From a virus: a DNA stretch of 42,970 bases. The position numbers and the translations under genes are program-made. The notes under the pieces are model-generated. The model was not told the DNA's origin and did not search any database. It saw only the letters and a program-made list of their open reading frames with translations. The stretch is from positions 1 to 42,970 of the IMG/VR virus record IMGVR_UViG_3300036861_000116. One strand, 5' to 3'. This document shows, piece after piece, positions 1-42,970 of the stretch; position 1 is the first letter of the stretch, and the number at the start of each line of letters is the position of its first letter.

Positions 1-127
1 CAATTACCGTGAAGATTGTGGATTGAGGGCCATCAAATGCCTGCGAACATCAGCCTTTATCTGATTGGGGTTTGGTTCTGCGTTGGGTTTTTTATGGGCT
101 GCGGATGGTTCATTGCATCATGGTTGG
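1..127. repeat. Terminal direct repeat, left copy
   Basis: Bases 1-127 are identical to 42844-42970. The repeat holds the last 26 bases of terS (stop at 24-26) and the first 91 bases of a mini membrane gene. A perfect overlap of exactly 127 bases equals a common maximum assembler k-mer, so it most likely marks a circular assembly and not a physical terminal repeat. Confidence 0.95.
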
Positions 128-153
128 TTGCCCGCTTGCTGTCGCGGGTATGA
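37..153 (+). CDS. Mini membrane protein between terS and terL, 38 aa
   Basis: The ATG at 37 lies 10 bases after the terS stop, with a GAGGG ribosome-binding sequence at 26-30. The product is almost wholly hydrophobic, with a Trp/Phe/Gly-rich membrane span at about residues 5-30 and a short basic tail ending LLSRV. The stop at 151-153 lies 7 bases before the proposed terL start, so translation is probably coupled. Function is unknown. A single-pass inner-membrane protein in the packaging operon is the most that can be said. The ORF is cut by the window end when read from 42880. Confidence 0.55.
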   Translation: MPANISLYLIGVWFCVGFFMGCGWFIASWLVARLLSRV

Positions 154-160
154 GGCGCAA

Positions 161-1534
161 TTGGCCATTGAGATCGAGTTGCCGGCGAACGGCTGGCGAC
201 CACGGGCCTATCAACGTCGATTATGGGATTACTTCAAAACCGGCGGCAAGCGGGCGATCGAGATAGCGCATCGCCGCTGGGGCAAGGATGATATCGCGCT
301 GCATCTAGCCTGCCGGGCGGCGCATATCCGGGTCGCCACCTATTGGCATATGCTGCCGGAATACGAGCAGGCGCGCAAGGCAATCTGGAACGCGGTTAAT
401 CCGCACACGGGGCTACGCCGTATCGATGAGGCTTTCCCGGCAGTCTTGCGGACTACCACTGATGAAAACGCCATGTTCATTCGTTTTCGCAACGGGTCGA
501 CTTGGCAGGTCATCGGCTCGGATAACTATAAGAGCCTGGTCGGCACGCCGCCGGCCGGGATCGTATTCTCCGAATGGGCGAAGGCGCATCCGGGCGTGTG
601 GGCTTATCTCGCGCCGATCCTGGTGGAAAACCAGGGCTGGGCGTTATTCATCACCACGCCGGAAGGCCGCAACCATGCCTACGCCATCTATGAAATGGCG
701 CGGCATGAGCCGGCCTGGTTTGCCGAGCTGCAGACCATCGACGATTCCGGGGCGATGACGGCGGAAGCCGTTGAGGAGCAGCGGCGGGAATATCATACGA
801 TCTATGGGGAGGAAGCCGGCGACGCGCTGATTGAGCAGGAATATTACTGCTCATTCTCGGCGGCGATCCTGGGTGCGTTCTGGGGCCGCGAACTGGCTCG
901 GATCGAGCGCGAAGGCCGGATTTGCGACGTGCCGATCACGCTTGGCCTTCCGGTGCATACAGCTTGGGATATCGGCGTTGATGATCCGATGGCCATTTGG
1001 TGTTTCCAAGTCAGCCCTGGACGGCTGCAGATCGTGGACTATTATGAATCCTCGGGCCATGGCTTCGATCATTACGTCGATTGGCTGAATGAACGTGACT
1101 ATCACGGCACTGATTGGGTACCGCATGACGCGAAAGTGCGAGATCCGAGCGCCCCGGGCGCCCGCACGCGGCTAGAGACTTTGATCGCCTTGGGCCGGCA
1201 TCCGATGCTGGTGCCGAATCAAGATTTGATGGACGGCATCAATGCTGGCCGCAAGACGCTGCCGCTGGCGCGCTTCGATGCCAAGCGATGCGCCAAGGGG
1301 CTGGAATGCCTCCGCTCCTATAAGGCGGAATGGGACGACAAGGCGCGCACGTTCCGCAAGACACCGAAGCATGACTGGGCCTCGCACGCGGCCGATGCTT
1401 GGCGGTATCTCTCGGTTGCTTGGGTCATGCCGACGATCAAGCCAGAAGTGAAGAAAGAGGCGTTGCGTGGGGCTGAGAATATCACGGTGGACGAACTTTT
1501 GAAGCTCACTAGGCCGGAACGAACGAGAGTCTGA
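161..1534 (+). CDS. terL: Terminase large subunit (packaging ATPase and nuclease)
   Basis: The motor that pumps DNA into the prohead and cuts the concatemer. From a TTG at 161 the product is 457 aa. A variant Walker A, HRRWGKDD, lies at about residues 37-44, and a hydrophobic Walker B-like strand ends IVFSEWA. The C-terminal nuclease half shows AWDIGVDD, VPHDAKVRD and the late acidic motif HDWASHAADAW, fitting an RNase H-like fold. TTG 161 is preferred because GAGG lies 5 bases upstream and this start clears the mini membrane gene. An in-frame TTG at 65 would overlap that gene entirely. The gene follows terS, as is usual. Confidence 0.93.
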   Translation: MAIEIELPANGWRPRAYQRRLWDYFKTGGKRAIEIAHRRWGKDDIALHLACRAAHIRVATYWHMLPEYEQARKAIWNAVNPHTGLRRIDEAFPAVLRTTTDENAMFIRFRNGSTWQVIGSDNYKSLVGTPPAGIVFSEWAKAHPGVWAYLAPILVENQGWALFITTPEGRNHAYAIYEMARHEPAWFAELQTIDDSGAMTAEAVEEQRREYHTIYGEEAGDALIEQEYYCSFSAAILGAFWGRELARIEREGRICDVPITLGLPVHTAWDIGVDDPMAIWCFQVSPGRLQIVDYYESSGHGFDHYVDWLNERDYHGTDWVPHDAKVRDPSAPGARTRLETLIALGRHPMLVPNQDLMDGINAGRKTLPLARFDAKRCAKGLECLRSYKAEWDDKARTFRKTPKHDWASHAADAWRYLSVAWVMPTIKPEVKKEALRGAENITVDELLKLTRPERTRV

Positions 1535-1716
1535 TGCCCTATGTTTCGCTAGCGCAAGAACGCTGGGCACATACGCAGGCGGGCACGAAGGCATTGGGCG
1601 GGCCGGCCAAGGTGGCAGAATGGGATGCCGCGACCAAGGGCAAAGACTTACCGCAGCGCAAACTAAAGCACGAGCGGCTGGCGCGAGCCATGGTGGAATC
1701 AAAGGGGCGCGACTAG
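1534..1716 (+). CDS. Small hypothetical protein, 60 aa
   Basis: The ATG at 1534 shares its A with the terL stop. The product is hydrophilic and rich in Lys, Arg and Ala, with no membrane segment, and is probably helical (LKHERLARAMVESKGRD at the C-terminus). Its position between terL and portal suggests a packaging or head accessory role, but no family is recognised. Confidence 0.65.
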   Translation: MPYVSLAQERWAHTQAGTKALGGPAKVAEWDAATKGKDLPQRKLKHERLARAMVESKGRD

Positions 1717-1860
1717 ATGGGTGAACTTTATGCTACTCCGGCGATCTATTATTTTTATGGCATTCCGCCCGGCTGGCCGAAGTTTTTCTTCATTGTGATT
1801 TTTGTGATTTGGGCAATAGCGTTCTTTCGCGCGGCTCGTAAGATCATGGATGGGCTTTGA
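1717..1860 (+). CDS. Small single-pass membrane protein, 47 aa
   Basis: It starts directly after the preceding stop and ends in a one-base overlap with the next ATG. An aromatic N-terminal part is followed by a strong membrane span at about residues 22-38 (FFFIVIFVIWAIAFF) and a basic tail (RAARK), which predicts a cytoplasmic C-terminus. No family is recognised. It is the second tiny membrane protein within 2 kb of terL. Confidence 0.55.
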   Translation: MGELYATPAIYYFYGIPPGWPKFFFIVIFVIWAIAFFRAARKIMDGL

Positions 1861-2093
1861 TGCGTGACGAGATGAAAGCCGAAGTTGCCGGCCCGGATTG
1901 GTTTGATCCGATGCCGGATGCGCCACCGGTCGTGCTGGTTGGTATTGATGAGCATGGGCTCGGAGTTGTTGGCCTCTTTGCGATGGCGGATGAGGCCGCC
2001 AAGGCCGTCCAGAGCGGAAAGTTACCGACAGGCTATACCTATTCCGTAGTGACCCCGAAACTTGGTAGTTGGACAGAGCGGCAGCGGCGCTAA
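1860..2093 (+). CDS. Hypothetical protein upstream of portal, 77 aa
   Basis: The ATG at 1860 overlaps the previous stop by one base, and the TAA at 2091-2093 overlaps the portal ATG, so the gene is translationally coupled on both sides. The product is acidic and soluble, with a central beta-like stretch (PPVVLVGIDEHG). No domain is recognised. A TTG at 1857 is an alternative start. Confidence 0.6.
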   Translation: MRDEMKAEVAGPDWFDPMPDAPPVVLVGIDEHGLGVVGLFAMADEAAKAVQSGKLPTGYTYSVVTPKLGSWTERQRR

Positions 2094-4330
2094 TGTCCTA
2101 TCTCGACAGCGCACCAATCAGTCAGCCCGATCCGCCAAGCAAGCCCGAAGAGCGCAATACGCCGGACGCGCGACTGCGTAAATACTGGCGCGAGATCGAG
2201 GCATACGGCAAGGCGACCGAAAACTGGACGCAGCAGGCCGAAAAGATCGTCAAGCTCTATCTCGACCAGCACCGCACGGCGGCATCACCACGGCGGTTTG
2301 CTTTGCTGTGGTCGAATATCGAGACGCTGAAACCCGCAGTTTATGCCAAGCTGCCGACCGTTCTTTGCTCCCGGCGGTACAAAGACCCGCACCCGATCGG
2401 CCGCGTGGCTGCGGAACTGCTTGAACGGGCCACCAATACGGTCTTCGACCTCTATGCCGTGGACGAAACCTTCCGCATGGTGCGCGATGACCGGCTCTTG
2501 GCCGGCCGCGGCCAGGCCTGGGTGCGCTACGAGGCGGACTTTACCAAGGCCGGCGAAGGGACGGATCAATACGACAAGGTCACGGGCGAACGGGTCTGCG
2601 TCGATTACGTGCATTGGTGCGATTTCGGCCACAATGTCGCCGGAACTTGGTCGGATGTGTGGCTCGTCTGGCGCCGCGTCTATAAGACCCGCGAGGAAGC
2701 CGAGAAACGCTTCGGCATCCCGATCGCCGAGAAACTGACCTATGCGGCCCGCGTCGACCTCGATGGCAACAAGGAAGCGGGCGAGAACGTCGCCTGCATT
2801 TACGAGCTGTGGGATCGGCGCGAGCGCAAAACACTGTTCATGTCGAAGGACGTGCCGATCTTTCTCGAAGAAGGCGACCCGCCGCTTGATTTCCGCAATT
2901 TCTTCCCCTGTCCCGAACCTTGCTATGGAACGAAAACCGGCAAGTCGCTCATCCCGACGCCGGACTACCGTTATTACCAGGACCAGGCCAACGAAATCGA
3001 CGATCTGACCGACAAGATCGCCAACCTGACCGAATACCTCATGGTGCGGGCCTTCGTGCCAGCGGGGCCTTCGGCCGATGGCGCCGATGCCGTGCGCGAC
3101 ATGATCGAGACCCTACAGGACGGCATGACCAGGAATAAGAGCGTATTCGTGCCGGTGGAATCGTGGGCCGGCTTTACCGACCGCGGCGGGGCCGGCAAGC
3201 TGATCGACTGGCTGCCGATCGACCTAGTCACTGTGGCGCTCAAAGGTGCCGTCGAGACCCGCAGCCAACTCATTCAGGACGTTTACCAAATCACCGGCAT
3301 TGCCGACATTCTTCGCGGCGAAACCGACCCGAACGAAACGCTCGGCGCGCAGCAGCTCAAGGCGCAGACCGGCCAGCGCCGGGTGCGCAACGCCAAAGAC
3401 GACCATGCGCGGCATTGCCGCGACCTAGCGCAGCTCGTGGCCGAAGTCATCGCCGAGCAGTTCCAGCCGCAGACCATCGCCGATATGACCGGCTATGCCT
3501 ATGCGCCGATGCTGCCCGTGAGTGACCCGGCCAAGGCACAAACGCAGCCAAGCCCGCCGATGCAACCGATGCCACCGCAGATCGGCACACCCGGTGTTAT
3601 GCCGCAGCCGCAAGGGCTTCCGGCACCGGTGCCTGCACCGGGAATGCCACCGCTTGGCGCGCAAGCTTCGCCATCCGGCCAGACCTTCAATGACGATGTC
3701 ATTCGGCTTCTGCGCAATGACCGGATGCGCGGCTTCCTGATCGACATTGAAACCGATTCCACGATCCAGCCGGACGAGGACGCGGAAAAGCAACGCCGCA
3801 CCGAACTCATCACCGCGCTCGGTGGCTTCATGAACGAGGCGGCGCAAATCCTGCCCATGGCGCCATCGCTGGCGCCGATGGTTTCCGAAAGCCTGTTATT
3901 CCTAGTGCGCGGCTTCCGCGCCGGCCGCAGCTTGGAGGAAGTGATCGAACGCTCCATGCAGCAATTGCAACAGCAGCTCATGCAGCCGAAGCCCGACCCC
4001 GAGCAAATGAAGATGGAAGGTCAGCTAAAGCTCGAAAAGCAGAAAGCGGCCATCGCGCTCTTTACCAAGCAGCAGGAATTGCAGATCGGCCAGCAGAAGG
4101 CCGGCCAGGAAGGCGCGATCAAGGCCCAGACGGCCAGCCACGAGGCCGGGCTCAGGGCACAGGAATCTCAGCACGAAATGCAAATCCGCGAAACCGAAGT
4201 GCAGCACGAAATGGGGCTGCGAGCGCAAGAAGCTGTTCTGGATCACCATTTGACACAACAACAAGGCGAACAGAAACTTGCGCTGGCACAACGGGCAGCA
4301 GCCGCCAAACAGCGCGGCAAAGTGAACTGA
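2093..4330 (+). CDS. Portal protein
   Basis: Ring protein at the head vertex through which DNA enters and leaves. It is 745 aa, long for a portal and closest in plan to P22-like portals. Helical wing and stem sequence lies in the first 450 residues (for example DQANEIDDLTDKIANLTEYL). A Pro/Met-rich linker follows at about 478-525, and a Gln/Glu-rich, strongly helical region covers about the last 125 residues with repeated RAQE and QHEM units. The tail resembles the C-terminal barrel of the P22 portal (inference). ATG 2093 is chosen for its overlap with the previous stop. A longer in-frame start at 2069 would run back into that gene. Confidence 0.88.
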   Translation: MSYLDSAPISQPDPPSKPEERNTPDARLRKYWREIEAYGKATENWTQQAEKIVKLYLDQHRTAASPRRFALLWSNIETLKPAVYAKLPTVLCSRRYKDPHPIGRVAAELLERATNTVFDLYAVDETFRMVRDDRLLAGRGQAWVRYEADFTKAGEGTDQYDKVTGERVCVDYVHWCDFGHNVAGTWSDVWLVWRRVYKTREEAEKRFGIPIAEKLTYAARVDLDGNKEAGENVACIYELWDRRERKTLFMSKDVPIFLEEGDPPLDFRNFFPCPEPCYGTKTGKSLIPTPDYRYYQDQANEIDDLTDKIANLTEYLMVRAFVPAGPSADGADAVRDMIETLQDGMTRNKSVFVPVESWAGFTDRGGAGKLIDWLPIDLVTVALKGAVETRSQLIQDVYQITGIADILRGETDPNETLGAQQLKAQTGQRRVRNAKDDHARHCRDLAQLVAEVIAEQFQPQTIADMTGYAYAPMLPVSDPAKAQTQPSPPMQPMPPQIGTPGVMPQPQGLPAPVPAPGMPPLGAQASPSGQTFNDDVIRLLRNDRMRGFLIDIETDSTIQPDEDAEKQRRTELITALGGFMNEAAQILPMAPSLAPMVSESLLFLVRGFRAGRSLEEVIERSMQQLQQQLMQPKPDPEQMKMEGQLKLEKQKAAIALFTKQQELQIGQQKAGQEGAIKAQTASHEAGLRAQESQHEMQIRETEVQHEMGLRAQEAVLDHHLTQQQGEQKLALAQRAAAAKQRGKVN

Positions 4331-4352
4331 CGTGGTCAATAATGGAGCGAGC

Positions 4353-4940
4353 ATGAATCACACCGAACGAGCCGACGCCTCTGATGTGCCTGACGCCAGC
4401 GTGACGCGCGGGGCGGGGATTGAGGCGGCGGCCGATGCCAAAGGCGTCTTCACGGTCGAATGCGTCGGGCCGGACGGCAAGGTCAAATGGACCGACACGA
4501 TCAAGAATACGGTCATCACAGTCGGGAAAAACTTGGCGCTTGATACCTATCTGGCCGGCGCGGCCTACACGGTCACCGGGCCGTTCATGGGGCTGATTTC
4601 GTCAACGAGTTTTTCCGCCATTGCGGCGGCGGACACGATGGCGTCGCATGCCGGCTGGCTTGAAGCCGGCAACGCCAACGCGCCCACCTATACCGCGCCG
4701 CGCAAGACTGCAGCTTGGAACGCGGCGTCGGCTGGATCGAAGGCGCTCAGCGCCGCGCTGTCGTTCGCCATCACCGGCTCGGGAACCGTCAAGGGCGCCT
4801 TCCTCGTGTATGGCACCGGTGCGGTTTCTACCATCGACAACACGTCCGGCACGCTCTATTCCGCCGGCCTGTTCTCCGGCGGCGATAAGGTCGTGGCGAA
4901 CGGCGACACCCTCAACGTCAGTTATACGGCAAGCCTGTGA
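4353..4940 (+). CDS. Conserved phage structural protein, 195 aa
   Basis: It starts at ATG 4353 behind GGAG at 4343-4346. The protein is Ala/Gly/Ser/Thr-rich with beta-strand character, no signal and no membrane span. Its pattern (WTDTIKNTV near the N-terminus, LDTYLAG, a GTLYSAGLFSGGDKV stretch near the C-terminus) is one I associate with a virion protein seen next to portals and fibres in many siphoviruses and podoviruses. The exact role, appendage or head decoration, is not known. Confidence 0.7.
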   Translation: MNHTERADASDVPDASVTRGAGIEAAADAKGVFTVECVGPDGKVKWTDTIKNTVITVGKNLALDTYLAGAAYTVTGPFMGLISSTSFSAIAAADTMASHAGWLEAGNANAPTYTAPRKTAAWNAASAGSKALSAALSFAITGSGTVKGAFLVYGTGAVSTIDNTSGTLYSAGLFSGGDKVVANGDTLNVSYTASL

Positions 4941-4957
4941 CCATTCTCGATTAATTC

Positions 4958-6532
4958 ATGACCGACAAAGCCGCCGCCAATCTCGTTCACCAGACGTCGA
5001 CGGGGACGGGAACGGGAAACCTCACGCTTGCCGTGGTCAACGGCAAGCAGAGCTTTAATACGGCGTTCGGCAACGGTGCGCCGACTGATGTATTCGTTTA
5101 CTTCATTTCGCATCAATCGGCGGCCGAATACGAGCGCGGCACCGGCCATATGTCGGACGCGACCACGCTGGTTCGTGATACGGTTATTGAAAGCACCAAT
5201 AGCAACAACGCAGTAAACTTCTCCGCCGGCACGAAGGATGTCACGAATGACATTCCCGCCGCCAGCCAAGTGCAGCTCGATCTTGCGCAGACGCTGACCA
5301 ACAAGACGATGGTGGGCGGCACCACCAACACCTTTTCCAAGCTGCCGGTAGTTTTCGAACCGGGCGGGCGGCTGTCGCTGGCGACTGCAACGCCGATCAT
5401 GACATCGACGCAATCGGCCAAGACGACCATATTCTACGTGCCTTACAAACACCGCTACGTGCCGCGCTACGATGGCACCAGCATCTACATGGTGGACATA
5501 GGCGGCGAACTTTCGCAGACCACGACTGACACGACCAAATCGCCTGCCGCTGTCATTGCCAACACTTGTTACGACATCTTTTCCTTTAATGACGGTTCGG
5601 AACGTATCGCGCGCGGGCCGAAGTGGTCAAAGACCTCGACTATTACGATGACTATTGCGTCGCCGTGCGTGGTCACTTGGAACGGCCACGGCCTGCCCGA
5701 TGGCTCGACATTTACTCCGACTACCACTGGGGCGCTGCCGACCGGTCTGACAGCGGGCAATGACTATTTCATTACTTCGACCGGCCCCAACACGTTCAAG
5801 CTCTCGACCACGCTGGCGAACTACGTCGCCGGCACCTTCGTCAACACCTCTGGGACACAATCTGGTACGCACACAGGCGAGAACCGGACGCAGGCGCGCG
5901 GCACGGGCGCAGGCACGACTGAACTCGTCCAGGTGCAGGGCGTCTGGATGAACGCCAACGACATCACAAATGGTCCCGCTGCGCAGCGCGGCACCTATCT
6001 CGGCACTGTCGTTTCTAATGGCTCATCACAGATCGATTGGATTTACGGCGCGCTGGCGGCGAACGGAACAGCCGCGGTCCTCGGCGTTTGGAATATGTAT
6101 AACAGGGTGAATGTTGCGACTTTCGTCAGCGACAGCACGGACAGTTATGCTTACAGCACCTCGAACACATATCGTGTCGCCAACGCATCAAGCACGATGC
6201 GGATTTCTGCGGTCATCGGACTTAATGAGGAGCCTGTCGATAGCGATTATGCCACGGCGGCCTCTGCAACGGCGGCAAGCATTGGTCTTTTCGCGGCTAT
6301 CGGTTTGGATAGCATCAAGGCATTCGCCGCCGGCTGTATCACGGGAACCGGAACGAGTGTCACTAGTGGCGATCCATTGAACATACGAGCCAAGTTTAGA
6401 GGCTTGCTCGGTCTTGGTCTGCACCATCTTTGGCCACTTGAGACACCATCGGGCGGAACTGTTAACTGGCTTCCCGACAACGGTTCTCCGACCATCAATG
6501 AAACCGGAATTTCCGCTACATTGAGGATGTAA
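4958..6532 (+). CDS. Probable tail fibre or appendage protein, 524 aa
   Basis: A long Thr/Ser/Asn/Gly-rich protein typical of trimeric beta-structured virion appendages. The N-terminal quarter includes a segment ending in a TLTNKTMVGGTTNTF motif, common where fibre stalks begin. The middle has many short beta repeats, and the C-terminal part has a Trp/Pro-rich cap (PLETPSGGTVNWLPDNG). It lies between two other structural genes with very short gaps. Which receptor it binds cannot be read from sequence. A role in adsorption is inferred from composition and context. Confidence 0.65.
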   Translation: MTDKAAANLVHQTSTGTGTGNLTLAVVNGKQSFNTAFGNGAPTDVFVYFISHQSAAEYERGTGHMSDATTLVRDTVIESTNSNNAVNFSAGTKDVTNDIPAASQVQLDLAQTLTNKTMVGGTTNTFSKLPVVFEPGGRLSLATATPIMTSTQSAKTTIFYVPYKHRYVPRYDGTSIYMVDIGGELSQTTTDTTKSPAAVIANTCYDIFSFNDGSERIARGPKWSKTSTITMTIASPCVVTWNGHGLPDGSTFTPTTTGALPTGLTAGNDYFITSTGPNTFKLSTTLANYVAGTFVNTSGTQSGTHTGENRTQARGTGAGTTELVQVQGVWMNANDITNGPAAQRGTYLGTVVSNGSSQIDWIYGALAANGTAAVLGVWNMYNRVNVATFVSDSTDSYAYSTSNTYRVANASSTMRISAVIGLNEEPVDSDYATAASATAASIGLFAAIGLDSIKAFAAGCITGTGTSVTSGDPLNIRAKFRGLLGLGLHHLWPLETPSGGTVNWLPDNGSPTINETGISATLRM

Positions 6533-6537
6533 AAGCA

Positions 6538-7149
6538 ATGGATGCGGGACAATTATATGAAGCGGTGCTCGTCGTCTGCCCGATCACAGGTGCAAAAGTC
6601 GGCGATCAGACAGACCGATCTACATGGTCGGTTGACTTCGATCCGGCTGCGACCGCGCAGCAGAGAACAGATGCACAGAATGTCATTGATACATTCGTGG
6701 CTCCGCCAGCTCAGGGACCTTGGTTCAACATCCTCGCCAACGATTTGACGATGAGTAGCAACGTCTTGGCCGACGTGCCGGGAATGTCGATCCAGCTTTG
6801 GCCAAATCGGGAATATCTGTTTGAGGGTCATCTTTGGTTCCGCACTGCGGCAACCACAACCGGCATTCTGTTCAGCGCGACCGGCCCCACTTCACCGGTT
6901 GGCTTCGATATGACGGTCGAAACGGCGCTTACGGCGACATCGATGAATACGCAGAGAATTACCGCCTACGATGGCGGCATTCCGACCGGCAGTATCGACG
7001 TTGCGGCAACGGATAGGCTGGCAAAAATAACAGGCTATATCCAGACCGGAGCAGCGTCGGGGCAACTCAAATTGCGTTGGCGCTCCGAGGTCAATCTATC
7101 GCAAGTGACTTTGCGGAAAGGATCGCGCGCAAGCGTTTGGATACCATAA
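6538..7149 (+). CDS. Virion appendage-associated protein, 203 aa
   Basis: The ATG at 6538 follows the preceding stop by 5 bases. A short N-terminal segment is followed by beta-rich sequence with alternating hydrophobic and Thr/Asn residues and a C-terminal VTLRKGSRASVWIP strand. I associate such endings with small proteins or domains that cap phage fibres. No enzymatic motif is visible. It may be an accessory receptor-binding or fibre-cap protein for the gene before it. Confidence 0.6.
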   Translation: MDAGQLYEAVLVVCPITGAKVGDQTDRSTWSVDFDPAATAQQRTDAQNVIDTFVAPPAQGPWFNILANDLTMSSNVLADVPGMSIQLWPNREYLFEGHLWFRTAATTTGILFSATGPTSPVGFDMTVETALTATSMNTQRITAYDGGIPTGSIDVAATDRLAKITGYIQTGAASGQLKLRWRSEVNLSQVTLRKGSRASVWIP

Positions 7150-7202
7150 CCGCAAGCGGCGGGGATCGACGGGCGGGCTTTGGCCGGTGTAAAACTGCCA
7201 GG

Positions 7203-8045
7203 ATGGCAAGGTTCCATCTTGCGCACGTTATCCCGCACCCGCGCCTGCACGGTCTCAATGGTTACCGGGAGGTCATCGAGTCCGTTCAGTGGGGTCTCGA
7301 ACAGCTAGGTCATCAAGTCACCTACGGCGTCAATCGCTTCTCGAACAAAACAACCAATATTATATTCGGCGCGCAAGTTCTGCCGGCGGACATTCAGCGT
7401 CAGTTGCCGGCGAACAGCATCATCTACAATTTTGAACAACTCCGCGGCGAGGAGCCTGAAGCACTAAGGCCGGAACTGCGCGACTACGCTGCGCGGTTTC
7501 AGATATGGGAATATAGCGAGTTTAATCTCGATGCATGGGCCAAGGTCGCTCCGAGGTTTCTGGTCAAGCATGTGCCGATTGGCTATGCGCCGGTCCTGAC
7601 CCGCATCGAAAAGCTGGCGATGCAGGACATCGACGTGCTGATCTATGGACTGCCGTCAGCGTCGCGGCTTGAAGTGTTCTCGGCATTGTCGGCGGCCGGA
7701 CTGACCAGCGTGTTTGTCTGCGGCTTGTACGGGTCGGCACGCGATGGTCTAATCGCAAGATCGAAGCTCGTCATCAACGCAACGCTGTGGGGCCGTTCCC
7801 GCATTTTCGAGATCGTACGCGTGTCCTACCTGCTCGCCAATCGCAAGGCAGTAGTGGCTAGGCATGATGCGAATACGATCGAGGCGGACATGCTGACCGC
7901 TGTGCATTTTTCTGACGCGGCAGCGCTAGTCAAAGATTGTGAAATCTTGATCGAGGATCAGGGGCTACGTGTAGCTTTAGAGGGGCGCGGCTTTGCGGCG
8001 TTCCGTCAGCGGGACATCAAGGCAATTTTGCAGAACGCGCTATAG
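7203..8045 (+). CDS. Putative glycosyltransferase (GT-B / CgeB-like)
   Basis: 280 aa from ATG 7203. The longer reading from 7077 would run through the end of the previous gene. The N-terminus (FHLAHVIPHPRLHGLNGYRE) looks like a GT-B N-domain with a glycine-containing loop. The C-terminal half carries LWGRSRIFEIVRVSYLLANRK followed by an AVVARHD strand, the arrangement around the conserved acidic residue of many GT1/GT4-like and spore-coat CgeB-like transferases. The nucleotide-sugar donor cannot be predicted. It sits among fibre genes, so a virion protein or host surface glycan is the likely acceptor. No DxD is needed in this fold and none is obvious. Confidence 0.6.
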   Translation: MARFHLAHVIPHPRLHGLNGYREVIESVQWGLEQLGHQVTYGVNRFSNKTTNIIFGAQVLPADIQRQLPANSIIYNFEQLRGEEPEALRPELRDYAARFQIWEYSEFNLDAWAKVAPRFLVKHVPIGYAPVLTRIEKLAMQDIDVLIYGLPSASRLEVFSALSAAGLTSVFVCGLYGSARDGLIARSKLVINATLWGRSRIFEIVRVSYLLANRKAVVARHDANTIEADMLTAVHFSDAAALVKDCEILIEDQGLRVALEGRGFAAFRQRDIKAILQNAL

Positions 8046-8062
8046 CGTAGAGGAAACCCGCA

Positions 8063-8926
8063 ATGATCGGCGGATACATTGGCAAGCCGATCGGCGGGAT
8101 TGTTTCTACCAGCGCCGCCCAGACCTTCAACGATTCGGTCACCGAAACGGCCACTGCTGCCGAAACCGTAAGCGCAACTGTCGTATTCGCCGCTGCGCTT
8201 ACGGAAGCCGCAACCGCGACAGATACGCCTAGCACAACGGCCGTCTTTGTCTCATCGCTCACCGAGGCCGCGAGTTCCGATGACGCCGTATCGACAACCG
8301 CAACTTTCGCCGCTTCCGTTTCCGAGGCCGGAAGCGCCACCGAAGCAGTAAGCACAAGCGCCGTCTTCGCAGCCTCTACCACGGAAGCCGCGACCGCTAC
8401 CGATGCTTACGCCAGTACGGCGATTTTTGTTGCTTCACTGACTGAATCAGGAGCGGCAACGGAGGCAGAGGACGCGGATATTATTCTCCGCCCCACCGCC
8501 ATGATGATTGGTGGCGGCATCTGGCCGCCGGAAGATGAGGTCAAGAAGCTTTATACGCGACGGCCGCTGCCGGTAAAGCCACCGCCGCTACCGACAACGC
8601 CTATCGCGGATGAAGCGTTGCTGGCTCTGCCGGTCACACTGGAGCCGATCACCCGGCAGCGCGATCCGCGCCTAGCGGCGATCTTGGCCAGCGCGTTGGA
8701 TGCGCGGCATCACCCGCCACCGCCTGCCGAAGTTGCGCCGCCGCCAGTTCCGCTGCTGCAACAGAAGGTGCAGGAAATCGAGGCGGCAACGGCCGCGATC
8801 GATCAAATGCAATTGCCGGAGATCGACGATGCCATGCTGATCGAAGCACAGAAGCAAATCGACGCTATGGAGCAACAGTTGCAAAACGATCCCATGTTCC
8901 AACAGGTTCTTCGGATGCTGCAATGA
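8063..8926 (+). CDS. Repeat-containing virion protein, 287 aa
   Basis: It starts at ATG 8063 behind GAGGAAA at 8051-8057. Residues about 18-130 are a run of five to six degenerate units of about 22 residues of the form FAASLTEAATATDAVSTTA, rich in Ala, Thr, Ser and Glu. A Pro-rich linker follows at about 165-230 (KPPPLPTTP), then an Ala/Gln-rich helical tail. This suggests a shaft or spacer carrying a C-terminal helical adaptor. The stop overlaps the next start by ATGA. No enzymatic motif is seen. Confidence 0.65.
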   Translation: MIGGYIGKPIGGIVSTSAAQTFNDSVTETATAAETVSATVVFAAALTEAATATDTPSTTAVFVSSLTEAASSDDAVSTTATFAASVSEAGSATEAVSTSAVFAASTTEAATATDAYASTAIFVASLTESGAATEAEDADIILRPTAMMIGGGIWPPEDEVKKLYTRRPLPVKPPPLPTTPIADEALLALPVTLEPITRQRDPRLAAILASALDARHHPPPPAEVAPPPVPLLQQKVQEIEAATAAIDQMQLPEIDDAMLIEAQKQIDAMEQQLQNDPMFQQVLRMLQ

Positions 8927-9222
8927 CGACCTACGTGATGCGAAACGGCCGGTTGATCGACAAGCGATTAGCAGGACCAATGCAGATTGCGAGTTCCGGC
9001 GGACCTAACATCATTTCCGACATCATGGCACCGCTCAAGCATCCCGGCACGGGCGCGGTGATCGACAGCAAGGCCAGGTTTCGCCAGCACACGCGGGCGG
9101 CCGGTTGCGTCGAGGTTGGCACCGATCCGGCCGCCATGCGTGAAAGGCCACGTCATACGGTAAGCGAAGTTGAGATCGTCAATGAAGTCCGTCAGGCGAT
9201 TGCCGAATTGCGATCACGCTAA
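8923..9222 (+). CDS. Conserved small phage protein, 99 aa
   Basis: Starts in an ATGA overlap with the previous gene and ends one base into the next. The pattern YVMRNGRLIDKR, then SGGPNIISDI, then a segment ending AAGCVEVGTD matches a small protein I recall before scaffold or coat genes of proteobacterial podoviruses. It is basic and soluble, probably structural or an assembly factor. No known catalytic motif is present. Confidence 0.65.
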   Translation: MTTYVMRNGRLIDKRLAGPMQIASSGGPNIISDIMAPLKHPGTGAVIDSKARFRQHTRAAGCVEVGTDPAAMRERPRHTVSEVEIVNEVRQAIAELRSR

Positions 9223-10187
9223 TGCCGACACTGCGGGAACGCTTGGCCGCCTCTCTATTGGATGAGGACTCGCTGCCGCCGAATATGGGCGGGCCTGCGC
9301 ATCCGGCGGTTACGGGCGGGATGAGTAATATCGCCAATGCGCTCTTGGCGCTGCCGCAGCAAACCTTGCAAGCTTCAGAAGGTTTGCGCCAAACGGGGCA
9401 ATATAGTCCGGCCCCGGCCATGGATTTGGCCATGGCGCTGGCTGGAGGGGGAACGTCGTTCGCGCAGAAAGGCGCGGCTGGGATATTCGGCGGTAGACTC
9501 GCCAAGACTGCCGATCAAAGCGCACTCTCGATGGCGGAACAGATGGCCGAGCGCGGCATGGACCGCAAGCAGATTTGGGACGCCACCGGATGGTTCAAGG
9601 GTGCGGATGGAAAATGGAAGTTTGAGATACCGGACGACACTGCAAAATTAACGCTTAAGGGCAATCCAAATAATCCAGATTTGCATGGTCAAGGACCACT
9701 CAATACGATCTTATCGCACCCTGATTTGTTCGATGCTTATCCAGGATTGGGCAAGATCGAATCGGAAATTGCCGATAGCTCTTTGCTCCGTCCGTGGGGA
9801 ATATATCGTTACAATCATCGGCCTATTATTGGCGGACAAAAAATAGAGGCGCGCGGCGGAGAAGGCGGGCCATTACAAACGAAACAAGTCGCATTGCACG
9901 AAGTGCAACATGGTGTGCAAATCGCCGAAGGATTTGCGGAAGGCTCACATCCGTCGCGATTGCGTGACGTGGCCATTAGAGCTGGAACACCGGCCGACAA
10001 GATTGATGAGGCTATATACGAAGCCTATCGCCGTCATGCCGGTGAAGTCGAAGCACGCAATGTTGAAAACCGCATGCAAATGACGCCTGACGAACGGCGC
10101 AAATTCCCGCCTTGGGTAACGCAAGATATTCCGGATGAACAACAGATCGTGCGTTTACCATCCTGGTATGAACGGTTCTTACGCTAA
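9222..10187 (+). CDS. HEVQH zincin-like metallopeptidase domain protein, 321 aa
   Basis: The C-terminal half holds HEVQH at residues 226-230, an HExxH zinc site, followed about 45 residues later by AGEVEARN (273-280). A glutamate there could be the third ligand, as in gluzincins. ERRKFPPWVTQDIP near the end matches a block I recall from polyvalent phage proteins with the same domain. The N-terminal 100 residues are Ala/Gly-rich, then MAERGMDRKQIWDATGWFKG forms a second conserved block. It lies directly before the scaffold, where a head-maturation protease often sits, though injected or anti-defence roles fit equally. Activity is inferred only from the motif. Confidence 0.6.
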   Translation: MPTLRERLAASLLDEDSLPPNMGGPAHPAVTGGMSNIANALLALPQQTLQASEGLRQTGQYSPAPAMDLAMALAGGGTSFAQKGAAGIFGGRLAKTADQSALSMAEQMAERGMDRKQIWDATGWFKGADGKWKFEIPDDTAKLTLKGNPNNPDLHGQGPLNTILSHPDLFDAYPGLGKIESEIADSSLLRPWGIYRYNHRPIIGGQKIEARGGEGGPLQTKQVALHEVQHGVQIAEGFAEGSHPSRLRDVAIRAGTPADKIDEAIYEAYRRHAGEVEARNVENRMQMTPDERRKFPPWVTQDIPDEQQIVRLPSWYERFLR

Positions 10188-10211
10188 GTAAGCAATAATC
10201 ATGGAGCACTT

Positions 10212-11423
10212 ATGCCCGACCAACAGACAAGCATAAACACGCCAGAGCCGAAATCTTATGATGGCGATCTATTCGCCGATGTGCGCAGCGCAGTGGAGGA
10301 ATCCACGACGCGCGCCGCCGAGCCCGCAGTAATCGAAAAGCCGCCACCAGCCGAACCGAAGATTGCCGATACGCCAAAGACCGAACCGGAAGCCGCGAAG
10401 GCCGATCATCCGACCGATGAAAAGCGATATGCGGATGGCACATTCAAGCCAGTAAAGGGCGAGGAAAAACCGGGCGAGACCAAGCCGGCCGAAATCAAGA
10501 CTGACGCCGCAAAGCCAACAGAAGGCGTAAAGGTCGAAACGCCGCCAGTCGGCACACAGGCGCCTGTCACCGCGCCCGCTGCTGGCGCGCCTCCGCACGG
10601 CTGGTCGGTCAAATCAAAGGCCGATTGGGACAAGCTGCCCGAACATATCCGCGCCGATGTCGTCAAGCGCGAGCAGGAAGTCAACGCCGGTTTTGCCGAA
10701 TATGGCGGCATGAAAGAGCTGCGCCCCTATGTCGAAATGGCGCGCTCGCAGGGAACTACATTAAAGGACGCGCTCGACCGCTATACCGGAATCGAACGCT
10801 CTTTGCGGCAACAGCCGTTGCAAGCCATTCTCCATATCGCCGGCAATGCGGGGATTTCCCCGCAGCGCCTCGCTATGGAACTCGCGCCGTATGCGGGCCT
10901 TCAACAGTCCGATCCGGCGCAACAACAGCCGGGCCTTCAACCGCCTGAGCTGCTGCAACACTATCTCAACCCGGTGCTGCAGGAAGTCAGTGGATTAAAG
11001 AGTCTCTTTCAAGCCCAACAGGAAGCCGAACGAACCCGTCAGATGTCCGCTGTCAACACGGTGCTGGAACGGTTCGCTGCCGACCCCGCGCATCGCTACT
11101 TCCACAACGTCGAGGCTCAAATGACCCAATTATTTGAGAGCGGCGTTGTGCCGAGGACCGGCGATTACGCGGCCGATGTGCAGAAGGCTTACGACACGGC
11201 TTGCCGCATGGACATGGAGATAAGCGAGGCGCTTTACAACCAGCGCATCGCCGAAACCGACGAAGCGCGCAAGAAGGCAGAGAAAGAGGCTGCGGAGAAA
11301 GCGAAGCTTGCTTCGCGCTCCCTCACCGGATCGCCCAGCACCGGCCCCGTCAAAGCAGACGACAAGGGCGGCGATTCAATCGAAGATGATGTCCGCAGGG
11401 CCTATCGGTCGCATGCGGCATAA
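10212..11423 (+). CDS. Scaffolding-like head assembly protein, 403 aa
   Basis: It lies just upstream of the coat gene. It is strongly charged, with a disordered Pro/Lys/Glu-rich first third (for example EKPGETKPAEIKTDAAKPTE), then helical sequence with Gln-rich stretches around residues 235-285 and a coiled-coil, basic C-terminal region (ARKKAEKEAAEKAKLASRS). Disorder plus coiled coil plus position is the usual profile of a podovirus scaffold. No HExxH, Ser protease or membrane motif is seen. The next gene follows by 18 bases. Confidence 0.72.
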   Translation: MPDQQTSINTPEPKSYDGDLFADVRSAVEESTTRAAEPAVIEKPPPAEPKIADTPKTEPEAAKADHPTDEKRYADGTFKPVKGEEKPGETKPAEIKTDAAKPTEGVKVETPPVGTQAPVTAPAAGAPPHGWSVKSKADWDKLPEHIRADVVKREQEVNAGFAEYGGMKELRPYVEMARSQGTTLKDALDRYTGIERSLRQQPLQAILHIAGNAGISPQRLAMELAPYAGLQQSDPAQQQPGLQPPELLQHYLNPVLQEVSGLKSLFQAQQEAERTRQMSAVNTVLERFAADPAHRYFHNVEAQMTQLFESGVVPRTGDYAADVQKAYDTACRMDMEISEALYNQRIAETDEARKKAEKEAAEKAKLASRSLTGSPSTGPVKADDKGGDSIEDDVRRAYRSHAA

Positions 11424-11441
11424 ACCACAAGGTCAAACGAA

Positions 11442-12437
11442 ATGGGCGCAAATCCCAACTTCGATGACATTGTAACCACCACGCTCCGCAACAGAAGCGG
11501 CAAGCTGGCGGACAATGCCACGAAGACAACTGCCTTGCTCGATCGGCTGCGCCGACGCGGCAAGGTCAAACCGGCGGCCGGCGGCCGAACCATCGTGCAG
11601 GAGCTGGAAACGGCTCTCAACACGAACGGCGGCTGGTATGCCGGTTACGACACGTTGTCGACCAATGCGTTTGAGCCATTCAGTGCAGCCGAATACGACT
11701 GGAAGCAGGCTTACGTGCCTGTCGTTTGGTCGGGCCTCGAAAAGCTCAAGAATATGGGCGAGTTTGAGGTCATCGATCTGGTCGCAAGCCGAGTGAAGAA
11801 CAGCGAAAAGACGCTGTACGATCTCGTGGCGTCGGCCAGCTATTCGGACGGCACCGGCTCCGGCGGTAAGCAACTACATGGTCTGGGCCTGTTCATCGTC
11901 CAGGCCAACACGTCGGGAACCGTTGGCGGCATCGATCGCTCAACAAACACGTTCTGGCGCAATAAGACCGGCTCCGTGACCATGTCGGCCACGACCGTCA
12001 ACATCGCCTCAGTTAATCCGTCGACGTTTCTGGCGGCGCTGAACTCGCTGGCGATCTCCTGCACCCGCGGTTCCGACCGGCCGGACCTCTATGTCGCGGA
12101 CGGCACGGCGTACAAGCAGTATCTGGAAAGCTTGCAGCCGATCCAGCGGATCACCGATGTTGAGTTGGGAGGCTACGGCTTCACCAACTTGAAATACTAC
12201 GGCGTTGGCTCGAATGCCGATTTTGTCCTCGACAATGGTTATTGTCCGGCCAAGACGGTGTACGCGCTCAACACCGATTACATCTACTTGCGACCGCATC
12301 CGGATCGGAATTTCGTTCCATTCGGCGGCGACCGCATTCCCGTCAACCAGGATGCCACGGTCAGGTTCTTGGGGTTCACTGGCAATATGTGCGCCAGCAA
12401 CCTCGCCCTGCAGGGCATCCTCTCAAGCACCAACTAG
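11442..12437 (+). CDS. Major capsid (coat) protein
   Basis: 331 aa, starting at ATG 11442. The N-terminal region is a helical, basic arm (TTLRNRSGKLADNATKTTAL). Next come a SAAEYDWKQAYVPVVWSG block, a central Gly/Thr-rich loop region, and the SDRPDLYVADGTAYKQYLES segment characteristic of HK97-fold coat proteins of this phage group. The C-terminus carries FVPFGGDRIPVNQDA and ends in a hydrophobic strand. Length, order after the scaffold and the following decoration-like gene all fit. No N-terminal propeptide cleavage site is obvious. Confidence 0.85.
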   Translation: MGANPNFDDIVTTTLRNRSGKLADNATKTTALLDRLRRRGKVKPAAGGRTIVQELETALNTNGGWYAGYDTLSTNAFEPFSAAEYDWKQAYVPVVWSGLEKLKNMGEFEVIDLVASRVKNSEKTLYDLVASASYSDGTGSGGKQLHGLGLFIVQANTSGTVGGIDRSTNTFWRNKTGSVTMSATTVNIASVNPSTFLAALNSLAISCTRGSDRPDLYVADGTAYKQYLESLQPIQRITDVELGGYGFTNLKYYGVGSNADFVLDNGYCPAKTVYALNTDYIYLRPHPDRNFVPFGGDRIPVNQDATVRFLGFTGNMCASNLALQGILSSTN

Positions 12438-12449
12438 GAGGGCGCCACC

Positions 12450-12956
12450 ATGACATACCTTGTTGGTGGACAGCCGGGTGTTCAATTCACCGGCGACGAC
12501 CTGCTGAAAGGCAAGTGCCCCTCCGTTGGGCAGCGCCTCGAAACCAGCGACGGCAAGGAATATGTGTTTTGCCTTGTCGCCGCTGCGCAGAACCTGATCG
12601 ATGGTCATCTCGTGACCATTGATCCGATGACGTTTACCGTCACCATTGCGGCGGCTGGTCCGCCGGCTCCGGCGGCTGGAAATGTCCTAGGCGTGGCCCG
12701 AACCTCCGTCACCGCTTCGGCCAGTGCGTATATCTGGGTGCAGCGGTACGGCGTTGGCTCGGTGCAGGCGACCGCTTCGACGCTACCGAACATCGTGCTG
12801 ACGATGTCGGCTGCGGCGGGTGTCGTGGACGATGCCATTGCCACGGCCTCTGGCATAATCGAGGGTCTGATCCTGACCGCGACTACGGCGGCAAGCGGCA
12901 TCACTGCCTGCTTCCTGTCATATCCGCGGTTCACTGAACCCGGCATGCCGGGCTAA
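12450..12956 (+). CDS. Head decoration-like protein, 168 aa
   Basis: The gene has AGGAGG at 12437-12442, overlapping the coat stop, and starts at ATG 12450. The product is Ala/Thr/Val-rich and beta-structured, with an SVGQRLETSDGKEYVFCLV block and a VLGVARTSVTASASAYIWV block that I associate with small capsid-decoration or capsid-associated proteins directly after coat genes. It ends at a 14-bp palindrome (12939-12952). Coat stabilisation is the likely role, by position. Confidence 0.65.
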   Translation: MTYLVGGQPGVQFTGDDLLKGKCPSVGQRLETSDGKEYVFCLVAAAQNLIDGHLVTIDPMTFTVTIAAAGPPAPAAGNVLGVARTSVTASASAYIWVQRYGVGSVQATASTLPNIVLTMSAAAGVVDDAIATASGIIEGLILTATTAASGITACFLSYPRFTEPGMPG

Positions 12957-13000
12957 GGGGCAGTGTCTATCGCTGCCTAGCATCAGCGATGGATTCAACT

Positions 13001-13033
13001 GGGATGGTGACGGCAAGTCGCCATCCCTTTTTC
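13001..13033 (+). terminator. Rho-independent terminator after the head genes
   Basis: An 11-base stem starts at 13001 (GGGATGGTGAC), with loop GGCAA at 13012-13016 and the opposite strand at 13017-13027 with one G-T pair. TTTTT follows at 13028-13032. It separates the abundant coat and decoration genes from the glycan and connector genes. Confidence 0.85.
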
Positions 13034-13049
13034 TTTGGGAGAGAAATCC

Positions 13050-13313
13050 ATGGACAAGACTTTCATACCGGCCGGGATCGCCAAGCCACAGCCGCCGGAA
13101 GGCAAGTTTATCGAAGTATGGCACGGCAACTCGATCATCAAGGGCCGCAAGGTGAGCGGCCATTGGGAAATCGAGAACGGCACGATCATCAATGTCGAAG
13201 GCTGGCGCCTGCCCGAAGAACCGGCGAAGCCCGATAAGGCGAAGCGTTCGGCAGCGGCAAAATCAAAGGCACCGCCGCGGCGCAAGGCATCAAGACCGCG
13301 CAAGAAAAAATGA
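13050..13313 (+). CDS. Small basic protein, 87 aa
   Basis: It starts at ATG 13050 behind GGGAGAG at 13037-13043, just after the terminator. The N-terminal 55 residues form a compact beta-like domain (FIEVWHGNSIIKGRKVSGHWEI). The last 35 residues are Lys/Arg/Pro/Ala-rich (APPRRKASRPRKKK), suggesting nucleic-acid contact. No family is recognised. It is contiguous with the glycosyltransferase gene. Confidence 0.6.
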   Translation: MDKTFIPAGIAKPQPPEGKFIEVWHGNSIIKGRKVSGHWEIENGTIINVEGWRLPEEPAKPDKAKRSAAAKSKAPPRRKASRPRKKK

Positions 13314-14045
13314 ATGTCGAATAAGCCGATCTATGTTTACATCGGTTTCGATCCGCGCGAAGCGGCTGCCTTTGCCGTTGCGCGCGAAAGCATCCGAAAC
13401 TTTGATCGGCATTTGCGCGTCGAAGGCGTTGTGCTTTCGCGGTTGCGAGCGGCCGGCCTCTACATAAGGCCGACTGAAGTTCGCCTGGGTAAATTATGGG
13501 ATGTGATTTCGGATGCGCATATGTCCACCGAGTTCGCGATTTCTCGGTTTTTCGTTCCTGAACTGATGCGCCGCCGCGACCATCATGGCTGGGCCTTGTT
13601 CATGGATTGCGACGTGCTGGTGCGGGCAAACATCAATCAGCTCCGTCCCTATCTGGACGATAGCAAGGCCGTCTGTTGCGTGAAGCACGAATATATTCCG
13701 ACCAATGACATAAAGATGGACGGGCAAATTCAGTCCGCCTATCCGCGCAAGAATTGGTCATCGGTGATGGCGATCAACGTCGATCATCCGGCCAACGATG
13801 CATTGAATCTCAGGATGGTCAATTCTTTGCCGGGGCGCGACCTGCATGCCTTCTGGTGGATCACCGACGATAAAATAGGCGAGTTGCCGCCGGAATGGAA
13901 CTACATCCCAGGACATACCAAACTCCCCGAGGACACTTATCCGAGACTTGTGCATTACACGGATGGCGGGCCGTGGTTGCCGCAATTCCGCAATGTGGAA
14001 TACGCGGAAGAATGGTTGACGGAGTTCGAGCAATGGGCGGCTTGA
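13314..14045 (+). CDS. Putative GT8-like glycosyltransferase, 243 aa
   Basis: Predicted sugar transferase with a GT-A fold. IYVYIGFDPREAAAF at residues 6-20 is the usual nucleotide-sugar strand and loop. LFMDCDVLV at 95-103 holds a DxD metal site (D98, D100). HYTDGGPW at 214-221 is close to the metal-binding His motif near the end of GT8 enzymes. The start ATG lies directly after the previous stop (13311-13313). The 3' end overlaps the Maf-fusion gene by 13 bases, so the two are translationally coupled and probably act together. Donor and acceptor are unknown. Confidence 0.72.
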   Translation: MSNKPIYVYIGFDPREAAAFAVARESIRNFDRHLRVEGVVLSRLRAAGLYIRPTEVRLGKLWDVISDAHMSTEFAISRFFVPELMRRRDHHGWALFMDCDVLVRANINQLRPYLDDSKAVCCVKHEYIPTNDIKMDGQIQSAYPRKNWSSVMAINVDHPANDALNLRMVNSLPGRDLHAFWWITDDKIGELPPEWNYIPGHTKLPEDTYPRLVHYTDGGPWLPQFRNVEYAEEWLTEFEQWAA

Positions 14046-15778
14046 TCTCGCCGGAATATCTTGAGCTGCAACGGCAACTGCACGCGAAAGGCAATTACGG
14101 CACGTCCAGCGGACGATGGATTTACACAATCTCTAGCCTGGCGGCCAAGTATGAGTGTCGCGATATTCTCGATTATGGGTGCGGTGAGGGCAATCTCAAA
14201 AAGTCGTTGGGCGAAAAGGTCCGCGAATATGATCCATGCCAGTCAGGCAAGGATGCCGACCCAGAGCCGGCAGACCTTGTCGTCTGCACCGATGTATTGG
14301 AGCATATCGAGCCGGATTACCTCGATCGCGTGTTGACACATCTTTCCTCCAAAGTCAGGAAGGCGTTTTTCTTCACCATCGCGCTTTATCCGGCAAGAAA
14401 GAAACTTGCGGATGGACGCAACGCGCATTTGATCGTCGAATCCGCCGATTGGTGGCGGGAACGATTGAGCCGGTATTTCAAGCTGGCGGAATGGGATGTG
14501 CGCAAGGTGCGTCCCGGCTGGGAGGGAACCGAAGTTACAGCTTTGGCGCTGGCCGATGGCGTGGTGACCAAAACGGGCATTCGCCCGCACAAACGCCGCA
14601 AACTGTCGCGGAAATTTCGCAAGCAGGCGGAGGCCTTCTTTGAAACCATCCGCGAAGGTTCGCGCCGCTACAGCGACAAGATATGTAAAATCGAGACCTT
14701 CGAATTCTGGGAGGGTGATGGCGACCGCGAAGCCGATTGCCAAGTCGTGATCGACATCCTCGAACATCAGTGGGACGTGCATGCGGCGCTGGCCGACATC
14801 AAGCGGATGGCCAAGCATGCGGTCTTTCTTGTAATCCGGCTCGATTTCCGCGGCGCGGATTACTGGAAGGATGTAATCGGCAATTACTTCGCCGTGACGC
14901 AAGTGCATGAGCAGGACGGCGCGATCTCGCTCATCGCCAATGCCAAGACGCTAGTGCCAGGGCTCAAGATCAAGGCGGCCGGGACCGAGGAATCAAGGTG
15001 GGAAAACATCATCACCAGCGTCAATAAATACAGGGATTGCCTGGAAGAAGAACCGCCGCACGACCGCTATGCGATCATTGCCTGCTACGGGCCATCGATG
15101 AAGGACACATGGCCGATCTTGATGCAGCAGGCGGCCGATAAGAATTCAGTAGTTGTGTCGGTGTCCGGCGCGCATGACTTTCTACTGGGGAAAGGCATTA
15201 TTCCGGATTTTCATATCGAATGCGATCCGCGCGAGCACAAAGCCGACAACATGGCGCAGGCGCATCCTGATGTTGAGTATCTGATGGCGTCGACCTGTCA
15301 TCCGCGCATGTTTGCCAAGGTCGACGGCATGAAGGTCAGGCTGTGGCACTCTGTTGGCGGCGAAGTTGCCGTACGCATCGTTGATGAACTACAATCGAAG
15401 GCGCCGATCATCTTCGGCGGCGGCTCGGTTGGCTTGCGCGCGTTGCCGGTGATGTTTCGCAAAGGCTATCGAAAATTCCTCATTCATGGGATGGATTGTT
15501 CGTTTGCCGATGAAGGCCGCGAAAAATGGGCCGGCCCGCATGCGCAAAAGCAAAACCCGAAGGAACAACAAGTCGTCAAGGTAAGATATGACGGCCGCTT
15601 CTTCGCAACGACCGGCATTCTTCTCAGCTATGGAACCGACTTTTTCGACATGGTCAATCGCATGCGGCAGGCCGATCCATCGCTGGAAATCCGCGTGTTC
15701 GGTGACGGGCTGTTGCAGGCCCGTGTCGCCGGGCCGCATTCACCAATCGAAGTTTTACCCCAACAGGAGGCTGCATAA
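14033..15778 (+). CDS. Methyltransferase - methyltransferase-like - Maf (DUF115) fusion, 581 aa
   Basis: Three parts are readable. Residues 1-180 are a class I SAM methyltransferase with motif I ILDYGCGEGNL (45-55) and ADLVVCTDVLEHIEP (80-94). Residues 190-305 look like a second, decayed methyltransferase half: ADCQVVIDILEH (234-245) mirrors the first, but no glycine motif is visible. Residues 345-565 match the Maf/DUF115 (MptE-like) fold, with IACYGPSM (349-356), IPDFHIECDPREH (390-402), FGGGSVGLRALPV (461-473) and LIHGMDCSF (483-491). Maf proteins add nonulosonic acids to flagellins. ATG 14033 is used, coupled to the preceding gene. A longer start at 13895 would lie inside it. The acceptor is unknown. 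Confidence 0.75.
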   Translation: MGGLISPEYLELQRQLHAKGNYGTSSGRWIYTISSLAAKYECRDILDYGCGEGNLKKSLGEKVREYDPCQSGKDADPEPADLVVCTDVLEHIEPDYLDRVLTHLSSKVRKAFFFTIALYPARKKLADGRNAHLIVESADWWRERLSRYFKLAEWDVRKVRPGWEGTEVTALALADGVVTKTGIRPHKRRKLSRKFRKQAEAFFETIREGSRRYSDKICKIETFEFWEGDGDREADCQVVIDILEHQWDVHAALADIKRMAKHAVFLVIRLDFRGADYWKDVIGNYFAVTQVHEQDGAISLIANAKTLVPGLKIKAAGTEESRWENIITSVNKYRDCLEEEPPHDRYAIIACYGPSMKDTWPILMQQAADKNSVVVSVSGAHDFLLGKGIIPDFHIECDPREHKADNMAQAHPDVEYLMASTCHPRMFAKVDGMKVRLWHSVGGEVAVRIVDELQSKAPIIFGGGSVGLRALPVMFRKGYRKFLIHGMDCSFADEGREKWAGPHAQKQNPKEQQVVKVRYDGRFFATTGILLSYGTDFFDMVNRMRQADPSLEIRVFGDGLLQARVAGPHSPIEVLPQQEAA

Positions 15779-15779
15779 A

Positions 15780-16409
15780 ATGGACAAGGAAGTCGTAGGC
15801 GACCCGATCCCTCTCATCATGGAGCGCGAAGCGGGGGCGCCGGAACATATCGCGGCCATGCTGGTCGGCTTCGGTATCATGCAGATGACTGATGCGAAGG
15901 CCAGCGCCAAGGCCGGATATCCGGTGTTCAAGGATGTCGAATTCTTCCGCGCCAAGGTTCCCGGCGACAAGCAGTCGGAAGTACTGGCAATTGCCAAAGA
16001 CAAGGACCGGGCGCGCTACCCGCGCGCCTACGCGGCATTCAAGCAACGCGGCAGCGTGCCTATTCAGGGTCTGCCCATCGAGCAATGGCCGCAGATCAGC
16101 CGCGGCCAGGCAGTGATGCTCAAGAGCATGGACATTCATACCGTCGAATGCCTGGCCGAAGTGCATGATGGCCATATCGACAAGCTTGGCCAGAGCGGGC
16201 GCGAACTACGCACCAAGGCCAAGGCGTTCTTGGCGCAGGCCAAGGACAGCGCCGAAGCGCAACGGCTGGCGGCCGAAAGCGAGCGCAAGGACGCGATTAT
16301 CGCCGAGATGCAGCGGCAACTCAAAGACTTGGCCGCGCGCATCGAACAGCCGACGAAACGTGGCCCCGGCCGGCCGCGCAAGGATGACCAATCCGAGGCG
16401 GCGGCGTAA
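15780..16409 (+). CDS. Hypothetical protein with coiled coil and AT-hook-like tail, 209 aa
   Basis: A strong AGGAGG at 15767-15772 precedes ATG 15780. The N-terminal 120 residues are globular with no motif I recognise (HIAAMLVGFGIMQMTD). The next 70 form a charged coiled coil (AESERKDAIIAEMQRQLKDL). The C-terminus TKRGPGRPRKDD contains an AT-hook core, GRP flanked by basic residues. Placed before the connector gene, it could be a DNA-contacting virion or assembly protein. That is inference. Confidence 0.65.
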   Translation: MDKEVVGDPIPLIMEREAGAPEHIAAMLVGFGIMQMTDAKASAKAGYPVFKDVEFFRAKVPGDKQSEVLAIAKDKDRARYPRAYAAFKQRGSVPIQGLPIEQWPQISRGQAVMLKSMDIHTVECLAEVHDGHIDKLGQSGRELRTKAKAFLAQAKDSAEAQRLAAESERKDAIIAEMQRQLKDLAARIEQPTKRGPGRPRKDDQSEAAA

Positions 16410-17113
16410 TGAATACCCTGCTGGCGATGGTCCAAGGCATTGCCGGTTCGCTCAGCTTGCCGGTGCCGTCATCGCTTGTCGGCAATGCTGACGCGGCATC
16501 GGTGCTTTGGCTTAACTTGGCCAAGCGGGAAGGCCGCGAGCTCGCGCGCCGACACGATTGGCAGGCATTGATCGTGCAAAAGACGTTCACATCCACGGCG
16601 ACCGTGGTGCAATCGTCGGCGCTCGGAACCGATTATGATCATATGGTTCCCGATGTCGAAATCTGGGACCAAACCAACCATCAAGTTCTAGTCGGGCCGA
16701 CTTCTTCGGTCAATTGGGTGCGGCTGCAAAGTAGCGCCGTAACTGGGTCTATTGCCGGATGGTGGCGCATTCTCGGCGGGGCACTCAATGTCTATCCTGC
16801 GCCGACCGCGGGACATACCTTCGCGCTGGACTATATATCAAAGAACTGGTGTCAATCGTCCGGCGGCACGGCGCAAAGCACTTGGGCGGCGGATACCGAT
16901 ACGCCGTTAATCCCCGATCATCTGATTGAACTCGGCATCACCTGGCGCTGGCTGCGGGTGAAGTCGATGCACTACGCCGAAGAAATGGCGACCTACGAGC
17001 GCGAATTGGAAAAAGCCGCCAGCCGCGACCGCGGCATGCGCGTTCTTTATGTGAGCAAATCGCGCGATGACGATTATCCGCCGCAGCCGGGCTGGACCGG
17101 GACGGTCGGCTGA
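16409..17113 (+). CDS. Head-tail connector, P22 gp4-like tail accessory factor
   Basis: 234 aa, starting at a one-base overlap with the previous stop. The helical N-terminal half (VLWLNLAKREGRELARRHDW) followed by a beta segment (VPDVEIWDQTNHQVLVGP) and a helical return (ELGITWRWLRVKSMHYAEE) is the layout of the gp4 / tubular-A-like adaptors below the portal. It is followed immediately by the large hub protein, the usual gene order. It would close the head after packaging. Confidence 0.72.
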   Translation: MNTLLAMVQGIAGSLSLPVPSSLVGNADAASVLWLNLAKREGRELARRHDWQALIVQKTFTSTATVVQSSALGTDYDHMVPDVEIWDQTNHQVLVGPTSSVNWVRLQSSAVTGSIAGWWRILGGALNVYPAPTAGHTFALDYISKNWCQSSGGTAQSTWAADTDTPLIPDHLIELGITWRWLRVKSMHYAEEMATYERELEKAASRDRGMRVLYVSKSRDDDYPPQPGWTGTVG

Positions 17114-18687
17114 TGCGAACTGCCCTGCAGGATGCCTCGCTGCGTGGCAACGGCCGAATTCCGCAATCGGCGTTCCAGGTCGAGATATTACCGCCGCCAG
17201 TCGGTGGCTGGAACAAACGCGATGCACTGCCCTTGATGGACGACAAGGACGCGATCCGGCTTGACAACTGGATACCGGATACGAATTCGGTGCATTTGCG
17301 TGGCGGGTTTGCCACGCATGCAATCATCGAAGCAACCGCGACGGCGATTGAGTCGCTCATTCAATACGTGCCGCCGAACACGACGAACGCCAAGATGTTC
17401 GCTGCCATTCCGACCGCCATCTATGATGTCACCGCAGCGGCGACGGCCTCAGCCACGGCCGCGGTCGTTACTGGATTAACCAACGGCCGTTGGCAGCACA
17501 GCCAAATGACCAATACGGCTGGCTCTTTCCTAGTGATTTGCAACGGCGCCGATGCGCCGCGCACCTATAACGGCACCACTTGGGCGACCTGCAGCGTAAC
17601 AACGACCGGGCTATCGATCAGCAACCTGATCGGCGTGCATAATCACATGAACCGGCTCTGGTTCATCGAGGAAAACCAGAATTACGTCTGGTACCTGGGC
17701 ACGAGCGCCATTGCCGGCGCCATGACGCAATTCCTGCTGCCGTTCCGCAAGGGCGGCAAGCTGATGGCGATGGGTACCTGGTCGCGCGACGGCGGGGCGG
17801 GACCGGATGATTTCGCGGTTTTTGTTTCCAATCGCGGGGAAATCTGCGTCTATTCCGGCACCGATCCATCAGCCGCAACGACATGGGCGCTCTTAGGTTA
17901 TTATAACATCCCTGAGGTTATCGGCCGGCGCTGCATCCATCATGCCGGGGCCGATCTTGGGGTGCTCACATCGCAGGGTCTTGTGTCGCTGGCGCGCATT
18001 CTGTCGCTGCCGGAAGGAGCGGCGGGACGCGCTAGTTTCACTGACAAGATTTCCGGGCAATTCCGGGAACAGTACCGATCGACGGGAACCTTATTCGGAT
18101 GGGAATCGATCGAATATCCGAAGAAAAACCTTCTCATCGTCAATGTGCCGATCGCCGAGCGCACGACGCAGCATCAATATGTAATGAATATCAACACCGG
18201 GGCTTGGTGCCGGTTCACCGGCATCAACGGCGGCTGCTGGTCGCTCCTGGGAGATAATATCTATTTTGGCGGCAATGACGCCGTGGTGCGAAAATTCGAC
18301 AGCACCACCATGGACGGCACCAGCAATATAACGGCCGTGCTGCAATCAGCCTATAGCACATTCCGTACCGCGGTAACGAAACACTTCACCATGGCGCGGC
18401 CGATCTTTCTGGCGCCGACGCAATACGTGCCTCCGGTCACGATCCAGACCAACTATGATACCAGTGAGCCATCGATCAGCACTGTCGTTGCCTCTACCAG
18501 CGGCACGCAATGGGACGCCGCACAATGGGATAGCTTTCAATGGGCGGGCGGCGACATTCCGACGCTCAATTGGCAAACGATTGCCGGCGAAGGACGTGCC
18601 GGGTCGATTGCGTTTGGCGTTTCATCGTCGGAAACGCTGACCTACAACGGCTGCGATGTCGGCTTTGAGCGCGGCGGCTATCTATAA
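17113..18687 (+). CDS. Tail hub / packaged-DNA stabilisation protein, P22 gp10-like
   Basis: 524 aa, with its ATG overlapping the connector stop. Beta-rich throughout, with repeated blade-like segments (GRWQHSQMTNTAGSFLVICN; GVHNHMNRLWFIEENQNYVW) that suggest a propeller. An early LPLMDDKDAIRLDNWIPD block is frequent at the N-terminus of this family in short-tailed phages. It is Trp-rich at the C-terminus (WDAAQWDSFQWAGG). The probable role is the ring below the adaptor that holds fibres or needle. Homology is judged from layout, not a search. Confidence 0.75.
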   Translation: MRTALQDASLRGNGRIPQSAFQVEILPPPVGGWNKRDALPLMDDKDAIRLDNWIPDTNSVHLRGGFATHAIIEATATAIESLIQYVPPNTTNAKMFAAIPTAIYDVTAAATASATAAVVTGLTNGRWQHSQMTNTAGSFLVICNGADAPRTYNGTTWATCSVTTTGLSISNLIGVHNHMNRLWFIEENQNYVWYLGTSAIAGAMTQFLLPFRKGGKLMAMGTWSRDGGAGPDDFAVFVSNRGEICVYSGTDPSAATTWALLGYYNIPEVIGRRCIHHAGADLGVLTSQGLVSLARILSLPEGAAGRASFTDKISGQFREQYRSTGTLFGWESIEYPKKNLLIVNVPIAERTTQHQYVMNINTGAWCRFTGINGGCWSLLGDNIYFGGNDAVVRKFDSTTMDGTSNITAVLQSAYSTFRTAVTKHFTMARPIFLAPTQYVPPVTIQTNYDTSEPSISTVVASTSGTQWDAAQWDSFQWAGGDIPTLNWQTIAGEGRAGSIAFGVSSSETLTYNGCDVGFERGGYL

Positions 18688-19085
18688 TGTCCAGTCGCCC
18701 GCCATTTTCCGTTCCTCCCGCTCCAACGACGCTAAACCAACTTGATGAATTTGCCTTCCGACAATGGCTTGCTAATAACCGCGTTCCGTTTAATCCAGAT
18801 CAAACCGGAATGTCTGATTATGACATGCGCGGTTTTTGGCAAGCGCAGCGTCAAGGTAATCCGTTGGCGACTTCCGCGATTAATCCAAATGACGGCAGGA
18901 TGCATTATCCCGATTATTGGAAAACACCTCTGCATCAAACTTTCTCAAATGAGAGCCAATGGGCTGGACCCGATGCGCCGCATTGGGCCAACGACATGCA
19001 ATTAGTGTCACCCAATGGCCGCGTCGTATTTGATGAAAGTTTGGCAAATATGACGCCTCTCGCCCGCGCCTTAATGGGAAAATAG
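18687..19085 (+). CDS. Conserved phage protein, 132 aa
   Basis: Starts at the A of the preceding stop. The N-terminus is Pro-rich, followed by conserved-looking aromatic blocks SDYDMRGFWQAQ, MHYPDYWKTPLHQTFSNES and VSPNGRVVFDE. I recall this combination in small proteins of podovirus tail operons. It may also occur as a module in large polyvalent phage proteins. No catalytic residues are evident. Codon use here is more AT-rich than in the flanking hub gene. Confidence 0.65.
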   Translation: MSSRPPFSVPPAPTTLNQLDEFAFRQWLANNRVPFNPDQTGMSDYDMRGFWQAQRQGNPLATSAINPNDGRMHYPDYWKTPLHQTFSNESQWAGPDAPHWANDMQLVSPNGRVVFDESLANMTPLARALMGK

Positions 19086-19495
19086 TGCAACTTGTCTTCG
19101 GTCACGATCAACGGGTTTGCGAATGGGTTTCGGCAAAGCTCGGCATCGTGATTTATCCGCCCTATACGGCGATTGGCGCGACGAAAGATTGGCATGAGTT
19201 TTGCGCGGGCGCAGTATTCAATAATTGGAACGGCTCGAATATCGAAATCACGCTGTATGCGCCGCATTTGATGACGCGCGGCAATATCCGGGCGATCTTC
19301 GATTATGTTTTCCACCAGATGCAAGCCAACCGGATTTCGCTTTCCGTCAAGCGGGCAAATAAGCAATGGCGCGCCGGGTTGGTCCGGCATGGATTCGAGT
19401 TTGAGGGCGTGCGTCGGCGTTATTTCGGCCAGACACGGGCGGATGACGCTTTCATGTACGGATTATTCCCCGAACAGATGAGAAAATGGACATGA
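19085..19495 (+). CDS. GNAT-like acetyltransferase, 136 aa
   Basis: A GTG start at 19085 overlaps the previous stop by one base. The C-terminal half contains RGNIRAIFDYVFHQ, then RISLSVKRANKQWRAGLVRHG and FEFEGVRRRYFG, the order of motif A, the helix after it and motif B of small GNAT proteins. The classical Q/RxxGxG loop is replaced by TRGNIRA. A Trp/Phe-rich N-terminus (CAGAVFNNW) forms the other sheet. Such proteins recur in tail operons of phages. The substrate is unknown and it could be a structural GNAT relic. Confidence 0.6.
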   Translation: MQLVFGHDQRVCEWVSAKLGIVIYPPYTAIGATKDWHEFCAGAVFNNWNGSNIEITLYAPHLMTRGNIRAIFDYVFHQMQANRISLSVKRANKQWRAGLVRHGFEFEGVRRRYFGQTRADDAFMYGLFPEQMRKWT

Positions 19496-20421
19496 GCCCT
19501 TCATCGCCTCCTCCGCCTCCTGATCCGGCCAAGGTTGCCTCAGCACAGACCGGCACAAACATCCAATCCGCGATTGCCAATTCCGTTCTCGGCAATGTTA
19601 ATCAGGTCGGCCCGACCGGATCGACAACCTACGACACCAACGGGTTTGAGACAATTACCGGAGCGGACGGGCAGACCTATAAAGTCCCGCGCTATACGCA
19701 AACCACAACGCTTTCACCCGACCAGCAGAAGCTTTACAATCAGGGTACCGAACTCGGCACTGGAGTAAATGATCTTGCCATTGGGCAAGTTGGCCGGCTG
19801 AAAGACACGCTCGGAAATCCCATTGATGCGACTGGCCTGCCAGAACGCGCCAATCTTGGAACTGATGATTTTTCCGGCGAACGTGCGCGCGTCGAGCAGG
19901 CGATGTATGATCGCATTAATCCGCAGCTTGAGCGGGACCGCACTGCGCTAGAAACTAAACTCACCAACCAAGGCTTCCAGCGCGGCACACAAGCTTGGAA
20001 CGATGCGCTTGGCGATTATAACCGGCAGGTCAATGATCTGCGCTTGGGCATCACCGAGCGTGGCACGGGCGAACAGCAGAGTTGGCTTGATATGGCACTT
20101 AAGCGCGCCAATTTTGCCAATGCTAACCGCAGCGGCGCCTTGGAAGAACGGTTAGCCATTCGTAACCAGCCGATTAACGAGATTTCTGCGCTTCGCAGTG
20201 GCGGACAGGTGAGCCTGCCGAATGCGCAGCCCTACAACTATACGCCGATGTCGACGCCGGACATTGCCGGGCTCACCATGCAGAATTACCAGATGGGACC
20301 GCTGGCGCAGTATCAGGCACAAAACCAATACAAGCAGGCGTTGATGGGCGGGCTATTCGGCCTTGGCGGGGCCGGTGTGCGGGCGGCCGGCATGATGTAC
20401 GGCGCGCCGCCGACATATTAA
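19486..20421 (+). CDS. Probable internal virion / DNA-ejection protein 1, 311 aa
   Basis: The ATG at 19486 (alternative ATG 19492, ATGA overlap) opens a protein with a poly-Pro N-terminus (PSSPPPPPDPAK). A Gln/Asn-rich helical middle carries NQGFQRGTQAWNDAL, a motif I associate with ejection proteins of short-tailed phages. The C-terminus is a Gly/Ala hydrophobic segment (LMGGLFGLGGAGVRAAG) that could insert in membrane. It is first of three large consecutive genes of this type, as in P22 gp7/gp20/gp16, although no direct homology is claimed. Confidence 0.6.
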   Translation: MDMSPSSPPPPPDPAKVASAQTGTNIQSAIANSVLGNVNQVGPTGSTTYDTNGFETITGADGQTYKVPRYTQTTTLSPDQQKLYNQGTELGTGVNDLAIGQVGRLKDTLGNPIDATGLPERANLGTDDFSGERARVEQAMYDRINPQLERDRTALETKLTNQGFQRGTQAWNDALGDYNRQVNDLRLGITERGTGEQQSWLDMALKRANFANANRSGALEERLAIRNQPINEISALRSGGQVSLPNAQPYNYTPMSTPDIAGLTMQNYQMGPLAQYQAQNQYKQALMGGLFGLGGAGVRAAGMMYGAPPTY

Positions 20422-20433
20422 GGAACAATCCTC

Positions 20434-21810
20434 ATGCCTCTCAATACGGGCATTTTCAGCATCGCGCCAGGGGAGCAAGCGAAGGATGTCGACTGGCGCC
20501 GTCGCTTGGCCGCGCAACTCATCACGCAAGGCACAGATACGTCGCCCGTGCAGGCCTGGTCGGAAGGCGCCGCCCGATTGGCCAATGCTCTGGTCGGCAC
20601 GATGGAGTTCAAACAGGCGGACGAAATTGACCGGCGCCGGCAGGCGGCTTTTGTCGAAAGCCTGAAATCGCTACCCGGCTTGGAACCTGAAGGGCCTGGG
20701 CCATCCGCCGCACTGCCACAAGCGGCCCCATCGGCTGGGCCGAATATGCCGATTGCGCCCAATCCGGTGCGGACGGCCTCATTGCCGCCGCCTATGGCAC
20801 CCGCGGGGCCGTCCGGGCCGGCGATTAACAACATCATCGGCATGGAACCAGGCCAGCCGCAAGACCCCTATCGGACGCGGCTTGACCAGATGCGCCCGCC
20901 GCAGGCGCAAATTGCGCAAGCCTTGCGGCCACCCGCACCAGCCGGCCAGCCAACGATGCCGCCAAGCCCGACTGCAGGCCCAGCCGCGCCACCCATGCCC
21001 GCGCCGGGTATGCCCGGCCAACCCACGCCAGCGACCGCGCCTGCAACAAGACCGGGAACGCCGATCGTCCCGCCGGAAATCCGCGAGCGAATCCGCACCT
21101 ACATGGGCAGCCCCGATCATCGCCTGCAGGCGCTCGGCATGCAACTCTATGCCGAATATGCCACGCCGAAAGACCCGACCTTCGGTACCATTGGGCAGGG
21201 TCAATACGGAGAACCGCAACACGGCTGGATTGATTCACGCAACCAGACCATTACCAAGGTTCCCGGCAGCGGCGTTCCGTTCGAAACTTCGATGAAACTG
21301 CGCAAGGAAGTCTCCGATCTGCCTTCGTATAAGGCTCTCGCATCAGTCGCCCCAGTTTATAAATCAATGTTGGAGGCCGCTCCTCGCAATACCCGTGCAG
21401 CGGACATCAATTTGATTTATGGATTGGTTAAAATCATGGACCCAAATACAGGCGTGAAAGAAGGCGAAACAAAAATGGCAGAGGCAATTGCTACGTTACC
21501 TCAATATTTGCAAGCCACCATTACTTCGCAACTAGAATCGACTGGCAGGCTTTTGCCTGAAACGCGAGAAGCGATAATGCAAGAGGCTTATAGCCGTATG
21601 AATGCTCATAAAGAATTGTTCGATCAAGATACGCGAATGTATCACGGTATTGCCACCCGCGCGCAAATCAATCCGCAAGACGTGCTGCCGATCTTCGGGC
21701 CGTTTGCGCCATATCAAAAACCAGCGGTTCCCGGCGCTACGCCGCAAACTAAAGTCATCAATGGCAAGACTTATACGCAGCGGCCCGATGGCCAATGGGA
21801 AACGAAATAA
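20434..21810 (+). CDS. Probable internal virion / DNA-ejection protein 2, 458 aa
   Basis: Starts at ATG 20434 behind AAGGAA at 20421-20426. The N-terminal 75 residues are helical and charged. Residues about 85-210 are very rich in Pro, Ala, Gly and Met (AAPPMPAPGMPGQPTPATAP) and surely disordered. The last 240 are a mixed helical domain with a charged block ending ILMDPNTG-like sequence. The bulk and position in a three-gene set suggest a protein packaged in the head and injected. No peptidoglycan-cleaving motif is seen. Confidence 0.55.
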   Translation: MPLNTGIFSIAPGEQAKDVDWRRRLAAQLITQGTDTSPVQAWSEGAARLANALVGTMEFKQADEIDRRRQAAFVESLKSLPGLEPEGPGPSAALPQAAPSAGPNMPIAPNPVRTASLPPPMAPAGPSGPAINNIIGMEPGQPQDPYRTRLDQMRPPQAQIAQALRPPAPAGQPTMPPSPTAGPAAPPMPAPGMPGQPTPATAPATRPGTPIVPPEIRERIRTYMGSPDHRLQALGMQLYAEYATPKDPTFGTIGQGQYGEPQHGWIDSRNQTITKVPGSGVPFETSMKLRKEVSDLPSYKALASVAPVYKSMLEAAPRNTRAADINLIYGLVKIMDPNTGVKEGETKMAEAIATLPQYLQATITSQLESTGRLLPETREAIMQEAYSRMNAHKELFDQDTRMYHGIATRAQINPQDVLPIFGPFAPYQKPAVPGATPQTKVINGKTYTQRPDGQWETK

Positions 21811-21813
21811 ACC

Positions 21814-23439
21814 ATGCCGATCGTCACCGACCCCGAACTGCTGGCGCTGCTCAACGCCGGCAACGCCAATAATCAACCATCGGTCGATCTTGCCGACGTG
21901 GCGAAGTCGTCCGGCATCGGTGCCGCCAAGGGCACGATCGGATTGGCCGGCTTGCCCGGCGATCTGGTCGATCTGGTCAATTCCGGCCTCAATGCCGGTA
22001 ACCGCTATCTGGTCGGGAAAGGATTGGCGCAGCCGCGGGGTGAGAGCGGACCTAATCCGTTGCCGACCGCCGCAAGCATCCAAAAAGGCGTCGAAGGCTA
22101 TACCGGCGAGTTCTACAAGCCAAAGACCAAGGCCGGCCAGTATGCGCAGACCGTTGGCGAGTTCGCTCCTGCCGCATTGGCTGGCCCCGGTGGCATTGCG
22201 CGCCGGGTGGCCTTCCAAGCGGTCGCTCCTGGGCTTGCCTCGGAAGCGGCCGGCCAAGCGACACAGGGAACGGCATCGGAGCCTTGGGCGCGGCTTGCTG
22301 CGGCAGTCGCGACTCCCGGCACTGCAGCGCATTTGATTACACCATTTCCCGCCAGCGAGCGCCGGCAAGCCTTGGTGCAGGCCCTGCAAAAAGAAGGCGT
22401 CACTGACCTGACAGCAGGACAGATCGTCGGAAGCCGGCCCTTGCAATGGACAGAGCAATCCCTGACCGATATTCCATTTGGCGGCAATCGTGCCGATATT
22501 TTGCGGCAATCGCAAGCCGAGCAACTAACGGCCGCTGCGTTAAAACGCGCCGGTATCGATTCCAATCGTCTAACGCCGGAAGTCATCGATAAGCAGGGAT
22601 TTGAACGTCTCGGCAAAGTGTTCGATGACATCGAGCAGCGCAATACTCTCACGCCAACGCCGCAAATGACCAAGGACATCACCGACGTAGTCAAGGAATA
22701 CTCAGGCTTTGTTGCGGAGAGCAATAGGTCTCCCGTTGTTGGGAATTACGTCAAGGAAATCGCCGATGCGTTACAACAACATGGCGGCGTAATTCCTGGC
22801 AAAGTTTATCAATCAATTACTTCGCGCATTCGTGAATCCGGCCGCAACGTAAGCCAGAATGAAGCGCGCGATGCTTTGCGTGGCTTGCAGATCGCGTTGG
22901 ATGACGCCATGGAACACAGCATGGGGGCGGCGGGCAATACGGCAGACATGAAGGCTTTACGCGAGGCGCGCAATCAATACCGCAATCTGATGGTTCTCGA
23001 AAAAGTAGCGACCGCGCCAAAGTCGCCATTAGCGGCTGGTGAAGAGCTGGTTGATCCTGCGGCATTGGCCCGTGCTTTGAATCAACAGAACCGACGTGAT
23101 TATGCGCGCGGCCATGGCGATTTTGCCGAACTCGCACACGCCGCCGAAAGAATCATGAAGCCATTGCCACAAAGCGGCACAGGACCGCGAATATATGCAA
23201 TGAGTTTGCCGTTGCATCTTGGCGCTATGATTGCCGGCGGGTCACAGGCAGGCCTTGAAGGTGCAATGCTTGGTGCCGCCGGTCCGCCGGCAGTTGGCCG
23301 TGTTTTAATGCATCCGATCACACAATCGATCTTGTCCAATCAGGCGTTGGCGGGACAACCTTCCGGCCCGATCAATCGCAACCTCGCCCGCGCTCTGCTC
23401 TATGGCACGGCGACGGAAGCCGCACAGCAGCCCCGCTAA
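21814..23439 (+). CDS. Probable internal virion / DNA-ejection protein 3, 541 aa
   Basis: ATG 21814 follows the previous stop by 3 bases. The N-terminal 190 residues are Gly/Ala-rich and amphipathic (SSGIGAAKGTIGLAGLPGDL), as in proteins that form a trans-envelope channel. The centre is long helical sequence, and a hydrophobic Gly/Ala stretch recurs near the C-terminus (HLGAMIAGGSQAGLEGAMLG). It is the last gene before a terminator. A leftward ORF overlaps its 3' end by 135 bases. Confidence 0.6.
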   Translation: MPIVTDPELLALLNAGNANNQPSVDLADVAKSSGIGAAKGTIGLAGLPGDLVDLVNSGLNAGNRYLVGKGLAQPRGESGPNPLPTAASIQKGVEGYTGEFYKPKTKAGQYAQTVGEFAPAALAGPGGIARRVAFQAVAPGLASEAAGQATQGTASEPWARLAAAVATPGTAAHLITPFPASERRQALVQALQKEGVTDLTAGQIVGSRPLQWTEQSLTDIPFGGNRADILRQSQAEQLTAAALKRAGIDSNRLTPEVIDKQGFERLGKVFDDIEQRNTLTPTPQMTKDITDVVKEYSGFVAESNRSPVVGNYVKEIADALQQHGGVIPGKVYQSITSRIRESGRNVSQNEARDALRGLQIALDDAMEHSMGAAGNTADMKALREARNQYRNLMVLEKVATAPKSPLAAGEELVDPAALARALNQQNRRDYARGHGDFAELAHAAERIMKPLPQSGTGPRIYAMSLPLHLGAMIAGGSQAGLEGAMLGAAGPPAVGRVLMHPITQSILSNQALAGQPSGPINRNLARALLYGTATEAAQQPR

Positions 23440-23589
23440 CAAAGTCAGCAAAACCGTAGCGACGTAAGCCGCGCCGAAACCAAGCAGCGCCGCAAGGTAG
23501 CTATTTGGCGTCCAGCGCCATTCGATGTTTGAGCCGATCACCGCGAAGATGATCGCGAGCTGAAATACGCGCCATAGGAATTGAGCCAT
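23305..23589 (-). CDS. Small two-span membrane protein, 94 aa, antisense to ejection gene end
   Basis: Read leftward from ATG 23589, the first 66 residues look genuine. QLAIIFAVIGSNIEWRW is one span, and YLAALLGFGAAYVATVLLTL a second longer one ending in a basic cytoplasmic patch (CGFRRR). The remaining residues lie antisense to the ejection gene and may be poorly constrained. GGAGG (complement of 23600-23604) lies 10 bases upstream inside the terminator hairpin, and a promoter-like pair lies at 23618-23646. No family is recognised. It could be a lysogenic conversion gene. Confidence 0.45.
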   Translation of the reverse strand: MAQFLWRVFQLAIIFAVIGSNIEWRWTPNSYLAALLGFGAAYVATVLLTLLAGLLCGFRRRAIEQSAGEVAIDRAGRLSRQRLIGQDRLCDRMH

Positions 23590-23591
23590 CC

Positions 23592-23615
23592 AAAGACCGC
23601 CTCCGGGCGGTTTTT
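23592..23615 (+). terminator. Rho-independent terminator after ejection genes
   Basis: ACCGCC (23596-23601), loop TCCG, GGCGGT (23606-23611), then further Ts to 23615, with flanking A/T pairs extending the stem. It ends rightward transcription from the structural operon, 20 bases before the tail fibre start. The same DNA forms the leader of the leftward membrane gene. Confidence 0.75.
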
Positions 23616-23617
23616 GC

Positions 23618-23646
23618 ATTTTATAGGAGGCGACCATCGCTTTCAA
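23618..23646 (-). promoter_or_regulatory. Possible sigma70 promoter for leftward membrane gene
   Basis: Leftward TTGAAA (complement of 23641-23646), 17-base spacer, TAAAAT (complement of 23618-23623). Both boxes are near consensus, but they overlap the tail fibre start and ribosome site. Function is inferred. Confidence 0.35.
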
Positions 23647-24748
23647 CGGTTCCGGCACATTCGTCCGACTTTACAATTGGGTCACGGATAAAGCCAATGC
23701 TGTGGCTGTCACCGCCTCCCGCATGGACGGCGAGATGGACGGCATGGCGACGGGGCTGTCCACCGCCATCTGCAAGGACGGACAGACCACGACCACGGCG
23801 CGCGTACCGTTTGCCTCCGGCGTGTCGGCTGCGGCCGGAACCGTCGCGGCGGCGGCCTATGCGGCCACGGGCGACCTGAACACTGGCATCTATTTCCCGG
23901 CTGCCGATCAAGTGAGCTTCACGGCCGGCGGCGTCGATGTGCTGGCCGCGACGGCGACGGGCGTGACTGTCACCGGGACATTCGCCACGACCGGCGCTTA
24001 TAATGTCGTGGGGAATTTCTCCGTCAATACCAATAAATTCAACGTCACGGCCGCTTCGGGCAATACGACGATTGCCGGAACGCTAGGTGTCACTGGTGCG
24101 GCCACGCTGTCCAGCACATTGGACGTGACCGGTAACGTCGCAGTCAATACCAACAAGTTCAACGTCACGGCGGCAAGCGGCAATACGACGGTTGCTGGCA
24201 TCTTGGGCGTTACCGGAGCAACGACGCTTTCGGCGGCACTGACTGTATCGGCGGGCGGCGCGGCCATCACCGGCAATTCCAATGTGACCGGCACTCTTGG
24301 CGTTTCCAGCACGTTGACAGCCTCCAATGGATTTACAGTGTCAGCCGGGGCCGTAACGCTTCCATCCGGCTCGGTAGCTAATGCCTCGCTTGTGTCTCCA
24401 CCTATATTCACAAAATCATTCACAAGCTCGCAGCAGACTATTACAGCGGCCGGCTCGCTCACTCTAGCGCATTCGCTCGGCACCACTCCAACTTTAATGC
24501 AGGTCCGTCTTGTTTGCATTCAAGCCGGCGGTGAAGCCGGCTATGCACAAAATGATGAAACTCCAATTTCACTTAATTGCCAAGACACCGATAGCAGTCC
24601 AGGCGTCGCGATTGTGCCGGATGCGACAAACCTAAATATACGATTCGGTGCAAACGCGGTTACCTTCCGTGTTTTGAATAAAACCACAGGATCTATTACC
24701 GACATTACTAATTCAAAGTGGAAAATTGTATTCTATGCATGGGCCTAA
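23636..24748 (+). CDS. Tail fibre protein, apparent AUC start, 370 aa
   Basis: Reading from 23636 the protein begins (Met)AFNGSGTFVRLYNW, the usual N-terminus of a phage fibre family (virion-binding block ending RMDGEMDGMATGLS). A Gly/Thr/Ala/Ser-rich shaft follows with two 40-residue repeats (FNVTAASGNTT in each) and a C-terminal beta cap. The codon at 23636 is ATC, with a perfect AGGAGG at 23625-23630 five bases before it. A TAG at 23624-23626 blocks any earlier in-frame start. The first ordinary start is GTG 23702, which has no ribosome site and would remove 22 conserved-looking residues. An A-T-C start or a sequence error are the two explanations. Confidence 0.75.
   Translation: MAFNGSGTFVRLYNWVTDKANAVAVTASRMDGEMDGMATGLSTAICKDGQTTTTARVPFASGVSAAAGTVAAAAYAATGDLNTGIYFPAADQVSFTAGGVDVLAATATGVTVTGTFATTGAYNVVGNFSVNTNKFNVTAASGNTTIAGTLGVTGAATLSSTLDVTGNVAVNTNKFNVTAASGNTTVAGILGVTGATTLSAALTVSAGGAAITGNSNVTGTLGVSSTLTASNGFTVSAGAVTLPSGSVANASLVSPPIFTKSFTSSQQTITAAGSLTLAHSLGTTPTLMQVRLVCIQAGGEAGYAQNDETPISLNCQDTDSSPGVAIVPDATNLNIRFGANAVTFRVLNKTTGSITDITNSKWKIVFYAWA
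24023..24262 (+). repeat. Two tandem 120-bp repeats in the fibre shaft
   Basis: Copies at 24023-24142 and 24143-24262 share near-identical stretches, for example the bases coding NKFNVTAASGNTT. Each codes 40 residues. They indicate growth of the shaft by unit duplication. Confidence 0.75.
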
Positions 24749-24965
24749 TTTGGCGCTGACTCTCGACGACATGAAGCCGAACAGGCGGCCTACATTTCTC
24801 TGTCCCGCGCACGGAAGCGGGTTTGAGCTAAAGCAAAAATACCAAGTCTGGGTCTGTCCCTATTGCGTAGCGGAAGCGAGAGCCAAGGTGCAATTGGCGA
24901 AGGCGTACTTCGCCCGCCGCGACCGCAGGCAATCCCCGTTTACATCGCTGGAAATCCCAAAATGA
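24735..24965 (+). CDS. Small zinc-ribbon-like protein, 76 aa
   Basis: ATG 24735 overlaps the fibre stop by 14 bases (ATG 24771 is an alternative). RPTFLCPAHGSGFELK followed by VWVCPYCVAEARAK gives one Cys-x2-His and one Cys-x2-Cys pair that could bind zinc. The C-terminus is basic. It ends 4 bases into the endolysin gene. The role is unknown. A similar small zinc protein recurs in the accessory module. Confidence 0.55.
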   Translation: MHGPNLALTLDDMKPNRRPTFLCPAHGSGFELKQKYQVWVCPYCVAEARAKVQLAKAYFARRDRRQSPFTSLEIPK

Positions 24966-25879
24966 CTCAATATGCATTCGAGAGTGTACGCCAGGAATAC
25001 GCCGACCTATGGGCACAAATGACGGTGACCAAGGAATCCGAGGCGGCAGCACAGGCGCGCAAGATCATCAGAAACAAAGACCGTTACAAGGCGGTGGAAG
25101 CGACCACCAAGGTTCCGTGGGGTGTCGTTGGCTGCCTGCACATGCGCGAGAGCAACGCTGATTTTAATACATGGCTGCACAACGGCGACCCGATGCGCCG
25201 CGGCGGCGTGCCATGCCAGACCGTTCAGGTTCCTAGAGGCCGCCCGCCCGATCCGAATGTGAGTTGGGAAGAAGGCGCCTATGATGCGCTGATCGTCATC
25301 GAGCATTTCGACCAAATCAAGGATTGGGGACCGGAGCGCGTCGCCTATGCGGCGGAGAAATTCAACGGCTGGGGCTATCGAAGTCCATCACGCAACATCC
25401 CCTCCCCATATCTATGGGGCGGGACTAGCGTGCAGCAACCCGGCAAGTTTGTGCGTGACGGTGTGTACGACGCTAGCGTGATCGATCCGCAAATCGGCGC
25501 CATGGCGGTGCTCAAGGAGCTGCTGGCGCTCGATCCACAGGCGCGGTTCAAGGTCTCGACATTACCGAAAGTTCCGCCTCCTGTTCCGACCGTACCAACC
25601 GAGAAGCCCTCGCCCAAGGCAGAAGATACCGAAAGCCAGACTAAGCCGCTGCCGAAGTCGAAAACGATCTGGGGCGGCTTGATGACATGGCTGGCTGGCA
25701 TCGGCAGCGCCATCGGCGGATTGTTCGACAAGCTCGACAATCCTTACGTCTTGGCCGCATTCGTCATCGTGCTGATTTTGGCCAGTGTCGGTCTTTACCT
25801 AGTCATTAAAGGCCGCATCGACGTGCAGAAGATCATCAAGCATTTATCGCAAGACGACACAACGGAGGCTCCACAATGA
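24962..25879 (+). CDS. Endolysin (lysozyme family) with C-terminal membrane span, 305 aa
   Basis: ATG 24962 overlaps the previous stop. The N-terminal 195 residues are a glycan-cleaving domain. VVGCLHMRESNADFNTWLHN holds the likely catalytic Glu (E63), followed by the HNGDPM loop and DWGPERVAYAAEKFNGWGYR, as in lysozyme-family (COG5526-type) phage enzymes. A Pro/Lys/Glu-rich linker at 202-235 leads to a hydrophobic patch (237-255) and a clear transmembrane span (262-282), then a charged tail. No N-terminal signal is seen. The start used removes an implausible 33-residue extension. Confidence 0.8.
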   Translation: MTQYAFESVRQEYADLWAQMTVTKESEAAAQARKIIRNKDRYKAVEATTKVPWGVVGCLHMRESNADFNTWLHNGDPMRRGGVPCQTVQVPRGRPPDPNVSWEEGAYDALIVIEHFDQIKDWGPERVAYAAEKFNGWGYRSPSRNIPSPYLWGGTSVQQPGKFVRDGVYDASVIDPQIGAMAVLKELLALDPQARFKVSTLPKVPPPVPTVPTEKPSPKAEDTESQTKPLPKSKTIWGGLMTWLAGIGSAIGGLFDKLDNPYVLAAFVIVLILASVGLYLVIKGRIDVQKIIKHLSQDDTTEAPQ

Positions 25880-26010
25880 TCGACAAAATCATTCTCTCGC
25901 AATTTGCGCTCGGCGGTTATGCCGGGTTCCTGGCCGGCTGGCTCATATTCCAGCGCCCGCAATGGGTGACGGACCTGTTCAATAAGCTATGGACCAAGTT
26001 GTTCGGATGA
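25876..26010 (+). CDS. Small membrane protein in lysis cluster, 44 aa
   Basis: It starts by an ATGA overlap with the endolysin, with GGAGG at 25864-25868. One hydrophobic span (FALGGYAGFLAGWLIF) is followed by an amphipathic Trp-containing tail (WVTDLFNKLWTKLFG). Possible holin partner or antiholin. Evidence is position and topology only. Confidence 0.6.
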   Translation: MIDKIILSQFALGGYAGFLAGWLIFQRPQWVTDLFNKLWTKLFG

Positions 26011-26123
26011 GCGCCTATCGCTGTCGCAGTGCCGTCACCGGCCGCTTTGTCACTGCGGCCTATGCCAAGAATAATCCAAGCCGCACGGTGCGTGAACGCA
26101 TAAAGCGAAAGAGGAAAAAATAA
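26007..26123 (+). CDS. Tiny basic protein, 38 aa
   Basis: ATGA-coupled on its 5' side and sharing its last base with the next ATG. The sequence CRSAVTGRFVTAAYAKNNP followed by a Lys/Arg-rich end fits a very short protein type that I recall from alphaproteobacterial phages. No function is known. The tight overlaps on both sides argue that it is translated. Confidence 0.6.
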   Translation: MSAYRCRSAVTGRFVTAAYAKNNPSRTVRERIKRKRKK

Positions 26124-26530
26124 TGTGGACCATTTTGCTTGGCTTGCTTCCCGGCCTCGCATCGTCGATCTTTGATTATTTCAAAGCCAAGGGCGATCGT
26201 GAGCTCGAAGGATTCAAGACAGCGAGCGGCGTCGATCTTGCCGCGTTCCAGGCCTATATGAATGCGCAAGTCGAAATCAACCGCATGAAACAGGCGCAAA
26301 ACGCGTGGTGGGGCGCAAAGCTGATTATTCTGGTTGCTGGCATTCCGGCATCGGCGCATTTCGCGGCTGTGTTTCTCGATACCGTGATTCCGCCCTTTGG
26401 CTCCTGGGGCGTGCCGAAACTGCCGGCGCCCTATGATGTTTATCAGTGGGCAATCGTGCAGAGTTTCTTCATCATTATGCCGGTGCAGACCGGTATCAAT
26501 GCTGTGTCGCAATGGCTCAACCGCCGATGA
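26123..26530 (+). CDS. Putative holin-like membrane protein, 135 aa
   Basis: An N-terminal hydrophobic segment (WTILLGLLPGLASSIFDYF), then an amphipathic charged helix, a strong span at about residues 68-88 (LIILVAGIPASAHFAAVFLD) and a C-terminal span (WAIVQSFFIIMPVQTGINAV). The three-span plan and the position behind the endolysin suggest the pore-forming lysis timer. I cannot assign a holin family. It could instead be an accessory membrane protein. Confidence 0.55.
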   Translation: MWTILLGLLPGLASSIFDYFKAKGDRELEGFKTASGVDLAAFQAYMNAQVEINRMKQAQNAWWGAKLIILVAGIPASAHFAAVFLDTVIPPFGSWGVPKLPAPYDVYQWAIVQSFFIIMPVQTGINAVSQWLNRR

Positions 26531-26560
26531 TGAAGATCATCAAACAGTGAGGAGGAATTT

Positions 26561-26737
26561 ATGACTGAGAACGAAATCACCGAAGTCGAAGCAGCTATAC
26601 GCGCGAAGATCGACGAAACTGGCTATGGCGGAATGGTTCCTGAACAGTTCTGCCGTGAAATGGCGATAGCCGCTATTAAGCGCCTTGATAGGATACGGCC
26701 GCCACCATCCGCAACATCACCGACCGGCGTTGTATGA
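26561..26737 (+). CDS. Small soluble protein, 58 aa
   Basis: A strong GGAGG at 26551-26555 precedes ATG 26561. The product is acidic in the first half (ITEVEAAIRAKIDETGYGG) with a helix-forming second half and a Pro-rich end. The TGA overlaps the next ATG by 4 bases. No family is recognised. Confidence 0.6.
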   Translation: MTENEITEVEAAIRAKIDETGYGGMVPEQFCREMAIAAIKRLDRIRPPPSATSPTGVV

Positions 26738-26928
26738 CTTGGGTTCTCATCATCACGCTTACGGTCAGCGTTGCCGGGAAGCCGCTAAAGCTCAAAGACT
26801 TCAAATTGAAGGGCGGCAATACGGAGCAGCAATGCAATGCCCGTGCCGCCGAATTGCAATCGTGGGTCATTCCGGAAGAAAATGCGACCTGGATCGATGC
26901 CGATTTTAGATGCGAGAAGCGCCGATGA
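26734..26928 (+). CDS. Small exported protein, 64 aa
   Basis: ATGA overlap with the gene before. The first 15 residues (MTWVLIITLTVSVAG) look like a short signal or anchor, followed by a polar domain with two Cys (C34, C60 approximately) that could form a disulfide in the periplasm. It has the size of an outer spanin, but no lipobox is present, so that role is not claimed. Confidence 0.5.
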   Translation: MTWVLIITLTVSVAGKPLKLKDFKLKGGNTEQQCNARAAELQSWVIPEENATWIDADFRCEKRR

Positions 26929-26935
26929 GGCACAA

Positions 26936-27268
26936 ATGAGCGACACGGCGTTTCTCGGTGTACGCGATAGATACGGGCAGAAAGATCAATCGTTCTGCCC
27001 CAAGTGCCATCGCATGTATTGCGAGGGCTATTGGGGCGAAGGTGTTTGCCTCGCCGATATGTACTTTGGAGGCGAGCCGACAGCGCGCGGCGATATGATC
27101 GCTTGGTATGTGCGCCAATGGTACGAACTTCATCGTGAAACATGGTGGCAACGGTTTTGGCGGCGTGAAGAATGCGCTGACGAATTCATGCTTGCTTTCA
27201 TCGGCGAAGTGCGGCGAGTAGAAGCAGCCGCCGCTGCAGAGCGGGCCAAAAAGGAACGTAAAGAATGA
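26936..27268 (+). CDS. Cys-rich hypothetical protein, 110 aa
   Basis: Starts at ATG 26936. The longer frame from 26837 would overlap the previous gene. SFCPKCHRMYCEG offers a Cys-x2-Cys zinc knuckle near residue 20. The centre is Trp-rich (WYVRQWYELHRETWWQRFW), and the C-terminus is a charged helix (AAAAERAKKERKE). The stop overlaps the next start by ATGA. Function is unknown. Confidence 0.6.
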   Translation: MSDTAFLGVRDRYGQKDQSFCPKCHRMYCEGYWGEGVCLADMYFGGEPTARGDMIAWYVRQWYELHRETWWQRFWRREECADEFMLAFIGEVRRVEAAAAAERAKKERKE

Positions 27269-27441
27269 TCGTATTTTTCGGTCTGATGGCTGCATTTGGG
27301 CTAGTGCTGATATTGCTCGATTTCGCCGCATATCTCAACGACATTACGCCAAGTTTATACCGCTTCAATATGGGTTCTTTTGGCATTCTGCTGATCGTAA
27401 TCGGCGGCATTGGTGCAGGATGCGTCGCAGCTTTCGGATGA
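27265..27441 (+). CDS. Small two-span membrane protein, 58 aa
   Basis: ATGA-coupled start. Two hydrophobic segments (VFFGLMAAFGLVLILLDFAA and FGILLIVIGGIGAGCVAAF) flank a short polar loop. Possible antiholin or second holin by topology and context. No family is recognised. Confidence 0.55.
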   Translation: MIVFFGLMAAFGLVLILLDFAAYLNDITPSLYRFNMGSFGILLIVIGGIGAGCVAAFG

Positions 27442-27451
27442 GGCATTGCCG

Positions 27452-27820
27452 ATGATGACATTCCTCTGGAGCACGACGCAGCGCAAGGCATTGACCTCCG
27501 CCGGCACGGCATTGGCCATGATCTTTGGCCTGGTGACGGCAGGACCGGCGGCCTATGAATCATGGGACAGCATCGGTGCTCCGACGCTGGCGACGCGCGG
27601 CTGGGTTCGGCCGCATCTTGCGCAATTAAAAGAAGTCCGCACGGAAATCGCTGTGGGCAAGCGCGAGAATGCCGAGCGTGAACGTGACCGCCTTGAGTTG
27701 GAATATCTACGCGCCGCAACAGACGAGGAGCGCATAAAGAACAAGCAGTTCCAGCGCAAGCAAGAGGAAACAATCAAGAAGTTGGACGACGCGATCAGTG
27801 CGATCGGCCAAGGCAAATGA
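27452..27820 (+). CDS. Rz-like TM plus coiled-coil protein, 122 aa
   Basis: ATG 27452 (an in-frame start at 27410 would overlap the previous gene). One hydrophobic segment at about residues 17-32 (GTALAMIFGLVTAG) anchors the protein, and residues 55-120 form a highly charged coiled coil (ENAERERDRLELEYLRAATD). This is the plan of inner-membrane spanins such as lambda Rz, though no partner lipoprotein gene is embedded in it. The assignment rests on topology and position. Confidence 0.5.
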   Translation: MMTFLWSTTQRKALTSAGTALAMIFGLVTAGPAAYESWDSIGAPTLATRGWVRPHLAQLKEVRTEIAVGKRENAERERDRLELEYLRAATDEERIKNKQFQRKQEETIKKLDDAISAIGQGK

Positions 27821-27827
27821 TTGGCCA

Positions 27828-28166
27828 ATGCCCGACGCCATCAGCTTCGACAACATCCTGAAAATAGCCGAGGTGCTGAGCATCATCGGCGGCGGCGGTC
27901 TTGTCGCGTTCAAGCTCGGGCGCTCGACCACGCGCGTCGAAACCGCGATGGCGCTGCAGGGCAGCGCGGTCGCTACCATGCAGGACGAAGTTAAGGAGTT
28001 GAAAGCGGAAATCAAAAAGCTCGCCGAGATTGCGTCGCTACAGGCCGTGCAGACAGAGCGAATGAACCAGCAGGCCGAACGGATCAACAGAGTGGAGGCG
28101 AATGTGAATGAACTTGCGCATGGTCGCGGCTTTATCGGCGTCGAGATTCGGAAATCCGGCCGGTGA
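27828..28166 (+). CDS. TM plus coiled-coil protein, 112 aa
   Basis: ATG 27828, 7 bases after the previous stop. A short hydrophobic helix (ILKIAEVLSIIGGGGLVAFKL) is followed by a long heptad-like coiled coil (VKELKAEIKKLAEIASLQAV). Similar to small membrane-coiled-coil proteins at the end of lysis modules. Its 3' end faces leftward genes and no terminator is visible between them. Confidence 0.6.
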   Translation: MPDAISFDNILKIAEVLSIIGGGGLVAFKLGRSTTRVETAMALQGSAVATMQDEVKELKAEIKKLAEIASLQAVQTERMNQQAERINRVEANVNELAHGRGFIGVEIRKSGR

Positions 28167-28291
28167 TGTCCTTGCTCGATCTCCGCCCGCTGTTCAAGAT
28201 CGCGTTTGCCAGCCTTTGCCAGCGCAGCCTCAAGTTCCTCGTAGCCCATGCTCACGGTCGGCCTATTTGCTTGTGTTGAGAGCATCGTCAA
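28150..28291 (-). pseudogene. Possible truncated leftward coiled-coil gene
   Basis: Leftward, in the last frame of the small operon, the gap before 28166 codes a plausible helix (GYEELEAALAKAGKRDLEQ). The frame then continues without a stop to 27707 as an unlikely antisense of the coiled-coil gene above. The 5' end (ATG 28291 or 28249) overlaps the preceding gene. This looks like a gene that lost its 3' end at the junction with the lysis module. Weak evidence. Confidence 0.3.
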
Positions 28292-28445
28292 TCTGACGCA
28301 TTAAGACGCTGTATTCGGTGCCGCCAACATATTCGCCAGTGTGGGCGGCTCGGTACAATTCCAATTTTTCTTTCGACCTTCGCAGAATTGCCCGAAGCCG
28401 ACCAATCTCGGCTAGGCATTCTTCTTCATATGAAAGCTCGCCCAT
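28263..28445 (-). CDS. Small helical protein, 60 aa
   Basis: Leftward, with AGGAAAGG upstream of ATG 28445. The charged helix YEEECLAEIGRLRAILRRSK suggests a coiled coil, followed by a short Gly/Tyr loop (TGEYVGGTEY) and a C-terminal helix. It is in line with four other leftward genes with short gaps. No family is recognised. Confidence 0.6.
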   Translation of the reverse strand: MGELSYEEECLAEIGRLRAILRRSKEKLELYRAAHTGEYVGGTEYSVLMRQIDDALNTSK

Positions 28446-28463
28446 CGCGGCCTTTCCTGACTC

Positions 28464-28631
28464 TCAGCGGCGAGCGCCGCACCACTTACAAAGCATATAA
28501 ACGCGGGGCGGGAGGAAATCGGCCCCGCCGACCCATTCGTGGCCCTGTTCCTCGCAGCGGGCACGCATGGCAAGTTGAACATCGGACTTGTGTTCGATCT
28601 TCTCGAACTGCACCCACTCCTCTCGGGTCAT
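28464..28631 (-). CDS. Small zinc-ribbon protein, 55 aa
   Basis: Leftward ATG 28631 with AGGGG upstream (28655 is an alternative). The sequence RARCEEQGHEWVGGADF and then MLCKWCGARR gives Cys, His and a C-terminal Cys-x2-Cys, a likely zinc ribbon of the kind common in phage accessory genes. Function is unknown. Confidence 0.6.
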   Translation of the reverse strand: MTREEWVQFEKIEHKSDVQLAMRARCEEQGHEWVGGADFLPPRVYMLCKWCGARR

Positions 28632-28639
28632 GGCTGCCC

Positions 28640-28714
28640 CTATCTCGCCCACCACGGCGGGCGGTTATTCGACTTCCATTTCCGGTACAGATGCCATTCC
28701 AGCCAGCGCAGCAT
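28640..28714 (-). CDS. Candidate 24-residue protein, Trp/Arg-rich
   Basis: Leftward ATG 28714 lies 3 bases after the previous stop, and the TAG (complement of 28640-28642) lies 8 bases before the next start, so it fills an otherwise empty slot exactly. The product has five Trp and five Arg in 24 residues (WHLYRKWKSNNRPPWWAR at the end). It may be translated, or the region may be only a leader. Confidence 0.4.
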   Translation of the reverse strand: MLRWLEWHLYRKWKSNNRPPWWAR

Positions 28715-28717
28715 GGC

Positions 28718-28909
28718 CTATATCTGATTGGCGTGGAACTGAATTGTCAGTAAGTGCTCACGGGCCTCCTCAAGATACTTGCTGGCTTTGGCGATGGCGT
28801 GACCAGCATCGGCACCAGCCATGGTACTCGCGACGGATAGGGCACTCTCCGCACCCGATAAGGCCACGTTGAGGGCATCCGTCGCTCGCCTGTCTTTCTT
28901 CTGCGCCAT
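28718..28909 (-). CDS. Small helical protein, 63 aa
   Basis: Leftward ATG 28909 preceded by TGAGG. Basic N-terminus (AQKKDRRATDAL), Ala/Ser-rich middle (SGAESALSVASTMAGADAG) and an acidic helix (YLEEAREHLLTI). Soluble, no motif recognised. It follows the first gene of the leftward operon by 9 bases. Confidence 0.55.
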   Translation of the reverse strand: MAQKKDRRATDALNVALSGAESALSVASTMAGADAGHAIAKASKYLEEAREHLLTIQFHANQI

Positions 28910-28918
28910 CTGTCGGCC

Positions 28919-29104
28919 TCATTGATATTCCCGCTCAAGCGAGCGGATTTCGTGTTCAATCTTGCGGGCTGCGGCCTTGGCATTGCCTTTCGGTTGCTGG
29001 CGCCGGATGGCCTTGGCGACCTTCAAACAGCGGCGCCGCTCATCCTTCCTGGCAAGCGAAATAAGCTTGTCAATGGCCAATAACATTTCAGCCGCGTTGA
29101 TCAT
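28919..29104 (-). CDS. Small basic helical protein, 61 aa
   Basis: Leftward. ATG 29104 is chosen because a near-perfect promoter ends 6 bases upstream. The earlier frame (from 29233) would cross that promoter. The protein is Lys/Arg-rich in its second half (KVAKAIRRQQPKGNAKAAAR) and entirely helical in appearance. First gene of the leftward accessory operon. Nucleic-acid binding is possible but unproved. Confidence 0.55.
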   Translation of the reverse strand: MINAAEMLLAIDKLISLARKDERRRCLKVAKAIRRQQPKGNAKAAARKIEHEIRSLEREYQ

Positions 29105-29110
29105 GGGCGA

Positions 29111-29139
29111 ATTATCCGCGCCGACAAGCGGGAAGTCAA
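29111..29139 (-). promoter_or_regulatory. Strong leftward sigma70 promoter, leaderless transcript
   Basis: Leftward TTGACT (complement of 29134-29139), exactly 17 bases, GATAAT (complement of 29111-29116). The -10 box ends 6 bases before ATG 29104, so the transcript should begin at or next to the start codon. Confidence 0.75.
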
Positions 29140-29181
29140 TAGAAATGTTGTTCACAGAATCGGGAAGTCCACGGAAATAAC

Positions 29182-29211
29182 TTGATTTTTGTCGTCCCGA
29201 TATTGTACGAT
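29182..29211 (+). promoter_or_regulatory. Rightward promoter of recombinase operon, near-leaderless
   Basis: TTGATT at 29182-29187, 18-base spacer, TACGAT at 29206-29211. The ATG at 29220 follows 8 bases later, with no Shine-Dalgarno sequence. It lies back to back with the leftward promoter. Confidence 0.55.
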
Positions 29212-29219
29212 TTGCGTTA

Positions 29220-29936
29220 ATGGCAAAGCGCAAACCGCCTAAACCCCATATCCCGCCGCCAGAGGCGGAACTCGCGCCGGCAGTCCCCGCCGAGGAGGTC
29301 GGCTATGCGCGCGTGTCCACTTCGGACCAAAGTGTGGACATGCAAGTCGCGCTTTTGAAGAAGCGCGGCATCCCCGATGACAACATTTTTACCGATACGG
29401 TGAGCGGCGGCAGGATGTCCCGCAAGGGCCTGGACCTCGCTCTGAAGCTCATGTCCGGCCGCAAGGGCTGGACGTTGGTGGTCTGGAAGCTGGATCGGCT
29501 TGGCCGGGATGCCCTTGGCATGATGAAGCTGGCGGCTCGGTTCGAGGAATGCGGCTGGAACCTCGTTTCGCTGACCGAACAGATAGATACCCGGACGCCG
29601 TTCGGCCGATTCTATTTCCATATGCTGGCGATCCTAGCGCAGCTCGAACGCGATATGACGATCGAGCGGACCCGCGCCGGCCTCGCTAGGCGCAAAGAAC
29701 GCGGTTACATCCTGGGGCGCCCTACACGGCTCAAGCCAAAGGCGCTCAAGGAGATCAAGCGACTCCTGGAGGTCACTAAGGCGCCGATCCCACGCATTGC
29801 GAAACGCTACAAAGTCACGGCGTCAACAATCAACCATCATTTTCCTGCATGGCGAAGCAAGACCGAGAAAGAGCGCAAGGCGTATCGACGCGCTCACCCG
29901 TTCGTGCCTCAGCCTGAGGATCAACCTGGACGATAG
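29220..29936 (+). CDS. Serine recombinase, resolvase/invertase type
   Basis: 238 aa. After a Pro-rich N-terminal extension (residues 1-25), the catalytic domain begins VGYARVSTSDQS with nucleophile S33 and R31. KLDRLGRD (90-97) supplies the conserved arginines, and the E-helix is LAQLERDMTIERTRAGL. GRPTRLKP leads into a C-terminal helix-turn-helix (IPRIAKRYKVTASTINHHF, 190-208). At this size it is a small resolvase/invertase and not a large serine integrase. No paired inverted crossover sites were recognised by eye. It may invert DNA, resolve multimers or regulate its own divergent promoters. Confidence 0.85.
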   Translation: MAKRKPPKPHIPPPEAELAPAVPAEEVGYARVSTSDQSVDMQVALLKKRGIPDDNIFTDTVSGGRMSRKGLDLALKLMSGRKGWTLVVWKLDRLGRDALGMMKLAARFEECGWNLVSLTEQIDTRTPFGRFYFHMLAILAQLERDMTIERTRAGLARRKERGYILGRPTRLKPKALKEIKRLLEVTKAPIPRIAKRYKVTASTINHHFPAWRSKTEKERKAYRRAHPFVPQPEDQPGR

Positions 29937-29944
29937 GAGCAGAC

Positions 29945-30160
29945 GTGACGCCAGAACAGGCCGCTCGCGAATTGAACGAGGTTCAGCGTCGGGCGCTATT
30001 GATCGATGAGCGCGCAATAGAACAACTGGACTTCCGCGACCGGGATCACATCATTGCCACAGGACTTGCGATGAGAGCGTGGCCGAAAGATACGGGCGAC
30101 GGTCAATGGCGAACGTGGCTTACGCCGCTCGGCTGCGCTGTTCGCGAAATCATTTCATGA
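29945..30160 (+). CDS. Small hypothetical protein, 71 aa
   Basis: GTG start 29945, with TAGGAG (29935-29940) made from the previous stop. Helical N-terminus (EQAARELNEVQRRALLIDER) and a Trp-containing end (WRTWLTPLGCAVREI). Its stop overlaps the methyltransferase start by ATGA. No family is recognised. Confidence 0.6.
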   Translation: MTPEQAARELNEVQRRALLIDERAIEQLDFRDRDHIIATGLAMRAWPKDTGDGQWRTWLTPLGCAVREIIS

Positions 30161-30876
30161 ACATGACCAATCCCGTCACCATAGGCAACGCGACGCTCTA
30201 CCTTGGCGACTGCCGGGAGATATTGCCTGCGCTTGGCAAAATCGACGCGACCGTGACCGATCCGCCATATGGAATTGACTATCGACCGTCGGCGCGCAAG
30301 GCGTTCACAACGCCCGTCTATGGCACGGGCGAAGTCTGCGACGCAAAATGGCAGCCGATTGAGGGCGATGACCGTCCATTTAATCCAGCGGATTTTCTGC
30401 TTGGGGATGAGCAGATTTTTTTCGGCGCAAACTATTTTCCGCAAAGCCTTCCTGGGCCTGGATCATGGATCGTATGGGACAAAAAATGTGGCGGGTTTGA
30501 AAACTGGACAGGCGCTGATTGTGAATTGATCTGGCACAGCGCATCGACACAGGCGCCGCGCATTCATCGGCAATTATGGATGGGCTCCATTCGAGACGGC
30601 CACAGAACTCCCGATCAAAAGACCAACCCGGCAAGCAATCACCCGACCGAAAAACCTGTGTTCCTGCTGACAGAATTACTTAAACGACTCAGCGTCAAGG
30701 CCGCGACGATCCTAGACCCATTCATGGGTTCCGGTACAACTGGTGTAGCTGCTGTCAAACTCGGCCGCAAGTTTATCGGGATTGAGATCGAGCCAAAGTA
30801 TTTCGAGATCGCGTGCAGACGGATCAAGGAAGCAAGTCAACAACCAGATATGTTTATTCAACATGAAATCGTATAG
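30157..30876 (+). CDS. DNA adenine-N6 or cytosine-N4 methyltransferase, 239 aa
   Basis: Modifies exocyclic amino groups in DNA. DPPYG at residues 35-39 is catalytic motif IV. LDPFMGSGTTGVA at 186-198 is the SAM-binding motif I, giving the order IV then I of the beta class. HPTEKP at 162-167 is the usual block just before. ATG 30157 is used, coupled by ATGA. The longer frame from 30079 would overlap the previous gene. No restriction endonuclease lies nearby, so it is an orphan enzyme, perhaps for evading host restriction or regulation. Target sequence is unknown. Confidence 0.85.
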   Translation: MNMTNPVTIGNATLYLGDCREILPALGKIDATVTDPPYGIDYRPSARKAFTTPVYGTGEVCDAKWQPIEGDDRPFNPADFLLGDEQIFFGANYFPQSLPGPGSWIVWDKKCGGFENWTGADCELIWHSASTQAPRIHRQLWMGSIRDGHRTPDQKTNPASNHPTEKPVFLLTELLKRLSVKAATILDPFMGSGTTGVAAVKLGRKFIGIEIEPKYFEIACRRIKEASQQPDMFIQHEIV

Positions 30877-30894
30877 ATCATAAAGGAGATTGGC

Positions 30895-31251
30895 GTGATC
30901 GAGTGTCCCAAGTGTCATGATGCGAATAAGTACGGCGATTACCAGGGGCCGTCGTGCGACCTATGCGGCGGAACTGGCAAGGTGGACGCAGCCGAAATTA
31001 GCCAGGGTGAGCTTCGGGACGAATTGACTACTCACGTTCTCGCGTGGCTCAAGAAAAATGGCGGTACTCCAGAGCACTTGATTAACGCTGCCGTCGCCTG
31101 CATGGGCGTTACGGCAATTTGCCTCGGATGCCTTCCGCCAGACGCCCGCGACCAAGTGTCAAACGAAATCTGTGCCTCGCTTCTGGATCACGCCAACAAG
31201 CGTTCAGGCGAAATCCGCAGGGGCGAGCTTGACAGCCGCCTGCATCAATAA
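30895..31251 (+). CDS. DnaJ-type zinc-knuckle protein, 118 aa
   Basis: GTG start 30895 behind AAGGAG. The N-terminus has CPKCHDANKY and then CDLCGGTGKV, two Cys-x2-Cys pairs, the second in the CxxCxGxG-like form of DnaJ zinc fingers. The remaining 90 residues are helical with further Cys (MGVTAICLGCLPP). Possible chaperone-like or adaptor role. First of the tiny-gene cassettes. Confidence 0.65.
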   Translation: MIECPKCHDANKYGDYQGPSCDLCGGTGKVDAAEISQGELRDELTTHVLAWLKKNGGTPEHLINAAVACMGVTAICLGCLPPDARDQVSNEICASLLDHANKRSGEIRRGELDSRLHQ

Positions 31252-31433
31252 AGGAGCGGCCTTGAAACTTCTTCCCTACAAGCCGAACGTCAAGTGCTAT
31301 TGCGACTTCTGCGGAAAGTCGGATCACGAGGTTCGGCAAATGGTTGACGGAAAGCGCGCCTTTATCTGTGACGAATGCGTTGATGCGGCTCATTCTCTCG
31401 TCCGCCCGAAACTCAAGTTGGTCAAATAAGGAG
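31252..31433 (+). repeat. Duplicated 182-bp cassette, copy 1
   Basis: Begins AGGAGCGGCCTTG and runs through the next gene's ribosome site. It recurs at 32817-32998 with eight substitutions in the 168-base coding part and no indels. Confidence 0.9.
31262..31429 (+). CDS. Stand-alone ClpX-type zinc-binding domain, copy 1, 55 aa
   Basis: TTG start 31262 after AGGAG. The whole protein is the zinc-binding domain that normally forms the N-terminus of the ClpX unfoldase: CDFCGKSDHEVRQMVDG followed by FICDECVDAAHSLV, with Cys-x2-Cys twice and the conserved GKS-x-HEVR and ICDECV blocks. The AAA+ ATPase part is absent and the gene stops after a short basic tail. In ClpX this domain dimerises and docks adaptors and some substrates, including lambda O. 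A free copy could compete for those contacts (inference). Confidence 0.8.
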   Translation: MKLLPYKPNVKCYCDFCGKSDHEVRQMVDGKRAFICDECVDAAHSLVRPKLKLVK

Positions 31434-31438
31434 TGATC

Positions 31439-31678
31439 ATGGAAAAGGCCGGAAACTACGAAGCACAAGCCGCAGTCGATACACGGATCTGCACTTGCTA
31501 TCCGGGTGAAGGCCCCGATCCGTGTCCACGCAAGTTCGCATTGCGAGATTGCTGGCGAGCGGCAGTACTGGACGAAACGCAGCGCCATATCGTTAGGCTT
31601 AAAAATCAGGACCGCCGACCAGATGAACAGGCGCTCCTTGACTACCTGATGCGCGTCAGAAAGACGCTAGAGATATAG
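31439..31678 (+). CDS. Cys-containing small protein, 79 aa
   Basis: ATG 31439 with AAGGAG at 31428-31433 (GTG 31433 overlaps the ribosome site). An early ICTCYPGEGPDPCPRKFALR segment has three Cys, perhaps a metal site. The rest is helical and charged, ending in DYLMRVRKTLEI. No family is recognised. Confidence 0.6.
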   Translation: MEKAGNYEAQAAVDTRICTCYPGEGPDPCPRKFALRDCWRAAVLDETQRHIVRLKNQDRRPDEQALLDYLMRVRKTLEI

Positions 31679-31688
31679 GAGCGGATTT

Positions 31689-38189: not shown

Positions 38190-38209
38190 ATAGTTTCGTG
38201 TGAAACTAT
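38190..38209. promoter_or_regulatory. Perfect 8-bp dyad at the leftward promoter
   Basis: ATAGTTTC-GTGT-GAAACTAT, arms 38190-38197 and 38202-38209. It covers the -10 box and the start point of the leftward promoter. A candidate site for a second regulator, perhaps the Cro-like protein, or an RNA hairpin. Confidence 0.6.
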
Positions 38210-38232
38210 ACAGAAAATGTAGGAAATGGCAA
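38205..38232 (-). promoter_or_regulatory. Early leftward promoter (PL-like)
   Basis: Leftward TTGCCA (complement of 38227-38232), 16 bases, TATAGT (complement of 38205-38210). Operator copy 38207-38224 fills the spacer and touches the -10 box, the same arrangement as in the rightward promoter. Confidence 0.65.
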
Positions 38233-38268
38233 GAGGCAAGTTGTGAATAATATACAAAAAATGTAGGA
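38207..38268 (+). promoter_or_regulatory. Left operator pair
   Basis: Direct copies TATACAGAAAATGTAGGA (38207-38224) and TATACAAAAAATGTAGGA (38251-38268), 17 of 18 bases alike, 44 bases apart (about four helical turns). Likely repressor sites. The second also lies in the terminator of the repressor gene. Confidence 0.65.
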
Positions 38269-38287
38269 CCGCAGAAACGCGGCCTAC
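38256..38287 (-). terminator. Leftward terminator after the repressor gene
   Basis: Read leftward: GTAGG-CCGC, loop GTTTCT, GCGG-T-CCTAC (complement of 38287-38263), then ATTTTTTG. One bulged base. It would stop repressor transcripts before the leftward operon. It shares bases with an operator copy. Confidence 0.7.
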
Positions 38288-38306
38288 AGCAATGGCTTAG
38301 GTGAGT

Positions 38307-38624
38307 CTAGCTGGCCCGCTTGCTGATGGCTTCGATGAGCCGGATGGCCTGGTCGCGGATTTCCTGGGGCTGATCGCGAAGCATTGCGTCGGCACTCGGC
38401 TGATCCGGGTGGCGGTAGAGGTCCGTTGGCTCTATGTCCAGCGCCTCAGCAATGGCCGCCAGTACGCCTGTGGAGAGAAGTGCCCTTCCAGTCTCCCAAC
38501 GGGAAACGCTCACGTCGGACACGCCTAGGCGATTTGCGAGCTGTTCCTGTGTCAATCCCTTCTTTTCCCGCCACTCGGGGAGAAAGATACGCCGTGGCCG
38601 CCTAGGTCCGATACGCGCGGGCAT
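38307..38624 (-). CDS. XRE-family prophage repressor, 105 aa
   Basis: cI-type regulator. LTQEQLANRLGVSDVSVSRWETGRALLSTG is a textbook helix-turn-helix at about residues 24-53 (quoted here in two parts: LTQEQLANRLG and VSDVSVSRWETG). The C-terminal 45 residues are helical and probably dimerise. There is no peptidase domain, so induction would not use RecA-driven self-cleavage. ATG 38624 is used. A TTG at 38642 lies close to the predicted start of transcription. Flanked by the operator repeats. Confidence 0.82.
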   Translation of the reverse strand: MPARIGPRRPRRIFLPEWREKKGLTQEQLANRLGVSDVSVSRWETGRALLSTGVLAAIAEALDIEPTDLYRHPDQPSADAMLRDQPQEIRDQAIRLIEAISKRAS

Positions 38625-38647
38625 GCCCAATACTGCCAACACTTTGA

Positions 38648-38677
38648 TTTATCGTCACTAATCGCAAAATGTAGGAA
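38648..38677 (-). promoter_or_regulatory. Possible repressor-maintenance promoter
   Basis: Leftward TTCCTA (complement of 38672-38677), 18 bases, GATAAA (complement of 38648-38653). The -35 box falls on operator copy 38659-38676, allowing autoregulation. The boxes are moderate matches. Confidence 0.4.
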
Positions 38678-38719
38678 AACCGGTGTAACGGTCTTGATTT
38701 GTCCTACATTTCTTGTATA
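38659..38719. promoter_or_regulatory. Right operator pair
   Basis: TAATCGCAAAATGTAGGA at 38659-38676, conserved only in its last 12 bases, and an inverted copy at 38702-38719 (reverse strand TATACAAGAAATGTAGGA). The inverted copy fills the spacer and part of the -10 box of the rightward promoter. Confidence 0.62.
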
Positions 38720-38721
38720 GT
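38694..38721 (+). promoter_or_regulatory. Early rightward promoter (PR-like)
   Basis: TTGATT at 38694-38699, 16 bases, TATAGT at 38716-38721. ATG 38730 begins 9 bases beyond the -10 box, so the cro-like mRNA has almost no leader. Confidence 0.65.
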
Positions 38722-38729
38722 GAATGGGC

Positions 38730-38942
38730 ATGCAGTCAGACGACCATCCTTTGCGCCGTTGGCGCCTAGATCACCGCGTCACCCAACGCTCATTGGGTGA
38801 AAAGCTCGGCGTCGATGAGCTTACCGTTTGGCGGTGGGAAACCGGTGCGACCGAACCACGCAAAGCCTCTTGGGACAAGATCAAGGAAATAACCGGTCTT
38901 ACGCGCGCTGAATTTCTCGGCTTCGCGGAGGCTGCGCAATGA
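38730..38942 (+). CDS. Cro-like XRE regulator, 70 aa
   Basis: RRWRLDHRVTQRSLGEKLGV then DELTVWRWETGATEPRK form a helix-turn-helix with the usual WRWETG close, followed by a short helical end (TGLTRAEFLGFAEAAQ). ATG 38730 is preferred by the promoter position. ATG 38724 is in frame. It is divergent from the repressor, and by analogy with lambda it would repress the lysogenic promoter. Confidence 0.8.
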   Translation: MQSDDHPLRRWRLDHRVTQRSLGEKLGVDELTVWRWETGATEPRKASWDKIKEITGLTRAEFLGFAEAAQ

Positions 38943-38944
38943 TT

Positions 38945-39181
38945 TTAAGCCTCTATCACCCGCGGCCGGATCAACTCCCGCAAAGCCACTCGATAGCATT
39001 CGACGGGAAAGATGATCTTGGCGACCAGGACGCGCTCTGCCTTTCCGGTTCCGATCACCGGATGCTCCGCCCAAAAAAGAAGCCGCACGCACATACCGTC
39101 CGCAAGCATAGGAACCACTCCGGTCGCAAAAGTGTCTTGAATCGGAACGACTTCGGCCAGGGGCAGGAGTTCTGCAACCAT
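38945..39181 (-). CDS. Leftward conserved small protein, 78 aa
   Basis: ATG 39181 has GGAGG (complement of 39188-39192) six bases upstream and a promoter beyond it. VVPIQDTFATGVVPMLADG, then VRLLFWAEHPV and ERVLVAKIIFPVECYRVAL, is a beta-rich pattern that I recall from small proteins of rhizobial prophages. Function is unknown. It lies antisense to the start of the early right transcript, so collision or antisense control is possible. Confidence 0.62.
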   Translation of the reverse strand: MVAELLPLAEVVPIQDTFATGVVPMLADGMCVRLLFWAEHPVIGTGKAERVLVAKIIFPVECYRVALRELIRPRVIEA

Positions 39182-39225
39182 AGCGTGCCTCCATCGCATG
39201 GCGGCACAAACGCCACTTTAGGCCC

Positions 39226-39254
39226 ATTATACGGCATAACGTGGGATTTCCTAA
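39226..39254 (-). promoter_or_regulatory. Leftward promoter with consensus -10
   Basis: TATAAT (complement of 39226-39231), 17-base spacer, TTAGGA (complement of 39249-39254). A TTGACT lies 5 bases further out. It drives the 78-aa leftward gene with a leader of about 38 bases. Confidence 0.6.
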
Positions 39255-39265
39255 GTCAAGATAAG

Positions 39266-39423
39266 TTGACGGAGGCCAATGGGAATAGCGTATCGGAAGT
39301 TGTACCAAGCGGCGTATCGGCGGCCCACCGGGGTGTATGGCTCTCATCCCTATCAGTGAGGCTGATCCCGCGAGTGATCCGGGATTCTGCGGTGGGCCAC
39401 CGATGCGGCGGGGGAGTTGTGTC
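39266..39423 (+). other. Structured non-coding leader of the early right operon
   Basis: Gene-free on the forward strand. It has GCGTATCGG twice (39288-39296, 39312-39320). The arms GGCCCACCG (39322-39330) and CGGTGGGCC (39390-39398) enclose a smaller ATCCCG/CGGGAT hairpin (39365-39370, 39380-39385). It could be an attenuator, nut-like site or regulator-binding region. No protein fits. Confidence 0.4.
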
Positions 39424-39678
39424 ATGCGTACAACCTTCTGCAATTCGAATGCCGTGGCTACCGAAATCGGCTGCCAGTTTCGTCCTGGGACTGACAGACT
39501 TGTCAGCCCACCGTTTACCCGCGTGGCCAAGGCGCTTTGGCCTTTCAAAACTGCCGCTCACTTGGCTGCCATCGCCGGAAAAGACGAACGCACCGCGGCC
39601 CGCTGGCTTTCCGGGGAATCTGAGCCGCCGGCTGTCGTCATTGCGGCGATTATCATCGAAATCACGCGGCGCGATTAG
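39424..39678 (+). CDS. Small HTH-like protein, 84 aa
   Basis: ATG 39424 (longer frame to 39337 lies in the structured leader). The C-terminal half KTAAHLAAIAGKDERTAARW followed by LSGESEPPAVVIAAIIIEIT resembles a helix-turn-helix that reads Trp-Leu-Ser-Gly after the recognition helix, as in prophage regulators. The N-terminal 35 residues are polar with no motif. Probable DNA-binding regulator of the early operon. Confidence 0.62.
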   Translation: MRTTFCNSNAVATEIGCQFRPGTDRLVSPPFTRVAKALWPFKTAAHLAAIAGKDERTAARWLSGESEPPAVVIAAIIIEITRRD

Positions 39679-39844
39679 CCCGGTTTCCATCTTCGGTTCG
39701 ATACTAGCTGGCGCCTTCGCGCTCGGAACATCGCTTTTGCTGGTCACCGTGATCGGCGTCCATGTCGAAGCATCGGCCCCGGAGCCGATGCAAGCGCCAC
39801 AAGTCATCAAGATTCAATCGAGGTTATTCGAGCGCGGTCACTAA
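39641..39844 (+). CDS. Small single-span membrane protein, 67 aa, start uncertain
   Basis: The last 56 residues hold a clear membrane span (SIFGSILAGAFALGTSLLLV) after a basic patch, then a polar tail ending RLFERGH. The frame is open far upstream, but there it is antisense to the leftward gene. The only ordinary start nearby is TTG 39641 inside the previous gene. An ATT at 39674 overlaps that gene's TAG stop. Neither has a good ribosome site. Function is unknown. Confidence 0.45.
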   Translation: MRRLSSKSRGAISPVSIFGSILAGAFALGTSLLLVTVIGVHVEASAPEPMQAPQVIKIQSRLFERGH

Positions 39845-39863
39845 TCGTTGCGGAGGTAAAGTC

Positions 39864-40262
39864 ATGGCTTGGGATAAAGCGGATTGGGATTTGGCAATGC
39901 AAATGTACGATGCGGGTGCAAATACCGGACAGATCGCAAGAGCCCTTGGCCGCAATCCCAGTTCCGTGCGCTCGAAATTCCGCCGCGTGATTAACAGTCA
40001 AGCAATCATCGACAAATGGACCGCGGAAGAAATCGAAAGCCAAGGCGTGTATGCAAAGATGGATCACGCTTTCTGCTCCGCCATGCGCGCTGCCATCCGT
40101 TCCGGGAAAGAAAATGCGCACATCGGCGTCATCGTTGATACCACGCCGTTCACTGCCAAGCCAATCTATCCCGAACCAATGAACTCCGGTTGTAGTTCGG
40201 CCGCCGCATTATGCGCCGAAATGCAATCCACGCGCAAACTATCGGATTCCGTTCTCGCCTAG
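39864..40262 (+). CDS. SANT/GcrA-like HTH protein, 132 aa
   Basis: ATG 39864 behind GGAGG at 39852-39856. The N-terminus WDKADWDLAMQMYDAGANTG then QIARALGRNPSSVRSKFRRV is a Myb/SANT-like helix-turn-helix, similar in plan to the alphaproteobacterial GcrA cell-cycle regulator, though not close enough to claim it. The remainder is low in motif content and ends KLSDSVLA. Likely DNA-binding early regulator. Confidence 0.62.
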   Translation: MAWDKADWDLAMQMYDAGANTGQIARALGRNPSSVRSKFRRVINSQAIIDKWTAEEIESQGVYAKMDHAFCSAMRAAIRSGKENAHIGVIVDTTPFTAKPIYPEPMNSGCSSAAALCAEMQSTRKLSDSVLA

Positions 40263-40354
40263 TTCTGTCGCGTTTTCGCGTATCCCGTAAATCAGGTTTT
40301 GGACCACGACCGCCCGTTGCGAGCCACTGGTGATCGTCGCGCGGAGATCGCTGA

Positions 40355-40621
40355 ATGACGCAATCTGAATTCAAAAACATCGAATCCTCCATTGCCGAGT
40401 TTGAAAAGGCGGTGAGGGAGTTATTCACAGTTCGGCTAGGCGCTGCCGCAAGCAGCGTGCCCACGTTGGCCAACGGGTCCAATTCCCCGGCCGGGGAGGC
40501 GGATTTAGAGCGGAATGGCATTACGGTTCAATTCCGTGACCGCGAAGGGCAACTAGCCGATCCTTCTGTTCCCTCGCTTGCCGATCCTCCCTTCGCCTGC
40601 CCGCCGGAGAAGGCCGCATGA
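40355..40621 (+). CDS. Small hypothetical protein before replication gene, 88 aa
   Basis: ATG 40355. The acidic helix NIESSIAEFEKAVRELFTVR is followed by a Pro/Ser-rich, probably disordered C-terminal half (LADPSVPSLADPPFACPPEK). The stop overlaps the replication gene by ATGA. No function is recognised. The 92 bases upstream (40263-40354) hold no clear signal. Confidence 0.58.
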   Translation: MTQSEFKNIESSIAEFEKAVRELFTVRLGAAASSVPTLANGSNSPAGEADLERNGITVQFRDREGQLADPSVPSLADPPFACPPEKAA

Positions 40622-41286
40622 GTATTTCGGCAATCACGCTTAATCGGCTGGCGGCCCTGAAACTGTCGGCAAAGGCATTTCGGGAGGTTTTATCCATCAT
40701 TGCCGAGATCGAGGCCGCAGACGATGCGCGCCGGGAAAAGGAGCGGACAAGGAAGCGTTTGTCCCGTGGACATTCCGCGGACATTCCGCGCCATGTCCGT
40801 GGACATTCCGCGGACGGTCACACGGACAACACATCACAAAAAGAAATTTCCCCCATACCCCCTAAAGAAAAACTCTTACCCCAAGATTTTAGCATTCAGG
40901 AAGAAGTTGAAAAAAAGAAAGAAGGAACAGGGGATACGCACGCGCGGGGAACAAAATTACCGGACGATTGGCAACCGACCTCGGACGACTTGGCCTACGG
41001 CGGCAAGCTCGGATTGCGGCTTTGCGAGATCGAAAGCATGGCCGAGGACATGCGCATGTGGGCGCACGGAAACTCCAACCGTGGTGTAGCGCGCAAGGCG
41101 AATTGGTCAATGACGTTCAAGGGTTGGATGCGTCGGGAAGCGAAAAAACGAGGGAGTGCAAACAATGGAAAGCCTAGGAATCGCTTGGCAGGCGCGCTTG
41201 AACAGCTCGGACGAACGATTGAGGTCATCGAAGGCGGACGTGCTGAGAGCGGCGAAGTTGCTCCTCGGTTGCTATCGCGCGGGTGA
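40618..41286 (+). CDS. Replication initiator-like protein with internal origin, 222 aa
   Basis: Lambda-O-like by layout. The N-terminal 60 residues are helical and basic (EADDARREKERTRKRLSRG-like). A linker follows in which RGHSAD is repeated because the DNA beneath is an iteron array, then a low-complexity Lys/Glu tract. The C-terminal domain reads LPDDWQPTSDDLAYGGKLGL and MWAHGNSNRGVARKANWSMT then FKGWMRREAKKRG, blocks that I recall from C-terminal parts of phage replisome organisers. It overlaps the next gene out of frame by 122 bases. Confidence 0.7.
   Translation: MSISAITLNRLAALKLSAKAFREVLSIIAEIEAADDARREKERTRKRLSRGHSADIPRHVRGHSADGHTDNTSQKEISPIPPKEKLLPQDFSIQEEVEKKKEGTGDTHARGTKLPDDWQPTSDDLAYGGKLGLRLCEIESMAEDMRMWAHGNSNRGVARKANWSMTFKGWMRREAKKRGSANNGKPRNRLAGALEQLGRTIEVIEGGRAESGEVAPRLLSRG
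40768..40925 (+). other. Candidate replication origin: 11-bp iterons plus AT-rich tract
   Basis: GGACATTCCGC occurs exactly at 40768-40778, 40779-40789 and 40801-40811. A degenerate unit lies between (40790-40800) and another after (40812-40822), all in 11-base phase. ATGTCCGTGGACAT at 40793-40806 is a perfect dyad. The following ~100 bases are A-rich on this strand with little G+C, suited to unwinding. The unit is not a multiple of three, so protein constraint alone does not explain it. Confidence 0.68.
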
Positions 41287-41665
41287 CGCCAACGACCCGG
41301 AAATTTACATCGCTGCCGTGGTCGCAGTTTTGGCCGCCTATGCGCCGGAAGTGGTGCGGCATGTCACTGACCCGCGAACCGGATTGCCGAGCCAGCAGAC
41401 GTTTCTGCCGAGCGCGGCAGAGGTCAGGAAAGCCTGTGACGAACATACCAGTTATTTGCTCCGCATGGAGGAAAACCGCAAATTTCAGGCATTGCGAGAT
41501 CGCAATCTGTTGATGCTTTCGGGCGAAGTCACGCCGCGGCCGGATGGCTCGGATTATTATTCCATGATGGCCAAGCATGGCCGTGCAATCGGACTATTTG
41601 AAGACCCGCACGATAAATGGAACCGGATTCCCAAGCCTATCCCCCAATCCCAAGCCGCAGAGTAA
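41165..41665 (+). CDS. Possible helicase-loader-position protein, 166 aa
   Basis: ATG 41165 (GTG 41156 also in frame). It overlaps the replication gene. Helical throughout, with KADVLRAAKLLLGCYRAGDA, then YIAAVVAVLAAYAPEVVRHV and FLPSAAEVRKACDEH. It occupies the position of lambda P after O, but no sequence feature proves a helicase-loading role and there is no Walker motif. Common next to replication genes in alphaproteobacterial phages as I recall. Confidence 0.55.
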   Translation: MESLGIAWQARLNSSDERLRSSKADVLRAAKLLLGCYRAGDANDPEIYIAAVVAVLAAYAPEVVRHVTDPRTGLPSQQTFLPSAAEVRKACDEHTSYLLRMEENRKFQALRDRNLLMLSGEVTPRPDGSDYYSMMAKHGRAIGLFEDPHDKWNRIPKPIPQSQAAE

Positions 41666-41676
41666 GGGGCAGAACA

Positions 41677-41799
41677 ATGCGCTGGTTAAGACGATGGTTT
41701 GGCCTTCGATGTTTACTGCGGAACTGCGGCGGCATTATCGACCACGATGGAAACTCTGTCTATTGGCAATGCTGTGATTGTGACCGGAGAAAGCGATAA
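41677..41799 (+). CDS. Tiny Cys/Arg-rich protein, 40 aa
   Basis: ATG 41677 after AAGGGG. RWLRRWFGLRCLLRNCGGII and then YWQCCDCDRRKR put five Cys in two clusters, a possible zinc site. It resembles the 43-aa protein at 33229 in style. It ends 4 bases before the next gene. Confidence 0.55.
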   Translation: MRWLRRWFGLRCLLRNCGGIIDHDGNSVYWQCCDCDRRKR

Positions 41800-41803
41800 G
41801 CAC

Positions 41804-42376
41804 ATGCTTGGGGGTACGATATTGACGAAGCAAGTCACCATCGGCCGCATGAAGCGGTTTCTTCGCCAAGCGGAGAAGAATTCCACGACGGGCGGGACTG
41901 GCGCGACGATTGTCAAGCTGGGGGAAGGCCCCATTGAACGTCTTGCTCATGCAAAAAAAATAGGGCCTATTGAGCGTGCGGCATCCGATGAAATTTGTCT
42001 CGCTTTCTTTGCCCTATCGGGGGGGCTCGCGTTCAAACCATTGAGCTTTCAAAAGATCGACTACGGGCAACCGGGTGAATGGAAATGGCAAACCGCCGAA
42101 GCTGTCCGCCATTACCAAAGCTGGGCGCAACACTGGTCCGTGCGCCAAAAATGGGGCGATCCGACGCTGGAGATTGTCATCGCCGCGGTAATTGATGAAC
42201 GGGCATTGTATCTGATCGAGGAAGAAATCGGCATCCGGCATGGATTGGCGGGAAAGGTGATAGGCCGCGGCTTGCGTGATTATGCTGCTCGCGCCGACTG
42301 GACGAACAAGCATTTAGCGGCGCGATGGAAAGCCGAAGCAACGAAAAGTTTTTGGCTACGGCGCACTACATATTGA
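41804..42376 (+). CDS. Protein in lambda-Q position, 190 aa, putative late regulator
   Basis: ATG 41804 with GGAGAAAG at 41786-41793. An upstream frame to 41699 would overlap the 40-aa gene. The protein is helical with an early basic segment (QVTIGRMKRFLRQAEKN), a central FALSGGLAFKPLSFQKIDYG block and a Trp-rich region (WKWQTAEAVRHYQSWAQHW). The C-terminal helices end ARWKAEATKSFWLRR. No family is recognised. Its place before a strong terminator and terS suggests a Q-like antiterminator or activator. Confidence 0.55.
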   Translation: MLGGTILTKQVTIGRMKRFLRQAEKNSTTGGTGATIVKLGEGPIERLAHAKKIGPIERAASDEICLAFFALSGGLAFKPLSFQKIDYGQPGEWKWQTAEAVRHYQSWAQHWSVRQKWGDPTLEIVIAAVIDERALYLIEEEIGIRHGLAGKVIGRGLRDYAARADWTNKHLAARWKAEATKSFWLRRTTY

Positions 42377-42401
42377 CGGCTGGGCGAAGAAATGGCAAAT
42401 T
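42373..42401 (+). promoter_or_regulatory. Possible late promoter
   Basis: TTGACG at 42373-42378, exactly 17 bases, CAAATT at 42396-42401. Good -35, poor -10, as expected of an activator- or antiterminator-dependent late promoter. Low confidence. Confidence 0.3.
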
Positions 42402-42421
42402 CTCATCAAGATGGTGATTTG

Positions 42422-42453
42422 CGCTCCGGCGGGCAACCGCGCGGGGCGTTTTT
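42422..42453 (+). terminator. Strong Rho-independent terminator before terS
   Basis: CGCTCCG (42422-42428) and GCGG (42429-42432) pair with CCGC (42437-42440) and CGGGGCG (42442-42448) around a GCAA tetraloop, with one bulged G. TTTTT follows at 42449-42453. It separates early from late transcription, like lambda tR'. Confidence 0.82.
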
Positions 42454-42485
42454 CATTCTATGAAAAAACATTCAAAGGATTTCAA

Positions 42486-42869
42486 ATGCCGCGTGGTGGA
42501 GCGCGCGAGGGTGCTGGCCGTAAGGCTGGAGTGCCAAGCGCAAAGACAATAGCGCGGCAACAACTGACCGCGAAAGCGATTGAAGATGGCGTGAGCCCGC
42601 TTGAGGTAATGCTTGGCAACATGCGGCATTTTGAGAAAGTGGCCGTTGACGCCGAGACAGACGTGGAGAACTTGAGCGTTGCGGAACTTGGCGAAAAGCC
42701 GGAGAATCAATTCAAGGCATTACTGGCCGAAGTGAAGAAAGCGGTTGGATTGCGCCAGATGGCGCAGGAATGCGCGCGGGACGCGGCGCCCTACATCCAT
42801 CATCGGCTTGCCACGATGGAACATATCGGCAAAGACGGCGGGGCAATTACCGTGAAGATTGTGGATTGA
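42486..42869 (+). CDS. terS: Terminase small subunit
   Basis: 127 aa from ATG 42486. PRGGAREGAGRKAGVPSAKT is the very common Gly/Arg-rich N-terminus of phage small terminases, followed by RQQLTAKAIEDGVSPLEVML, a helical middle (LLAEVKKAVGLRQMAQECAR) and a closing APYIHHRLATMEHIGKDGG. It recognises phage DNA and loads TerL, which starts 135 bases after its stop across the circular join. A start at 42411 would cross the terminator. Confidence 0.85.
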   Translation: MPRGGAREGAGRKAGVPSAKTIARQQLTAKAIEDGVSPLEVMLGNMRHFEKVAVDAETDVENLSVAELGEKPENQFKALLAEVKKAVGLRQMAQECARDAAPYIHHRLATMEHIGKDGGAITVKIVD

Positions 42870-42970
42870 GGGCCATCAAATGCCTGCGAACATCAGCCTT
42901 TATCTGATTGGGGTTTGGTTCTGCGTTGGGTTTTTTATGGGCTGCGGATGGTTCATTGCATCATGGTTGG
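42844..42970. repeat. Terminal direct repeat, right copy
   Basis: Exact copy of 1-127. It contains the terS 3' end and the first 91 bases of the mini membrane gene (ATG 42880), which runs off the window and is complete at 37-153. Confidence 0.95.

Follow-up and report, generated by a model that had tools for sequence, protein, structure and literature searches.

Glycosylated virions, Maf enzymes and phage proteins of the PF01973 family, the last annotated as MptE-like, are all already known. Protein O-glycosyltransferases include Maf and FlmG, the latter of which works in the cytoplasm (PMC11339370, PMC7591256). Among phages, a comparable arrangement is that of the cluster O mycobacteriophage Corndog, in which an O-methyltransferase and glycosyltransferases (gp35 to gp38) are encoded between the portal and the protease (PMC4351075). 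According to Freeman 2023, as cited in PMC12363180, the virions of Corndog and Che8 are glycosylated. Short, stand-alone phage proteins of PHROG 4603, labelled "alpha-2,3-sialyltransferase" (PAJU2, CcrColossus), and of the c4 family have motifs related to those described below, match PF01973 weakly and match our Maf-domain profile; they are distant kin of the fused domain analyzed here. Finally, BFVD holds predicted proteins of uncultured Caudovirales (540 to 714 aa), annotated by Pfam name as "6-hydroxymethylpterin diphosphokinase MptE-like," which share the fold over about 250 to 260 residues and some of which include a methyltransferase domain; no description of their operon position or role was found. 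The literature searched for phage Maf/DUF115/MptE proteins likewise contained no description of the fusion, the fixed head-operon slot or the modularity reported below.

A glycosyltransferase and a methyltransferase-Maf fusion among head genes

The window, that is, the entire 42,970-nucleotide stretch of IMG/VR virus DNA that was analyzed, carries a gene for a GT8-fold glycosyltransferase followed by a gene for a methyltransferase-Maf fusion, both between the genes for the major capsid protein (MCP) and a tail connector (Table 1). The first-pass annotation had described this placement and the overlap of the two genes correctly: both open reading frames are present and overlap by 13 nt. A longer fusion protein starting at 13895 (627 aa) is possible; the start at 14033 is preferred because the homologues start there and a GGAG lies 8 nt upstream. 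The MCP is 50% identical to that of Bradyrhizobium phage ppBjS10J-1. The product of the gene after the MCP is similar to its counterpart in locus L159 (phmmer, 4e-6), which in turn matches the virion structural family PHROG 29386 (2e-5), as does Mx8 p49 (5.5e-82). Dozens of IMG/VR contigs share the order MCP, head protein, glycosyltransferase, methyltransferase/Maf, conserved gene and adaptor, with the cassette genes on the same strand as the flanking virion genes. Compared with Corndog, both phages insert methyl- and glycosyltransferases among head genes, whereas for Corndog, a phage of another host group, no Maf domain or fusion is reported.

Table 1. Cassette genes, fusion domains and neighboring genes of the window
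Feature	Coordinates	Strand	Details
Major capsid protein (MCP)	11442-12437	+	PHROG 9953, 3e-91
Probable head/decoration protein, candidate acceptor	12450-12956	+	distant homologues
GT8-fold glycosyltransferase gene	13314-14045	+	243 aa, DxD = D98-C-D100, H214
Methyltransferase/truncated methyltransferase/Maf fusion gene	14033-15778	+	581 aa, ATG 14033
Fusion residues 1-175, class-I SAM methyltransferase (predicted activity)	14033-14557	+	PF13489, PHROG 24759, motif I
Fusion residues 196-306, truncated methyltransferase-like domain	14618-14950	+	hhalign to first domain
Fusion residues 310-581, Maf/MptE (PF01973) domain	14960-15775	+	Pfam, 5MU5 structure and profile matches
Conserved slot-border gene, PHROG 20268	15780-16409	+	
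SU10-type adaptor/tail connector	16409-17113	+	PF24175 4e-10, PHROG 6013 8e-54

Three other genes of the window were recorded. The gene that follows the adaptor (17113-18687) bears the PHROG 5107 label amidase (lysis). This label looks wrong, because the family is found behind the adaptor again and again among the relatives, and its positional counterpart in MW202512 is annotated as a phage stabilization protein. Between the portal and capsid genes, a 280-aa open reading frame (7203-8045, plus strand; NATLWGRSRIFEIVRVSYLLANRKAVVA) appears GT-B-like by eye; it had no match in Pfam, PHROG, PDB or phage records and no homologue among the fetched loci, and its product may be an additional glycan enzyme. 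The protein encoded at 9222-10187 (plus strand), which contains a large-polyvalent-protein domain of the LPD23 type (PF18838, E 2.6e-23), was found in one other fetched locus only (L130).

The glycosyltransferase belongs to PHROG 28018 (2e-55; function unknown). Because its match to Pfam Glyco_transf_8 (E 5.8e-4, 20 bits) falls under the cut-off of 24.3, it is labelled here as GT8-fold and not as a member of the GT8 family. Its AF2 model (pLDDT 93.9) matched LgtC (1g9r; Z 16.4, 210 aa, 3.8 Å), GlyE (Z 16.0), glycogenins (Z about 15) and the capsid glycosyltransferase of PBCV-1 (2p73; Z 13.2). The motifs DCD (residues 98 to 100) and HYTDGGPW (residues 214 to 221) are present as proposed in the first-pass annotation, and 31 relatives show no variation at D98, D100, H214, T216, G218 and P220. 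The protein thus has a GT-A fold with a DxD motif and a conserved C-terminal His. It shares the fold, the DxD and the near-C-terminal His with LgtC, GlyE, glycogenin and the PBCV-1 enzyme but is only ~15% identical to GT8 enzymes and shorter.

The N-terminal domain of the fusion matches Pfam Methyltransf_23 (PF13489, E 1.1e-8) and PHROG 24759 (1e-22), carries motif I (LDYGCGEG) and a conserved DGRNAHLI block, and matches methyltransferase structures at Z 12 to 14.5; its motif columns are invariant, or almost so, in 20 relatives. By motif I and modeled fold, it is an intact class-I domain with predicted activity, in line with the SAM methyltransferase that the first reading had named. The second domain had been called a decayed methyltransferase half. 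It can be aligned with the first domain solely over the latter's C-terminal half (hhalign 98.3%, 79 columns; hhalign E-values against a single template are uncalibrated), and motif I, the SAM-binding glycine motif of class-I enzymes, is absent from it in 15 of 15 aligned relatives. Searched alone against the PDB, it gave matches at chance level only. Its pairwise dN/dS is 0.02 to 0.24. Hence it is methyltransferase-like, and "decayed" fits its catalytic motif but not its fate. A resemblance of the whole fusion model to the tandem plant and nematode PMT methyltransferases (Foldseek/VIA) was dropped, at an rmsd of >13 Å.

The third domain matches PF01973 over residues 342 to 493 (E 5.3e-20, 72.3 bits against a cut-off of 34.6) and contains the motifs CYGPS, VSGAHDFL, HIECDPREHKA, GGGSVGLRA, GMDCSF and GDGLLQ. 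The fusion model (pLDDT 82.8) has a pTM of 0.63, so its domain packing is uncertain. It matched Magnetospirillum Maf (5MU5) at Z 22.9 over 232 residues (3.0 Å), with residues 289 to 581 aligned to Maf 239 to 510, and archaeal MptE (8sd5) at Z 15.5, well under Maf. A whole-length profile found no match among PDB sequences, whereas one restricted to the Maf domain, built from 34 such domains of these loci, matched 5MU5 at 5.9e-10 and 8sd5 at 1.5e-5. Structure and profile searches therefore agree with the Maf/DUF115 fold first proposed for the C terminus, and a fold unlike Maf, which the first reading had named as grounds for rejection, was not what they showed. Relative to the Maf (MAF_flag10) flagellin O-glycosyltransferases, the central catalytic fold and the motifs are alike. 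The three-domain Maf layout, with a Rossmann-like N-terminal and a C-terminal helical domain, is not retained: in the phage protein, encoded in a head operon, a methyltransferase stands in place of the long Maf N terminus, and the chain ends at Maf residue ~510 of about 632, without the C-terminal helical domain.

A modular cassette in an accessory slot

Most cassette loci are useless for estimating frequency because they were found through the cassette. Frequency was therefore taken from 85 non-redundant loci (9 + 63 + 13) picked by the capsid protein alone, through three single capsid queries, an 18-sequence capsid alignment being too divergent for the scan; the third sample is not wholly independent, as its query phage bears the cassette. 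A Maf domain was present in 11 of the 85 capsid-adaptor intervals, 9 of which also contained the glycosyltransferase, and no cassette domain was detected in the remaining 74. Empty intervals mostly span 1.0 to 1.9 kb and filled ones 2.4 to 6.6 kb, which marks the cassette as an accessory element inserted at one fixed position; the prevalence of short, empty intervals also argues that it is dispensable for building the particle.

The cassettes are modular: the type of methyltransferase varies, the truncated copy or the glycosyltransferase can be swapped or absent, and Maf recurs. For example, the methyltransferase is joined to Maf without the truncated domain in five loci (L008, L009, L020, L037 and L044), and Maf stands alone beside the glycosyltransferase in L048 and L049. 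The truncated domain and Maf accompany an unrelated PF13578 methyltransferase, which is fused in L013 and encoded by a separate gene in L088. An additional C-terminal FkbM-like methyltransferase was read from the sequence of L036, and L159, from a freshwater clade, has in the same place a fusion of Maf with a GT-B-like domain, a methyltransferase and a second Maf. The cassette does not track the capsid. The capsid of L010 is 44% identical to that of the window, its glycosyltransferase 65% and its methyltransferase 63%; conversely, L088 has a capsid that is 84% identical and a Maf domain that is 44% identical. Every part of the cassette is under purifying selection (pairwise dN/dS 0.02 to 0.27, truncated domain included).

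No gene tied exclusively to the cassette was identified as an acceptor, and co-occurrence of the head protein gene at 12450-12956 with the cassette was discarded as evidence, being confounded by relatedness. Two further observations concern the slot. In L097, whose capsid is 78% identical to that of the window, the slot (5137-5781) holds another protein of 215 aa (IAIVARGGT..., EIWGLPW) that has no Pfam, PHROG or NCBIfam match and is perhaps an unrelated replacement enzyme. L088 has, on the same contig as its slot copy, a second, stand-alone Maf-type gene (1000-1851) that precedes the capsid gene by ~8 kb.

Relatives in other phages and in bacterial genomes

Scanning viral contigs for the pattern of the 581-aa protein alone gave no match, and an alignment query was used instead. 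The ECDPRPHK-type signature proved to be nearly confined to viruses, with 147 confirmed viral stretches against 2 genome loci. These two loci, the only ones with relatives among 84,980 species genomes, are from Rhodomicrobium sp. R_RK_3 (L108) and a Sulfuricaulis MAG (L109); the former is a prophage region with the full fusion, and its layout matches IMG/VR record 2832641632 (L128). Plasmid records contained no relative, and in 50,697 phage records, relatives of the Maf domain were limited to weak matches in PAJU2 and IME307 (E 0.2 to 0.3).

The combination of enzyme types is more widespread. The glycosyltransferase family has a short PF01973-like/PHROG 4603 "sialyltransferase" as its neighbor in 14 of the 64 non-redundant loci, CcrColossus (gp126) among them. 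Relatives of the methyltransferase adjoin the glycosyltransferase in Caulobacter jumbo phages, a Manatee Spring podovirus and Stenotrophomonas phage DLP_6, and in Roseobacter phage CRP-9 one lies next to the coat gene. Glycosyltransferase or methyltransferase relatives lie among head or tail genes in the unrelated phages CRP-9, the Manatee Spring podovirus and CcrColossus (beside a tail gene), and the head-tail genes of PAJU2 include a related sialyltransferase-like protein and a methyltransferase. Given such varied phages, a GT8-fold enzyme with a Maf/sialyltransferase-like protein and a methyltransferase is a combination that phages use repeatedly, not an accidental neighborhood.

The same glycosyltransferase family also occurs inside runs of sugar genes (L056, L062, L071, L068 and similar). 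These runs, which are glycan loci far larger than that of the window, also encode FkbM methyltransferases and a protein that combines a cytidylyltransferase-like part with mannose-6-phosphate isomerase. Another locus, L007 (HQ632857, Tetraselmis viridis virus S20), has a green alga as the recorded host; its genome encodes a phage terminase, portal and prohead protease and, close to the head genes, enzymes of the glycosyltransferase and methyltransferase types, and its host is probably a bacterium.

Possible acceptors, donors and functions

The best reading, to which we assign a probability of roughly 0.55, is that a cassette in the late capsid operon adds a methylated sugar to a protein of the virion. 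This reading is favored by the head-operon position in several phage types, the dispensability of the cassette, the presence of enzymes of the protein-O-glycosylation type and the precedent of Corndog. Glycosyltransferase and methyltransferase genes lie here inside a head/tail operon, as expected of a virion-glycosylation cassette. As to acceptor, donors, order of steps and any benefit to the phage, we infer the following. While heads assemble in the cytoplasm, the GT8-type enzyme and the Maf-type domain would attach a single sugar or a small number of them to Ser/Thr residues of some abundant protein of the virion, with the capsid protein and the head protein (12450-12956) as candidates. The N-terminal methyltransferase would O-methylate the added sugar, and the truncated domain may serve, non-enzymatically, as a spacer for Maf or a docking module. 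The likely donors would be a UDP-hexose for the GT8-type enzyme and, for Maf, a CMP-sugar made by the host; CMP-Kdo should be on hand in almost any Gram-negative host.

The first-pass annotation had noted that Maf proteins add nonulosonic acids to flagellin. A nonulosonic acid as the donor here is not supported by the sole host genome with the cassette, that of the Rhodomicrobium lysogen. NeuB was detected neither in the window nor, as PF03102, in this genome, whose assembly may be incomplete, and KdsB (CMP-Kdo synthetase) was found there at 361.8 bits (cut-off 281). These findings disfavor a nonulosonic-acid donor in the Rhodomicrobium host, which may not match the host of the window phage, and make CMP-Kdo a candidate; Clostridium Maf takes CMP-Kdo when its native donor is absent (PMC11339370). 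The phage genes scanned included no sugar-nucleotide enzyme. Flagella, also named as a possible target, are not supported: the protein lacks the Maf C-terminal helical domain, and phage head genes surround the cassette. A more specific proposal, which we regard as unlikely, is that a virus-specific Maf branch, fused to exchangeable methyltransferases, forms a transferable capsid-glycosylation module that, with CMP-Kdo or another non-nonulosonic donor, displays methylated sugars of the host LPS pathway on phage heads.

The main rival, that the enzymes alter LPS, capsule or flagellin sugars of the host during infection or lysogeny, so that released phages escape loss to debris or competing phages are shut out, is serious but seems rather unlikely. 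Bacterial GT8 enzymes are often LPS enzymes, pelagimyophage GT8 genes have been interpreted as LPS modifiers (PMC7029224), L108 is a temperate member, and the glycosyltransferase family is found elsewhere in the longer sugar-gene runs (CTP_transf_like plus mannose-6-phosphate isomerase protein, FkbM methyltransferases). However, in this capsid clade the cassette is part of the head operon. The Rhodomicrobium prophage is no exception, and at such a position a conversion gene should presumably be silent; the known Maf enzymes, too, modify protein. The earlier proposal of virion modification late in infection is partly supported, by the head-operon position and the Corndog precedent (PMC4351075); late expression of head genes does not discriminate, as genes that alter the host surface can be late too. 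Host-surface change and superinfection exclusion, suggested along with it, are possible.

It is quite improbable that the C-terminal domain is an MptE-like pyrophosphokinase or a binding module, the fusion then being a methyltransferase with an accessory domain: PF01973 includes MptE, 8sd5 is matched by structure and sequence, and the BFVD relatives carry the MptE-like annotation, but Maf is the better match on both counts and the neighbors are sugar enzymes. Phage glycosyltransferases and methyltransferases can also act on modified bases, and DNA base hypermodification, in which phage DNA receives sugars and methyl groups, is nevertheless highly improbable for a cassette in which a base-modifying partner was not noticed, which lies among late head genes and whose Maf relatives modify protein.

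If modification of a virion protein is confirmed, O-glycosylation of virion proteins would not be peculiar to mycobacteriophages, and the Maf-type family would represent a recurring route to virion glycosylation in phages of soil and freshwater bacteria. The compact fusion enzyme would then be amenable to study and would offer a test of whether Maf enzymes use Kdo naturally. Furthermore, the named slot would allow phages with and without the cassette to be compared for stability, adsorption and competition.
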